From Watersipora subatra (lineage: Eukaryota; Bryozoa; Gymnolaemata; Cheilostomatida; Watersiporidae): 64,000 bases of DNA. The translations under genes and the position numbers were made by a program. The notes beneath the pieces were generated by a model, which saw only the letters and a list, made by a program, of their open reading frames with translations, was not told the origin of the DNA and ran no database searches. The DNA is taken from contig NC_088708.1 in the NCBI RefSeq assembly GCF_963576615.1, positions 6,262,001 through 6,326,000 on the forward strand, given 5' to 3'. Of this stretch, positions 1-64,000 are shown piece after piece; the first letter of the stretch is position 1, and the number at the start of each line of letters is the position of its first letter.

Positions 1-953
1 AATGTATTCGCTGGCAAGTCAATACACAAACATGGGAAAGGTAGTTATGTTGCTTACTGTAACTTCCAGGTCGTATACTGTGACCATTCACCTCTAGCTA
101 ATGAACAGAATGGTTTTGTGTGTTTGTAAGTATTGTAGAGCTCTGAGTATTCTATAACTGGCTATGTCAGCCCTTCAATAAATACTGTTCAAAGTTTGGC
201 TGGTTCTACAGAATTGGAAGTGCTTTAAACAAAATTAGGGCTCACGTTGATCATACCATTATGGTGTTATGTTAAATAATGACTTATGGTAAATATCTGT
301 ACAAGTTTCAAATTAGCCAAAGATGATCCAATATTTTCTGTTTCTATTTCCATGAAGGTTATAGTTTTATCTCTGGTATTAGCATAATAATGAGTAGTTG
401 TGAAAACTGCAAAGGTATTCTCATCTCATACAGGATTAATCAATGAAACACACTAGCCCTAAAGTGAAGTCTTCAGAATCAACTCAAGTTGTGCTACTAT
501 TGGTCAGCCTCCTCGTCATTTTTGTATCAAACCGCAGACAAAACACAAATGTTCAAACTGTTTGCTATTGCTGTACACATTAGAATTAACTGTCTTGCTT
601 TACTGCTGTTACCTGACATGACTGTTACTCTTTACTGTTACTATTTACCTGAATTTATTTTGGCTCATCAAATCACTTCCTATGAAAGTATATGTGAGTT
701 TTTGTTACCAAGTACTCATGATTTGTAACATAAAATATGTTTACATTGAATCAAATGAAAAGTTACTTTCTCTCTTGTCACTACAACTGAGAATAGATGT
801 TGAAATAAAAGGAACAGCATTCCCAAGGCCTATAAGGAAAACACTTTTTCACCTGATTGGTTACTGTTATATCACTGTTGGTTGTAAAAGCAATATCCAT
901 TTCCTGAATGGTTTTTATCCATGTATGTAGCCCGTGTTATCTTAACCTTACAG

Positions 954-3717
954 CATTGAAAGACAATATGACGAGTTTATTTGCCAAGGACAAGAAAGGT
1001 TTGGCAGAGTCTCGGGAGCAAATGCTAGATATCTATCTTGTGAATTTGCTCAAGCAACCGGAAAGGGTGAGTATTCTTACATTCTCTCTCTGGTATCCCT
1101 TCTAGCACTAGAATAGGCTGGGGATTTACGCTCTTTTCAGTTATTCTTTCTGTAAGCACTTAGAAATTCATGTGACTGTCCAGACACTAGAGATTTACTA
1201 AAGACGTTTAATAAGACAATCTAGAAATGCAGTTTGTTAAGTACAGCCGATATTTTCATCCTTTCCATCCGAGAGAACGCGAAACATCTTTATGCTTGGT
1301 TGCTATCTTGACCTAGGTTATAATCGTATACAGAATATTTTATCCTAAATTTGGAAGTATAATTTACTACATATGTAGAATTCCATGTTGGTGAAAAAAG
1401 AGTGTTTTGACAAAAACAGGCATCATATTCGCACTTTGTTAATTAACCACCCGCTCTTTATTAAGAGATGCTGGTTAGGTAATTTGTAAAGTATACAGAG
1501 AATTTTTAAAGTATACAGTTTTGGACAATGTCTGTACAGCTATTATGATTTTGCTGGTAGCTAAAGAGTGAGATATGTTACCTTGGGTGTGGGTTGTCAT
1601 CGAGATAGGTTGGGGGCTGTGGAATGTTATTGGAAAGCAACCATCTATTAAGCGTGCCTTCATTACATATTTAATGACACTCTAATGCTGTAAAATAATA
1701 GATGGCAGCCTCTGAATACCAGTTAAAGTTCTTGGTCCAATTGTAAAAAGCTGTACTGCTTTGTAATTGTTAGCCGCAGTGAATATTGAAATTTTTTAAC
1801 CACATCGTTATCAGCGATAAACAACTTTAGGAGATGGTTATAAAGCCGGCACCACTAAGCACTTGATGGTCAGCAATTTATATTCTGACCTCATGAGCGG
1901 TTTGATTCCATTACAGGCAGCGTCAGCGCATTCTATGCCATTACTACTGTATTTCTCATGTGCTAATTCCAGCCAGTTCTGTTTGTTGCCATGTTTGGGT
2001 AAGGGCCGTTAATGAAAGCAATCTGATATAGACAAGCTGGTCCACTGTATATTTTGGCTGTTCTACCAGTACAACAGCGACATTTTGTTTTATCAATGCG
2101 CTGCCAGTAATGGTTGAGTGTCAAACTCTGACCTTGTTCAGTAAAAGGCAGTGTGAAGTTGCTGACAGCAAACATAGAGGAGGGTTCATTAGGGTTGCTT
2201 CTAGATGAATAATTGTTGGCTGTGAATATGCATGCCAGTTCTGTGGAAATGCAAGTTGTAACATCGTGATAGAGCTTTGTTTTGCAGTAGCTGGGAGAAG
2301 TTTGTTCTTTTATGTGAAAAGATGACTCCGTACTTCTAAAATTGCTACTTTTCGATGTGTACATGATATACAGCGCTAGCTCTGCTTAGGCAACTTGACT
2401 GACTTGATCGGCCGCAACTGTCTCGGTCGCGCAACTGTCTCGGTCGCGTAAAAATGTGCCTCACACTTTCAATGTTATCGATGCTCACAACTGAAACAGG
2501 CTGGCCATAAATTAGATTCTGTTTGCTCTGGACTCGCTTACACCCTGAATATAGATAAAAAGCATTTCATTACTTGATTAATCAGTCTGACAATACAAAG
2601 GGCTGTAGCTAAGTAGTGATGCCATTATATCAGTTAGAGTGTGTAATTAAACCCAGTGTTTCTTATCATGTGTCTTTTCGTAACCAAGTTTTATTAGCCT
2701 GTGTTCTTCAAACTTTTTCTCAGACGTTTAATTGTCAATCACAGTTTAGTCAACCCTTTTGATATACAAAGATTTTTTTCAAATAAAATGGTATTTATAA
2801 ATAAATAGTATTTATTTATTACCACAGTTATGTGAATGGTCTCTGAAGACGGCACTAGTATAATTTTCCCAAAGGGTTAAAAATGTTGACTCAGCTAGAC
2901 CCTGTGTTCCATAACCTTCGGGTGTTATTATTTAATGACTTTTCATTCCTTCGGGTTGAAAACCTAGAGTCAAGGGCTTTAATATTTGAAGAAAATCAGC
3001 TGACTCAACTGGCTCATCTCACCTCTACTCAACAGTTTTATGGTTTTCTTGTAGATCAGAAGATCAAATGTCGTAATTTCTTTCTTTGAGCCTACCGAGT
3101 CAGATCCAAAGCCCTGTAAGACAACTGCTCCAGATACTAAAAGTGACTCTGGTATCGATTTAACACAAGACAAAGCAGCCAATCGGCATACTGAACAGGG
3201 AGTATCCGGTGCGGAATATTCGACCACAATGACGTCATCGACGGAAAGCAAAGCTGATACATATGACAGCGGCGACGATTATACCGGTGATACGAGTGAC
3301 ACCGAAACAGACAATGATCCGTTTGACGAAGACTATTTTCTAGACGTAGGGCTAAACGAGCTCATGCTGCAATCAACAGAGAATTTAGAAATCTCTGATA
3401 CCTCTGGCTGGTGCTCAAATACGAACAAGTTTTCTAACATACTCAACACTTTACCTAATGCGGATAGCCACAGATCGAGACATTGTACAGCACCTATGAG
3501 CCTTTCCGAAGACGAACACTACGACGATATAACCAAGAGTATTATGGACCTACAAGAGATGAAAGAGAGCTCAGACACGGAGAGTCAGATAGTTGGCATG
3601 GATAACTTGTGTGAAGGTCTCGAGTCTGATGATGAGTTCATGTGCAAGCCAGTAGCTCAAACAGACATGAATCATTACTATTTATCTGCTACTACCGACA
3701 CTACTGTAGGAGAGTGA
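954..3717 (+). CDS. PX-domain protein, 3' part (two exons recovered)
   Basis: Two exons on the plus strand fit together in frame. Exon 954-1066 follows a TTACAG acceptor and ends at GTGAGT. Exon 3055-3717 follows TTTTCTTGTAG and ends with TGA at 3715-3717. The first ends and the second starts in phase 0. The joined peptide has the pattern of the C-terminal half of a PX (phosphoinositide-binding) domain: a basic KDKK patch, SREQMLDIYLVNLLKQPER, then IRRSNVVISFFEPTESDPKP. This resembles the L..YL..LL.LP..I.RS..V..FF.P pattern of p47phox- and HS1BP3-like PX domains. The remaining ~190 residues are acidic and Ser/Thr/Asp-rich, with no SH3 domain or membrane segment visible. The N-terminal half should lie left of 954, but I could not place its exons. 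Which PX family it belongs to is open; the exon structure is more certain than the name. Confidence 0.55.
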
Positions 3718-6700
3718 CTGACATCAGCGCCAGAGGCAGAGAGGCCTATCAATAATGCTATACCCATCATCAAAGCTATTATTTCATATCCATAGATAAT
3801 GCCTAGCTGCCTGCTGCCAAGGATTCATGCGCACACCGATATTACAGCAGGGGAGAGTCTAGAGATATTGACTATACATCTAATTTTAGGATATAACTGA
3901 TGTAGAGATATAAACAACGTTAACTCGCTATTCTAATGGTTGTAAACCATTTGCAATCTCTGGCTATTTTAGTGAATGGAGTGGAGTAACTTGGAGAAAT
4001 GCTAGCTCGCTGGCCTATATTTCTGCAAAAGATATTTTCATCTCACAGCTCAAGTCGTATGGTATACCAATAATGTGTGTTTTCATTAGGATAATAGCTT
4101 TGTATTAACATCGACATTTATATTTTTATATTGTCAAGAATATAATTTATTTGCCAAGAATCTGTTTCTAGCCGAGTTACTGGTTGATGGGTCAATTACT
4201 GGCTCACTTCTTCCTCCATCCCATTAACGAACGGTGTAGATAGCTGGCGATAGATAGGCAAATTTTATCAGCGTTCTTAATAATTTTTATAGTGACGAAT
4301 GTTATTGACCTGCTGAAATATATACATAAAGTGTATTCACTGTATCGTACTGTTTGGTGGTTATGCATGCACAGCATAGCCGGGTTACTAAACAATTGGA
4401 ATATCTCATGGTTACTGTGGTCACATAGAAAAGTGGTAGTCGACATGCTTTGGAAGATATTCATCATCCCCATGGCAACTATGTCATTTTAGAAATAACT
4501 TTCAGCATACGCAGAGATCGATTGGAAGTTCTCTAACAAAATTTGATCAGATAGGGTAGTAGAAATCAGTTTAGGACTTGCAATTACAATTCCTAATTAC
4601 TTGTAACTTGTAAGGCCTTACTAACTAGTTACAATGGGGTGGGTGGTCAATTGTATTGAGCACCAGTAGTAGGTGTCAGTTTTATTGCAATCATATGTTG
4701 CTGTTAGGTGATTGTTATCATAGCTACGTGTGTAGTCAACTAATATGTCATTTTCTATTCGGTATGCTGACTGGCCTATGACTAGCCAACAGACAATCTA
4801 ATGGAAGGCCTGTTTTATATCAATTCATTTTAGGATTGTGACACACCACAGGTAAGAATGAGGTGGGCAGATGATACGATAGTCTCGCGGCCAACTATGG
4901 ATTATCATCCCTATGAGAAGAATACGTGTGCTTCATTTGTTCAAACAACTGTAGCATAATAGGAGAATGGAATGCTGATACTGTAAATAATATATAAATG
5001 CATGAAGCCTCAACTCCTAGTGAAAGTAAATACTGCCCTCTGGGATTACATAGGCAAAGGGCTATTTTGAAAGCCTTGTTCAAAGGTTAAAACTGACAGC
5101 ACAAATTTTTATTGCATCAACAGCAGCAGTTAGCATTACAGATTGGTGTTTGAATAATATTTCTGTGTAATTTGGACCAATTTCTAGGTTTTATCAACAT
5201 CGTCGAGTCATGAAAATTTACAGAAAGATTCGTGATCTTCAAAATATCAACAGCTGCGACGTTATATAATTATATTTAAATCACTCTCTTATCAAACCTA
5301 ATTACCTAAAAATTGTCCGTTCAAAAATCCTTACGAAAGCAGAGCGTGTACTAACAGGTTGTAAATAGTAGACTTCTGATAATAGCTAATTTTTACGGAC
5401 TATTTATTAAATCATTTAATTTCATGTTGGTGTGCGCAAGCCAATTGGTGTAATTCTTTATCTGCCACTGGAAAGTTCATGAGGGATGTATAAACACGGA
5501 GCAAACTTTCTCAGTATTTGTGGAATCTGCCTCAACCTTGCATTATAATTATCTGCCATATTGGGTAACCAAAACATGTAGCATGGCGGCTAAATGAGAA
5601 AAATGAATTAGAATGGTAGCCAATAGAAGGTTCGTTCTTGCGTTCACGTGGCGACTATTCATCGCCAATGACATCGTATATCACACGGCTATGCTTTGCT
5701 GAAAAAATGAACTCCTTATGTTACAGCTTGGAGCGTGCATCGTGAGTATTTTAATCTCCAAAGCTGGTTTTGGTTTTTTCACCATCAAAATCATAGCTAC
5801 AAAATGAAAAATCATGATTATATTGTTATAAATAGATGTCATTTTACATTACTGTCAGTTACTCTTCCAGTGTTTTTTATTTATTAGGACACAGATTCTA
5901 CATTTTGTTTTCAAAGTGAACTCCTAAACATCCTTGGTCATGTAACCACATGTGAAACTAGAGCGATTAAAATTACAATGATTTTAAGAATTAGAGCTAA
6001 AATATCCTACAAAAATCCTGATAAAAACTGTTTACATACCAAATACTGTCGAGCCTTAACTATAAACAGATTTACATGAGAAGTTTTTGACATATACTAT
6101 ATAATACAGCAAATATTTTTCTCTCCTACATATGATGTCTAAAAAATTTTGAAACAAAGGTTTGCAAGTAAAATATAAAAGCTGGTAAAAATTAAAAAGA
6201 AAACGTAAAAGCAATAAAATTATATAAACTAAGCTCATTGAAGCTACATTTCTGAGTTTCTATCACTCGCTTTCCCACCAAACCTGATTATTTCTCTAAA
6301 ATAGTCACAACAAATGTCTTTTTACTGATTATTAATTTAATATATAAATTAGTCTTTTATATTTAGTTTTTTATTTATGCAGTCTTACATAATGCATTTG
6401 GTTTAATGCTAAGTGTAACTATTTGAAGTATTTATTATTACTTTTGTGGGTTTTAGAATTAATTTAACAAAATGTGATGTATTCATATAAAAACTTTTGT
6501 TCCAACATATGGCAATTTCAATATTCATAAAAAATCTTGGAATGGCTAAACTTTGCATGTAGAGAGAGGTTTGACTATGGCCTCCTTTAGTCACTTACTA
6601 ACAACATGTATATATCTATAGGGATAAATGTTCAATATTTAATATAACAGTATAAAGGGTAACACCCATCATATATATTTTAAAGACATCAATCAAAGAA

Positions 6701-8607
6701 GGCTGCTTTGAAATGTGTTGACAAGAAGTATAAACACCCATCATGAATACAGTAGATGTTTTTACTGATTGAAGAGACGTAGTGGCAAAGTGATAATTAT
6801 ATCTCAATATATCAAAACAAGTAGGACTCCACTTAACAATTATGAACAAACAGAAAAGCAAACAGGTGAGCAATAACGTGCTCAACTAGGAATTTGCGGT
6901 CATCGTTAGAGCTCACTGATCCTCTAGCAAGCAAAGATGGAAATGTAACCTCGAGCCAACAATTTTTATGACTAATAAAGGACACAAGTCTTAACATGTA
7001 AATGTATCTCAGCAAAACCTCATGCTCATGTTTCAAGCTGGATATCTGAGCAGACATTGGGGACATTTGACAATTGCCGGTATTGAGTTCTTACCAGGGC
7101 AAAGTTAAGGTAGAGTCAAGGGCACAACTGCGTGTCCTCTGTATAGGAAAGCACAACTGTGCAAAGACAAATCTGTCCCACATATGGAAAAGAGTGAGGG
7201 ATTTGACTTCCTATTTTAAAGCCGTAATAAGTATAGATAAAAACTTATGATAGTTTTGCATTGTTTGAGGTCCATGATGGTGCTGATTTGGGTCGTTTTG
7301 TTAAGGGTGAGTATGCATTCACCTCTCAATGCACCATCAAAAACTTTGACCGGAGATCTTTGTAAATATTTAATGGTTTTAGGCTATGATAACAGATCGC
7401 TTGACATCTAGCAAACGTGTTCATTAAGCACTTAAAGGGTTTTCATTGAATTCATCCTCAAGGCATCTCTTAATCCCATATCATTGAACACAGTATGTGG
7501 AAGATAGTTCGAAGCTTACAGATACGCATTGGTTAAGTAATTGCTCATTGTGTACACCCATGCAATGATAGATATTTTCCATGTGCACCCCAGAGGGCTG
7601 AGCTTGTTGGAAAACCAAAAGCACTCTTGAATATTTATCAATTTAGTCATACGTGTGTCCAGTTATATATTCTATACAACAGGAAACCTCACAACCCAAT
7701 CTCCATAAGCCATAGCACCTGACGTGTGATTAAAGTAGTGTTTACAAAAACCAGCATAATCACGTGTAGTTTATCACGCCAGTCATGCCTTCAACTGATT
7801 ACACTTTCCTCATATGGTACAAGCACCATGCTTTGTGAGCTCCTCAGGTTTTTAATACAAATGCATAGGCCTGCATGGGATAATTTTCTTTTTTACCCAC
7901 AAACCATAAAGTTAGTCAACGCATTAATTTGATAATATTAACAAACATGAAAATGCAATAATAAACACAGAAGTAAACAAATAGCATTTTTGATACATGT
8001 TTATTTGTTGCATTCATGAGGAAAATATTTTTAATGTAACTTAAGAGAATGGCTATGTATTAATGTCATGCAATAATGTTCTGATGGGGCTTGAGAGATG
8101 TATGGTAAGTAGGCTTTGTAACCTTTTTTTGAAATACTCGTTGGAAGAACCGGCTCATCAATTTTTCAGCCAACCATATATCTTCATTAAAAATTTACTG
8201 CCAAACTATCATCAATTGTTGTCTCTACAAATTTTCCACCACTATACTCATCATCAAATTATTCTTGAAGGGTTTACCAAAAAAAGCCAGCGTTCAAATA
8301 TGAAAACATTAAATCAATAAAACAAAGGCAAGTACGCCAACCAGTTACTACCATGCCACTCAATATTGTTTGTCTATAAGCCATCGCTTTCAGCTAAGCA
8401 ACTGGTCAATTAACATTGTGACCACACAAGAAACCAAAGGTGATCACTCAGCCAGTAGCAACAATTCACTAGGGTACATTCGTAGTTATTATATTCAGTA
8501 GTTATTCATAGTTTGTGAACATGGACAAGGTACTTTTAATGTCTGGCCTGTATGAAACTAAGTGTTGTATTTGTACACTTATATTTTGCACATAAAAAAC
8601 AGTAAAA
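3718..8607. other. Intergenic or intronic DNA without a recognised gene
   Basis: This is AT-rich sequence after the PX gene. All open frames are short and none shows a family motif, apart from the weak candidate at 6833-7066. A stretch near 7330-7400 resembles 48680-48740 (shared GAGATCTTT, a run of ATATTT and a GCTATGATAAC-like core), so it is probably a fragment of a dispersed repeat. I saw no tRNA or rRNA. Confidence 0.5.
6833..7066 (-). CDS. Weak candidate exon, unidentified
   Basis: This minus-strand frame starts with MSPMSAQISSLKHEHEVLL and reads through a mixed-composition peptide of 77 codons. It looks more protein-like than the AT-rich background frames, with balanced Glu, His, Arg and Leu use and few Asn/Lys/Ile runs. 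Just upstream on the same strand, 7092-7136 could be a 45-bp exon between a CTATACAG acceptor and a CTG/GTAAGA donor. I do not recognise the protein and there is no partner exon that settles the frame. It could be a chance ORF. Confidence 0.18.
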   Translation of the reverse strand: MSPMSAQISSLKHEHEVLLRYIYMLRLVSFISHKNCWLEVTFPSLLARGSVSSNDDRKFLVEHVIAHLFAFLFVHNC

Positions 8608-9209
8608 TGTGTTGTGGAGTGTTACTATTGTCTAATAAGTGTTGTGGAGTGTTACCATTGTCTAATAAGAATTGTGGAGTGTTATCATTGTCTAATAAGT
8701 GTTGTAGAATGTTATCATTGTCTAATATGTGTTGTGGAGTGTTATCATTGTCTAATAAGTGTTGTGGAGTGTTATCATTGTCTAATAAGTGTTGTGGAAT
8801 GTTATCATTAGCTAATAAGTGTTGTGGAGTGTTACCATTGTCTAATAAGTGTTGTGGAGTGTTACCATTGTCTAATAAGTGTTGTGGAGTGTTATCATTG
8901 TCTAATAAGTGTTGTGGAGTGTTATCATTGGTTAATAAGTGTTGTGGAGTGTTATCATTGTCTAATAAGTGTTGTGGAGTGTTACCATTGTCTAATAAGT
9001 GTTGTGGAATGTTATCATCGTCTAATAAGTGTTGTGGAGTGTTATCATTGTCTAATAAGTGTTGTGGAGTGTTATCATTGTTTAATAAGTGTTGTGGAGT
9101 GTTATCATCGTCTAATAAGTGTTGTGGAGTGTTATCATTGTCTAATAAGTGTTGTGGAGTGTTATCATTGTCTAATAAGTGTTGTGGAGTGTTAGCATTG
9201 TCAAATAAG
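8608..9209 (+). repeat. 30-bp minisatellite, about 20 copies
   Basis: A 30-bp unit (TGTTGTGGAGTG, then TTATCATTG, then TCTAATAAG) is repeated about 20 times without a change of period. Because 30 is divisible by three, the array reads as an open frame of decapeptides (CCGVLSLSNK-like, 227 codons over 8562-9245), and a second frame is also largely open. Many of the differences between units change the amino acid (Ser/Pro, Val/Met, Leu/Ser), so the frame looks like a by-product of the period. No flanking splice signal or promoter ties it to a gene. Confidence 0.9.
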
Positions 9210-10750
9210 TTGAAGAAAAGTAAACGTAGACCATTATCTGAATAACCAAAATGAATTATTGATTAAATAAGTTGATAACACAGAATTTTAAAATAACAGT
9301 AGCATTGTATAACATAAAATATTCTCAGTAATTTAATTTGTGAATGAAATACCTCCGAATTTGCTTATTACTACTATTATCGCTACAGAATGAAACTGGA
9401 AATCAAGAACTACCTGTATTAAAGTCCCGATTTCAGATGTTTTAAAAAATTTGACTCAACATAAAAGGCAAGTTTATGCAGAATTTATTGCACGATGTAC
9501 AATAAATTTTTGTAATAGTCTATATTATTTGGCTTCAAAAATTTCCGTTTTATGGCATGACTATTTGCCATCAGTAATCTTAAAAGGATGCAACTGGATT
9601 TTCCGTGCTAGTAATAAATGACTCGACCAACCAGTAGCTGACCAGCATTCTATAAGTTAATATAGATCACATACGCTGTATACAATAAACCTACATCCTT
9701 CCTTTCCTTTATTACTTTATTTAAGGAAAAGCTGACTGACACTGGTGCCTTATGATGTGAGAACACGGTGAAGCAATGATATCGCAACAACATAACAGGA
9801 AATGGTTGTTGGTTGCAATAAGGCATGATGCCAGGGCACAATTACCAACAAGCTAGAGACGATTATACATCAGGGCAATCAAAACACGAGTGTCATAACT
9901 AAAAACAATCTAGCTCTTCTTTGAAGTTTAATAGCATTGATTTGGCTGGATTTTTTTTATAAAAAAATTGTTTTGATGTGGTTTAAACATGACACTGGGT
10001 TTCATGACAGTAACAGCAATAGAAGTGCTCTTATTGGCACTTTGTGAATACACAGCTATCCACAGCATTTGAGCAAGGCTACCTAGAAATAGAAAAAGGC
10101 AAGCTTTCACTCAGCGCAGACAGCCTTGAAATACCGGTCAAACTATAGTAATCATAGACCTATTAACTATACTTATAGTTAATACAATTCATAGAGTTAA
10201 TAGGTCTATGATGGTAATAGAGATGACAAGAACTAATAACAAGCAGAGAATTTCAAACAATGGTAAACGCTGGAGACAGGAATGTTCCTACTCATTATTC
10301 TAAACAAAGAGAATGGATCATCATACGAATAACCCCATCATATCTTACAAATAACCATATAATACGTAAAATAGAAAAACAAACTCAAAAAATTTTGTAG
10401 AAACTAAAGAAAGATGACAGGCGATTGATTAGGTTAGATAAATTGTACGATAAATAACTATATACAGTGTTTGACCTACAATAAATTTACATGCAGCGAC
10501 TGTTTTACTCTCATGCCAAACATCTAGCCTAAAGGGTGACTCACCCTCCCACTCATAGACCGAGTCACAAAACTAAAAACGCACAGCTACCTCATCTACA
10601 GTATTTCGTACTTTGCTCTGACTAGCTACTACAAACTTCGGGTCAAACTCTCTGATAATAAAATATGGACGGATAAGCATAGTAAAGAATGTGGAATATT
10701 TAGTAAGTCTACAAAAAATATACTACAAAAGCAGTAGAAAGGTTACTGTC
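9210..10750. other. Non-coding DNA downstream of TPGS2
   Basis: No gene is recognised here. The stretch contains the perfect hairpin at 10151-10212 and otherwise unstructured AT-rich sequence. It probably includes the 3' flank of TPGS2, which reads leftwards and ends at 10751. Confidence 0.5.
10151..10212. repeat. Perfect inverted repeat, 18-bp arms
   Basis: The arms ATCATAGACCTATTAACT (10151-10168) and AGTTAATAGGTCTATGAT (10195-10212) are exact reverse complements separated by 26 bp. Imperfect pairing extends a few bases outward. It is probably the remnant of a small foldback element. A role as an RNA hairpin is possible but unsupported. Confidence 0.8.
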
Positions 10751-13700
10751 CTATTTGTACAAGGATTGAGTCGCTGCCTTCATCAGTGCTGCAGAAGCGC
10801 TGCCTCTTACGGTTTGAGCCCTGTAACATAGACCACAAATAATGAAACAGATGGCATTTTTTACTGTCTGTTGATATTTAAAAGCCATTTGATAGGCACT
10901 TACATGAGCTGCAGCATTGATATGTTACTGTTGACAAAAAATACATGTACAGTGAAACTCGGATAACTCGCCCTCGGATAGCTCGACAAAACTAGTTTTT
11001 GTTAAAACGCTCAAAAGAAAAATATGTCTTTTTTTTCTGAGAGTTTCAACTGCGATCAGGTTTTGCCTATTTTAATCTGAAAACGTCCTGGCAGTCACAT
11101 CACCTAAAACAAACAAACGAATCTCAAGTAATAAAAGGAAAATATACGTTCTGATAAAAATTGTTAAAACATTACATGAGAGGTCCCTTAACTTGCAAAA
11201 AGCAATCAATGCTTTTGATTTATATATAGTTGGTATATGTACTGATAACTACAATAATACATGCACTTGTGACAGTGTTCACATAACTTGAACGCTCTGA
11301 TAACTCCAACACTTTCTCTTTGTCCCGTGAAGGTCGAGTTAGCCGAGTTTCACTGTATATCATTATGAGTTATCTTGAAAATGTAGGTGCTGCCAGATAT
11401 GAACACCACCATACTTTAAAAGACAGTCCATGGTGTGTATTGAGATTTGAAATGATTTATGAGCAAATGCTAAGGTGTTCCAAAGAATTTTTTGCTTCGG
11501 AATCTATCTACCTCTCAAAACACATTTTTCATACCAGTCGGTCTCACATTTTAGTTATGATTGTTTTCGAGGTCAAGGTTTTATCATAACTTCTGTCATA
11601 AATTATCTGGTTCATATTTGATCGGCTCACATCGTGTTACAATACTTAGATAAAAAACTTATAATACTGATATAGAAGTTTACAGCAGTGCTACAGGCCC
11701 CCGAGCAGTCTTATGGCTTGTATGTCCGATACCCATACCTTCAGCATCTTACAGCGTTATCTATAACATACCGTTTACACTGCTTCCTTTCCAAGGAAAG
11801 GCAAAAACTGTAGAAGGCTGAAAACAGATTGGTTTAAAACGTGTTTAAAGAGAAAATATTATTAGGAGTCGGTGAAGAGCTGAGTTTGCACCGCTATTAC
11901 AAGACATGCTAGTACCACGCCAAGCCAACTAACGAATCCCTAGCTGTATCAGTAATCAGGACAATCTTTTAAATTAAATTTCAAGCTATTCATCAAGCTA
12001 TTCTTATTGTAAATACTAGATACGATACTAGATACGCTACTAGATACGCTACTAGATACGATACTAGATACGATACTAGATACGATACTAGATACGATAC
12101 TAGATACGATACTAGATACGATACTAGATACGATACTAGATACGATACTAGATACAATGAGTGAATGTGTTACCATCTTTTCTATCAGCATGTTATATCA
12201 TTATTTTTGTATCATTTCAATTGGTAGTTTCGATCATGGTGACAAACAAAAAGCACCCAATAATTAATGAAACTGAGTTATAAATTTAAGCAGCAACGTG
12301 ACTCGCACAACTTTCTTCTATCACAAGAAGTGACCCAATAGTGGTAAACTCAATTGTTCATGCCTATCTGGCACGCCCCTGCAGGCTCCCAGTTTTGCGT
12401 AACAACCATATCTGACTCATCTCATACTTGTTAGGCTGTGGAGACCCAGCTTTTCTCCTCGTAGATGCTGTCTGATTGGCCAAACCGGCGGCAGCAGCAG
12501 TTGGCTTCCTGCGCAAAATAACAGCAGCATTGTGAATCAAGATGCCAATAAATCAGCTGTATATAAACTTAGAAGTTATTTGAGCGATTCTGGAAACATT
12601 CTTAATTGGTAAGTCGGCCACTGCTCCTCCTGAGAATAGGTGAGCAGCTGCCTACTAATAGCGAGTGAGCTGACCCCTTTAGCTCTACCGAACAAGCTAA
12701 GATGGGCAATGACTCAGAAAGCATTGAGGAAAAAATGCTACTGAACACTACCAGACACAAAGGCGAATGACTAATAACTGCAGATATACCTTTCTGGCTA
12801 GTATGTCAGCAAAGGTGAATGACTAATAACTGCAGATATACCTTTCTGGCTAGTATGTGAGCACAGATTGCTATTGCTAAGGTAGAAATCCTGACTAAAC
12901 ATTTACGTGAACAGGAAACTGAGTCGGTTGAACTGCTGCGAGGTAGTAATCAGCTTCTATGTACTCTACTGATATCTCTCACTAGGTCCACACTACGAGA
13001 TTAGATGAGGTCTGTTTGCATACTTTTTGTCTTTGCCTTTGAAGACTCTGTTAAGGTCAAGGCTAGCAGTCGAGCGTTTACCAGGCATGCTGTTATTGAG
13101 CTCTTCAGCATCCTTCTCTGGCTCGAGAGAGATCGGTGCATACAGACTATACCATTGCTGTCAAATATAAACTATTCCATGAATAAAAGCAAGACAAGCA
13201 TTCAGGCTCTAGTTATACAATCCCGTAAACGGATGGATTCCATTGCATAATATATGAGCCTCACCTACGGTAAGAATGTATTCATGTAATAAGACAACCG
13301 CGCAATTATGTTGATAGCAAAGTGTAGTGAATCAAATAGATATTTTTTCCATTCACAACAAAGATATTGACATGTCTTCAAACAAAAAGGTAGAAATACA
13401 GCCAGGCAAGTATCAAGCCCAGAAGGTGCCAAGTTGAGAAATATAAATAGTGGATACAGTAAAACAGAGAGTACCTGGACAGACGGACTGATTCCAATAT
13501 TTGTAAACAGATACTGCCACTGCGGTAAGCCAAGGTTGGTTATCATCAACCGGAAATATGACTGAAAATTGTGAGCAATAAAATGCCAACTCAGCCCTTT
13601 ATCCAGAAACCAGTAGTCAGCCTCCTTGGCTGGAACACCTAGACGTAATAAAAGCGATGACTCAAAGGCTATGTGAGAGAATATCAGTTTCTTGCAGTCA

Positions 13701-16700
13701 GTGTATCATGTAACAACGTATCAAATGAAAAGATATTATAGGGAAATGCTTTATTCTATGGGACATTAACAACGAAATTTCCTTTTAGTATCAGATTAGA
13801 ACCTAAGATAATAGTGAATGTATAGAGCATGGAATATGGCACAGTGAATCCGAAATTATATCAAATCAAAGCAGAATCGAACCACGATTAGCAGCTACCT
13901 CAACTAACAACTTCTATTAAATATGGTGAAATAGAAGGCAGTAAATAGGCACATTCATAAACGCCAAACTAAAATTATTCCACACTAACCAGCTACATGT
14001 TTGCCTCCAAACTTCATCACCGACTAGCTGTCCTAAGTCAAAAATTAAAGCAAGAGTGAAACTTGTTATCCAGCTCTATACCGATTTAAAGGTTGACTTG
14101 CAACAAAATTCACATTACTGTTATTTGGTATCAAAAGATTCACCATGTCTTACTCTGTTGTGTTGTAGGTGCCAAATGTGTGGAAAAGTGATTACAAGCT
14201 CTTAAAAGCTCAAAAACGAAAAGCCGCCGTAGACTGGAATCTCTTTATTTCTCTGACGTAGCCATGAAATTTATTTATTGTTTTGTCACGGATGTTCTCA
14301 CGTGAATTGAAAGGCCAATAAAAAGCTCAATATAAAACTTATCGTAACACTAGTTTATGACAAACACTTCGGGTTTTACCGAAGACCCCGTATCAAATAT
14401 AGATGCTCGCTATTTTACAGTTTTGTTTCGGCCTGGTCTAATCGGCAAGTCGTAATCTGATCATGTGACCCAATACTTCGCAAATAATTCTTGCAGCACT
14501 TTTCGATTATCACAAGTGACCAACAGACTCGTCATGATTATCAGACAATAATATGTACTCCTTCGAGGTAAGGCTAAAAAATTAAATGAATTTTTACGGC
14601 AAGTTATAAGATATCACTGCTAAAAGTGACAGCATTTACAATGACCGTAAAACAGACGCGTAAGAACAATAGACATGGTTTTATCGAATGCGTGAAGTAT
14701 ATGTATTTGTGAAAATATTTCGACGAATAAGGTTGCATGAAAGTGTAAACAGGAACCACTTTTCACAATTACGTCACATTTGAGCCGTTTTGGAAAGAGA
14801 ATCCAAACTACGGCGGTCTCGTGTGGCTGCGATTTTCTGTTCGTTTTTGAGCTTTTAAGAGCTTGTAATCACATTCCCACATATTTGGCACCTACAACAC
14901 AACAGAGTAAGACATGGTGAATCTTTTGATATCAAATAACTGTAATGTGAATTTTGTTGCAAGTCAACCTTTAAGGAAAACATTGCCAGAGGGAGCTCTT
15001 ACTTTGAAACAGTGTTATCAACTGGTCAAGTATTATCCATCAGTAGCTGTTGCTAGCTCTAGAACTGTCTAAGTGCTTATCTTATGTTAAGTAATCCTCC
15101 ACACTGATTCAATACGTGATAAGATGTAATCTCATAAAAACACCCACTCAAACAGGAGTTACGTTCTACCGTTTATCACGAGAGGACAACTCTGATAATA
15201 AATTTTGAGCAAAAAGTTGTACAATGCTAAAACTAGGATGGTGAATAGACCTCAGAGTATGAATGCTAAGCGTAGAATTTTGACAGCGACAACTTGGACA
15301 AGCTACAAGTGCTAGTTGAAAAGAAGAAAATTTACTTTTACCAAACAAGTATTACTTTTACCTTGCTTAGTATTGCGAAATACCAAACAAACTTTCCCCA
15401 AATTCTGACATGAATCCAGTTCAAATATGCGGCTTCGGCTGTCAAAATGTGGGTAAATCCCATCTACAAAAGGCAGCACACAAATACTTACAATGTATCA
15501 CTACTTAGTCAAGCATTTAACATCTGCGGACAGCTTAAAACAGGATGGGTTCCGACATACTTTACTAGATGGTCTGAACCAGACAACGTTGACAGACTTG
15601 TCAGATGTTGACAGACTAGCTAATCTCAGCCAAGAGGACGCCAACAACTGGGTCAATTATTAGCTACATAAAACAAAAATTAGGGAAACTAAAGAACTTT
15701 CCATGACTAGATAAAACAGTGAAAGCAAACCTGGATCCTCAAAGACATCAGTATCTATGTCCATAAGTGAGCACGTGCCTGACTTTCCATCCGAACCAGT
15801 GCTATAGCCTGATAATTTGCATAGGCTTGCGATGGGATTGATTTCCATCCGCCCAACTGGCAGCAGTTCATCTACGACAGGTATCAGCCTGCACTTTCCA
15901 TAAATAAGTTCATTGACAACCAGTTAACTTATCTCCCCCAAACCAAAACTCTCTTTTGTTAAAGGTTGACTTGCAACAAAATTCATATTAGAGTTATTCG
16001 GTATTAAAAGATTCACCATGTCTTACTCTGTTGTATTGTAGGTGCTAAATATGTGGAAATGTGAGTACAAGCTCTTGAAAGCTCAAAAACGAATAGTCAA
16101 TCGCAACCATCACAAAAACGCCGTAGATTGGAATCCCTTTCCATAAATTCATTAAATTTTTTAATCTTAGCTCGAAGGAGTGCATATCATCCTCTGATAA
16201 ACATAACGAGCCTGTTGGTCACCTGTGATAGTCGGAAAATGCTGTAAAAATTGTTCGCGCTATTTGGCAGAAAGTATGGGTCACGTGATCAGATTACGAC
16301 TAGATGATTAGACCAAACTGAAACGAAACTGTAAAGTAGCGAGAATCTATATCTGATACGGGCTTTCCGGTAAAACCCGAAATGTTTGTCATAAACTAGT
16401 GCTACGGGACGTTTTATATTGAGCCTTTTATTGGCCTTTAATTTCACGTGATAACATCACGTGTCAAAACAATAACCACAATGTTTGAGTATGTCATCGA
16501 AATAAAGAGTTCCAAACTACGGTGTTTTCGTGATGGCTGCGATTAGCTGTTCGTTTTTGAGCTTTCAGAAGCTTGTAATCACATTTCCACATATTTTGCA
16601 CCTACAACACAGCGGAGTAAAACATGGTGAACTTTTTGATACCAAATAACTGTAATGTGAATTTTGTTGCAAGTCAACCTTTAATATTCATATCTATTAG

Positions 16701-17741
16701 GGTGAATAAAGATTAATCATAGCGGTGAAATATAAAGGTGACGAATTAGGCATACTTACCCTTGACCTTCACCTTCCAGGTTAACAGAAAGCCATTTGTT
16801 GTGGAGTAGAAGTGCTTGATATCAGAAGGCAAGGTGCAGCAATGCGTCTGTACATATGTTAAAACTCGTATCAGGACACAAACCATGAATATAGCTTTTA
16901 CCAAAGCGAATTTGAATGCAAAATATAAAATTTGTACACAGCTTTACACATTACAAAAAACAAAAGTCTAGGCTCACACATAAAAGTTTAAAGACGAAGT
17001 CACTAATATTTCACTTGTATTACTTCTCTTGAAGAGCCAACAGATTCACGGCTTGAGTGCCAACCCATCCATGTGTCACTGACAGTAGATCCTAGTAGGC
17101 AGCAATTGTGATAATACATGTACTTTGTTATACATGTTACGGGACTCACCGATTCCCAGTGGTTAATAGTAGCCAAATCAACTGTGCCTTTTTGGTCGAT
17201 AGTTACATCACAAATCCCTTGTCGTTTACCTTAAGCATACATTGCATTCATGAAAAACATAAAAAAATTTCTTACAACAAGTATACTCTTTTCAAAGTAA
17301 ATATATATATATATATATAAATTTCAGTGTTTGTCTTTTTGTTTGTTAACCCTGTGTCCAGTTATACCAATTAAAATATAGCTATGAAAAATCCACACAG
17401 CAGATCTCAGAACCTCTAGATCTAAAGGCGGCAAGCTTTTCCATGAGACTGCAGTACCCAAGTGATGAATGATTATTATGACAATCATTACATTGGTTAA
17501 AAATCATACACTTCAAGCACTTGGGGCCAACATAACGATTATTAAGCAAGCACGGCAATTGTTTTAGTAATGGTAAGCTTACTTTTACTAGCTTACCAGG
17601 TAAGTTACTCAATTCATTATGTTATTATTTTATTACTCTTGCAACGCCGAGCATTCGGCTAGTCATACCTAAAGACTGCGAAACTCCCAAAGTGAGGCGT
17701 TCAATAATCTTGGACTTTAGTTCAGTTGATGCAGTTGTCAT
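10751..17741 (-). CDS. TPGS2: Tubulin polyglutamylase complex subunit 2, nine exons recovered
   Basis: TPGS2 is a non-catalytic subunit of the polyglutamylase complex that adds glutamate side chains to tubulin in cilia and neurons. Exons, in minus-strand order: 17669-17741 (ATG at 17741; ends ERLTLGVSQSL), 17024-17078, 16760-16847 (LPSDIKHFYSTTNGFLLTW), 15731-15871 (DELLPVGRMEINPIAS), 15362-15463 (HFDSRSRIFELDSC, GKVCLV), 13475-13638 (DYWFLDKGLSWHF, then LGLPQWQYLFTNIGISP), 13024-13157 (QWYSLYAPIS, then RVFKGKDKK), 12428-12508 and 10751-10820 (basic tail). Each block lines up with vertebrate TPGS2 in order, and every junction tested keeps the frame except one. Between the second and third exons a piece of 3n+1 nt is missing, expected to encode about 15 residues; I cannot find it in the 176-bp gap. 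Exon 8 has an alternative stop at 12364 if it is not spliced to 10820. Introns carry a MITE, satellites and two TTAA elements. Confidence 0.88.
10950..11355. mobile_element. Mariner-type MITE with TA target duplication
   Basis: The ends are inverted repeats: CAGTGAAACTCGG at 10950 and its complement CCGAGTTTCACTG ending at 11355. Each is flanked by TA (10948-10949 and 11356-11357), the target of Tc1/mariner elements. Arm similarity continues for about 23 bp. The 406-bp body has no transposase frame. An internal stretch, about 11030-11130, resembles part of the element at 40959-41415, so an older repeat is shared or nested. It lies in the last intron of TPGS2. Confidence 0.8.
12013..12155. repeat. 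12-bp satellite, about 12 copies
   Basis: The unit ACTAGATACGAT is repeated about 12 times, with two early units reading GCT in place of GAT. It lies in the proposed last intron of TPGS2. The period is divisible by three, which creates a Ser-Ser-Ile-Val ORF on the minus strand that is not credible as a protein. Confidence 0.92.
12758..12861. repeat. 52-bp direct duplication
   Basis: Two adjacent copies of a 52-bp segment (starting CAAAGGCGAATGACTAATA at 12758 and CAAAGGTGAATGACTAATA at 12810) differ at only a few positions. It lies in the TPGS2 intron between exons 7 and 8. It is a recent tandem duplication with no visible coding content. Confidence 0.85.
14086..14974 (-). mobile_element. 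TTAA-ended foldback element, copy 1
   Basis: It begins TTAAAGGTTGACTTGC and ends with the complement GCAAGTCAACCTTTAA. The terminal arms are about 130 bp long and include CACCATGTCTTACTCTGTTG and its complement. The 889-bp body has no transposase frame. Its interior matches copies 2 and 3 (15959 and 38773) in the opposite direction. TTAA at both ends is what piggyBac- and Kolobok-type transposases leave; which one mobilised this family is inference. It lies in the TPGS2 intron between the exons at 15362 and 13638. Confidence 0.85.
15959..16684 (+). mobile_element. TTAA-ended foldback element, copy 2
   Basis: It has the same ends as copy 1 (TTAAAGGTTGACTTGC at the left, complement at the right) and a 726-bp body, so it is shorter by internal deletion. 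The interior runs in the same direction as copy 3 and opposite to copy 1. It lies in the TPGS2 intron between the exons at 16760 and 15871, so two related elements in opposite orientation sit in one transcript about 1 kb apart. Confidence 0.85.
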
Positions 17742-19038
17742 GGTTTATTTGCTATCATGTCTTCCTTAAATGTCTATGTATAATTGAAGTGCCTGCGAAC
17801 AAATGTATACATTCAGGTTACAAAGACAAGAAGAGCTTACACCTGCCTGCCTCTATTAAAGATGGTTACACTGTTGTTGGTAATTTACGGCTCAAAATTA
17901 ATATCACACAAAACTGCTGCCTACACATGGGCAACCTACAGAACGGTTAAAACTCATTGTGGTCTGCGTGCAGTCTTACTCAGTTGACCTCTCAGGTAAA
18001 GTAAATAGATGTTCATGAATAACCGCAAACACCGAATTGTTTCGTTTTTATGCCTACAGGACTTGTTATCAGAGAAATATAAAGAAGTGCATTTTATGCT
18101 TTTCATCATGTCTTTTGCAACTCCCACCACAGTTGCTGCAGGAGCTATTGCTTCATTGAGCGAGTCTCAAGCACTGATCACATACTTAAACTGAGTTGCT
18201 TTGCATATACACTTCTATCCCACTGGTTGATTTCTCCCGTTTCTCAATGTCAAAAGGGAGTTCTGTATCACTCACTGCTACAATGACTACCCGTTTAAAA
18301 CTAAAGTGACAAATCGTTTATAAAGATTCACTCATCTGCAAAATTGCTTCACTATAACTCACCACACATGCCACATTAACCAAAAAGTATTTGTGACAAG
18401 CAAAATCTGACAAAAATGGGGCAGCTAGTTGTCCTGCTAAGTAGCTACATGTTCCTAAAATTATTTTATGAGTATTTCTCGCATTAGTTCATTTTCAATC
18501 TAATTCGGCCATGTAGAGAAATACTAATTAATCAGTTAATATCTGCCAATCTTCCCTCAAATTTATAGCCACAGACCTAGCAGCAGATTATATAAACTAT
18601 ATTAGTTGATATATATGTACCTTACATCTTAATTATCTGCAACGGGTTTGCAAAAGATTTGCAACACACCATGCAATGAAGTCTGCTTTAATCACATAAA
18701 GTATGCAACCTGAACAAAATCTGGTGCGAAACGTATCTTCAACACCTAGGAAACTTTTCTCAAACAGTTTGAGCTTCATTGAACAATTGACAAAACTACA
18801 AACATGTTCTTTAGTTACACCCTACAGGCTGTAGTTGTTACACCCTACCCCTAGTTGTCAAACGGGCTTATGGCCAGTTTATGTTCTTTAGCATGTTTTT
18901 TTTCCCGCTTAAATTGATCTTTGCAAATGTTTTCAAAAGTAATGAGAAGTCAACGATGTAAAGGAATTGTGATGTTGCCAGATTACCTTTCAAATTTGTG
19001 TCTATTCTGTCTTTCATAATTCAACATTTTTTTTACAG
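17742..19038. other. Upstream region of TPGS2, no certain gene
   Basis: This follows the TPGS2 start codon outward and leads to the exon pair at 19039-19643 on the opposite strand, so a divergent promoter may lie here. An open stretch at 18061-18194 after a TGCCTACAG acceptor (DLLSEKYKEVHFMLFIMSF, ending in TGA) could be an exon, but I could not link it to anything. No TATA box or other promoter element is convincing. Confidence 0.35.
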
Positions 19039-19643
19039 ACATCTCGAATTACTCATTGCCTTGGAATTTAATAGGTGAAATACATGACAGCTACATGAGG
19101 GTAAGTAAATATATTATTTGAAAATGTTATGTAGCTGTTAGTGCGCTCAGCTTAATTCGCAACCTACATTTAACTTCGACTGGTAAAAATGCTTGAATTT
19201 GCAAAAATGGTTTTAAGCCATTAATTAATATCTAATCTTTTAGAAGATTTTTGGAAGTAATTTAGAGACCTTGTCCTTGAATGTGTAATTTCTATTTTAT
19301 AAATACAAACCAGTTTGAATTCAAATTGACCGCTACTGAGCATGCACTATAAAAAGATTTTATTATCAAACTCTTCCGTGCATAACTGTTTCAATTTTTT
19401 TAAAGTTTTATTGTTTGAGGCTTTTTCTATATTATTAGGACAATAACTTGAATAATAGGTTTCATGATTAAATTGATAGACAAAAATACTTAAGATTAAC
19501 ATTAATTGTTTTTTATTTAACAGCCTCGTTTAGACGTAACTTTTGTACCGAAACTTTACACTAACATGGCTGCTACAGGATTGGCCGTAGGGAGTTCAGT
19601 TAGAACTTTCGAAAGATATATAATTTTTCACCGATGTAAATAA
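19039..19643 (+). CDS. 3' end of an unidentified gene, two exons
   Basis: Exon 19039-19100 follows TTTTTTTTACAG and ends at AGG/GTAAGT. Exon 19524-19643 follows TTTATTTAACAG and ends in TAA at 19641-19643. The first ends in phase 0 and the second opens in phase 0. The joined peptide reads ISNYSLPWNLIGEIHDSYMR, then PRLDVTFVPKLYTNMAATGL and a short basic end. Strong splice signals on both exons and non-biased composition support coding. I do not recognise the family. The 5' exons are not placed. The last exon overlaps one arm of a 300-bp inverted duplication. Confidence 0.4.
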
Positions 19644-19850
19644 AGTTTTCAATGTGTGGCAATATAAACCAATCCAACTTCAAAGACCGAATGTTGTCAT
19701 CGGTCTTTGGAGTTCGGTTGGGCTTGTACTGCCACCAGTTAAGAACTTTAGTTGAATCAGTTAACATATGTTTGTCGGAAGTTTCATTGAGCTCTTTTGC
19801 GGTCAACCCTGTAGTAGCCATGTCAGTGTGAAGTTTTAGTACAAAAACCA
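19540..19850. repeat. 300-bp inverted duplication over a terminal exon
   Basis: The left arm, beginning TTTTGTACCGAAACTT near 19541, is matched in reverse by GTTTTTGTACTAAAACTTC read from 19848 on the minus strand. Both continue with ACATGGCTRCTACAGG. Similarity persists at lower identity to a central hairpin (CAAAGACCG with CGGTCTTTG, about 19680-19712). Both arms can be read as related peptides (KLYTNMAATGL on plus, KLHTDMATTGL on minus), so the duplicated unit included coding sequence. Confidence 0.7.
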
Positions 19851-20284
19851 CATTTAAAAAAGAGCGTTAAATGAAATACAGTAAATATTAATGATTCAAA
19901 ATTTTTTATCAAATGAATCATGGGAGTTTAAAGTTAGTTACAGTTTTAGTTTCTGCCTGAATGTAGTGCAAATCCTTTTGTACCGTTGTGAACCGTGACT
20001 GCCATTTACTAGTGAGCCAATTGACTAATAAGAATTCGTCTAATTAACTGCAATGTTCAGTTGTGTACGACTGAACAAAATTGAGCATGTTCGATCTTAT
20101 ATGGTTTTATACGTTTATGCTTCAGCTCAAACATTTCTATACTACACGGGCATTCCTTCGCCTTTCACAACGTGCGTATTCCTCACGCTAGCTTGTCTAC
20201 CTCTAATATTTATTGTGCATATTTATATTTGCTTCAAATTAATATAAGCCTTTTCGATTTGGCAAAACACGCATAGTAAAAAAT

Positions 20285-20743
20285 ATGGCGCCTTACAGTG
20301 CCTCGCCTTGCGCGTTCACAACTCGAGTTGTACAACTCGAGTTGCACAACTCGAGTTGTGAACACGCAACGCGACTTTTCAAAAGTAAGGTGCAATATAT
20401 CGGTATTACGGTAGCATAACCGTAGATCTAGTTATATTAACAATGGTACATCAATAAGCACCCGTTAGCTAATAGAAACTAAACTGTATGTACTGTAAAA
20501 CAAGAGCTAATAGCGAATTATTAGAATTATACTGTGCCGAGTTTGCAACTCGAGTTGTACAACTCGAGTTGTGCAACTCGAGTTGTACAACTCGAGTTAT
20601 ATTTACAAACTCGAGTTGTACAACTCGAGTTGTGCAACTCGAGTTGTACAACTCGAGTTGCAAACTCGGCACAGTATAATTCTAATAATTCGCTATTAGC
20701 TTTAGTTTTACAGTACATACATATAGTCTGGTGGCCACATGGC
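20285..20743 (+). mobile_element. XhoI-palindrome element, copy with nested insertion
   Basis: The segment from ATGGCGCCTTACAGTGCCTC to AGTCTGGTGGCCACATGGCA matches 23942-24165 in inverted orientation at high identity. Near its left end are three copies of the self-complementary CAACTCGAGTTG. A further ~237-bp palindrome (20486-20722) interrupts it relative to the shorter copy. No coding capacity is visible. It is a non-autonomous element of unknown superfamily; I could not define a target duplication. Confidence 0.75.
20486..20722. repeat. Near-perfect 237-bp palindrome with eight CAACTCGAGTTG-type units
   Basis: The left arm, starting TATGTACTGTAAAAC, and the right arm, ending GTTTTACAGTACATA, are reverse complements for about 110 bp around a short centre near 20600. 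Inside each arm the palindromic 12-mer CAACTCGAGTTG or a close variant recurs at a 14-bp period (about four units per arm). The sequence can therefore fold both as one large hairpin and as many small ones. It is inserted in the element at 20285-20743. Confidence 0.85.
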
Positions 20744-23087
20744 ATTTTTGTGTCGTTTTTTTGCCAAGGTGGCACGACAATGGGGTATAACGAATCTTAG
20801 ATTTAATGGATAGAATAAAACATCTCCCAACTTTTTTATTATACCTACCGGTATTATTCTTGTCAAGCAGTGATTATTTGCCATTAAAAGATGGGTAGAA
20901 ATGCATAAATGAGATTTTCCTTGCGCTATGCGCAATTAGCCAAATCAGCTAGGTAAACATAAATCTATGCATTTGTTTAATACGGGGCGTATTTGCATTC
21001 ACCGATAACATCTGTGCCCTTAGTCTGTTTCCGCTGTTCCGTGTTAGAAACTGCCGTATACGTCGGTTAGTAGTAGCGCAATTTTAGTATCTTCTATTTA
21101 AATTGATTACCACAGCTAGCTATTATCAGTTACATAATTCATTATAATCAAGTTTTACATGCTAAGAAGTCAACAAAGTTTTACTAACGGAAAAAAAGTG
21201 ATAATCCAAAGTTTTTATGAGATGTAAAGCACTATCTACAAACAGTCAGATCGCAGCTCGCAGTGTTAGTCGTATGTAAATGCCACACTGAATGCTTGAG
21301 GAAGATTGCTAGTGAGTCGAAATAACAAAGAGCTTCTCAAGTTGCAAAGAATCTCAAACCCTTGAAAAAAATAAGGTGAGATGATAGCAAACTCATTTAC
21401 TTAATATTTATGAATAATTAATCAAAGATTAAGTGCATTGCTTTATTGAAAATCTTGCGTTTCCTTCACTGTGTACTGTAGTCAGTTGGATCAAGGAGTG
21501 ATAGGTGTTGATTATAATGAATCAAACTCTCAAGTCAAACTTCTCAGTCCAGATTTTACATATTGGTTACAAACTATACAATAAACTACTCTCTGTCGTA
21601 GGTATTGTTGCTGTGTCTTCAGACACTCACTGTTTCATACACTCAATAGCTTAACTCAATTTGTTTAATTTTTAGGCTAAAACGGTAGCACTACATAACA
21701 TTATAAGCTACTTATATTACTTATACTTATACTTACTTATACTAGAATACCTAGATTGGGTATTTTTTTAATAAACCAGTAATACTGGACTATTTGTAAT
21801 ATAGAATGCCTCTGCTGATTTTTATTAAGACTTAGCTCGCCTATTTACAAAATTGGAGACTGTATTGCTCTTTGAAACGTCAAACCAATATCAACACAAA
21901 GTGTAGTACCTTTATGCAAATGTATGGTTGTTATTTAACTGATGGTTTGGTTAGTTTTAAGTTACTATATTGTGTCATGCAGAACTTATCAGTACTGTAT
22001 TATTGTGTTATTACACTATATTCTATTGTATTGTATTATAATAGCTGTATTATGTTGTATTGAACTGATTTGAATTGTGCTATAGGACTGATATGTTGCA
22101 TTACGTTGTGTCATATTATATATATTAATACATATTTTGTTGTATTTTAATCAATTGTATTATATTGTATTGTTATAGCACTCACATATCAATTATTACC
22201 TTACAGAAGTATGCGATGTATGAGTTAACTAATTATTGTTGTGATTAAAGTTAAAGGGGGTACATCTATTACTTTTATGTAGGGCTATGCACATGGCGTA
22301 CACATTCAAATCAGTATTGTAGCTCTTCCTATTTTCAAGTTTTAAATTTATTGCTACATGCTTTGATAGATCGTTTTTTCGGGTAGGTTATGATCGATAA
22401 ATATTGCACCATAAATGTATGTCAGCTCTTATATGTCTATATGATCATTTTGTATTTTGAACTCATTGTCTCTGATGGATGCGATTCTTTACATTGTAGT
22501 CGGCCGCCAGGGACTTGATATGACAAACATTTCTCGCCATCACCTTAGCCACTGATCTGCCAGAAACCTTCTTCATACTCGTTACATTGATACCTGTACA
22601 ACTACTGATTGACAGGCTATACTGTATACCTCATTGGGTACACTGGTTGTGACGCAGACTAACTAACAAATCTAATGTAAACTTAATCTTTTAAATGAAA
22701 TTATTATTATTAAAATTATTTCTTTTTTATTTAACTGACATCAATATGCGAAATTTCTGGCTTAGCTTTAGATTTATTGTACTGATAGCATGTTAAAACC
22801 ATGCAGTATTTTGAAACCATGTATGGTTGAAATGTTGAATGTAACCAGTATGATGGAATGTGTGGTGCAGTATGTTCGATGACAACCAACTTTCTGGATG
22901 ATTAATTAATATCATGTCTTTGTATGGGTATCTTAGTACTTATGGTGACTATGAAGACTAGTATGATTATTATATAGCATGTTTACCAAAGTACATAATC
23001 TGTTTATCATGATACATCAAAAACTGTTAATTGTTTCTAGAAAGCATATTGCAAAGTATTTAATAAAACTATTACATAATTATAATC
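20744..23087. other. Non-coding AT-rich stretch
   Basis: No gene is recognised. At 21990-22180 the sequence is a degenerate TATTGTATTATA-like low-complexity run. The whole stretch lies between the two inverted copies of the XhoI-palindrome element (20285 and 23942). Confidence 0.5.
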
Positions 23088-23490
23088 TTAAAGCTCATCA
23101 TCACCGTCTAATTGATTACCATCCTCAATCTCGTCAGTCATTTCATTACTGCACTCTACACAGCCGCATAGACTTGTAAACTCTTTTTTTTTGCATGAGC
23201 AACTGGTCCATTGGACAAGCTGCCTAGGAATAGCTCTTTGCTCATCAGGAAAGCATTGCCCAGAAATCTCATCATCATCTTTACTCCAGACATGGTTTGT
23301 GGGATCTGGGGGCACCATTAATGGTTGAATTTTCCACTGCTATATTGCTGCTTAGTAATTGACCCTCATTAGATGCCGACGGAGAGAACCCTCTTGGTGG
23401 AAGGTTTTTTTTCATAAGATGTCCTTGATGAGAACAACCTGTATCTGGCGTCGGCTTCACTTGTAGAATCAGACTTGCCATAAAGATGCA
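23088..23490 (-). pseudogene. Cys-rich hypothetical-protein fragment, frameshifted
   Basis: One minus-strand frame reads PLMVPPDPTNHVW, then DEQRAIPRQLVQW, SCSCKKKEF, LCGCVECSN and an acidic tail. This is the layout of a Cys-rich C-terminal module (a Pro/Asp-rich lead-in, then C-x-C-K and C-G-C-x2-C-x-N) common in uncharacterised, often transposon-linked invertebrate proteins. The upstream part is open in another frame (MASLILQVKPTPDTGCSHQG...), so the piece appears frameshifted. No rest of the gene is nearby. It could alternatively be an exon end of a diverged gene. Confidence 0.35.
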
Positions 23491-23941
23491 GTGTTGAACG
23501 TGTTAGTGCGTTGAACAACCTTTTATCTAATATAATGTAGTAGTTGATTATATTGAATTATGTAATCCATGACAGCTAGCTTTGGAAATCGGTATAATTA
23601 GTAAATTAAAGTTTTCGATCATTACTCCAAACGCCGGCGGTCGCTCGATGAGACAGGAAACTGACAACAAACCTAATTGATATCGAGGTAATTTAATACC
23701 CCCGTACTACAACATGAGGTAAATGTTGGTCTACGGCTCTGATTAGCTGGTCCGACTGACTGCACACGGCGTAAGAAAAAATTTATTTTTGTATAACTAC
23801 TCACCATTTAATGGCAAATTACTCTTAGCTTTTCAACTAAAATAGCGGTAGAAAACTAAATTAGTAATGAATAAATTAGAAACATGTTAAAAGTGTCAAG
23901 TTACCATAGACCCCATCTTCTGCCACCTGTTGACACGATAA

Positions 23942-24165
23942 TGCCCTGTGGCCACCAGACTAATAGTTTAATTTCTATTAGCTAACGGGTGCCTATCGAT
24001 ATACCATTGTTAATATAACCAGATCTACGGTTATGCTACCGTAATACCGATATATTGCACCTTACTTTTGAAAAGTCGTGTTGCGCGTTCACAACTCGAG
24101 TTGTGCAACTCGAGTTGATCAACTCGAGTTGCGAACACGCAACGCGAGGCACTGTAAGGCGCCAT
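23942..24165 (-). mobile_element. XhoI-palindrome element, short inverted copy
   Basis: This is a 224-bp inverted copy of 20285-20743 without the nested palindrome. It runs from TGCCCTGTGGCCACCAGACT to GCACTGTAAGGCGCCAT and has three CAACTCGAGTTG-type units near 24090-24132. Shared internal landmarks include GGTGCAATATATCGGTATTA (reverse strand) and the CCGTAGATCT segment. Confidence 0.75.
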
Positions 24166-27100
24166 AAAAAAATGTGCCGTTTCCATAGCACTAATTCAAA
24201 TATCTAATACAGTTAATTATGACCAAGGTTACTAACGCGTCTCGAAAACTGCTTTCAGATTCAGGTATTTTTGTACTAACTAATACACTATTTGCTTGTT
24301 CGCTACTTGTTACTTCCTTTATAAGATGATACAAAGATATTGTACTAACCAATGAAACAAAAGCAGTTGTCACAAAGTAAAGCGCGTGTTTATTCGCTAG
24401 TTTTGACCAATCACGACAATGAATGTCTCCTCGCAGTTTCTTAGCAAATTTGTCGCTAGTGCATTTCCACTACGGCGCCAACTTCTTGGATTAACGCTGA
24501 ACTGTGTAGCTTGTGAAGCTATTCGGTTCTGGATTAACGTAGAACAAGTATCGCCAATTTAGTCTAATTTTATACACGATATTTCAATTGCATTTATATG
24601 ACATTATATTGTATTTTTTGTTTGCGTTGACATTTTGGCAAAAAGAATACAACAACGTTCCTATCAGCCCGTTGTTCTGATCACTCACTTAGGTGCTACA
24701 AGTATTGATTTACCGATTTCATGTGTGTTTGGTAATGAAACTTTAAAAAATATATTAATGCTCAATGTCTCTCATTCTGCAGTGAACTTTTCCTTCTATG
24801 TAGTCGCCTGCGGTATTGTCGGTGAAGAGTAGCCTACTTGGAAGTTAATAGTGCGAGTTTTTACACCCGAAGGTTTGTATCACAACAGTAAGACAAAATG
24901 TAAAAGGCGCTTTCATTTAATATTAGGCCGATTGGCTTGCGATGAACGCAAGGCATATTTACTCCTCAAGCTCTTTGTAGTCAACTAGTTTTTAGAATAT
25001 TTTTGCTTGACTGAACTGCTGACTAAAGAGTTGACCAGTCTGATGTACAGTCAAATCTTGACATACGAAATCAATCCGTTCTGCCATTACTTTGTGTGTT
25101 AAAACAAATTTATAATAGAACTGATTTTCTTACAATAATCTGTATCATTTTGTTTAATTTGTTCCCATTCCTAAATAAAAATTATAAATAGACTTCCACA
25201 GAGCACATGCATAATATTAAACTATGTAAAAACTAGATGTTTAAACTTAAGCAATAGTCTTTAGAAAGATATTTTCATTGTTACTCACATTAAAACATGT
25301 AAATGAGTGTGCAGGTTCAGCAATGTATTGGTTCTGCATAAGTGATAAGAATACTCGCCGTAATTTACTCTAGTTTGAATTACTAGTTTAAGTCAGAACT
25401 TATAGTTTAAATTAACCTAGTTTATACATTTCTTATTCCTTTTCTGTTTTTATTTTTTGCCAAACTTTTGATTTTTTATTTGCAAGCCCATCATGTTTCG
25501 AAGATTGTCAGATTTTGTATTTGAAAATTACATAGCATGTCAAGACAGAAATTTTATCAAGTTTCCTGACCTATGTTACAAAATTCGTATGCAGAAGTAA
25601 TCCTAAGTTGAGGGTTGTCTGTTTAGAAAATACCCCATAATTTCTTCATTGTGCAACTGGCATATACAGGCTTGAATAACTCATCTACAAATGGAACCAA
25701 ATAGTTTATAAGAATGTGTAACTAATCAACTGTTAAGTTGCTTGTAGGTGAACAGACGATCAACTGGTCAGCTGGCTGTTAGTTGTGGAGCTATTAGCTA
25801 TTTACTAACATACGAGGGTGATGCATTAAAAACAACCATAGGGTTCAACATTCAGAGTGCCCTTATCTGGCAGGATAGAAAATGGGACGTAGTTTCAACT
25901 AAGTCCAACCCCAAAATTGATTTGGTTACACAAAACTTGCATAATAGCACTGAGAACTAGTTTCCCAAGGATTCTGATAACAGTCTTACCTTTTCTGGCT
26001 TTTGCAATCCATTCACTGATTATGGCTATAGACTATTTCCTAGGTGACTATTCCTATTGACCAATGCACAAAAAGTAGCCATCTTGTGGTCATGCTAAAG
26101 TAAAAATTATCATGCCTATGTTCTCTTATAGGTGACCTTGCTCTTGAAGTACAGTCTCTTTAAAAGTTGTCCATTCTTGGCAGTATACCTTACTGTTATG
26201 TTGAGCAATTAAAGCCTCTAACAGTTTACTAAAATACAATCTCAATACTTTGTGAGAAATTAGCTTTCCAGATTTGAGTCGTCGTATGTCGTTTAAATTA
26301 ACCTAGATTAACATTATTCATCTTTGGTATCTAAAATAGTGCAAAAAAGTTGCAAGCAGAACTGTTAAGGAATTAATAATAAAACTGGAATGTAGTAATC
26401 TTTAACTGGGGTATACAATCTATTATGGGGTATACGTTGCTCAAGAAAATATATTTTCTTTCTAACTCAATGCAGTCAGGCAAGGACTTCTACACGAATA
26501 ATTGACAAAAGAGTATATTTGTCTATTGATTACAACCCGATTACTTCAAGCCAGTTAGAATGTTAGTATATGTTATAATAGGGATCGGCAAAACCTTCTA
26601 AGAATTTAGCACAGGCATAATAAAGCACAAACATCATGAATAGCCAGGCTATTCTTGATTGTATTAATGATTAATAAATCAAATGTTGCTTAGTGTTAAA
26701 ACAACGCATTATGTAAAACTATGTAAGAACTAAATTATGTATAAGACGTGTAATAAATACAGTTATAATCACTAACAAAAGCTTTTCTGTGTTACAAGCC
26801 CTTGCTTTGAAGACAGGTGTTTGGAGGTGTAGCCTTGTCGATAGTTGTACATGGGTAAATGTCACAGTAAAGATGTAGAGATAGTTTAACTTGACTGTGT
26901 GAACTTTAAATTGATGCGCATTGATTGTAGATATTTTAGTTTTTAAATAAAAACATCCTTACTTTTATCTTCAATGTTCATGGCTCCCCACTTGTGTTAG
27001 TTTAAGGCTTTTTTCTTTTCACTTTTTCCTCATGGTGACTACTAGACCGCTTTGGAGGTTTTTAAAGAATGGATTCAACGGTTCGTTTATGTTTTTCTAT

Positions 27101-28732
27101 TATATCTTGTCTTAATCGTAAGAAACTCATTGCTTTTTGCGTTCTTGCTGAAAGGTCTAAGGTACTGTTTAATATTATTCAAGTTATGTAGAACCAAACT
27201 ATGTGGAGTGGACCGTATACATATGTACTGATTTGCCAGATTGAAATGTCTTAAAATATTAAAATGTCAATCGTTGGAAATTACTTCATGTGTGGAGACG
27301 AATAGTTGCTCAAGTTTTCATCGTATGTTGCAAGATTTGCATGTCAAGGTGATCAAGACTCAAGATTTGAGTGTGCATCAAAGTGAGATTGTTAGCATTT
27401 TATACTGCTACAAGTTCAAAGGTAGATATAAGAGCTTTTATTACAAAAAAACTTACATGTTGTACACAGATGAGGAACATATAAAAAATGAGTAATAATT
27501 AATAATGGCGAAAACTAGCTAAAAATTGATAGCGGCAAATAAAAAGTTTTTCAGGTCAGCCTATGTTTTCTGGAAAGGACTTATTGCACATTTGCTTTCA
27601 TTCTCTCTGTATGAATCGAAAAAATTATGAAATTTTGTGATTGAAAAGGCAAATATATTATTTGTAACGCATCTGGTTATTTTTAATGAATTTTACTGAA
27701 ATAACAACTCTGAGGCAAAACTAATTAACAGCAATGGCTCAGAATTACCCCAATTGATTAATCTCAAACGTATGAGTAAATCTATAATGCAAGAAAGTTG
27801 TGAATCATGAGAAACACAATTTCAAGTTCGTTCGTGAAACAGTAAAACTGACCAATACACTACCAGAATAGAAAACTATAACAATACGGTTAACAAACTA
27901 ACAAACAACCTAAATTTCTTAAACATTTTGGCATATTTTAAATTCTAGAGAAGCGCATTAAATAGCAATATTAGTGATTTTACTTTGTTACCAAGGGAAT
28001 TCATTAGACCTCAAAATGGTAGCTGACAGATATTATTTTTTACAGTGCATTATATGTTGATTCAATTAAAAGAGACATTTGGGAAACATTAAAAACTTTT
28101 TTGTGAGGCCAGTGATCTACATGCCAAATTGAAAGCAGTTCTGTACAGCTATTTGGTAGTCTGTATGACATGCAGATCGTATAGACAACGAAAGATACGC
28201 AGAAATACACCCACTGCATTTTATAAATACATGTATAGCCAAAGAAATGAACTTGTTCCCTACTTTCAGTAACTCCTAGTTCTTTGTCAATGATCAAAAT
28301 ATGAGTAATTGTGAACAATAATAGGAACAAATCAAGTCTGAGCTGCAGTTGCATTAGGTAACATTTCCTTGTTTAGAGAAGACTGTTTTGCAGCACATGG
28401 AATAAAGAGAATTTGTTGTTTGTATTTAATATGGCAAATTCAAACAACTCAAATACGTGCTTATCCCAGCTTTTTTTGAGAATTTTAGAGAATAAATACT
28501 AAAGTTGATTTTTTTATTCAGATAGAGACATGTACTTATTGCAGCTTATGACGGACAATGAAAATTTAAACTGAATTTCAATGTCTTAGGTGGAATATTT
28601 CGAGAACATTGCACTATGACTATTCAACACAAAACTAACTAATAATATCCGTGCATATTTTATGGGATTTCCTTCATTAACATTCTTTCTTTTCTAGGTT
28701 TGTGTTTGATCTGAAGGTATTGATGCTCACTC
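24166..28732. other. Region upstream of ERLIN, no recognised gene
   Basis: Open frames here (for example 24635-24832, 25748-25960, 27241-27495 and 28040-28354 on minus) are short, match no family I know and lack paired splice exons. A TTTTCTAG acceptor at 28691-28698, just before the ERLIN start codon, suggests that at least one non-coding 5' exon and the promoter lie within this stretch. Confidence 0.4.
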
Positions 28733-31700
28733 ATGGCTACATTAAAAGATATTCTTCCAATCATACTTGTGCTAGTCGCAGGATTAGCTATGCACAGCTC
28801 TTTCCACAAGATTGAGGAGGGTAAGATGGCGGAGTGCATAGCTGAGCATTGATTTCATGTCCCTCATGCGCGTGTCTAGTGTGAATACTGGGCCCATTGA
28901 CATTTGTAATATAACATTCATTATCACGTTATTTTACCGAGTAGACACGTTAGCGCAATCAACAGAGTTCTTGCTGTTGTTTCACTGTGGCCCTCAAGCT
29001 AACCCATTCCTTCTCTTATTTTAGGTCATGTCGGAGTCTATTATCGTGTAAGTTATTATAGTTGTTGTTAATCTGTATGACCTTCAGACATTTCATGTCT
29101 GTTCTAAGGTCTCATACGCTATTTTTCTATACTAACATCTTTAAAATAGCATAAAATGTTCTTGCATGCCGAAGAGCTCATGCAACTATAGGCTGGCTTG
29201 ACTGTAAACTATAACTGGTTTTTTAGGGTGGAGCATTGCTTTCTTCTATCAGTGGCCCTGGCTATCACCTCATGATACCATTAGTTACAAACTTCCGTAG
29301 CGTGCAGACAACAATGCAGACTGATCAGATTAAGAATGTACCGTGTGGTACAAGGTAACTTCTATATTGTGTTCATGCTACAGTCTTCTTGAGTGTTCCT
29401 GTTTTACAGCGGTGCTTTACTTAATGCTTAGTTGAACAAAACAATGCTCATATCGCCGATCAGTTCGAGCGGAGAAAAATTAACACATTCTTTATAAAAC
29501 AAAACGCAGAATTAAAACCATAACTTTTCTAGCTTTGTATTTGTTTTAGGTTTTTCTGCCAACTACTAACTTGTGTCTTACTATATTATAAGCTACGACA
29601 GTGTTCATATTTCTTTCTATAGATATTATCACCATAACTGATAATATATTGCTTAGTGTCGTGTATCTTAGTATCTCGCATAGTATTTAACTTATTATAT
29701 TGTCTATTTATTCACATTCAGTTTGGGATGTTAACTGGACCAGGGAGTCAGTTGATTTCTCTCATCGCTAACTGCGCACTACTTAGGGCTGACTGCTGAC
29801 CCATGTCAGCTGACCCACTAAACCTACCGATGAATGATGTATGAGATTAGACGTTATTAAAGATGTGGTTGCGTCAAATTTGAGTTGATTTTAAAAGAAA
29901 GTATTGTTCTTTGTCTATCAGTTGATATGCTGTTTGTTGTGTTAGCCGATCTCATTGTCAAGATATTTTAAGCTTAAAATCGAAAAAATTGGTCGCGGTA
30001 AAAACGCTCAGGCCAAAAAAACTTGCCCAAAATGATGTAACGTGTGATACAACCTGTCTCTATCTCTCGTATTCACATCGGCTATTGTGATAAAAGTCTA
30101 GTCCTACGCGACTCTATTGGCATATATTTTATCTTGTATTTGTTGACTAGAATAAAATTTTAAATCCAGCTACAGATACATTATTACCAATGTCTCAAAT
30201 GCCTCAAACAAGAAAAATTAAAAAACTTGTCATATTAGCTTCTTCTAAATGCTGTGTAAACATCTTAGTACTGACTATCAATTTTACCGGTCTATGGTAA
30301 TTACGTTTGAGCAAACTACGTAGAATAAGGTCTTTGTATCGGCACAGTTTTGTCACTACCCACTCTAATGATATACAGCCCCCAAAAGTCCCGCCCACAT
30401 GATGCCTGTCGCCTATCCTGGGGGGGGGGCGGCAAGTACTAAACAATTCGTCGGACTATGCGAAAGTGCCTGTCCGTGCAGCTCTGATTGCACTTCATAA
30501 ATCCATCTATCAGACAAGATTTCAGCACAGGTGTCAGCGGGGCTATGATGTATTCAATGTTCTGCAAATCATGTTTTGCATTATCTTCAACAATATTATT
30601 TTATTATATAATTTTACATAGTTTCAGCTTATACAATAAGACAAATTCATCTGCTGCAGCACACATTCAAGTCTCTCTTTCCCATTTATGGCACTTTCCA
30701 CACTGACAAAGCTGCTTCGGCTGGTGGGACCACATAAACATCCTGTAATTAGTAAAACAAATGCAATAAATACGTGTATATGTCATTCATAGATATGTCA
30801 TTTTAACGCGTATCTACTGAAAGCTTTCAAATTGGGAGTTGGATAAATTGCGAGTGTAATTTTAAAAATGAATAAATGTTTAACAAAAGCATAAGTACGC
30901 CAAGCCAACAATTCGAAGCGTTGGTTCTGGAAGTTAAAGATGTGCATTGATCAATTGATTTTTTTCACTTTCTACAAGTGAGAAGTAAACATCTAAAGTC
31001 AAATCATAAATCAAATTTACTAGCTAAACTGCCAAAGAAAATTGAAGCAAATATAGCTAGGTGAAACGATAAAAAATTATAAAACGATGATTGGTGATAG
31101 CAAAAAAGTATAATTCTATTAATTAGTACATGTATTAATGAGTACTAAAATTATTACCTTTAGTATAATTATTCATCAATCTAAGCCATTGTATTGCTAG
31201 ATGCTATGGATTAAAAAGAAGCCGTCAAGAACTCACCGTGCATACGTATCTCGCACGCGCGCGCAGGAAATTACATTATAACCTCAAACAGGGAAATATA
31301 ATCTGAATGTAAACTCAACAGTATATCCTATAGGAGACTCAAAGTAAAAGATATAAATTTACCTCCATTCTCCTATCTTCCTCCGTAGCACTTTAACCAC
31401 TTGATGCACAGAAAACTCGGAGTCACTTTCGCAGTAACTTTGCAGTAATTTTTACAATTCTGTTGTTCGTCAATAAAATGTGTTGATCGAGTAATTCATT
31501 AAAGTAACGACGTTAATTAATTTAGTAAATATCGATGTCCATGCGATTTAATAATAGAGTAAAATCCCAAAATTTGAGATCACAGAGAACGCGTTTTACG
31601 AGTGATAACATTTATTACGACCTATATAAAGATTTTGCGCTGATGATTGGCTAATAAAGCGATCTTATATTTATCGCTCGTGGACTCTTTTCAGATGTAT

Positions 31701-34700
31701 CACTAGTAACGTCACGAATGAAGCACCTGTTGGAATCTGAGATTTTTAAAAGATGGCCTCATTCAAACGCATATATCTCTGGACAGGATTGATCTACAAA
31801 GACAAAAATGACATCAAATTGTAGCTGATGTTTTAGCCTTTTATTGGTCTTAATTTCATTAAATCGACCTTTTTGACGCAACCACATCTTTAAGTAAAGG
31901 TCAGATTGCATAAACAAATTGCATAAACTCAGTCAGGTAAACTCCAGACTTTGAATGACAATTTGTTTCTGCAAGTTGATTAGATGTCTTGAAATAGATT
32001 TTCATTAAATTTCTTAGTGATTAATGAACTAACCAGACATGCGTTGGCTCTTCGCAAGGTCACAGGGCAGCCTTAGTTTATTATATTAGAGCGATCAAAT
32101 GTTGGTTGTATCAATTATTCACCTCTATGTACATGCATAAACTATATCAATTATTCACCTCTATGTACATACATAAACTACATCAAATATTCACCTCTAT
32201 GTACATGCATAAAATACATCAAATATTCACCTCTATGTACATGCATAAACTACATCAATTATTCATCTCTATGTACATGCATAAACTACATCAATTATTC
32301 ATCTCTATGTACATGCATAAACTATATCAATTATTCATCTCTATGTACATGCATAAACTATATCAATTATTCATCTCTATGTACATGCATAAACTACATC
32401 AAATATTCACCTCTATGTACATGCATAAACTATATCAATTATTCATCTCTATGTACATGCATAAACTATATCAAATATTCATCTCTATGTACATGCATAA
32501 ACTATATCAATTATTCATCTCTATGTACATGCATAAACTATATCAATTATTCATCTCTATGTACATGCATAAACTACATCAAATATTCACCTCTATGTAC
32601 ATGCATAAACTACATCAAATATTCACCTCTTTGTACATGCATAAATTATATCAAATATTCATCTCTATGTACATGCATAAACTATATCAATTATTCATCT
32701 CTATGTACATGCATAAACTACATCAAATATTCACCTCTATGTACATGCATAAACTACATCAATTATTCATCTCTATGTACATGCATAAACTATATCAATT
32801 ATTCATCGCTATGTACATGCATAAACTACATCAATTATTCATCTCTATGTACATGCATAAACTACATCAAATATTCACCTCTTTGTACATGCATAAACTA
32901 CATCAAATATTCAGCTGTCTGTACATGCATAAACTACATCAAATATTCACCTCTTTGTACATGCATAAAATACATCAAATATTCATCTCTATGTACATGC
33001 ATAAACTACATCAAATATTCATCCCTATGTACATGCATAAACTATATCAATTATTCATCTCTATGTACATGCATAAACTACATCAATTATTCATCTCTAT
33101 GTACATGCATAAACTACATCAAATATTCACCTCTTTGTACATGCATAAACTACATCAAATATTCACCTCTATGTACATGCATAAACTACATCAAATATTC
33201 ATCTCTATGTACATGCATAAACTACATCAAATATTCACCTCTATGTACATGCATAAACTACATCAAATATTCATCTCTATGTACATGCATAAACTATATC
33301 AATTATTCATCTCTATGTACATGCATAAACTACATCAAATATTCACCTCTATGTACATGCATAAACTACATCAATTATTCATCTCTATGTACATGTATAA
33401 ACTACATCAAATATTCACCTCTATGTACATGCATAAACTACATCAAATATTCACCTCTTTGTACATGCATAAACTACATCAATTATTCATCTCTATGTAC
33501 ATGCATAAACTACATCAAATATTCACCTCTATGTACATGCATAAACTATATCAATTATTCATCTCTATGTACATGCATAAACTACATCAAATATTCATCT
33601 CTATGTACATGCATAAACTACATCAAATATTCACCTCTTTGTACATGCATAAACTACATCAATTATTCATCTCTATGTACATGCATAAACTACATCAAAT
33701 ATTCACCTCTATGTACATGCATAAACTATATCAATTATTCATCTCTATGTACATGCATAAACTACATCAAATATTCATCTCTATGTACATGCATAAACTA
33801 CATCAAATATTCATCTCTTTGTACATGCATAAACCATATCAATTATTCATCTCTATGTACATGCATAAACTACATCAAATATTCACCTCTATGTACATGC
33901 ATAAACTACATCAAATATTCACCTCTATGTACATGCATAAACTACATCAATTATTCATCTCTATGTACATGCATAAACTATATCAATTATTCATCGCTAT
34001 GTACATGCATAAACTACATCAATTATTCATCTCTATGTACATGCATAAACTACATCAAATATTCACCTCTTTGTACATGCATAAACTACATCAAATATTC
34101 AGCTGTCTGTACATGCATAAACTACATCAAATATTCACCTCTTTGTACATGCATAAAATACATCAAATATTCATCTCTATGTACATGCATAAACTACATC
34201 AAATATTCATCCCTATGTACATGCATAAACTATATCAATTATTCATCTCTATGTACATGCATAAACTACATCAATTATTCATCTCTATGTACATGCATAA
34301 ACTACATCAAATATTCACCTCTTTGTACATGCATAAACTACATCAAATATTCACCTCTATGTACATGCATAAACTACATCAAATATTCATCTCTATGTAC
34401 ATGCATAAACTACATCAAATATTCACCTCTATGTACATGCATAAACTACATCAAATATTCACCTCTTTGTACATGCATAAACTACATCAATTATTCATCT
34501 CTATGTACATGCATAAACTACATCAAATATTCACCTCTATGTACATGCATAAACTATATCAATTATTCATCTCTATGTACATGCATAAACTACATCAAAT
34601 ATTCATCTCTATGTACATGCATAAACTACATCAAATATTCACCTCTTTGTACATGCATAAACTACATCAATTATTCATCTCTATGTACATGCATAAACTA

Positions 34701-37700
34701 CATCAAATATTCACCTCTATGTACATGCATAAACTATATCAATTATTCATCTCTATGTACATGCATAAACTACATCAAATATTCATCTCTATGTACATGC
34801 ATAAACTACATCAAATATTCATCTCTTTGTACATGCATAAACTACATCAAATATTCATCTCTATGTACATGCATAAACTACATCAAATATTCACCTCTAT
34901 GTACATGCATAAAATACATCAAATATTCATCTCTTTGTACATGCATAAACTATATCAATTATTCATCTCTATGTACATGCATAAACTACATCAAATATTC
35001 ATCTCTATGTACATGCATAAACTACATCAAATATTCATCTCTATGTACATGCATAAACTATATCAATTATTCATCTCTATGTACATGCATAAACTACATC
35101 AAATATTCACCTCTTTGTACATGCATAAACTACATCAAATATTCACCTCTTTGTACATGCATAAACTATATCAATTATTCATCTCTATGTACATGCATAA
35201 ACTACATCAATTATTCATCTCTATGTACATGCATAAACTACATCAAATATTCATCTCTATGTACATGCATAAACTACATCAAATATTCACCTCTTTGTAC
35301 ATGCATAAACTACATCAAATATTCACCTCTTTGTACATGCATAAACTATATCAATTATTCATCTCTATGTACATGCATAAACTACATCAATTATTCATCT
35401 CTATGTACATGCATAAACTACATCAAATATTCATCTCTATGTACATGCATAAACTACATCAAATATTCATCTCTATGTACATGCATAAACTACATCAAAT
35501 ATTCACCTCTTTGTACATGCATAAACTACATCAATTATTCATCTCTATGTACATGCATAAACTACATCAAATATTCACCTCTATGTACATGCATAAACTA
35601 CATCAATTATTCATCTCTATGTACATGCATAAACTACATCAAATATTCACCTCTATGTACATGCATAAAATACATCAAATATTCATCTCTTTGTACATGC
35701 ATAAACTATATCAATTATTCATCTCTATGTACATGCATAAACTACATCAAATATTCATCTCTATGTACATGCATAAACTACATCAAATATTCATCTCTAT
35801 GTACATGCATAAACTATATCAATTATTCATCTCTATGTACATGCATAAACTACATCAAATATTCACCTCTATGTACATGCATAAAATACATCAAATATTC
35901 ATCTCTTTGTACATGCATAAACTATATCAATTATTCATCTCTATGTACATGCATAAACTACATCAAATATTCATCTCTATGTACATGCATAAACTACATC
36001 AAATATTCATCTCTATGTACATGCATAAACTATATCAATTATTCATCTCTATGTACATGCATAAACTACATCAAATATTCACCTCTTTGTACATGCATAA
36101 AATACATCAAATATTCATCTCTATGTACATGCATAAACTACATCAAATATTCATCTCTATGTACATGCATAAACTACATCAAATATTCACCTCTTTGTAC
36201 ATGCATAAACTACATCAATTATTCATCTCTATGTACATGCATAAACTACATCAAATATTCACCTCTATGTACATGCATAAACTACATCAATTATTCATCT
36301 CTATGTACATGCATAAACTACATCAATTATTCATCTCTATGTACATGCATAAACTACATCAAATATTCACCTCTATGTACATGCATAAAATACATCAAAT
36401 ATTCATCTCTTTGTACATGCATAAACTATATCAATTATTCATCTCTATGTACATGCATAAACTACATCAAATATTCATCTCTATGTACATGCATAAACTA
36501 CATCAAATATTCATCTCTATGTACATGCATAAACTATATCAATTATTCATCTCTATGTACATGCATAAACTACATCAAATATTCACCTCTTTGTACATGC
36601 ATAAAATACATCAAATATTCATCTCTATGTACATGCATAAACTACATCAAATATTCATCTCTATGTACATGCATAAACTACATCAAATATTCACCTCTTT
36701 GTACATGCATAAACTACATCAATTATTCATCTCTATGTACATGCATAAACTACATCAAATATTCACCTCTATGTACATGCATAAACTACATCAATTATTC
36801 ATCTCTATGTACATGCATAAACTACATCAAATATTCACCTCTATGTACATGCATAAACTATATCAATTATTCATCTCTATGTACATGCATAAACTACATC
36901 AAATATTCATCTCTATGTACATGCATAAACTACATCAAATATTCATCTCTATGTACATGCATAAACTACATCAAATATTCATCTCTATGTACATGCATAA
37001 ACTACATCAAATATTCATCTCTATGTACATGCATAAACTATATCAATTATTCATCTCTATGTACATGCATAAACTACATCAAATATTCACCTCTTTGTAC
37101 ATGCATAAAATACATCAAATATTCATCTCTATGTACATGCATAAACTACATCAAATATTCATCTCTATGTACATGCATAAACTACATCAAATATTCACCT
37201 CTTTGTACATGCATAAACTACATCAATTATTCATCTCTATGTACATGCATAAACTACATCAAATATTCACCTCTATGTACATACATAAACTACATCAAAT
37301 ATTCACCTCTATGTACATGCATAAACTATATCAATTATTCATCTCTATGTACATGCATAAACTACATCAAATATTCATCTCTATGTACATGCATAAACTA
37401 TATCAAATATTCATCTCTATGTACATGCATAAACTACATCAAATATTCATCTCTATGTACATGCATAAACTATATCAAATATTCACCTCTATGTACATGC
37501 ATAAACTACATCAAATATTCATCTCTATGTACATGCATAAACTACATCAAATATTCACCTCTATGTACATACATAAACTATATCAATTATTCACCTCTAT
37601 GTACATGCATAAACTACATCAAATATTCACCTCTATGTACATGCATAAACTACATCAAATATTCATCTCTATGTACATGCATAAACTATATCAATTATTC

Positions 37701-40700
37701 ATCTCTATGTACATGCATAAACTACATCAAATATTCACCTTTATGTACATGCATAAACTATATCAATTATTCATCTCTATGTACATGCATAAACTACATC
37801 AAATATTCACCTCTTTGTACATGCATAAAATAAATGAAATATTCAGCTGTCTGTATAAAGCATATCAAATATTCATCTACGGTATATGCATAAACTGTAT
37901 CAAATGTTCATCTATAGGTACATGCATAAACTGGTTCAAATGTTCATCTATAGGTACATGTACAAACGCTATCAATTGTTCATCTATGGTATATGCATAA
38001 ACTGTATCAAATACTCATCTACGGTATATGCATAAACTGTATCAAATGTTCATCTATAGGTACATGTACAAACGCTATCAAATGTTCATCTATGGTATAT
38101 GCATAAACTGTATCAAATACTCATCTACGGTATATGCATAAACTGTATCAAATGTTCATCTATAGATACATGTACAAACGCTATCAAATGTTTATCGATA
38201 AACTCGCTCCAATATATAAGTACAAGCAGTGTTTTAAAACTTGCGGTTCGGTATGCTAGCTGTTATGAGAACTTGCTAGCGCAGCATAGATAGCGAGTAG
38301 TGGATAACTGAACTAGTCTGCTAGCGTAGATATGGCTCCATTGTTATGCAGTGGTGGAGTGATGATCTACTTTGACCGTGTTGAAGTAGTGAACATTCTG
38401 CAGGCGGGCGCTGCCTATGCCATAGTGAAGAACTACACGGCTGACTATGACAAGACTCTCATCTACAATAAGATTCACCACGAACTCAACCAGTTCTGCA
38501 GTGTGCACACATTGCAGGAAGTCTACATTGATCTCTTCGGTCAGTCAGACATGCTAGATGCGCTTTATTCTCCAACACTAGCTTTAGACTTGTAACTTTC
38601 ATTAAACTCAACACCCACATATGTTAGTGCATAGTATTATTCTAGTCCTGCGATTGGTTTTTGACCTCAGTTTTCATGAACGCTGATGATTTTCATGTAG
38701 TTTCAGCATTTAGCTTCATATAAAAAGGGCTAAATAAAGAGATATGGCATATTATGAGGGCGATGCCTTGTTTTAAAGGTTGACTTCCAACAAAATTCAC
38801 ATTACCATTATTTAATATGAAAAGATTCACCGTGTCTTACTCTGTTGTGTTGTAGATGCAAAATGGATTCCCTTTCCGAAACGGCACATATGTGATGTAG
38901 TTGTGAGAGATGGTTTCTGTTTACACCTTCTTGCAACCTTATTCGTCGAAATATTTTCACAAATATACTTCACGCATTCAATAAAACTATGTCTATTGTT
39001 CTTACGCGTCTGTTTTATCGTGATTGTAATGCTGTCACTTTTAGCAGTGATATCTTATTACTTACCGTAAAAAATCGTTAAACCTTTTAACCTTAGCTCG
39101 AAGGAGTACATATCATTGTCTGATAATCATGACGAGCCTGTTGGTCACCTGTGATAATCGAAAAGTGCTGCAAAAATTATTTGCGAAGTATTGGGTCACA
39201 TGATCAGATTACGACTTGACGATTGAATAATGCCGAAACAAAACTGTAAAGTAGCGAGCATCTATATTTGATACGGGGTCTTCGGTGAAACCCGAAGTGT
39301 TTGTCATAAACTAGTACTACGGTAAGTTTTATATTGAGCTTTGTATTGGCCTTTCAATTCACGTGAGAACATACGTGACAAGACGATAACCAAATTTCGT
39401 GGTTACGTCATCGAAATAAAGAGATTCCAATCTATGGCGGCTTTTCGTTTTTGAACTTTTAAGAGCTTGTTATCACTTTTCCACATATTTGGCACTTACA
39501 ACACAACAGAGTAAGACATGGTGAATCTTTTGATACCAAATAACTGTAATGTGAATTTTGTTGCAAGTCAACCTTTAAGGTCTGATTGAGTGAGTGAGTT
39601 GTTTTTGTAGAAATATTAGGCTAAATTTTGGAAGTGCCTTGTTAGCATTATGGAAATTGATTTTTGCGTCGTAAGCTCAACTAATATCAAAAGCTCCAAA
39701 TAAATTATACCTTGACTTTTTTCCATTTACACCTTGCCCCTTTTCACTTAGTCTCGACTTCTAACATGTTTGTAATTTTATTATGGTTTCCTTGAATAAG
39801 ATGCATTTGTCATATCCATGTATGTCTAATTAAATGAGAAGTTCTTTTCTCATTGTACCCGCTACATGTTACCCGCTGTGTTATAGCTGTTACCATATTG
39901 TGTCTTGTTCAGTATATTATACCTGCTATACTATTTATGTTGTGTTATACTTGCTATATCATACCTGCTATATTTATACAGGTACACACATTTATAGATT
40001 TATACTTATGTATCTACCAGATTCTCCTTGCTTTATTATACCAGCTTTATTAACTTAGATAGGGTGTTCTTTATTTGATTCATTTACTTGTTGTGAGTTC
40101 TTCTACTATTACACAGATTTCTTTTATCAGACTACAAGGTTTCTCTTCTATATTGTGACTATAAAGAGTGTATATCTGCTGGTACCACAGGTAGCTGATG
40201 CCATGTTTGGTATCCTCATTTTACCTCTTCAAGTTAATTTATTAAGCTGTTTCTGTCTTCTGCAGATCAGATCGATGAGAATTTGAAGAAAGCCCTGCAG
40301 CAGGACTTGTATATGCTTGCTCCAGGTCTTATAGTGCAGGCAGTTCGAGTGACCAAACCAAAGATACCTGAAACTATTAGGAGAAACTATGAAGAGATGT
40401 AAGTGAAACTATGAAGAGATGTAAGTGAAACTATGAAGAGATGTAAGTGAAACTATGAAGAGATGTAAGTGAAACTATGAAGAGATGTAAGTGAAACTAT
40501 GAAGAGATGTAAGTGAAACTATGAAGAGATGTAAGTGAAACTATGAAGAGATGTAAGTGAAACTATGAAGAGATGTAAGTGAAACTATGAAGAGATGTAA
40601 GTTAAACTATGAAGAGATGTAAGTGAAACTATGAAGAGATGTAAGTGAAACTATGAAGAGATGTAAGTGAAACTATGAAGAGATGTAAGTGAAACTATGA

Positions 40701-43700
40701 AGAGATGTAAGTGAAACTATGAAGAGATGTAAGTGAAACTATGAAGAGATGTAAGTGAAACTATGAAGAGATGTAAGTGAAACTATGAAGAGATGTAAGT
40801 GAAACTATGAAGAGATGTAAGTGAAACTATGAAGAGATGTAAGTGAAACTATGAAGAGATGTAAATGAAACTATGAAGAGATGTAAGTGAAACTATGAAG
40901 AGATGTAAGTGAAACTATGAAGAGATGTAAGTGAAACCGTATCGTCTCACCTTCACTATTAAAGATGAATTTGCACCAAATTTTATCAAAAAGTATAGGT
41001 ATTTTTTGTGTGATAGTTTTGATGTTTGAGGTGATCTGACTGCTAGGATGTTTCTAGATTAAAATCTACAAAACTTGATCAGAGTTAAAACGGTCAGAGC
41101 AAGCCATTGTGTGATTTTGGCATCATAGTCGCAAAGAGTCCGACTGAACAGAGAATCGTAACTCTGCAACTTAAGCGTAATAGCCGATATCAACAATAGC
41201 TGATATCAACTATAGCAACGATAGCAACTAGTGACGTCATTTCGAATGTATTTTTCTTCTGAGCGTTTTAACCTCGATCAAGTTTTGTTGATTTTAATCC
41301 TGAAATATCCTGGTGGTCAGATCACCTCAAACATCAAAAACAAATTCAAATGCTAGAAAAATACTGATACTTTATGATAAAACATACTAAAGTTTGGTGT
41401 GTAAGTTCATCTTTTATGGCTGAACATTCAGGTGCTGGCTGTTTAACAGTGAATAGCTGCCCATCACAAGATGAAAGCAGATCGTTTAGCTATAAGCCAA
41501 TCGTTGAGCAGTAAATACAGGCTGGCTAATTTCTTTCGGTTCTTCACACAAAGATTGTTGACTCTTATCCTGTCACTGGCTAACTCATTCCTATTATTAG
41601 CCTGTGACAGCGCACTTTGCCTGGATTCTACAGTTACCTGTCTGATATGAAAATTAAATCGCTATTCACTTTCTGAAAAGCTGTTTTTGCAGCTTGTTCA
41701 CCATTTTATGGGTTTTGCGACTGGACCTTTGCACAAGGCGATCAGCGGAGCTGATGTGGTAGATAGATGATATTATCGTAACCTTTCTCCCATAATTTGT
41801 TCATGAACAGTAAAGGTTGATATTGATCTTCAGATTGGCTTGCTTGTTCATTTCATGTGGGAGTAAATAAGTGCATGGCAGCTATTTTGGCGTTGGTTTT
41901 CATTACAGCCCCCCAGGATTGTATTACTACCAATTTTATCTTATGATGATGAACTATAGGGTGCTAGCACGTACATGTGTTTCTCAGCCATTTGTTGGGT
42001 TATGTTTAGCTTCTTTTTACAGATACTATGATTGTAGCTTTAACATCTAGCTTATTTTTTCTTTGTCCTAATACAGTCATACCTCAGCATACGCGTGGTC
42101 CTACATGCGAGAAATGTGAGATACGAGCAAAATATCAAGCAAGTTTTTGCCTTGAGATACGAGACAAATTTGAGAAAGGAGTATACGAGCTAGTTCTGAA
42201 TGCGGCCGCTAGGTGGCCAAACATGCGAGGGGCCATTTTCGAGAACAGCATCGTTTGGCCTTTTTCGTCGCATCAGTTTGAAAAAGTTTAAAAAAAACTG
42301 GCTAAAAGTAATAGTGAAAGTGAGGCAAAAAGAAACCAGAAGTGGATGATGAAAATGAATACAAAATTATATTAAGTTTAGTGTAAGATTACGACTTATT
42401 TTTTAGTGTGTGGTTAGTAAGCTAAATTTATTTTAGATAAATTAAAAGTTTATGTTACATAGTGTCACAAAAGCTTAACGTGCCAAACGTGTTACTGTCA
42501 AGTCTCTCTCACACAACCGTTAGCCGTTATGTTTGTCTCAAAGGTAACAACTCTATACAGAACTGTACATAAAAATGTTACATTTGATTGCAGATCATAA
42601 CCACTAGATAGGGATGTGTTACTTTTTGAGTGTAGGTAGTGAATTGGGTCAGCGTAATATCCTGTTTTTAGATGTTTTTTTTAGAAGATGGCTATGGATT
42701 AATTTTTATTTAGTTATTTCATGTAGAAAATATTTCTTTAAAATACGAGAAAATTGACATACGAGCTCAGTCCCGGAATGCATTAAGCTTTTTTGTTGAG
42801 GTATGACTGCATATAATTATTCAACATTTGAGTAATTTTTGGGTTTATTAAGCATTTTATTCCGTAATCTTGGGTTACACAAAGTACATGTATATAATAT
42901 GACTGGTAGGTATCCTAGTTTACACATAATACATGTATATAATATAACTGATTGGTAGCAATTGAGCTGGTGGAAAACAACCATCGCTATAAGAAAGAGA
43001 TGCAATGTCTATTCACATTATTAAAAATAGCTTTCGTCTTTTTGTTACAAACTTAGTGTAGCTAGTGTACGAGAGACCCTCTAGCACTGAGACTCACATA
43101 TACATATGCTTGTACGAGAGACCCCCTAGCACTGAGACTCACATATACATGTGCTTGTACGAGAGACCCCTAGCACTGAGACTCACATATATATGTGCTT
43201 CAGCTTAGTGTAGCTAGTGTACGAGAGACCCTCTAGCACTGAGACTCACATATACATGTGCTTCAAAAATGTTCAGCACCCTGTGTTTAATGATACACAC
43301 AGAACTGTAGGAAGCAACTGATTGCTTGTCACACCTTTCTCTCCGCCGCCAACCCTTTACTTCTTTTGTCACAGGGAACAGGAAAAGACAAAGTTGCTTA
43401 TAGCTGTGCAAAGGCAAAAGGTTGTTGAGAAGGAGGCAGAGACTGAGAGGAAGAGATCCATCATAGGTAATCTACATACTAATATATTTGCTATATACTG
43501 ATTGAGTGTCGCGTTAGCAATAACTGCATAGAATATAGCTCTAGAACTAGTGTATTTACTGCACCAACCTCTCTTAGCTAGCATTCAATGATGCATCTTG
43601 AGTTCTTGGTGAATAGTACATCTTAGTGGCTGGTAGGAAGTGAGAAATTACTTTATTGGCTGCCAAAAATGAGGCATGCATGTAATTGGTTGTTGCAAAG

Positions 43701-45480
43701 TGAGGAAGCATTCTATTAGTTGTTGAAGAACTAGTAAGCTTCTTGTTAGTCCTTGAATGATCTGTAAACATTATAATTGGTTGTTGAAAGAGGCACAAAC
43801 ACAGCAGCAAGTAGCAAATATCACCTGGACACAGAATATCGAACAGAAGGAAGCTCAAAGGACCATTTCGGAAATTGAAGGTATGGATTCTATTGCTTTA
43901 GGTGTCTGTTAAACCTTTGCTACCATGTTATGAGATTATTTATACAATACCAAATTAATTTTCTTAAAGGATTGTTTGGTTGTTTGTCCTCATTTTTAGC
44001 AGTGGGGAGTTGTCTTCTTTATCCTCCCTGAGTAGTGGAAAACCATTAATATCAGATGTAGTGCAAAAATGTATATGTATGAGATTGCATATAAAATGCT
44101 TACCACACGTACTAAAGAAGTTTCCACTCATTAATCTAGTTATAACTAATGCTGTGTTGCGTATGCTTACGTATTTAAAAATAATACACAACTTTTTACT
44201 TCTTTAATATCTTTTACAAAAAAGGAAATATTTTATTATTAGATCACTATAGAAAAACATTATTTTTTCTTGAGTCAAGACGTTTCGTCATTTTTTTCTT
44301 TGGGTAAGACTTGTTTTCAAGTTTTGAGTACCTTCCCTAGGAACATGTTTATTGGCAGCTGTTTCTGTTGTTTTTGATAATGGTAAAGGATTTCATATAT
44401 CAATATAGAAGAGTGTTTGGCTTCTATGACCTATAAAAACCTGGTTGTGAATAAGTGGGAATATGCAGGGTTCGGGACAAAATTTCCCGAGGTCAAGCCA
44501 TTACAAAATAAGATAGATATTTGTATATGCGATGGCCTTTCTCTAAAGCTGGCACCATTGGTCAGCAAGCTGTCATTGGTATACTCCCCGTCCAAAACAG
44601 TCTGCGTAGCGATACAATTTAGGCTGCTGGAATGACAAATCGGACCCTTGCTATAGATAGCTACTGGTTCACCCAACTCATTTGGTAAAGTGTATGGCTC
44701 AATAGCCTGTGGTTTTTGAGTTACAAAAAATGAGGAGAATGGTCTCACATGTGCTGTATATGAGGAATGGCTGGCACTGATAGCAAGCACGGTACAGCTC
44801 GTTGCAAAATTAATTTTACACGTTCATTCTCATTTATTTAGTTTATTGCGTGTTCCAATTCCGAGGCAACTTATACGATCGTTATTGGGCTGTTTCAATG
44901 GGAGTAATAACTGTATTGTTCTGGTTGACGTGTTTACATTTTCTGCATGAACCCTGTCAAGAACTATCGTCTCTTTTTTGCACATGAATGTTATGACTAT
45001 TATTACTTGATCAGATAAAGCTCACCTAGCCAAGGAGAAGGCCAAGACGGATGCTGAGTATTATAAGACAATGAAGGAGGCTGAGGCAAATAAGGTGAAT
45101 CAATTTGTCTCATTATTTACCCAGCTGAGCTTATGATGTTAGAGATGTAACCACAGCGTATTTTAACATTGGATGACAACACACGTATACTATAAATATC
45201 CAGTTTTTATTGAACTATTACAAACATAGAATATTTCTAGATGTAAATTGAAAGAGTAGCTCATAGCTGTAATTCGGTCAGATAGCAACTAATACGCTGG
45301 TTCTTACAGCTCAAGTTCACCAAAGAGTACTTGGAATACGTAAGAGTCCAGGCAATCGCTTCCAACACCAAGATGTATTTTGGTGATAGCATTCCAACTA
45401 TGTTTGCTGGCTCTACAATGACAGGAGCTGGAACAACAGCTGCCTCCACAGTCTCAACTGACCAAAGCGAGGAAAAATAG
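28733..45480 (+). CDS. ERLIN: Erlin, ER lipid-raft SPFH protein, nine coding exons
   Basis: Erlins form large SPFH-domain assemblies on the ER membrane that bind activated IP3 receptors for degradation and restrain sterol signalling. Exons: 28733-28820, 29025-29047, 29227-29354, 38352-38539, 40266-40398, 43375-43466, 43791-43880, 45015-45094, 45310-45480. All phases agree and give 993 nt, 330 residues, close to human ERLIN1/2. Residues 5-24 are a hydrophobic membrane anchor; then come [50 protein letters not shown] (Asn107 a glycosylation sequon), [51 protein letters not shown] and [16 protein letters not shown]. The start is the first ATG of a typical erlin N terminus. Intron 3 (9 kb) and intron 5 hold the large arrays described separately. 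One or two paralogues exist in animals; which this is cannot be told. Confidence 0.96.
29857..31893. mobile_element. 2-kb TTAA-ended element in ERLIN intron 3
   Basis: TTAAAGATGTGGTTGCGTCA at 29857 is repeated in inverted form at the right end (ending TTTAA at 31893). The ends share the layout TTAAAG..TTGC..CAAA with the foldback family at 14086, 15959 and 38773. The stretch ending near 31860 (AGCCTTTTATTGG, then TTAATTTCA) also matches the interior of copies 2 and 3. No transposase frame is open. It contains the short TIR fragment at 30366-30427. I regard it as a long non-autonomous or decayed relative of that family. Confidence 0.65.
30366..30427. mobile_element. Fragment of the CAATGATATACAGC transposon
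   Basis: AATGATATACAGCCCCC followed by CCCGCCCACATGATG and CGCCTATCCTGGGGGG matches the terminal repeats of the element at 51097-51912. The left-end motif and the inner part of the right end are directly adjacent, as if the body had been deleted. Confidence 0.6.
32109..37835 (+). repeat. 36-bp satellite, about 159 copies, in ERLIN intron 3
   Basis: The 36-bp unit (TACATCAAATATTCACCTC, then TATGTACATGCATAAAC) is repeated about 159 times with no visible change of period. Variant positions recur in combinations: TATATCAATTA or TACATCAAATA, CATC or CACC, TATG or TTTG. The AAAATACA variant recurs at 35667, 36387 and 37107 (720 bp = 20 units) and at 35883 and 36603. A rarer pair, TCATCGCT, recurs at 32803 and 33991 (1188 bp = 33 units). 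Because 36 is divisible by three, one frame stays open for 1964 codons (dodecapeptide [12 protein letters not shown]). The common variants all change amino acids (Tyr/His, Leu/Ile, Ile/Thr, Met/Leu), which argues against a selected protein. The array lies wholly inside a 9-kb intron. Confidence 0.95.
37836..38198 (+). repeat. Degenerate tail of the 36-bp array
   Basis: Beyond the regular array the unit decays into forms such as GTATATGCATAAACTGTATC and GTACATGTACAAACGCTATC, with indels that break the common frame. The pattern fits an older array edge no longer homogenised by unequal exchange. It ends about 150 bp before ERLIN exon 4. Confidence 0.85.
38773..39578 (+). mobile_element. TTAA-ended foldback element, copy 3
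   Basis: It starts TTAAAGGTTGACTTCC and ends GCAAGTCAACCTTTAA. The 806-bp body runs in the same direction as copy 2, sharing TCGAAGGAGTACATATCAT, GAGCCTGTTGGTCACCTGTG and GTTTGTCATAAACTAGT. It lies in ERLIN intron 4. No coding frame is present. Confidence 0.85.
40399..40938 (+). repeat. 25-copy tandem array of the ERLIN exon 5 splice donor
   Basis: Exon 5 of ERLIN ends AACTATGAAGAGAT at 40398. From 40399 a 22-bp unit, GTAAGT plus GAAACTATGAAGAGAT, is repeated 24 times and followed by a 25th start at 40927. The unit spans the exon-intron junction, so each copy recreates the last 16 exon bases and a consensus donor. GT positions fall every 22 bp from 40399 to 40927. Only two donors differ: GTAAGTT at 40597 and GTAAATG at 40861. 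Using any donor after the first would add ATG TAA at once and end the protein at residue 187. Confidence 0.97.
40959..41415. mobile_element. TIR element next to the donor array
   Basis: TAAAGATGAATTTGCACC at the left is mirrored at the right end (AAGTTCATCTTTTA). The inverted arms run for about 115 bp and include GATGTTTGAGGTGATCTGAC and its near complement. The 455-bp body has no frame. The left end reads TTAAAGATG...TTGCACCAAA, again like the TTAA families; the right TTAA is mutated. It starts about 20 bp after the splice-donor array in ERLIN intron 5. Confidence 0.7.
42074..42809. mobile_element. Tc1/mariner-like non-autonomous element
   Basis: CAGTCATACCTCAGCATACG at 42074 and its complement ending GAGGTATGACTG at 42809 form terminal inverted repeats. 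Sub-terminal GATACGAG-type motifs follow. The left flank is TA; the right flank is CA, a probable mutated TA. The 736-bp body contains only short frames. It lies in ERLIN intron 5. Confidence 0.75.
43065..43264. repeat. Four-copy tandem repeat in ERLIN intron 5
   Basis: The unit TGTACGAGAGACCCYCTAGC, then ACTGAGACTCACATATACA, occurs at 43065, 43111, 43157 and 43219. The spacing is 46, 46 and 62 bp. The fourth copy repeats the TTAGTGTAGCTAG lead-in of the first, so the block was duplicated as a whole. It ends about 110 bp before the exon 6 acceptor. Confidence 0.88.
43625..43800 (+). repeat. Decayed 30-bp minisatellite running into the ERLIN exon 7 acceptor
   Basis: Related motifs TTGGCTGCC, TTGGTTGTTG, TTAGTTGTTG and TTGGTTGTTG recur at about 43655, 43685, 43715, 43745 and 43776, a 30-bp period. 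The last unit provides the 3' splice site: ATTGGTTGTTGAAAG precedes exon 7 (AGGCACAAAC). There is no long pyrimidine tract. The acceptor is fixed by frame and by homology of exon 7 to the erlin coiled-coil region. Confidence 0.65.
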
Positions 45481-45683
45481 TGTAACTTGTGCTGATGAAG
45501 CTAGCGTGTAACATTTGACTTAGTTTACAGCCACACTTCCATTGTATAAAGTCTTGCCTACTTGCTTAAACCAATCATAATAATTGAGTCGGGTTGTAGA
45601 GGGGGGGTCTTCTTCATGCTATAGTAGAGACTAAAGAATGTTGGTCTGAAGCCATGGCGATGACTGTAGGCGCACTCTTCAAG

Positions 45684-48600
45684 CTATAGCAGTTTGAGTT
45701 TTCCTGTAACCTTGTCTACTATGTGATTTGGACCTGTAAAACGAAATCCCTAAATTGTCAATTTTTATACATTTGAATATATAAATTCTCATACCTTCAA
45801 CTAAGTGTGCTTGTAATACACCTTGTGCCACCCCCTTGATGCGCCCTGAGCAAACTGCTCAATCACTAAAGGTACATAAAATAACAGTGAATGCAATAAG
45901 GTGGTGTATTTCAGACATACCTGGCCCAACAGCGAGTGCTGTCAGTGAACCAGGAGCTATTTGTGTTCTCCCAGCATCTCTGATCAATTGTGTAACCAGA
46001 TTTGCTTCAGCAGCTTGCTTTGACAGTGCCAATCTAGACAAAACAATATAGCACCAAAAAATTCATGAAAGGAATGTGCAAAATTCTAAGTTTGAGAGAA
46101 ACAAGCATTTCCTGGATCCATCATTTACTAGTTAGCAGCAATATGCTAGTGACTTACAGGGTTGCCTCATCCTCCACTTTAGTCACCACTTTGGGCTGGC
46201 CACAGTTCTCCCACGCCCGCAATATGGGTTTGTTGTGTCGAACCAGCTTCCTCACGCTGCCACAAGCTGCATGACTTGACTAGTAAACATATATTGGTTG
46301 GCTGTTGAGGACACTTCTAAATAGATCTTAGCCCAATGATTTCCAACTATTCTCAGAAACCAACCTATTCTGCAAAGCCAACACTGGGCCATCAGCCAAT
46401 TTTCTGTATTATATATCACCGTTTAGTGGTTCGCATAATCATTTGTTTAAGCGAGGATGAAGGTAGAACAAATGCAAAAAAGCTCAAAGGAAAATTATTC
46501 ATGTTACATTTCACTGTCTTTGTTTATCGTAATCAGAATTTTTCATTTGCAACTCATCTATAATGGTTCGTGTTTAAAACTGGAACCGTTGCTAAAATAT
46601 TCCACTAGCATAAAACTACAACATTTGAACAACCTAAGAGCTATACCCTTTTCTCCACTATGAAATTTTTACTCTACAGGCATACATCGTAACTAAAATT
46701 TTTCGTAGGTAGTAAATTAGACATCGCAAGCTAAATGTAAACTGATTGAATATTCCGTACATATACCGTATGCGGCATTATTATCATAATACAGGTGTAC
46801 CCAGGTGAGTCAGCGATCATTTACAGCAATATTTTACCAACTAATTACAGTAAAACCCTATATTATAATCACATGAACATGTAAAACCTTTGACATGTAA
46901 AACTCGAGCAAATGTTTCAATCAACTAGAATAATTTTTAACATTGAAAGTTACTCAGAACATTGCAGTTTTGTAAATCTATATACAAGTACGCAGTTCTG
47001 CACATAATTTAGTTCTACAGTGTTCGACTAATGAATCAGTGGTTCATACATAGTGCCCTCTGCATAGTTTCAAAATAATGAACGTGAAGAAGACAAGTGA
47101 TAGCAGTATTAGTTTATGCTCTTACATATACTGTAAAACCTCTATTTAAACACCACTTCTATTTGGGTGCCACTATAATAGGAGAAGGGTTGAAAAATAG
47201 AGTATTACCCTTTAATTGAACGCCACCTCTATTTGTGCGCCACTGAGACATTCTTTAATTTTCACGAATGCATAAGTGATCAGTAAAAAAATTGTCCACA
47301 AAATAGTACTAATAACGACCCGGGTACATCAATAACAATTAATTCTTTCATTGTTGCTGTTCATATCGAAATCCATTTAACTCCAAAGATTTATGGTTTT
47401 TCATTAAAACTGAAAACATCGCTGTTGAAATAACTAATAACTGTATCTAGCAGTTCCTTGTTTAACACGGTCTGGATACTTTGACATATGTGAAAAAACT
47501 GTTTAACATTTACGATTGAAATTTGAGGCTAAAGATTGTGCTAAGCGCGTATGCAGATAAAAGCTTTTCTTTATAACAATGAAAAGTATTTTAAATAGCA
47601 ATGCATAAAAAGGTTGCTCTGCTAACAAGATTGTATTGACGCTAGTACCAACTAGTCCAGCAGTGCAGAAGAAGTGTCAGGTCAGAAGACATTGCGGAAG
47701 GTATTGAACAGCCAGAAGAACAAGAAACAATCAGAACACAACTGGCCGAGCAAACAATGCAAATATCTTTGTTTCAAAAATTTTAATTTTTGTTTCTGCT
47801 TGTACTAGAAGTATGGTTTGTTTATGTCACTTGTTCTTGAATATATATTTGTAACATTTGGTAGATAATTATATAACTTATAAACTTGCAGATTTATAGC
47901 ATGTTATTCAATAGCATCTTTGCGGTTATATCTTAACTCGGCTTACAATGGATCGACGCCCATACCTCCTCTTCTATTGTACATAAAAAGCCAGTCTTTG
48001 CTGTTAACTGTAGCAAAAAATCAATGAATGCAATGAGCTTTTATGCAACATTGTTAAATAAAATATGCCTTCAAATTTTGAATGAAATAAAAAATTGAAA
48101 GCTAACAAATTGCAAAGCAGGACACAGGCTATAATATCATCGTATGTTATTGCAAGCAATAGATATCAACTGGTTGAGATATGTTTCGGTTTCTCAATGC
48201 ATATTTATTAAGAGATCTACAACAAGTTGGAGGTAAGTTAGCAGATTTCTTGCATCTATAAGGGTTAATGGCACTCCGGGCGAAGGAGAGTGCAACATAT
48301 AGGCGACGTCGTTTTTCCCGTAAAAGGGTTAAATTTATCTTCCCAAAATTCTGACGAGCTTTTTGAAAAATACAACCTAGCCTCTATTTGAATGCTACCT
48401 TTATTTGACCGCCACTATAAAGGAAGGGTTGAAAACTAGAGTGCCACAATATTCAAATAGAGATTTTACGGTAACTTAATTTTTCACACATTTTGTATAA
48501 TGCACTTTTTTGCTATATATAAATACTAGAGTTATTTAATAGAAGATTTTTGAGACACAGACCCAATATGGTAGTGTAGGCTTTGATAGGGTACATGGAG

Positions 48601-49854
48601 AAGCACAATAAGCGAGTCAGTAGGGTTGGTTCGTTAATAGTGGATAATTGCACGCGTGGTGATGCGTCTGCAAAAGTTGTGGTCTGAGATCTTTATAGAT
48701 ATTTTTATGTTTTCAAGCTACGATAACCAAACACTTGCTTTATAACACAAATCTGTTCACAATTCATCAATAGAGTAGTTACCTGGTTTATCCAATATCA
48801 CTGGAAGCGGCAGGCAAGTAAAAAAATAATTTCAAACTTGTGGATATGCTTAGAGCAATATAAATGCTTATCACGTACTCTATACCATATATACTTTTGT
48901 CACAACTAGCCCCTAGGATACACACAAGGAATCCAAAAGGGGCCTTAACCGAGCTATAACCAAACTGCTTGCAGCCTTAATCAGGCACTCTACTTTTTCA
49001 TGAACAAAGCATTAAAATCCTAATATACAATGAAAGCATATCATAAGTTGTGAAAACTTAGACTTGGTATGAATACAAGGACATCTATAAAATGCATAGT
49101 GTTCATAAACATTTGTAAATATGCATAGAGTGAGAAAGACTGAAAGACAAGCACCAACCTGGGCTGCAATCTTTCCTTTTCCCATCTTAAGATCATTTCT
49201 TATTACTATTACCATTTTGTATTGCCCCGCGTCTGATATTGGAGGTTCCTAAAAAAAACAAGTGGACCTATGGCTTGAATAACTGAACCAGTCTCACACT
49301 CTATAGACGTCATAATGATAATCTGTTATTTCAGCATATTACATGGCATACTACATGCCATGCAGTCACATTCTTGTGAGGCTTGCTACAAACTTTTAAT
49401 TAAGGGAACTTGCACAGTTGGCTGAGCGGCTGCTGGTCAGACAATCTCGTATGCTGGTTTAAACACAGCAAAAAATTAAACATCAAAATGTAGGTATCTA
49501 AAATTGTCAGTATACATAACACTTAAGCAAGACGCTTTCTGGAAATCATAATGAACAGTTAGCATCAACCTATATAACTGTAGATAACTAATCAATACTA
49601 TAAGCTAACATCAACCTATATTAATGTAGATACCGAATCAACAAGTCAACAGCAACTTATATTATTGCATTATATACCTCGTCAAGATCAGACAAATCAC
49701 TGTCATCAGTGTCAATGCTTGAAGGCCGTGATCTCCTTAAAACTCCAGCTGATCCAATTGCAGATGGTTTTATAAGTGTTCTCAAAACCCAACCGGCAAA
49801 TAGTCCAGCTCCGGCAGACACGGCAGCAACCACAAGTGACGATGAGTTTGTCAT
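45684..49854 (-). CDS. PTRH2: Peptidyl-tRNA hydrolase 2, mitochondrial-type, five exons
   Basis: PTRH2 releases tRNA from stalled peptidyl-tRNA; in animals it is anchored to mitochondria and also acts in anoikis signalling (Bit1). Exons, in minus-strand order: 49678-49854 (ATG at 49854), 49155-49248, 46158-46266, 45921-46033, 45684-45733 (stop TAG). They give 543 nt, 180 residues, against 179 in human. Residues 6-27 form a hydrophobic anchor, followed by an acidic Ser/Asp linker. The PTH2 domain shows [61 protein letters not shown] and [18 protein letters not shown]. At the exon 2/3 junction I used the donor CAGGTTG/GTGCTT because it keeps the frame. It leaves two residues fewer than the usual AAQxxHA stretch, so a microexon may be missed. 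Intron 2 contains a decayed transposon. Confidence 0.93.
47131..48471 (+). mobile_element. Decayed Tc1/pogo-type transposon in PTRH2 intron 2
   Basis: The ends are inverted: CTGTAAAACCTCTATTT at 47131 and AAATAGAGATTTTACGG ending at 48471, each flanked by TA (47129-47130 and 48472-48473). Sub-terminal motifs of the type CTCTATTTGAACGCCAC recur in both arms, with GAAGGGTTGAAAA as a shared block. The 1341-bp interior includes a short frame at 47673-47786 that resembles the C-terminal end of pogo/Tigger-like transposases. Confidence 0.75.
47673..47786 (+). pseudogene. Transposase C-terminal remnant (pogo/Tigger-like)
   Basis: The frame reads [20 protein letters not shown], then [17 protein letters not shown] and a TAA stop. 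An acidic stretch followed by a T-x-I-x-x-F-F-like end is typical of pogo-group transposase C termini. Nothing upstream in the element is open in this frame for long, so the gene is decayed. Its position inside TA-flanked inverted repeats supports the call. Confidence 0.4.
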
Positions 49855-51096
49855 AGTTTTGACGTGTTCTTAGCTTCCTTAAAATAGTGAACGTACTAGG
49901 ACGACATGATTATTATTAAATATCAGTTATGGCACAGTGATGCTTGCAAGGATATGTCGCTATATTCCTTTCAGAACAAAATCATTATATGAGAGCTCTG
50001 TAAAAGCTCATATGTGATATGCAACATTTGGTTTTTTTTAGTTCAAACAAGAATGGATTTAACATTCAAAATTTTATGAGGTTTGACTTACACTTAGCAA
50101 TGTCATATGAGAGTCATGCATTTACATTTATAAACCATAGAAACGCTTTAAGCCGATCTCGTGTATTAATGATCAGTGACCAATATGACCTCTAAACCCC
50201 TTATGATCTAATTAAGCTACACTTAGCTCAATGAGCGTTTTTGCTTTAGCAACAATATTGAACGTATCGCAATCATGGTTCAGATAACAGGTAATTTTAA
50301 TTGAGTTGCCAAAAAAAATTTTTTAAAGCAGCTATTTACCAACAGTATGTATGAAATCATGCTCTAGTAAGTGGTACTCATATAATTTATAATCTTAACT
50401 ACGTCCTAACATTTGCATGAAATTATGAGGCCAACCTGCTAGAGGAGCTAGAAAAACTTATAAATAACACAAAAACTATTTGCAAGAAGCTTTCTGTGAA
50501 AATACTACAACACTTGCATCAATGCAAGATCAGTTTACAAAACTGGTTCCTCTTTTTAAAGTTTTGGTACGCTCCATTCCAACCACAGAGTGTTCCATCA
50601 ATGCAACGTCAATCTAATTGTAAAGTAATCAAATATACCAAATAATTATAAAATTTGCTGGAATGTTAATTTAACAGACAGCATTTGCTAAAAACACGTT
50701 AAGAACTTACCGTTTGCGCTGGGTAGTTAGTACAGACAATGAATGGAAATATAACGCAAAAATACGAGGTAAAAGCTAGTTCCCATCAGAAAAGTCGTGC
50801 GCTCTAGGTCTGCGGTATATACGGTAGTTTTTCTTTCCCATCAGAAAAGTCTCTTTTCCGCTTTAACTCGCTACAACCCGCGAACATATTCCTTTCTCAT
50901 CCCCACGCCACGAGTACTCGGTTGAGAAAATAATGAAAAACGATTGTTTATTGAAAATTCATAGTGCATCATTTTCATTAATGGGTTAATTTTCTATCCA
51001 AGATGAAGCCACATGTACTGGAATATCTTAAACCAAGTTCAAGGATGCCCTTCCTGACAGATCTAATAGAATATATTGGCCTACAGATCGTGACAT
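49855..51096. other. Upstream region of PTRH2
   Basis: No gene is recognised. The PTRH2 promoter should lie in the first few hundred bases, but no element stands out. A dispersed repeat occupies 50768-50853. Confidence 0.45.
50768..50853 (-). repeat. Dispersed repeat, inverted partner of 56815-56897
   Basis: About 85 bp, including AAAAGCTAGTTCCCATCAGA, AAAAGTCGTGCGC, GCGGTATATACGGTAG and a second CCCATCAGAAAAGTC. It is matched in reverse orientation at 56815-56897 at about 85% identity. The inner CCCATCAGAAAAGTC motif occurs twice in each copy. Confidence 0.8.
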
Positions 51097-51912
51097 CAAT
51101 GATATACAGCCCCCAAGGATAGCCGACGGCGCTCATATGGGCGGGGTTTAATGATGAAGCTCTGTTGGGATTAACCCGAACACGGCACCCGAACAAACAA
51201 ATATGCTGAATAAAGCACCTTGTAAATTTACGAATATTATGAACTATAGTGGTTATTTTACTTATCTGTTAAATTCATTTTGTTGTCAAATAAATATAGT
51301 ATCCCAATATTGTCACCGTTATGATCAGTCAGTTGCCATTCACAAGCATTCGTAATATTAATAGTCACAATCGTAAAATAGCTCAAATTCGGTTTCGCAT
51401 TTAGATTTTGAGTATGAAAACTACATTGCACAGCTTTGCCTGCTGTCCCATCTTATTGGCAAGGTAAAACAATGTGAAACCGATGAAAGACTTTGTCATT
51501 TTATATTAGGGGTGACAAAATATTAATCAAAAACTAGAAAAAAAACGCCGTTGTTCGGGTAATTATATTTAACTTTAGGCATATACTACGACCTTTACCA
51601 ATTTTAAAATTACTAAAAGTAGGTAATTTGAAATGTTTTATTTTGAATAAATACATAATTTTGGTTAGGTATTACCCCTACATTGCAGAAATTCAATGTT
51701 TGCTATTGTGACCCGCGGGGTCCACTGGCTGAATAAGCTAATGAAACGATAACAGCGATTCGTGTTTTCTAAAACCTAACAAAGCAACGCGACCGCCCCG
51801 CGAGAGTTGTGTTTGCTCCGAAACCCAGGCTAGCACAATCCTAATAGAGCTCCATCATTAAACCCCGCCCATATGATAGCCGTCGGCTATCCTGGGGGGC
51901 TGTATATCATTG
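51097..51912. mobile_element. 816-bp TIR DNA transposon with 7-bp target duplication
   Basis: Both ends start CAATGATATACAGCCCCC when read inward, and the inverted arms continue for about 75 bp (GGATAGCCGACGGC, CATATGGGCGGGGTTTAATG). They are flanked by perfect direct repeats GTGACAT (51090-51096 and 51913-51919). No transposase frame is present, so it is non-autonomous. A 7-bp or imperfect 8-bp duplication would suit hAT-like or MULE-like enzymes; the sequence does not decide. Confidence 0.85.
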
Positions 51913-52275
51913 GTGACATTGCCAATCACAAGCTCTTCCATGATGTTAGTATTGAATTTAAGTAGTATTCATTCCACAGCTGAGATTATCATTGGATGTT
52001 TGTATGAAGTTTTCTTGACAATGTCTAAAACCCGCATGATTGATAATTTTCTTTCTGAATGTGTTCATGACCAAATTAATTTGTGCTGATAACTAGGCGT
52101 AATATATGTACGGTGTATGTAGATTTTTACCAGTTACCATCGTCCTTATAGGAGTAGCAGCAGTGACCAAGATAACTGTGCCACTCTGATAGAAAGATGG
52201 TTAAAGAGACATTGAAGGTCAATTTTACTTCAGACTATGTAAGAGGCTCACATCGCTTTCTGCTTGTGCACCACA

Positions 52276-54304
52276 CCAGACCAACGTCATCTACTGAAGC
52301 GCTATGGTGATGAGCTATGTTGTTTGGATGCGACATATGAGACAACTGTAAGAGTTTGCTGTATATCCCTTCTTCGTTGCGGTGTAAACCAATGCTGGCT
52401 ACTAGGTAATACAGCCATATAAGTCAGTCTTCTAACTAGGACCGGTAAATATTGAAGTGGGTTGATCATGTGGGTAACTGATCGTATTAAAGTCTTGTTT
52501 CTTCTGATGGTTCACATTGTCTAAAGCCAAATTTCCACCTTTATTGCAGCATCTCAATGAGGCCACTCTATTTTGTGATGAAATGTACTTGTGTCAAAAT
52601 TGATATCTCACTACATGCACACTAGTTGTACATCTTCAACAATGAAGAAAGCTTTTCAATTTTACACAGGTTGCTGCTACATTGGCAACAATGGATGAGA
52701 CTCGAGGAGCTATTCAGGAGGCTTTGAGTATCGGGAAGAAATGGAATCCAGTATGATCGCCAAGGTCCTGGTTCATAGATTACGCTCAGGCAGTGATGTC
52801 TGCTCTTGAACACCTCTTTCCAGGTAATAACCTTTTTTAATGCATCTTTAAACTATAATGACTCAGCTAAAAGGAAAAAGCTTAGTGATAGGTGTATGTG
52901 TAGATGTAGGTATGCAGATTGTCAAGATATGCATGTACTGTATATGTACTTTTAGAAGAATGTCAAGTTGCGCTGGTTTTTAGAAAAATGATACGTCGGG
53001 CTGTCAGTGTTGTGACATATACTATTGTAGGTCTGAGACTCACTAATGTGGCATCACACTTCATAAACCAATATCAAAAAATGATCAAGTAAATAATAAA
53101 ATGACCTAAATGAATACATTTCAAGCTTCCGATTTATGCTTTTGAACTTTTTTAGAAAGCAAAGTTCTACTGTGTGCATTCCATCGTGAGCAGGCCTGGG
53201 ACAGACAGTTGAAAAGAAGAGAAAATGAAATCGGAGAAGAAGAACGACAGATCATACTCGCATCACCAAGGAAAATTGCAGTCTAGGTTTGTCTCCTCAT
53301 GTCCTATGTACACAATAAATCTATCTAATAAAGTAATAGCAGTGTATGAAGTTCGGGCTCATGTCCCATGCACTCTTTTCGTAAAAGAATACAAGAGTTG
53401 ATTCTAGTGCATCTAGTTGTTTTTTTCATATTTCAGAACGGAGCAGTATGTCTCATCAAAGGCAGCTTTAGAGGGGTCTGACTGGTGGGCAAATTCCAAA
53501 TCTCTCAAGATACAAGAGTACTTCCTAAACCAGTGGATGAGGGAGAATATGCCCAAGGTAGAATTATAGAAAAAACCTGAAAATTCATATCAGCTTTTTG
53601 TATCAGTAATTGGCATAATTAATGTTTCTGTATTTTAATTAACAGTATAATTGACATGTTTCAAAAAGTTTTGAGCATGCACCGCTTCTTATTGAATTTT
53701 CTGTCCACATACAATATAACATAATCCGTTGAGGTCCTTTGGGTCTAAGACAATGTTGAGGAATAGCCTCCATACAGACAAGCTCAATGAATTATTTTGA
53801 TCTTAAGTTTATATCAGTTCATTTATGTATTATTGTAGAAGCGGATGGAGTGTTATAGGCGTGATAGATCTCTGTTTAGTGTACGCACCAACAACGGCAT
53901 CGAACACATCAACAACCCTTTCAAGCAAAACTTTTCACACTACAAGACCAACAACGGTCTCACCAGGGTGCTCCACATAATCGTGACTCACTTCACACAC
54001 TTTCTCTTCCAACAGGTACTATGCTCAAATTGAATGTGATTGGTGTTACATTAAAATTTCTATCATCGGCTTTTCTATCATTCTGTTAGCAAGCCAACCT
54101 ATGTTTATTTTAGATATTCTGCGCATGTCGAAGGCCTCATGACAACATCGATTTGGGCTTGCCTGCGGAGAGATGATATGGTGTGGCAGTTGCAATGAGT
54201 GGTTTCACCGCTGGTGCATAATTATGAAACATACAGATTTTGACCATTTCACTGTTGCTCTAGATCATGAATGGCGATGTAGAAGGTGTGATCCTTTAGG
54301 TTAG
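52276..54304 (+). pseudogene. MULE-like transposase gene with C-terminal PHD finger, disabled
   Basis: Exon-like blocks with splice sites: 52276-52347 (QRHLLKRYGDELCCLDATYE), 52670-52823 (MDETRGAIQEALSIGKKWNP, then FIDYAQAVMSALEHLFP), 53156-53286 (VLLCAFHREQAWDRQLKRRE), 53437-53557 (GSDWWANSKSLKIQEYFLNQ), 53839-54015 (SVRTNNGIEHINNPFKQNFS) and 54114-54304. The LDATY, FIDYA and RTNNGIE motifs in this order are those of MULE-type transposase-derived proteins often annotated as SWIM-domain proteins. The last block is a PHD zinc finger (FCACRRPHD, then MIWCGSCNEWFHRWCI and WRCRRC). Breaks: TGA at 52754 where a Trp is expected, a stop at the end of the third block (TAG, 53284-53286), and a frameshift inside the PHD finger near 54170. 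No SWIM motif is seen. It is either a dead domesticated gene or a transposon remnant. Confidence 0.7.
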
Positions 54305-55109
54305 GTTTTTTATTTACATACATGATGTATGATTTACGTTATGGCATACAGTAGGTATAAAGATGTATCAACTTGTTCTATATAGTCATGATGAAGTTTT
54401 AATTCTGCTTGTGTCAACAGGTATTGTTTGCTTATATTTTGTAACATCTTATTTGTGTGATAAGGGAGGTGATTTTTTCCTCTTTCCATCACGGCTGATA
54501 AGCACCAGGGACCATCAGCGTGGTATGTCTAATACTTTTTATGTTTTTCTAGTGTACATATGTTGAGAGATATACCAATACTTGTTTATAGATTTATTCA
54601 TATTTCAATTTCAAGCTTTTCTATGAGTGAGGTAGTGAATGAGCCCCTCCTCTTCATATCTAAGACAATGTAAATATAACACAGATCTTGTGTCAGTTAC
54701 GCTGGCCTAACATGCATATTCAATTTAAAGTAATTGATTTCGCATATATGCAAACAAAAAAAATTTGTAGATACTGTCCAGTAAGAAGATGTAGTTGTTG
54801 ATAACGATATCATAGGTCCCTGGTGCTCACTCAACCTCTTGTTCGACTCATGAGCCACAATATCTCATCTGCAACACAGTTAAAAATATATATTCTATAT
54901 GACACAACGAAGCATGAGTTTACTGAGTTAAGCAGATGCCAAGATTACGCCGAAAAAACAAAAAGTAGGAATTCATATCCTATATTAACAAAATATATAT
55001 AATTTTGGCAAGAATAACAGACCAGTCTGATACATGTAGAAAATTAGCATTGCTATAATTGATATCTATCGTGAGTGCAGTACGCCATCCCCTTATGCAC
55101 GAAGATATG
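54305..55109. other. Spacer between two convergent gene remnants
   Basis: No gene is recognised. AGCACCAGGGACC near 54500 and GGTCCCTGGTGCT near 54815 form a 13-bp inverted pair about 300 bp apart. Otherwise nothing is visible. Confidence 0.45.
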
Positions 55110-55770
55110 TCACTCACTTGAACTTTGTATGGCTATTTCTTGCTTATGTTGATATCTTGGCCATGTTTGCATAACATTATCTTCAAAACAACAATCGTAC
55201 TTAGGATCTTTCCAATGGACCGCCTTGACCTCTTTGCAAAACCCTGCACTGAAAAGGTTGATCAAACAAAAAATTAGAGCACCGCAAACAAGCAAAGTTT
55301 GTTTATATATAAACCTTTATATATATAAATACATACTTTGTGTCATCTTTCAAGGGTCCAATGATTCATTTGCTATTAGTATCTAAACTAAAAAACCTAG
55401 TGTAATATCACTAAATAAAGACACAAAGCTGATCAATCACACTTGCTAGATATGCTACAAAATATGTAACTCAAGACTCAATGCTAGCCTGCGTAGGCCT
55501 GATTGACCATTATATATATATATATGTATATACATTTAAACTTGTTTAAATGTATATACACATATAAATGTAACATGTTTTAACTTGTAATTAACCACAG
55601 TCTCAGAGCATACCGGCATTGAGTAGGACAGTAAAGCTCTTGTCTGGCTGCTTGACCACATATTTCACCTTGTGTCTCAGCTCATATTCTTTTATGTATT
55701 TTTGGAGATCACCTGAATTGCCGAATGCACATACAGTATACACCGTAATGGAGTAGCCACCGTCTTTAAG
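55110..55770 (-). CDS. Unidentified gene, two 3' exons
   Basis: Exon 55614-55770 (acceptor TTATTTACAG, donor GTATGC) reads LKDGGYSITVYTVCAFGNSG, then DLQKYIKEYELRHKVKYVVK and QPDKSFTVLLNA. Exon 55110-55243 (acceptor after TTTTCAGTGCAG) reads GFCKEVKAVHWKDPKYDCCF, then EDNVMQTWPRYQHKQEIA and a TGA stop. The phases match (one base carried over). The charged, mixed composition and good splice sites support real coding. The protein has several cysteines and no membrane segment in this part. I do not recognise the family, and exons further upstream are not placed. Confidence 0.5.
55510..55567. repeat. AT-rich palindrome in an intron
   Basis: TGTATATACATTTAAACTTG is followed directly by its near complement GTTTAAATGTATATACA, flanked by (AT)n. 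It lies in the intron of the unidentified minus-strand gene at 55110-55770. Such cruciform-prone repeats are common; no function is implied. Confidence 0.8.
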
Positions 55771-57371
55771 CTGTAAATAAACAGAATGAGTAATGTAACA
55801 GAACTTTAGGAAGTAATACCGGTAATTGGTTTCGACTGCTACTAAGAAAGATCTAGGTCTACTGCATATCTACTGACCCATGCCATCTTGTTTTAAAGGG
55901 TGATGCCGACAGGAAAAAAGGCACAAAGTACAGTTGCGGTTGTTTCAAGTAAATTAGTAATGTTATGCACGGTATAAATATGATACACTGTACTCACTTG
56001 TAGCTAGTAATAATATTATTCCTTGTTTTGGCTAGACCTGTGATAATTATGATTGACTGAGATTTAAGCCAACCTTCCGTCTTAATAAATCTAGACAGTC
56101 ACAATGTACAATTGTCCATCACACTCAACTTCTCACACAACAAATGACAATACTAACAAAGAGATAAAGGGTTGGGAGTTTGGGATATTAACGCAAATAT
56201 TTCGTAATAAAATAATTCTTGTGGTAAATAGGCCTAATAAACAAGAACACACAGAAAAACCAGCACACCACGAAAGGAGAACACAAAGTTCAATAACAAT
56301 GATGCCGAACTTTGTGTTCTTTTTCTGGGATGTACTAGCCTGTACACAAGCCAAACAGGGGTTTATATACATGCTAGTGATGCACAGGTTGTTGTGGTTG
56401 TTTCATCAATTTACAACAAGACTCCACTCAGCAACTACTCACCTCAGGTTGAGCTAGCAGCAAAATGAAGATGATGCACTATTCCAAACAGATCATGGTT
56501 ATTTATTTTCTTAAACAACTACACGCAAGAAAGGAGTGAGAAAATAAAGTGGGCTGTTGCGAGTGTTTTATAAGCACTCACCACGTCTTCACTAGCTTGA
56601 AGCAGGAAAAAGAATGCTATTCAATTCACCCTTGTATATACATGTATATACTTAGGGGCCTCAATAAGCTAAAAAAGTTCCAATAAGCTGAGAAAGCTAC
56701 ATAATCCCGCAAGCCTGTCTGATAGACTTTTTCTTCTAAAGCCTAGCTGGCTTCCTTAACCTAAGTTCCTGTAACATAGTCAGGTACCCGAGATACGCGT
56801 GCATAAACACAAGCGAGACTTTTCTGATGGGATATTTCTACCGTATATACCGCATGCCTAGGGCGCACGACTTTTCTGATGGGAACTAGCTTTTACCAAA
56901 ATACGAAAAATTTCAATGCGTAGAAGAAAGATTTCGTTCCTTTGAGACCAAAGAACTTAACCGAAGCTCCAAACCAGCAATACGAGCAGAAAATATCATT
57001 CTATCAACCAGACTAACATGAATATGTGTTCGCAAAAAGAAAACACTTTGGTCTGAACATTTGAACTTGTTCAATGTCAAGGCCATTGTAATCAGAGCAA
57101 CATTTGTTTCTTAGGCGTCGTAACGAAATAAATGGGTCCCAAACGGGTACCACATTCTAAGAGTATAAGGGTAGTACAATCACACTCCTAGCAATATTAT
57201 GTTTTCTTACGGCGTAATAGATTTATTATAATAATATCTGTGTAGTCTGTGTGCTCGTTGACTGCCACTAGAGTTATTTATGTTTAAGGTCATAAAATGC
57301 AGTCAATTTGCAAGTTTGATTTTTTTATTTGGACACAGACACAACGCGCTACTTATTTGATACAAGGGTGT
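55771..57371. other. Flank of the LTR element, no recognised gene
   Basis: Apart from the dispersed repeat at 56815-56897, nothing is recognised. The ORF at 56104-56457 has no family features and overlaps an opposite ORF of equal quality. 5' exons of the unidentified minus-strand gene could lie here. Confidence 0.4.
56815..56897 (+). repeat. Dispersed repeat, inverted partner of 50768-50853
   Basis: About 83 bp: GAGACTTTTCTGATGGGA, TACCGTATATACCGCA, GCGCACGACTTTTCTGATGG and GAACTAGCTTTTACC. It is the reverse complement of 50768-50853. The pair brackets the transposon and pseudogene block 51-56 kb. Confidence 0.8.
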
Positions 57372-57523
57372 TGTGTTGTTGGGCTGATGAATTAGGATTA
57401 AGATGAGGCAGATGCGTTTCGTATAACTGGTTTTAATGGCTACCGGAAAACGAACTCAAGATAACCTCGAACTAATGATTAATTATATAAACTCAATTAA
57501 AGTATCTTTGAGATTATACCACA
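57372..57523 (-). repeat. 3' LTR
   Basis: 152 bp, identical to the other LTR except for G at 57416 against A at 61883. It is bounded on the outside by the target duplication GGTGT and on the inside by the polypurine tract. A TGGTATAATC motif near the start of the element-sense LTR could serve as a TATA-like signal. Confidence 0.94.
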
Positions 57524-57700
57524 TCCCCCGTTCCAGATGGATGTTTGCAAACAAAGCATACATAACCAAATAAGAAAACATATGTAACTCAAATATCTTT
57601 GGTAATAAACAAGGAGTGTTTAACAAGTGATTGTCCGATTGCAATGTTTATATGACTAGTATTGTCCGAGTCCATTTAGGGTGTTTAACATCTCTCTTGA

Positions 57701-60700
57701 CTAGTAAAGCTCATAATCCTGGGTAAGATATCCTGGTACCCTCTTCGACCTCTGCGGTCTACTAAACCTGTGGTCTGAATCAACGTGCCTGGCCTGTGGG
57801 CTCTCTCGTATCGCCCTGCCCTCTGCGACAGTCGACTCAGACCCCCGACATCCACCTGGACTGGCCTGTGGGCTCTTTCGTATCGCCCTGCCCTCTGCGC
57901 CTCTGGTGGAGCCAGGAGAATAGACATCCTGACTACGTTTGGGTGTAGTCTGTAGTTCCTCCTCTTTTGTATTATTTGCAGATTGTTCCATGTCTACCAA
58001 TGCACTCCGGTTTCTTCTGACTATCCCAGTATCTGTTTGGATCTGGTAGGACCTTGGTGCTACTTTCTTCACTACCATACCATCTTTCTGACTGTCCCGA
58101 ATATAAACCATTTTATTCGGTTTGAGTTCTGGTAGCTCCTTGGCCCTGAAGTGCTTATCATGATTCAGCTTTGTAGCCTGTCTCCTGGCCCCCTCGCTCT
58201 CAACAATGTGACTTCTATCAGTCTTGTGAGGCATCAAGTTAGCCTGGAGAACAGGAAGGTTTGTTTGTATCTGTCTTCCCATCAGCAACTCTGATGGGGT
58301 ATAGCCATTATCTAGAAGTGTGGCTCTATAAGTAAGCAAGCTCAGATGTGGGTCTTTGGGGTTTGATCTCCAAAGTCCCTTCACAGTTCCAACTGCTGGT
58401 TCAGCCTCTCCATTAGCTTTTGGGTAGCGTGGTGAACTCGTGACGTGAGTAAATCCATATTCTTCTGTAAATTTAAGGAACTCCTCTGAAGCAAATTGAG
58501 GGCCATTGTCTGAAATGACCATCTCACAAATTCCATGCACTGAGAAGATAGACTTCATTGCCTCAATGGTGTCTCTCGAAAGTAATGAGCAAAGTTTCCG
58601 TACTTCAATCCAACGGCTGTAGTAGTCTACTAAGAGTGAATAGTGACACTTTTGAAACTCCAACAAATCCGCCCCAAGACGTTGCCAAGCTCTCTCGGGG
58701 AGTGATGAAGGAAGAAGAGGTTCCGTAGGAGGTTTTGAATTGACTTTACAGACTCTACAGTTCTGTACCATCTCCTGAATTTCTGTTGAAATCCTGGGCC
58801 ACCACACAGACTGTCTTGCTCTCGATCTGCATTTAATTATTCCTTGGTGGGCTTGGTGAATAATGTCAAGCATTCTCAACCTCTCACTCGAGGGAACCAC
58901 AATACGATCATCATAGAGGAGTAGATCATCAATAACTGTAAGATGCTGCTGCACTTCCCAGTAAGGTTGAACACTTAAGTAAGCATCTGTCTTGTAGACT
59001 GGCCACCCCTCTCGACAACATCGGATAACTTCCAGACATAATTCGTCTTTGTGTTGAGCCTCTTTCAGTCTGTCAACAGCTACATTTGAAGGAATAACAC
59101 TCTGTGCGTATTCTTCAACTGCCTCGATCAACATGTGATCCTTTGTGCTTGGAGATTCTACTGGCGCTCTGGATAAGGCATCTGCCAAGCAATGAAGTTT
59201 CCCTTGCACATATTGAAACCTAGGCGCATACCTCATTATTCTTAGCCTCATCCGTAAGATTCTTGATGGCACCTGGTCTAACTCCTCAGACATCATCAAT
59301 GGCACTAGAGGCTTGTGGTCTGTCTCTATAGTGAAAGCCATCCCTCGGACAAACTGATCGAACCTCTCGCATGCCCAAACGGTCCCCAAAGCTTCTTTCT
59401 CAATAGCAGCATAGTTCTTCTCCGTCTCAGTGAGAGATCGCGAAGCATACATCACTGGTCGTCTGTTTCCATCTGGCTGAACTTGCATCAGAGTGGCTCC
59501 CAAACCAATATTGCTAGCATCTGTGCTGACAATAGTAACTAACTTCGGGTCATAATGTGCCATAGTCTCAGCAGATGTCAGAGTATCTCTAACTTTGGCA
59601 AAAGCATCCTCCTGTGCTGGTCCCCATATCCACTCTCTCTTCTCTTTCAGCAGCTCTCTCATAGGAGCGTTGAGAATAGCAAGAGTTGGAATGAACTTTG
59701 CCATCTGATTCAACATACCATTAATGCGTCTCAGATCTGTCTTACTGGTAGGAGTGGGGAAATCTTGAATAGCTGCCACCTTAGTGGGATCAGGTCTCAC
59801 TCCCTCCTGACCAATAATATGACCTAGAAAAGTCAAAGAGGATCTCCTGAACTCGCACTTCTGAGCATTGAGCGTAAGTCCAGAGTCCTGGAGAATTCTA
59901 AGCACCTCTCTGAGTCTCTCATCATGTGTTTGTAAATCTTTGCCATGGACCAGAATATTGTCCATGTGGCAAACAACTCCTGGTACACCTTCTAATAGTC
60001 TTGACATAGCTCTTTGGAAGATCTCTGGAGCACTAGACACTCCAAAGGGAAGTCTGTTAAAACAATAACGTCCAAATGGTGATAGAAACGTAGTTAGTCT
60101 CCTAGATTCTTCTTCAAGATTGATCTGCCAAAACCCGCTGTTGGCATCGAGTTTACTGAACACAGAACTCTTCCGCAATTTAGACAAACTCTCCTCCACT
60201 GTCGCCATAGGATGGATCTCCCTTTTTACTGCTGCGTTTAAGCCAGTCAGGTCCACACACAAGCGTACGGCTCCGGAAGCTTTGGGGATGGTGACTAGTC
60301 CACTGCACCAGTCAGTCGCTTCAGTCACTGGTGATATCACCCCAGAGGTGACCATCTCTTGCAACTGTAGCTTAGCCTTCTCCCGAAGTGGGTGAGGTAT
60401 TTTCCGTGGTGTATATATACATGTGGGTGTTATATTGTCTCTTAAGGAAATCTTATAGGTATATCCCTTGAGCAATCCTAACCCCTTAAACAACTTGGGA
60501 AATTCTGAACAAATGTCATTGAGTTTCAGAGTTTCATTTACATGACAAGTTACCAGATTTAATGCGACACAAGCATTTCTACTCAAGAGCGAGGTATTTT
60601 GGTTTTTAATAACATAAGCTTTCTCGCTATGTTTTAGGCCTTTATAGGACATTTTAGCCTCAAATACTCCCAATACCTCTAACTCTTTTCCACCAGGACC

Positions 60701-61813
60701 ATGTAGTATGGTATCAGGTGGAGATAACTTTATCTGATTGACCCAAGGTTCTGCATGACTGACAACCGTTCCATCAGCTCCGGTATCCAGTTTGAAGATA
60801 GTTTGAAATCCATTGACATCTACTTTAGCTTGCCAACACTCAACTTCTCCAACAACTAGTTCACCTGTAAACAGGAAGTTGTCATCATTTTCTTCCTTGA
60901 CCTCATTGATGCGTTTAGAACGACATACTCTCGAGTAATGTCCTTTCTTTCCACAGTTTCTGCACTCTGCTTCCTTAGCTGGACACTGATCTTTAGCGTG
61001 ATTTGGAGTTTTCCCACACCAACTACATTTTTGTGCTTGACTGTTTGGAAATTTATCACTTGGTTTATTCTGCTCTCCACTGCTAGCTCTCGAGTGCGAT
61101 TTCCCTTTAGTAGCCGGTTTTGACTGCTCAGAGCGCTTTCTAGCTCTGACAGCATTGACTGCCAGCTGACTGGACCCTCCACTCATAGACCGCATTGTAG
61201 TAGATGTAACCTCATGTGATCTGCATAACCGTACAGCTGTTGCCAGTGTAAGATTGTTGCCCTGAGAAATCAACCTTTTTCGCAGTTCATCTTCTCTTAG
61301 GCCTAACACTATCCTATCACGTAACATTTCATCTATAGGACTTTCAGCTTCTGCTGGTGCCCCCTCCGCAGCACGATAGTTAAATAGACAACTACTTGCT
61401 AACGTTCTTAACTCAGTGTAGAAAGCATCAAAGGACTCTCCAGGGAGTTGTGTACGTGTGTTAAACTTATATCGTTCATGGATTGTATTCCTTTCACCTA
61501 TACAATATTGTTCCATTATCTCTAAAACCAAGTCACAAGTCTTATCCACATCCCCTGTACCTGCATACCTAGCTGAGTTATCAATTATCTTGCTAGCTTC
61601 AGTACCAGCTGTATATAACAATAACTCCCGTTGGTATTCCAGTTCCTCCCCTCCCAACCTGGACAAGACATAATAAGAGCGCCACTTAGCTTTAAAAGTC
61701 CTGAAATTGGCCTCTTTGTTACTGTCTAATATTAATTCCGCTGGAGGGTCAATCCTTGGCATGGACCTTGGAATAACAACATTCGGAGCGGCTTCAGCCT
61801 CCTCATCACCCAT
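57701..61813 (-). CDS. Gag-Pol polyprotein of the LTR retrotransposon
   Basis: A single 1370-residue frame, without a stop or frameshift between Gag and Pol, starts with ATG about 25 bp inside the 5' LTR. Approximate order: Gag (1-260); two zinc knuckles around 265-300, the second canonical (CRNCGKKGHYSRVC); aspartic protease with LDTGADG near 340; reverse transcriptase about 480-650 with LPFGVSSAPEIF; RNase H with STDASNIGLG near 760 and ETDHKPL near 830; integrase with HQAHQG..CRVC from about 990, then Asp in GADLLEF, SDNGPQF and NGEAEPAV; then a tail with a ~66-nt internal duplication (EGRAIRKSPQA, EGRAIRESPQA). Odd point: the reverse-transcriptase metal-binding motif reads CHMDN, with Asn619 (codon 59957-59959) in place of the second Asp. 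The copy is therefore predicted to lack polymerase activity. Confidence 0.95.
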   Translation of the reverse strand: MGDEEAEAAPNVVIPRSMPRIDPPAELILDSNKEANFRTFKAKWRSYYVLSRLGGEELEYQRELLLYTAGTEASKIIDNSARYAGTGDVDKTCDLVLEIMEQYCIGERNTIHERYKFNTRTQLPGESFDAFYTELRTLASSCLFNYRAAEGAPAEAESPIDEMLRDRIVLGLREDELRKRLISQGNNLTLATAVRLCRSHEVTSTTMRSMSGGSSQLAVNAVRARKRSEQSKPATKGKSHSRASSGEQNKPSDKFPNSQAQKCSWCGKTPNHAKDQCPAKEAECRNCGKKGHYSRVCRSKRINEVKEENDDNFLFTGELVVGEVECWQAKVDVNGFQTIFKLDTGADGTVVSHAEPWVNQIKLSPPDTILHGPGGKELEVLGVFEAKMSYKGLKHSEKAYVIKNQNTSLLSRNACVALNLVTCHVNETLKLNDICSEFPKLFKGLGLLKGYTYKISLRDNITPTCIYTPRKIPHPLREKAKLQLQEMVTSGVISPVTEATDWCSGLVTIPKASGAVRLCVDLTGLNAAVKREIHPMATVEESLSKLRKSSVFSKLDANSGFWQINLEEESRRLTTFLSPFGRYCFNRLPFGVSSAPEIFQRAMSRLLEGVPGVVCHMDNILVHGKDLQTHDERLREVLRILQDSGLTLNAQKCEFRRSSLTFLGHIIGQEGVRPDPTKVAAIQDFPTPTSKTDLRRINGMLNQMAKFIPTLAILNAPMRELLKEKREWIWGPAQEDAFAKVRDTLTSAETMAHYDPKLVTIVSTDASNIGLGATLMQVQPDGNRRPVMYASRSLTETEKNYAAIEKEALGTVWACERFDQFVRGMAFTIETDHKPLVPLMMSEELDQVPSRILRMRLRIMRYAPRFQYVQGKLHCLADALSRAPVESPSTKDHMLIEAVEEYAQSVIPSNVAVDRLKEAQHKDELCLEVIRCCREGWPVYKTDAYLSVQPYWEVQQHLTVIDDLLLYDDRIVVPSSERLRMLDIIHQAHQGIIKCRSRARQSVWWPRISTEIQEMVQNCRVCKVNSKPPTEPLLPSSLPERAWQRLGADLLEFQKCHYSLLVDYYSRWIEVRKLCSLLSRDTIEAMKSIFSVHGICEMVISDNGPQFASEEFLKFTEEYGFTHVTSSPRYPKANGEAEPAVGTVKGLWRSNPKDPHLSLLTYRATLLDNGYTPSELLMGRQIQTNLPVLQANLMPHKTDRSHIVESEGARRQATKLNHDKHFRAKELPELKPNKMVYIRDSQKDGMVVKKVAPRSYQIQTDTGIVRRNRSALVDMEQSANNTKEEELQTTPKRSQDVYSPGSTRGAEGRAIRKSPQASPGGCRGSESTVAEGRAIRESPQARHVDSDHRFSRPQRSKRVPGYLTQDYELY

Positions 61814-61838
61814 ATTTACTACTATTTCGCTGCCACCA

Positions 61839-61990
61839 TGTGTTGTTGGGCTGATGAATTAGGATTAAGATGAGGCAGATGCATTTCGTATAACTGGTTT
61901 TAATGGCTACCGGAAAACGAACTCAAGATAACCTCGAACTAATGATTAATTATATAAACTCAATTAAAGTATCTTTGAGATTATACCACA
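61839..61990 (-). repeat. 5' LTR
   Basis: 152 bp. It is followed in element sense by the primer-site-like TGGTGGCAGCG and then the Gag start at 61813. It is flanked outside by GGTGT at 61991-61995. Such short LTRs with a ~25-bp leader make this a compact element. Confidence 0.94.
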
Positions 61991-61995
61991 GGTGT

Positions 61996-63012
61996 AACGA
62001 TGGGTAAAGCTCTATCCGTCCTTACTCTTTTTTTCTGCTGCCGTACCTTCCGACTGATTGCTGAATGTGGTTGTATATATTTTGTGTGATTTAGTTGACT
62101 GCAATTACTTCATCATAGTAGGCCTATAACAGATACTTTGAGTAAACATGTCATAATACTTTCTTGTCGTGATTTCAATGTTTTTTGTCCTAAATATTAT
62201 GTAATTGCATCACTGTCTTATTATATAGTGTTTATTTCTCCTCTTTGTCTATTTGTTCTCTGATTGCATAACTGTCTTATTATATAGGCTAGTGTTTATG
62301 TCTTCTCTTTGTCTATTGTATACTGTATGCATCTAAACCAGTTGAATACAGGAGTTCAGTATTGCAAGACGTACAGCTTGCTTGCTTGGAGTTAGGTAGA
62401 ACACTGAATATGCACCAAGTCCAGCACATCTTGTTCCCCTATTAAGGCTGCTAAGTATTACGCCTAATTGATTCTTCTACAATTTCATTGCATCCTATTA
62501 GAAAAATCAAAATAGCGCCTTGTAAAAATTTCAACTTTTTATCACCCTATATTGTTAGACCATTTTATTCTCCAAATAGTCTCGCCGCTTTTTCCGACTA
62601 ACCAATCTCATTTGATCTTTGCCTGCAAATAAAGGCCTGTTTTGTGTAAATGTGTATAATCAATAAAGAGTCAATCATTATCATCACCTTTTGACCTGTG
62701 GGTTTGGACTTTTTGCTCAATGTTTTTTGCAGTGCTCAGTGCGAGTATGGTTAAGATTTCCATTTTTACCCGCTTGACTGGAAAGCTAGTAGTGAAAGTA
62801 TTCATATCAACATTGTTGAAAACTCAACCACCTTGTAATCATATAATGACGTCTGTCTTTTATTAAGGTATATATTCACATGTATTGCAGCAAAGAAAGA
62901 AGTGTATGTTTTCTTTAATTAGCTTTTATACTGCATAATACTAAGTAATCACCTGGCTTCATCAAATTATCGTAACTGCTGTGACTATCCAAAATTGCCG
63001 TGACCTCAGATA
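61996..63012. other. Flank with a short tandem duplication
   Basis: No gene is recognised. A segment of about 55-60 bp (ATTGCATCACTGTCTTATTA, then CTCTTTGTCTATTTG) is repeated at about 62203 and 62264 with small changes. AATAAA-type signals occur near 62660, but no transcript can be assigned. Confidence 0.5.
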
Positions 63013-63959
63013 TCAATGTACCGTGAGTCTCACAAATTCTATCATAAAACATCTCCTTTCTTTTTTTTGAGTCACTCCAGAACTATCAATAAGCACGTGC
63101 GATAACTCACCATACTTTGGATGCTCGTTACCTAACACCATTAGAATCATCTCCATAGGCTGTGCCTCCTGCTCATCCGACCCTGTGCCACTACCAAAAA
63201 TACTTCCCTGTTTAGTGCCGGCGTCATTGCCAGTATACACTCTTTTTCATCACTTTGTCCACCACCAATACTGCCACTGTAACTACCAACACTGCCACCA
63301 CTATCTATCAGCCCGAAGCGTGTTGGTTGGGTCAATAATGAATCCTAAACCTCATCTACCGTCTCTTCCGTCTTATTTTCGCTCTCACTAATGAAAGCAG
63401 GCACGACAGGCATCTTGTGGGAATGCTTCTTTTGGGTCGTCTCTGACTGCACCAGAAGTGGTTTCACAGACCTGAGTGCTAGTATGGCCCAGACCTACTT
63501 ATCTTAGCCTTCCCCAGATATGGTGCCTCTACTTCCTGCGCTCTTCCTCTAAACCTCAGCCAACTGCAGTATAGCCATCCTGGATGCCTTTGCCTCTCCA
63601 ACTCAATGACCACCGCCTCACACTTGGTTTGCAGCCTAGCCATTTTTTCCTCCGTCTTCCTCTTTTCTTCCTCTCTCAATCTTTGCTAGCTTCCTCTTAT
63701 AACCATCACTGTCCAGCACACCATCGATGGACACCTCTACGAAAAAATAGCATACCTTCCCCATTGCGAATACTTGTTCAGCCACTTTCTCAGCACCTTC
63801 ACTCACCTCAGCTTTACTGCTTTCCTTATCATACTCCATAGACACTTTTACCTCTCTGGTACATTGGGCTGTTCTCTCGTGACTACCAATATTTCCACCA
63901 CTGTCCTTGTGCTGGCCTAAAATATAAATTTCTATTACTTCACTCTCTCTACTCGTCAC
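63013..63959 (-). pseudogene. Degenerate Gly/Ser-rich and coiled-coil coding remnant
   Basis: On the minus strand several overlapping frames look like one protein broken by frameshifts. They include SKAEVSEGAEKVAEQVF, then GYKRKLAKIER continuing in another frame as EEEKRKTEEKMARLQTKCEA (coiled-coil-like), then a Gly/Ser-rich part (GGSVGSYSGSIGGGQSDEK) and NDAGTKQGSIFGSGTGSDEQ, with NEHPKYGELSHVLID beyond. No single frame spans it and stops intervene. The family is not recognised. It could be a repeat-rich pseudogene or unspliced exons of a live gene extending past the window edge. Confidence 0.3.
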
Positions 63960-64000
63960 TTCCTTGGTTCCACCGGTTCACCAATCTATAATTTTGCCAA

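What the first reader, a model, noticed from the sequence alone, without database searches (positions are those of the whole stretch)
40382..40938. Minisatellite that multiplies a 5' splice site 25-fold
The 22-bp unit spans the exon 5/intron 5 junction of ERLIN, so every copy recreates the last 16 exon bases and a GTAAGT donor. Twenty-three of the 25 donors share GTAAGTG. Only the first keeps the frame; every later one inserts ATG TAA directly, giving a 187-residue SPFH-only protein or an NMD target. The array could act as a decoy field, as a dense U1 snRNP landing strip that protects the long intron from premature cleavage, or as a tunable switch whose output depends on copy number. The structure is seen; the roles are inference.
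Basis: partly seen in the sequence, partly recalled or inferred. Interest (0 to 1): 0.9.

Follow-up and report, generated by a model that had tools for sequence, protein, structure and literature searches.

The report
Tandem repeat multiplying a splice donor
In a bryozoan's ERLIN gene, a short DNA repeat has copied the end of one exon and its splice signal 25 times; only the first signal gives a full-length protein, and close counterparts of this layout are already known in human genes such as ABCA7 and CBS.

Summary
Window 40383-40937 holds 25.2 copies of a 22-bp unit (16 exonic bases + GTAAGT); 23 of 25 are identical. The gene is ERLIN of the bryozoan Watersipora subatra, with no second copy found. 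Nine exons join into an intact 330-aa frame, identical to NCBI's protein, only from donor 1; any later donor includes an in-frame TAA and gives 187 aa.

No close copy was found elsewhere; the array is nearly unmutated and flanked by a GAAAC repeat that could have seeded it. A rough base rate suggests that a junction-spanning array needs no special cause in this minisatellite-rich genome.

The kind is known: human ABCA7 (25 bp x 23.7), CBS (31 bp, 16-21 copies), IFI6. In ABCA7 the first GT is the canonical donor; using the next adds one unit and an NMD-sensitive stop.

Best reading: a recent neutral or slightly costly minisatellite; donor 1 makes ERLIN, later donors leak into NMD. The U1-shield idea is weakly supported. 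A copy-number dosage effect remains possible and testable. No RNA was examined.

The parts
28733..28820 (+). ERLIN exon 1 (coding part)
   Evidence: joined protein identical to P0003
29025..29047 (+). ERLIN exon 2 (23 nt)
29227..29354 (+). ERLIN exon 3
38352..38539 (+). ERLIN exon 4
40266..40398 (+). ERLIN exon 5 (133 nt), ends ...GAGAT at donor 1
   Evidence: conserved junction
40383..40937 (+). 22-bp minisatellite, 25 units plus GAAAC; unit = last 16 exon bases + GTAAGT
40399..40404 (+). donor 1 (GTAAGT), the only donor that restores the ERLIN frame
   Evidence: protein P0003
40400..40402 (+). in-frame TAA met by transcripts that use a later donor or retain the intron
   Evidence: sequence; 187-aa products computed for donors 2, 3, 4 and 25
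40421..40932 (+). donors 2-25 at 22-nt spacing (copy 22 is GTAAAT, the others GTAAGT)
40383..40387 (+). GAAAC, 5' member of the short direct repeat that could have seeded the first duplication
   Evidence: the role is inference
40933..40937 (+). GAAAC, 3' member of the same short direct repeat, followed by unrelated intron sequence
   Evidence: the role is inference
43375..43466 (+). ERLIN exon 6 (92 nt; skipping it would shift the frame)
43791..43880 (+). ERLIN exon 7
45015..45094 (+). ERLIN exon 8
45310..45480 (+). ERLIN exon 9 with stop codon

Best explanation
This is a recently expanded minisatellite seeded on an exon/intron junction. Slippage between two GAAAC words 22 bp apart would have duplicated the last 16 bases of exon 5 together with the donor GTAAGT, and the duplication then expanded to 25 near-identical copies (inferred). 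The spliceosome still joins exon 5 to exon 6 mainly from donor 1, which makes the ERLIN protein of a gene with no second copy found; some use of later copies extends the exon by multiples of 22 nt into an in-frame TAA and is cleared by NMD (inferred, by analogy with ABCA7). The array has no dedicated function; it is neutral or mildly costly.
For: Array and junction. No close copy elsewhere in the 784-Mb genome: of 40 listed matches one is the array itself and the other 39 are 66-76% identical (only the best candidates are scored), so it probably arose in place. Seed repeat: 5' ...GGA-GAAACTATG... and 3' GAAACCGTATCG. Recent: 2 substitutions in 550 bp. Gene intact: 330-aa frame; 8 of 8 protein matches in the genome lie in this locus; strong match to Erlin-1 and Erlin-2 chains. 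NCBI's protein for this species is 100% identical to the donor-1 product. Precedent: in ABCA7 the first GT of a 25-bp x 23.7 array is the canonical donor, and an alternative isoform that retains one unit is out of frame; cycloheximide raised the premature-stop transcripts. Base rate: about 150 arrays of >=5 copies, or about 17 of >=20 copies (95% range 0.4-93), would be expected to cover a donor genome-wide if placed at random (only 100 kb sampled).
Against: No RNA was seen, so donor-1 use rests on the NCBI protein and on conservation; I could not see whether reads support that model. Most donors in the array share their sequence on both sides, so nothing local singles out donor 1. Competition work favours the donor nearest the 3' splice site when SRSF1 sits upstream of or between competing donors (passages of PMC5585400), and the unit holds a purine-rich GAAGAG (motif reading recalled); that predicts later donors. 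In ABCA7, alternative transcripts around the array (the three events together) exceeded the canonical one in 90% of BA10 brain cases, so leakage may be large.
Confidence: 0.72

Rival explanations
1. Dosage rheostat: the more copies, the larger the share of ERLIN transcripts diverted to later donors (NMD) or to skipping of exon 6, so that array length sets ERLIN output and is visible to selection.
For: A review states that more repeats of the CBS 31-bp boundary VNTR decrease CBS activity. In ABCA7, longer arrays increase skipping of the next exon. Here later donors and exon 6 skipping give premature stops.
Against: No RNA or population data here. In ABCA7 retention of a repeat unit did not depend on array length. 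2 substitutions in 550 bp, one of them in a donor, leave no signal of selection on the donors.
Confidence: 0.13
2. Later donors win: most transcripts use copies nearer the 3' splice site, the allele is a strong hypomorph, and ERLIN comes mainly from the other haplotype or from rare donor-1 splicing.
For: Most copies are locally identical, and SRSF1 can favour the intron-proximal donor of a competing pair. The genome note's primary k-mer completeness of 69.65% against 98.05% combined suggests very divergent haplotypes (my inference).
Against: No second ERLIN was found and the frame is intact; in ABCA7 the first donor is the canonical one; the NCBI protein is the donor-1 product.
Confidence: 0.07
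3. U1 landing strip (telescripting): the dense U1 sites protect intron 5 from premature cleavage and polyadenylation.
For: 24 GTAAGT in 25 copies at 22-nt spacing; an ATTAAA lies at 40958, 21 nt past the array's end.
Against: Intron 5 is 2,976 nt with 0 AATAAA; introns 3 and 4, which have 6 and 4, lack such an array. 5 ATTAAA is near what A+T content would give (about 3, my hand estimate, which also makes 0 AATAAA unremarkable). Outside the array intron 5 already has 10 GT sites that pair with U1 at least as well (duplexes were not forced into register with the GT).
Confidence: 0.04
4. Assembly artefact: array length or presence is wrong.
For: Tandem arrays are a known source of assembly error; raw reads were not examined.
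Against: The assembly comes from PacBio HiFi reads at about 39-fold, primary QV 63.2; a 555-bp array is far shorter than the mean read implied by 13.30 Gb in 2.20 million reads (about 6 kb, my division).
Confidence: 0.02

Closest known systems
ABCA7 intron 18 VNTR (human; Acta Neuropathol 2018, PMC5954066, passages read)
   Same: 25-bp unit, 23.7 copies in the reference, starts at the exon 18 donor; the first GT is the canonical donor; using the next one retains one unit, out of frame, premature stop; premature-stop transcripts rose with cycloheximide.
   Different: The passages put the array in intron 18 with GT as its first two bases, whereas here the array begins 16 bases inside the exon. 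ABCA7 has RNA and length data (about 12 to 427 units, exon 19 skipping); none were examined here. Its units vary slightly; here 23 of 25 are identical.
CBS 31-bp VNTR c.1444_1467+7(16_21) (human; PMC2630376 and PMC5188458, passages read; Lievers 2001 seen only as a reference)
   Same: The unit spans the exon 13/intron 13 boundary (by its name, 24 exonic + 7 intronic bases), in 16-21 copies.
   Different: Polymorphic in people, and more repeats are reported to decrease CBS activity; in the bryozoan length variation and effect are unknown. I saw no statement on which CBS copy is used as donor.
IFI6 / 6-16 minisatellite (human; Turri, Cuin and Porter 1995, title seen in reference lists; a passage on it in PMC4526556)
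   Same: [quoted passage not shown] two downstream repeat units are used as donors, giving three mRNA species.
   Different: The unit is 12 bp (recalled), so extra units keep the frame; here each later donor adds a stop.
Internal tandem repeats at exon-intron boundaries of human duplicated genes (PMC2812944, passages read)
   Same: Variable repeats at exon-intron boundaries that alter splicing.
   Different: Found in recently duplicated primate genes; no second copy of this ERLIN was found.

Membership tests
Exon/intron-boundary minisatellites that multiply a splice donor (ABCA7, CBS, IFI6) | Repeat unit contains the authentic 5' splice site of the host exon | tested here: met
   Unit = 16 exonic bases + GTAAGT; donor 1 is the junction that gives the conserved protein
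Exon/intron-boundary minisatellites that multiply a splice donor (ABCA7, CBS, IFI6) | Array runs from the exon end into the intron | tested here: met
   40383-40937; exon 5 ends at 40398
Exon/intron-boundary minisatellites that multiply a splice donor (ABCA7, CBS, IFI6) | First copy is the main donor in mRNA | tested here: inconclusive
   NCBI protein equals the donor-1 product; no RNA examined
Exon/intron-boundary minisatellites that multiply a splice donor (ABCA7, CBS, IFI6) | At least one further repeat copy is used as a donor in mRNA | not testable with these tools
   needs RNA reads
Exon/intron-boundary minisatellites that multiply a splice donor (ABCA7, CBS, IFI6) | Copy number varies between individuals | not testable with these tools
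   one haplotype held
ERLIN (SPFH family) | Band_7/SPFH domain and ERLIN-specific match over the length | tested here: met
   PF01145 residues 26-208, 108.6 bits; Erlin-2 chain E 5.5e-141 over residues 19-308
Protein-coding tandem repeat | Open frame through the array | tested here: not met
   stops recur in all six frames (first 70 residues of each frame printed)
Dispersed or transposed repeat | Close copies elsewhere in the genome | tested here: not met
   the 39 other listed matches are 66-76% identical (only best candidates are scored)
U1 telescripting element | Shields intronic polyadenylation signals by U1 binding | tested here: inconclusive
   0 AATAAA, 5 ATTAAA in intron 5; U1 occupancy not testable here

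The most novel reading that the evidence does not exclude
ERLIN output in Watersipora is set by array length: 24 decoy donors with nearly the same local sequence compete with the one productive donor, so each slippage mutation changes the fraction of transcripts sent to NMD, a heritable and fast-mutating expression dial on a gene with no second copy. Because the donors are locally alike, junction counts along the array would give a direct natural measurement of how position alone decides 5' splice site choice.
Probability: 0.12. Interest if true: 0.6.

Novelty: new member of a known kind. Interest (0 to 1): 0.36.

Why it matters
It adds an invertebrate case to the human examples found here and is an unusually clean one: near-identical donors, one productive and the rest leading to a stop, in a gene with no second copy found. 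Reading the RNA-seq that the genome project made would measure how position, rather than local sequence, decides donor choice. It also points to minisatellite-rich genomes as places to look for boundary arrays.

Tried and rejected
Coding repeat: rejected, stops in all six frames. Dispersed repeat: rejected, no close copy among the matches scored. A second ERLIN copy that would relieve this one: none found, 8 of 8 matches lie in this locus; a Band_7 family search listed 6 other places and none of this gene's exons, so that search alone is not sensitive to split exons. RNA structure in the array: weak, -24.1 kcal/mol over 550 nt (no shuffles run). A genome-wide count of donor arrays: three GTAAGT within short distance occur 21,304 (forward) + 25,772 (reverse) times against 7,120 + 7,403 for the reversed control pattern, but matches overlap within long arrays and only the first places (C1 up to about 482 kb) were listed, so I draw no conclusion on arrays at splice sites. 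A stricter pattern (AGGTAAGT three times) did not complete. Base rate: 10 stretches of 10 kb gave 12 rows of period >=10 and >=5 copies, merged by hand to 9 arrays (8 if every overlap is merged), one of them with >=20 copies and period 15-40 (the window's own 5 rows were left out of this count); 100 kb is a small sample and I chose the positions by hand. No alternate haplotype, related-species DNA or RNA was available. Of ten answered paper searches only two bear on whether this array is in print: the species name (4 papers listed) and bryozoan/Erlin with repeat terms (10 of 68 listed, none of the 10 holding 'bryozoan'); neither listing showed it. The library holds only openly licensed papers. 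Turri 1995 and Lievers 2001 were not held, nor PMC343271.
Full report
OBSERVATION. Tandem Repeats Finder reports 40383-40937, period 22, 25.2 copies, 99% matches. Read unit by unit, 23 of 25 copies are GAAACTATGAAGAGATGTAAGT; copy 11 begins with T, so the donor before it reads GTAAGTT, and copy 22 reads GTAAAT. A partial unit (GAAAC) follows. GTAAGT occurs 12 times in the 56,499 bases of the window outside its five largest arrays (+ strand), so about 0.12 would be expected in 557 bases; 24 are present.

ORGANISM AND GENE. The joined protein is 100% identical over 330 aa to NCBI's erlin-1-like of Watersipora subatra, whose contig length, 79,350,317, is that of the window's contig C1; the genome note gives 783.70 Mb and 11 chromosomal scaffolds (abstract, passages). 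The gene has nine coding exons with eight GT-AG introns and a 993-nt open CDS. It matches Erlin-2 chains in the PDB at E 5.5e-141 and Pfam Band_7 at residues 26-208. No second ERLIN was found in the genome: 8 of 8 matches fall in this locus.

JUNCTION. Exon 5 ends ...GAG AT and exon 6 begins GGAACAGGAA after cacag. The join reads [15 protein letters not shown] and aligns without gaps in the ten ERLINs that I aligned, this one and nine others, out of 120 hits listed and 3,313 found. So donor 1 (GT at 40399) is the authentic site. Splicing computed at donors 2, 3, 4 and 25 gives ATG TAA at once and 187 aa, with the stop 280 to 786 nt upstream of the last exon junction, beyond the usual 50-55 nt NMD distance (recalled); the other later donors must do the same, since TAA 40400-40402 is in every such exon. 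The truncated product ends inside, not after, the Pfam SPFH domain.

ORIGIN. A search of the whole genome with the array lists 40 matches: itself and 39 others at 66-76% identity (only best candidates are scored), so the unit most likely comes from the host gene. The array is bounded by GAAAC at the start of unit 1 and GAAAC after unit 25, followed by unrelated sequence. Collapsed to one unit, the locus would be an ordinary intron start with GAAAC repeated 22 bp apart; slippage or recombination between such short direct repeats is a published idea of minisatellite birth (passage in PMC2820488). With two substitutions in 550 bp the expansion or homogenisation is recent. These steps are inferred, not seen.

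HOW SURPRISING. Minisatellites are common here: the window itself gives 17 TRF rows, including 168.9 copies of a 36-mer in ERLIN intron 3. Ten 10-kb stretches that I picked elsewhere gave 12 rows with period >=10 and >=5 copies, merged by hand to 9 arrays. With about 76,000 introns (16,835 genes, 5.52 exons per transcript), random placement would put about 150 arrays of >=5 copies (95% range 69-286), or about 17 of >=20 copies (0.4-93, from a single array), over a donor. This ignores selection and rests on 100 kb, so it only suggests that one such array needs no special cause.

HOW IT LIKELY WORKS. Shown: one productive donor followed by 24 near-identical copies, in an intact gene with no second copy found. 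Inferred: donor 1 is used most of the time, and later donors leak into NMD. The support is the NCBI protein and, above all, ABCA7: a 25-bp unit, 23.7 copies, the first GT being the canonical exon 18 donor; an alternative isoform keeps one unit and is out of frame; cycloheximide raised the premature-stop transcripts; array length did not change that isoform but did increase skipping of the next exon (passages of PMC5954066). By analogy exon 6 skipping deserves a look here; it would shift the frame, giving 215 aa and a stop 82 nt before the last junction.

AGAINST MY READING. Most donors share their local sequence, so choice must rest on position or on elements in exon 5; competition work describes SRSF1 favouring the intron-proximal donor (passages of PMC5585400). 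If that rule won here, the last donors would be used and the allele would be nearly dead. [quoted passage not shown] No RNA was available to decide.

THE U1 SHIELD. Intron 5 is 2,976 nt; introns 3 and 4 carry 6 and 4 AATAAA and no such array, while intron 5 has 0 AATAAA and 5 ATTAAA. Pairing of the array donor with U1 is -6.2 kcal/mol, within the gene's range (-5.2 to -8.9), and intron 5 outside the array has 10 GT sites that pair at least as well (duplexes not forced into register). Nothing calls for a shield, though U1 may well bind.

KNOWN KIND. Besides ABCA7: the CBS 31-bp VNTR, named c.1444_1467+7(16_21) (PMC2630376), lies at the exon 13/intron 13 boundary, and a review says more repeats decrease CBS activity (PMC5188458). 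IFI6 uses two downstream repeat units as donors, giving three mRNAs (PMC4526556, citing Turri et al. 1995, which I did not read). This array is therefore a new member of a known kind, outside the human cases found, with near-identical copies and, unlike IFI6, a stop at each later donor.

VERDICT. Interest is moderate, because the locus is a neat natural test of positional donor choice and because RNA-seq that could read it was made for the genome project.

Noticed in passing
32110-38179: 6-kb array of about 169 copies of a 36-bp unit fills most of ERLIN intron 3; because 36 is a multiple of three, it leaves mechanical open frames of up to 1,990 aa.
   Followed up: no
41017-41339: Inverted repeat with 82-nt arms, 87% complementary, 159 nt apart, in intron 5 about 80 nt after the array; looks like a MITE-type element (label recalled).
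   Followed up: no
43066-43263: Three copies of a 45-bp unit (43066-43200) and a further copy up to 43263 in intron 5, just upstream of the exon 6 acceptor.
   Followed up: no
20318-20668 and 24092-24131: Tandem 14-mers that are near-palindromic (CGAGTTGTACAACT and kin) at separate places in the window.
   Followed up: no
whole genome G000: Three GTAAGT within short spacing occur about three times as often as the reversed pattern (47,076 against 14,523 matches); whether some of these arrays sit on splice junctions is unknown.
   Followed up: partly
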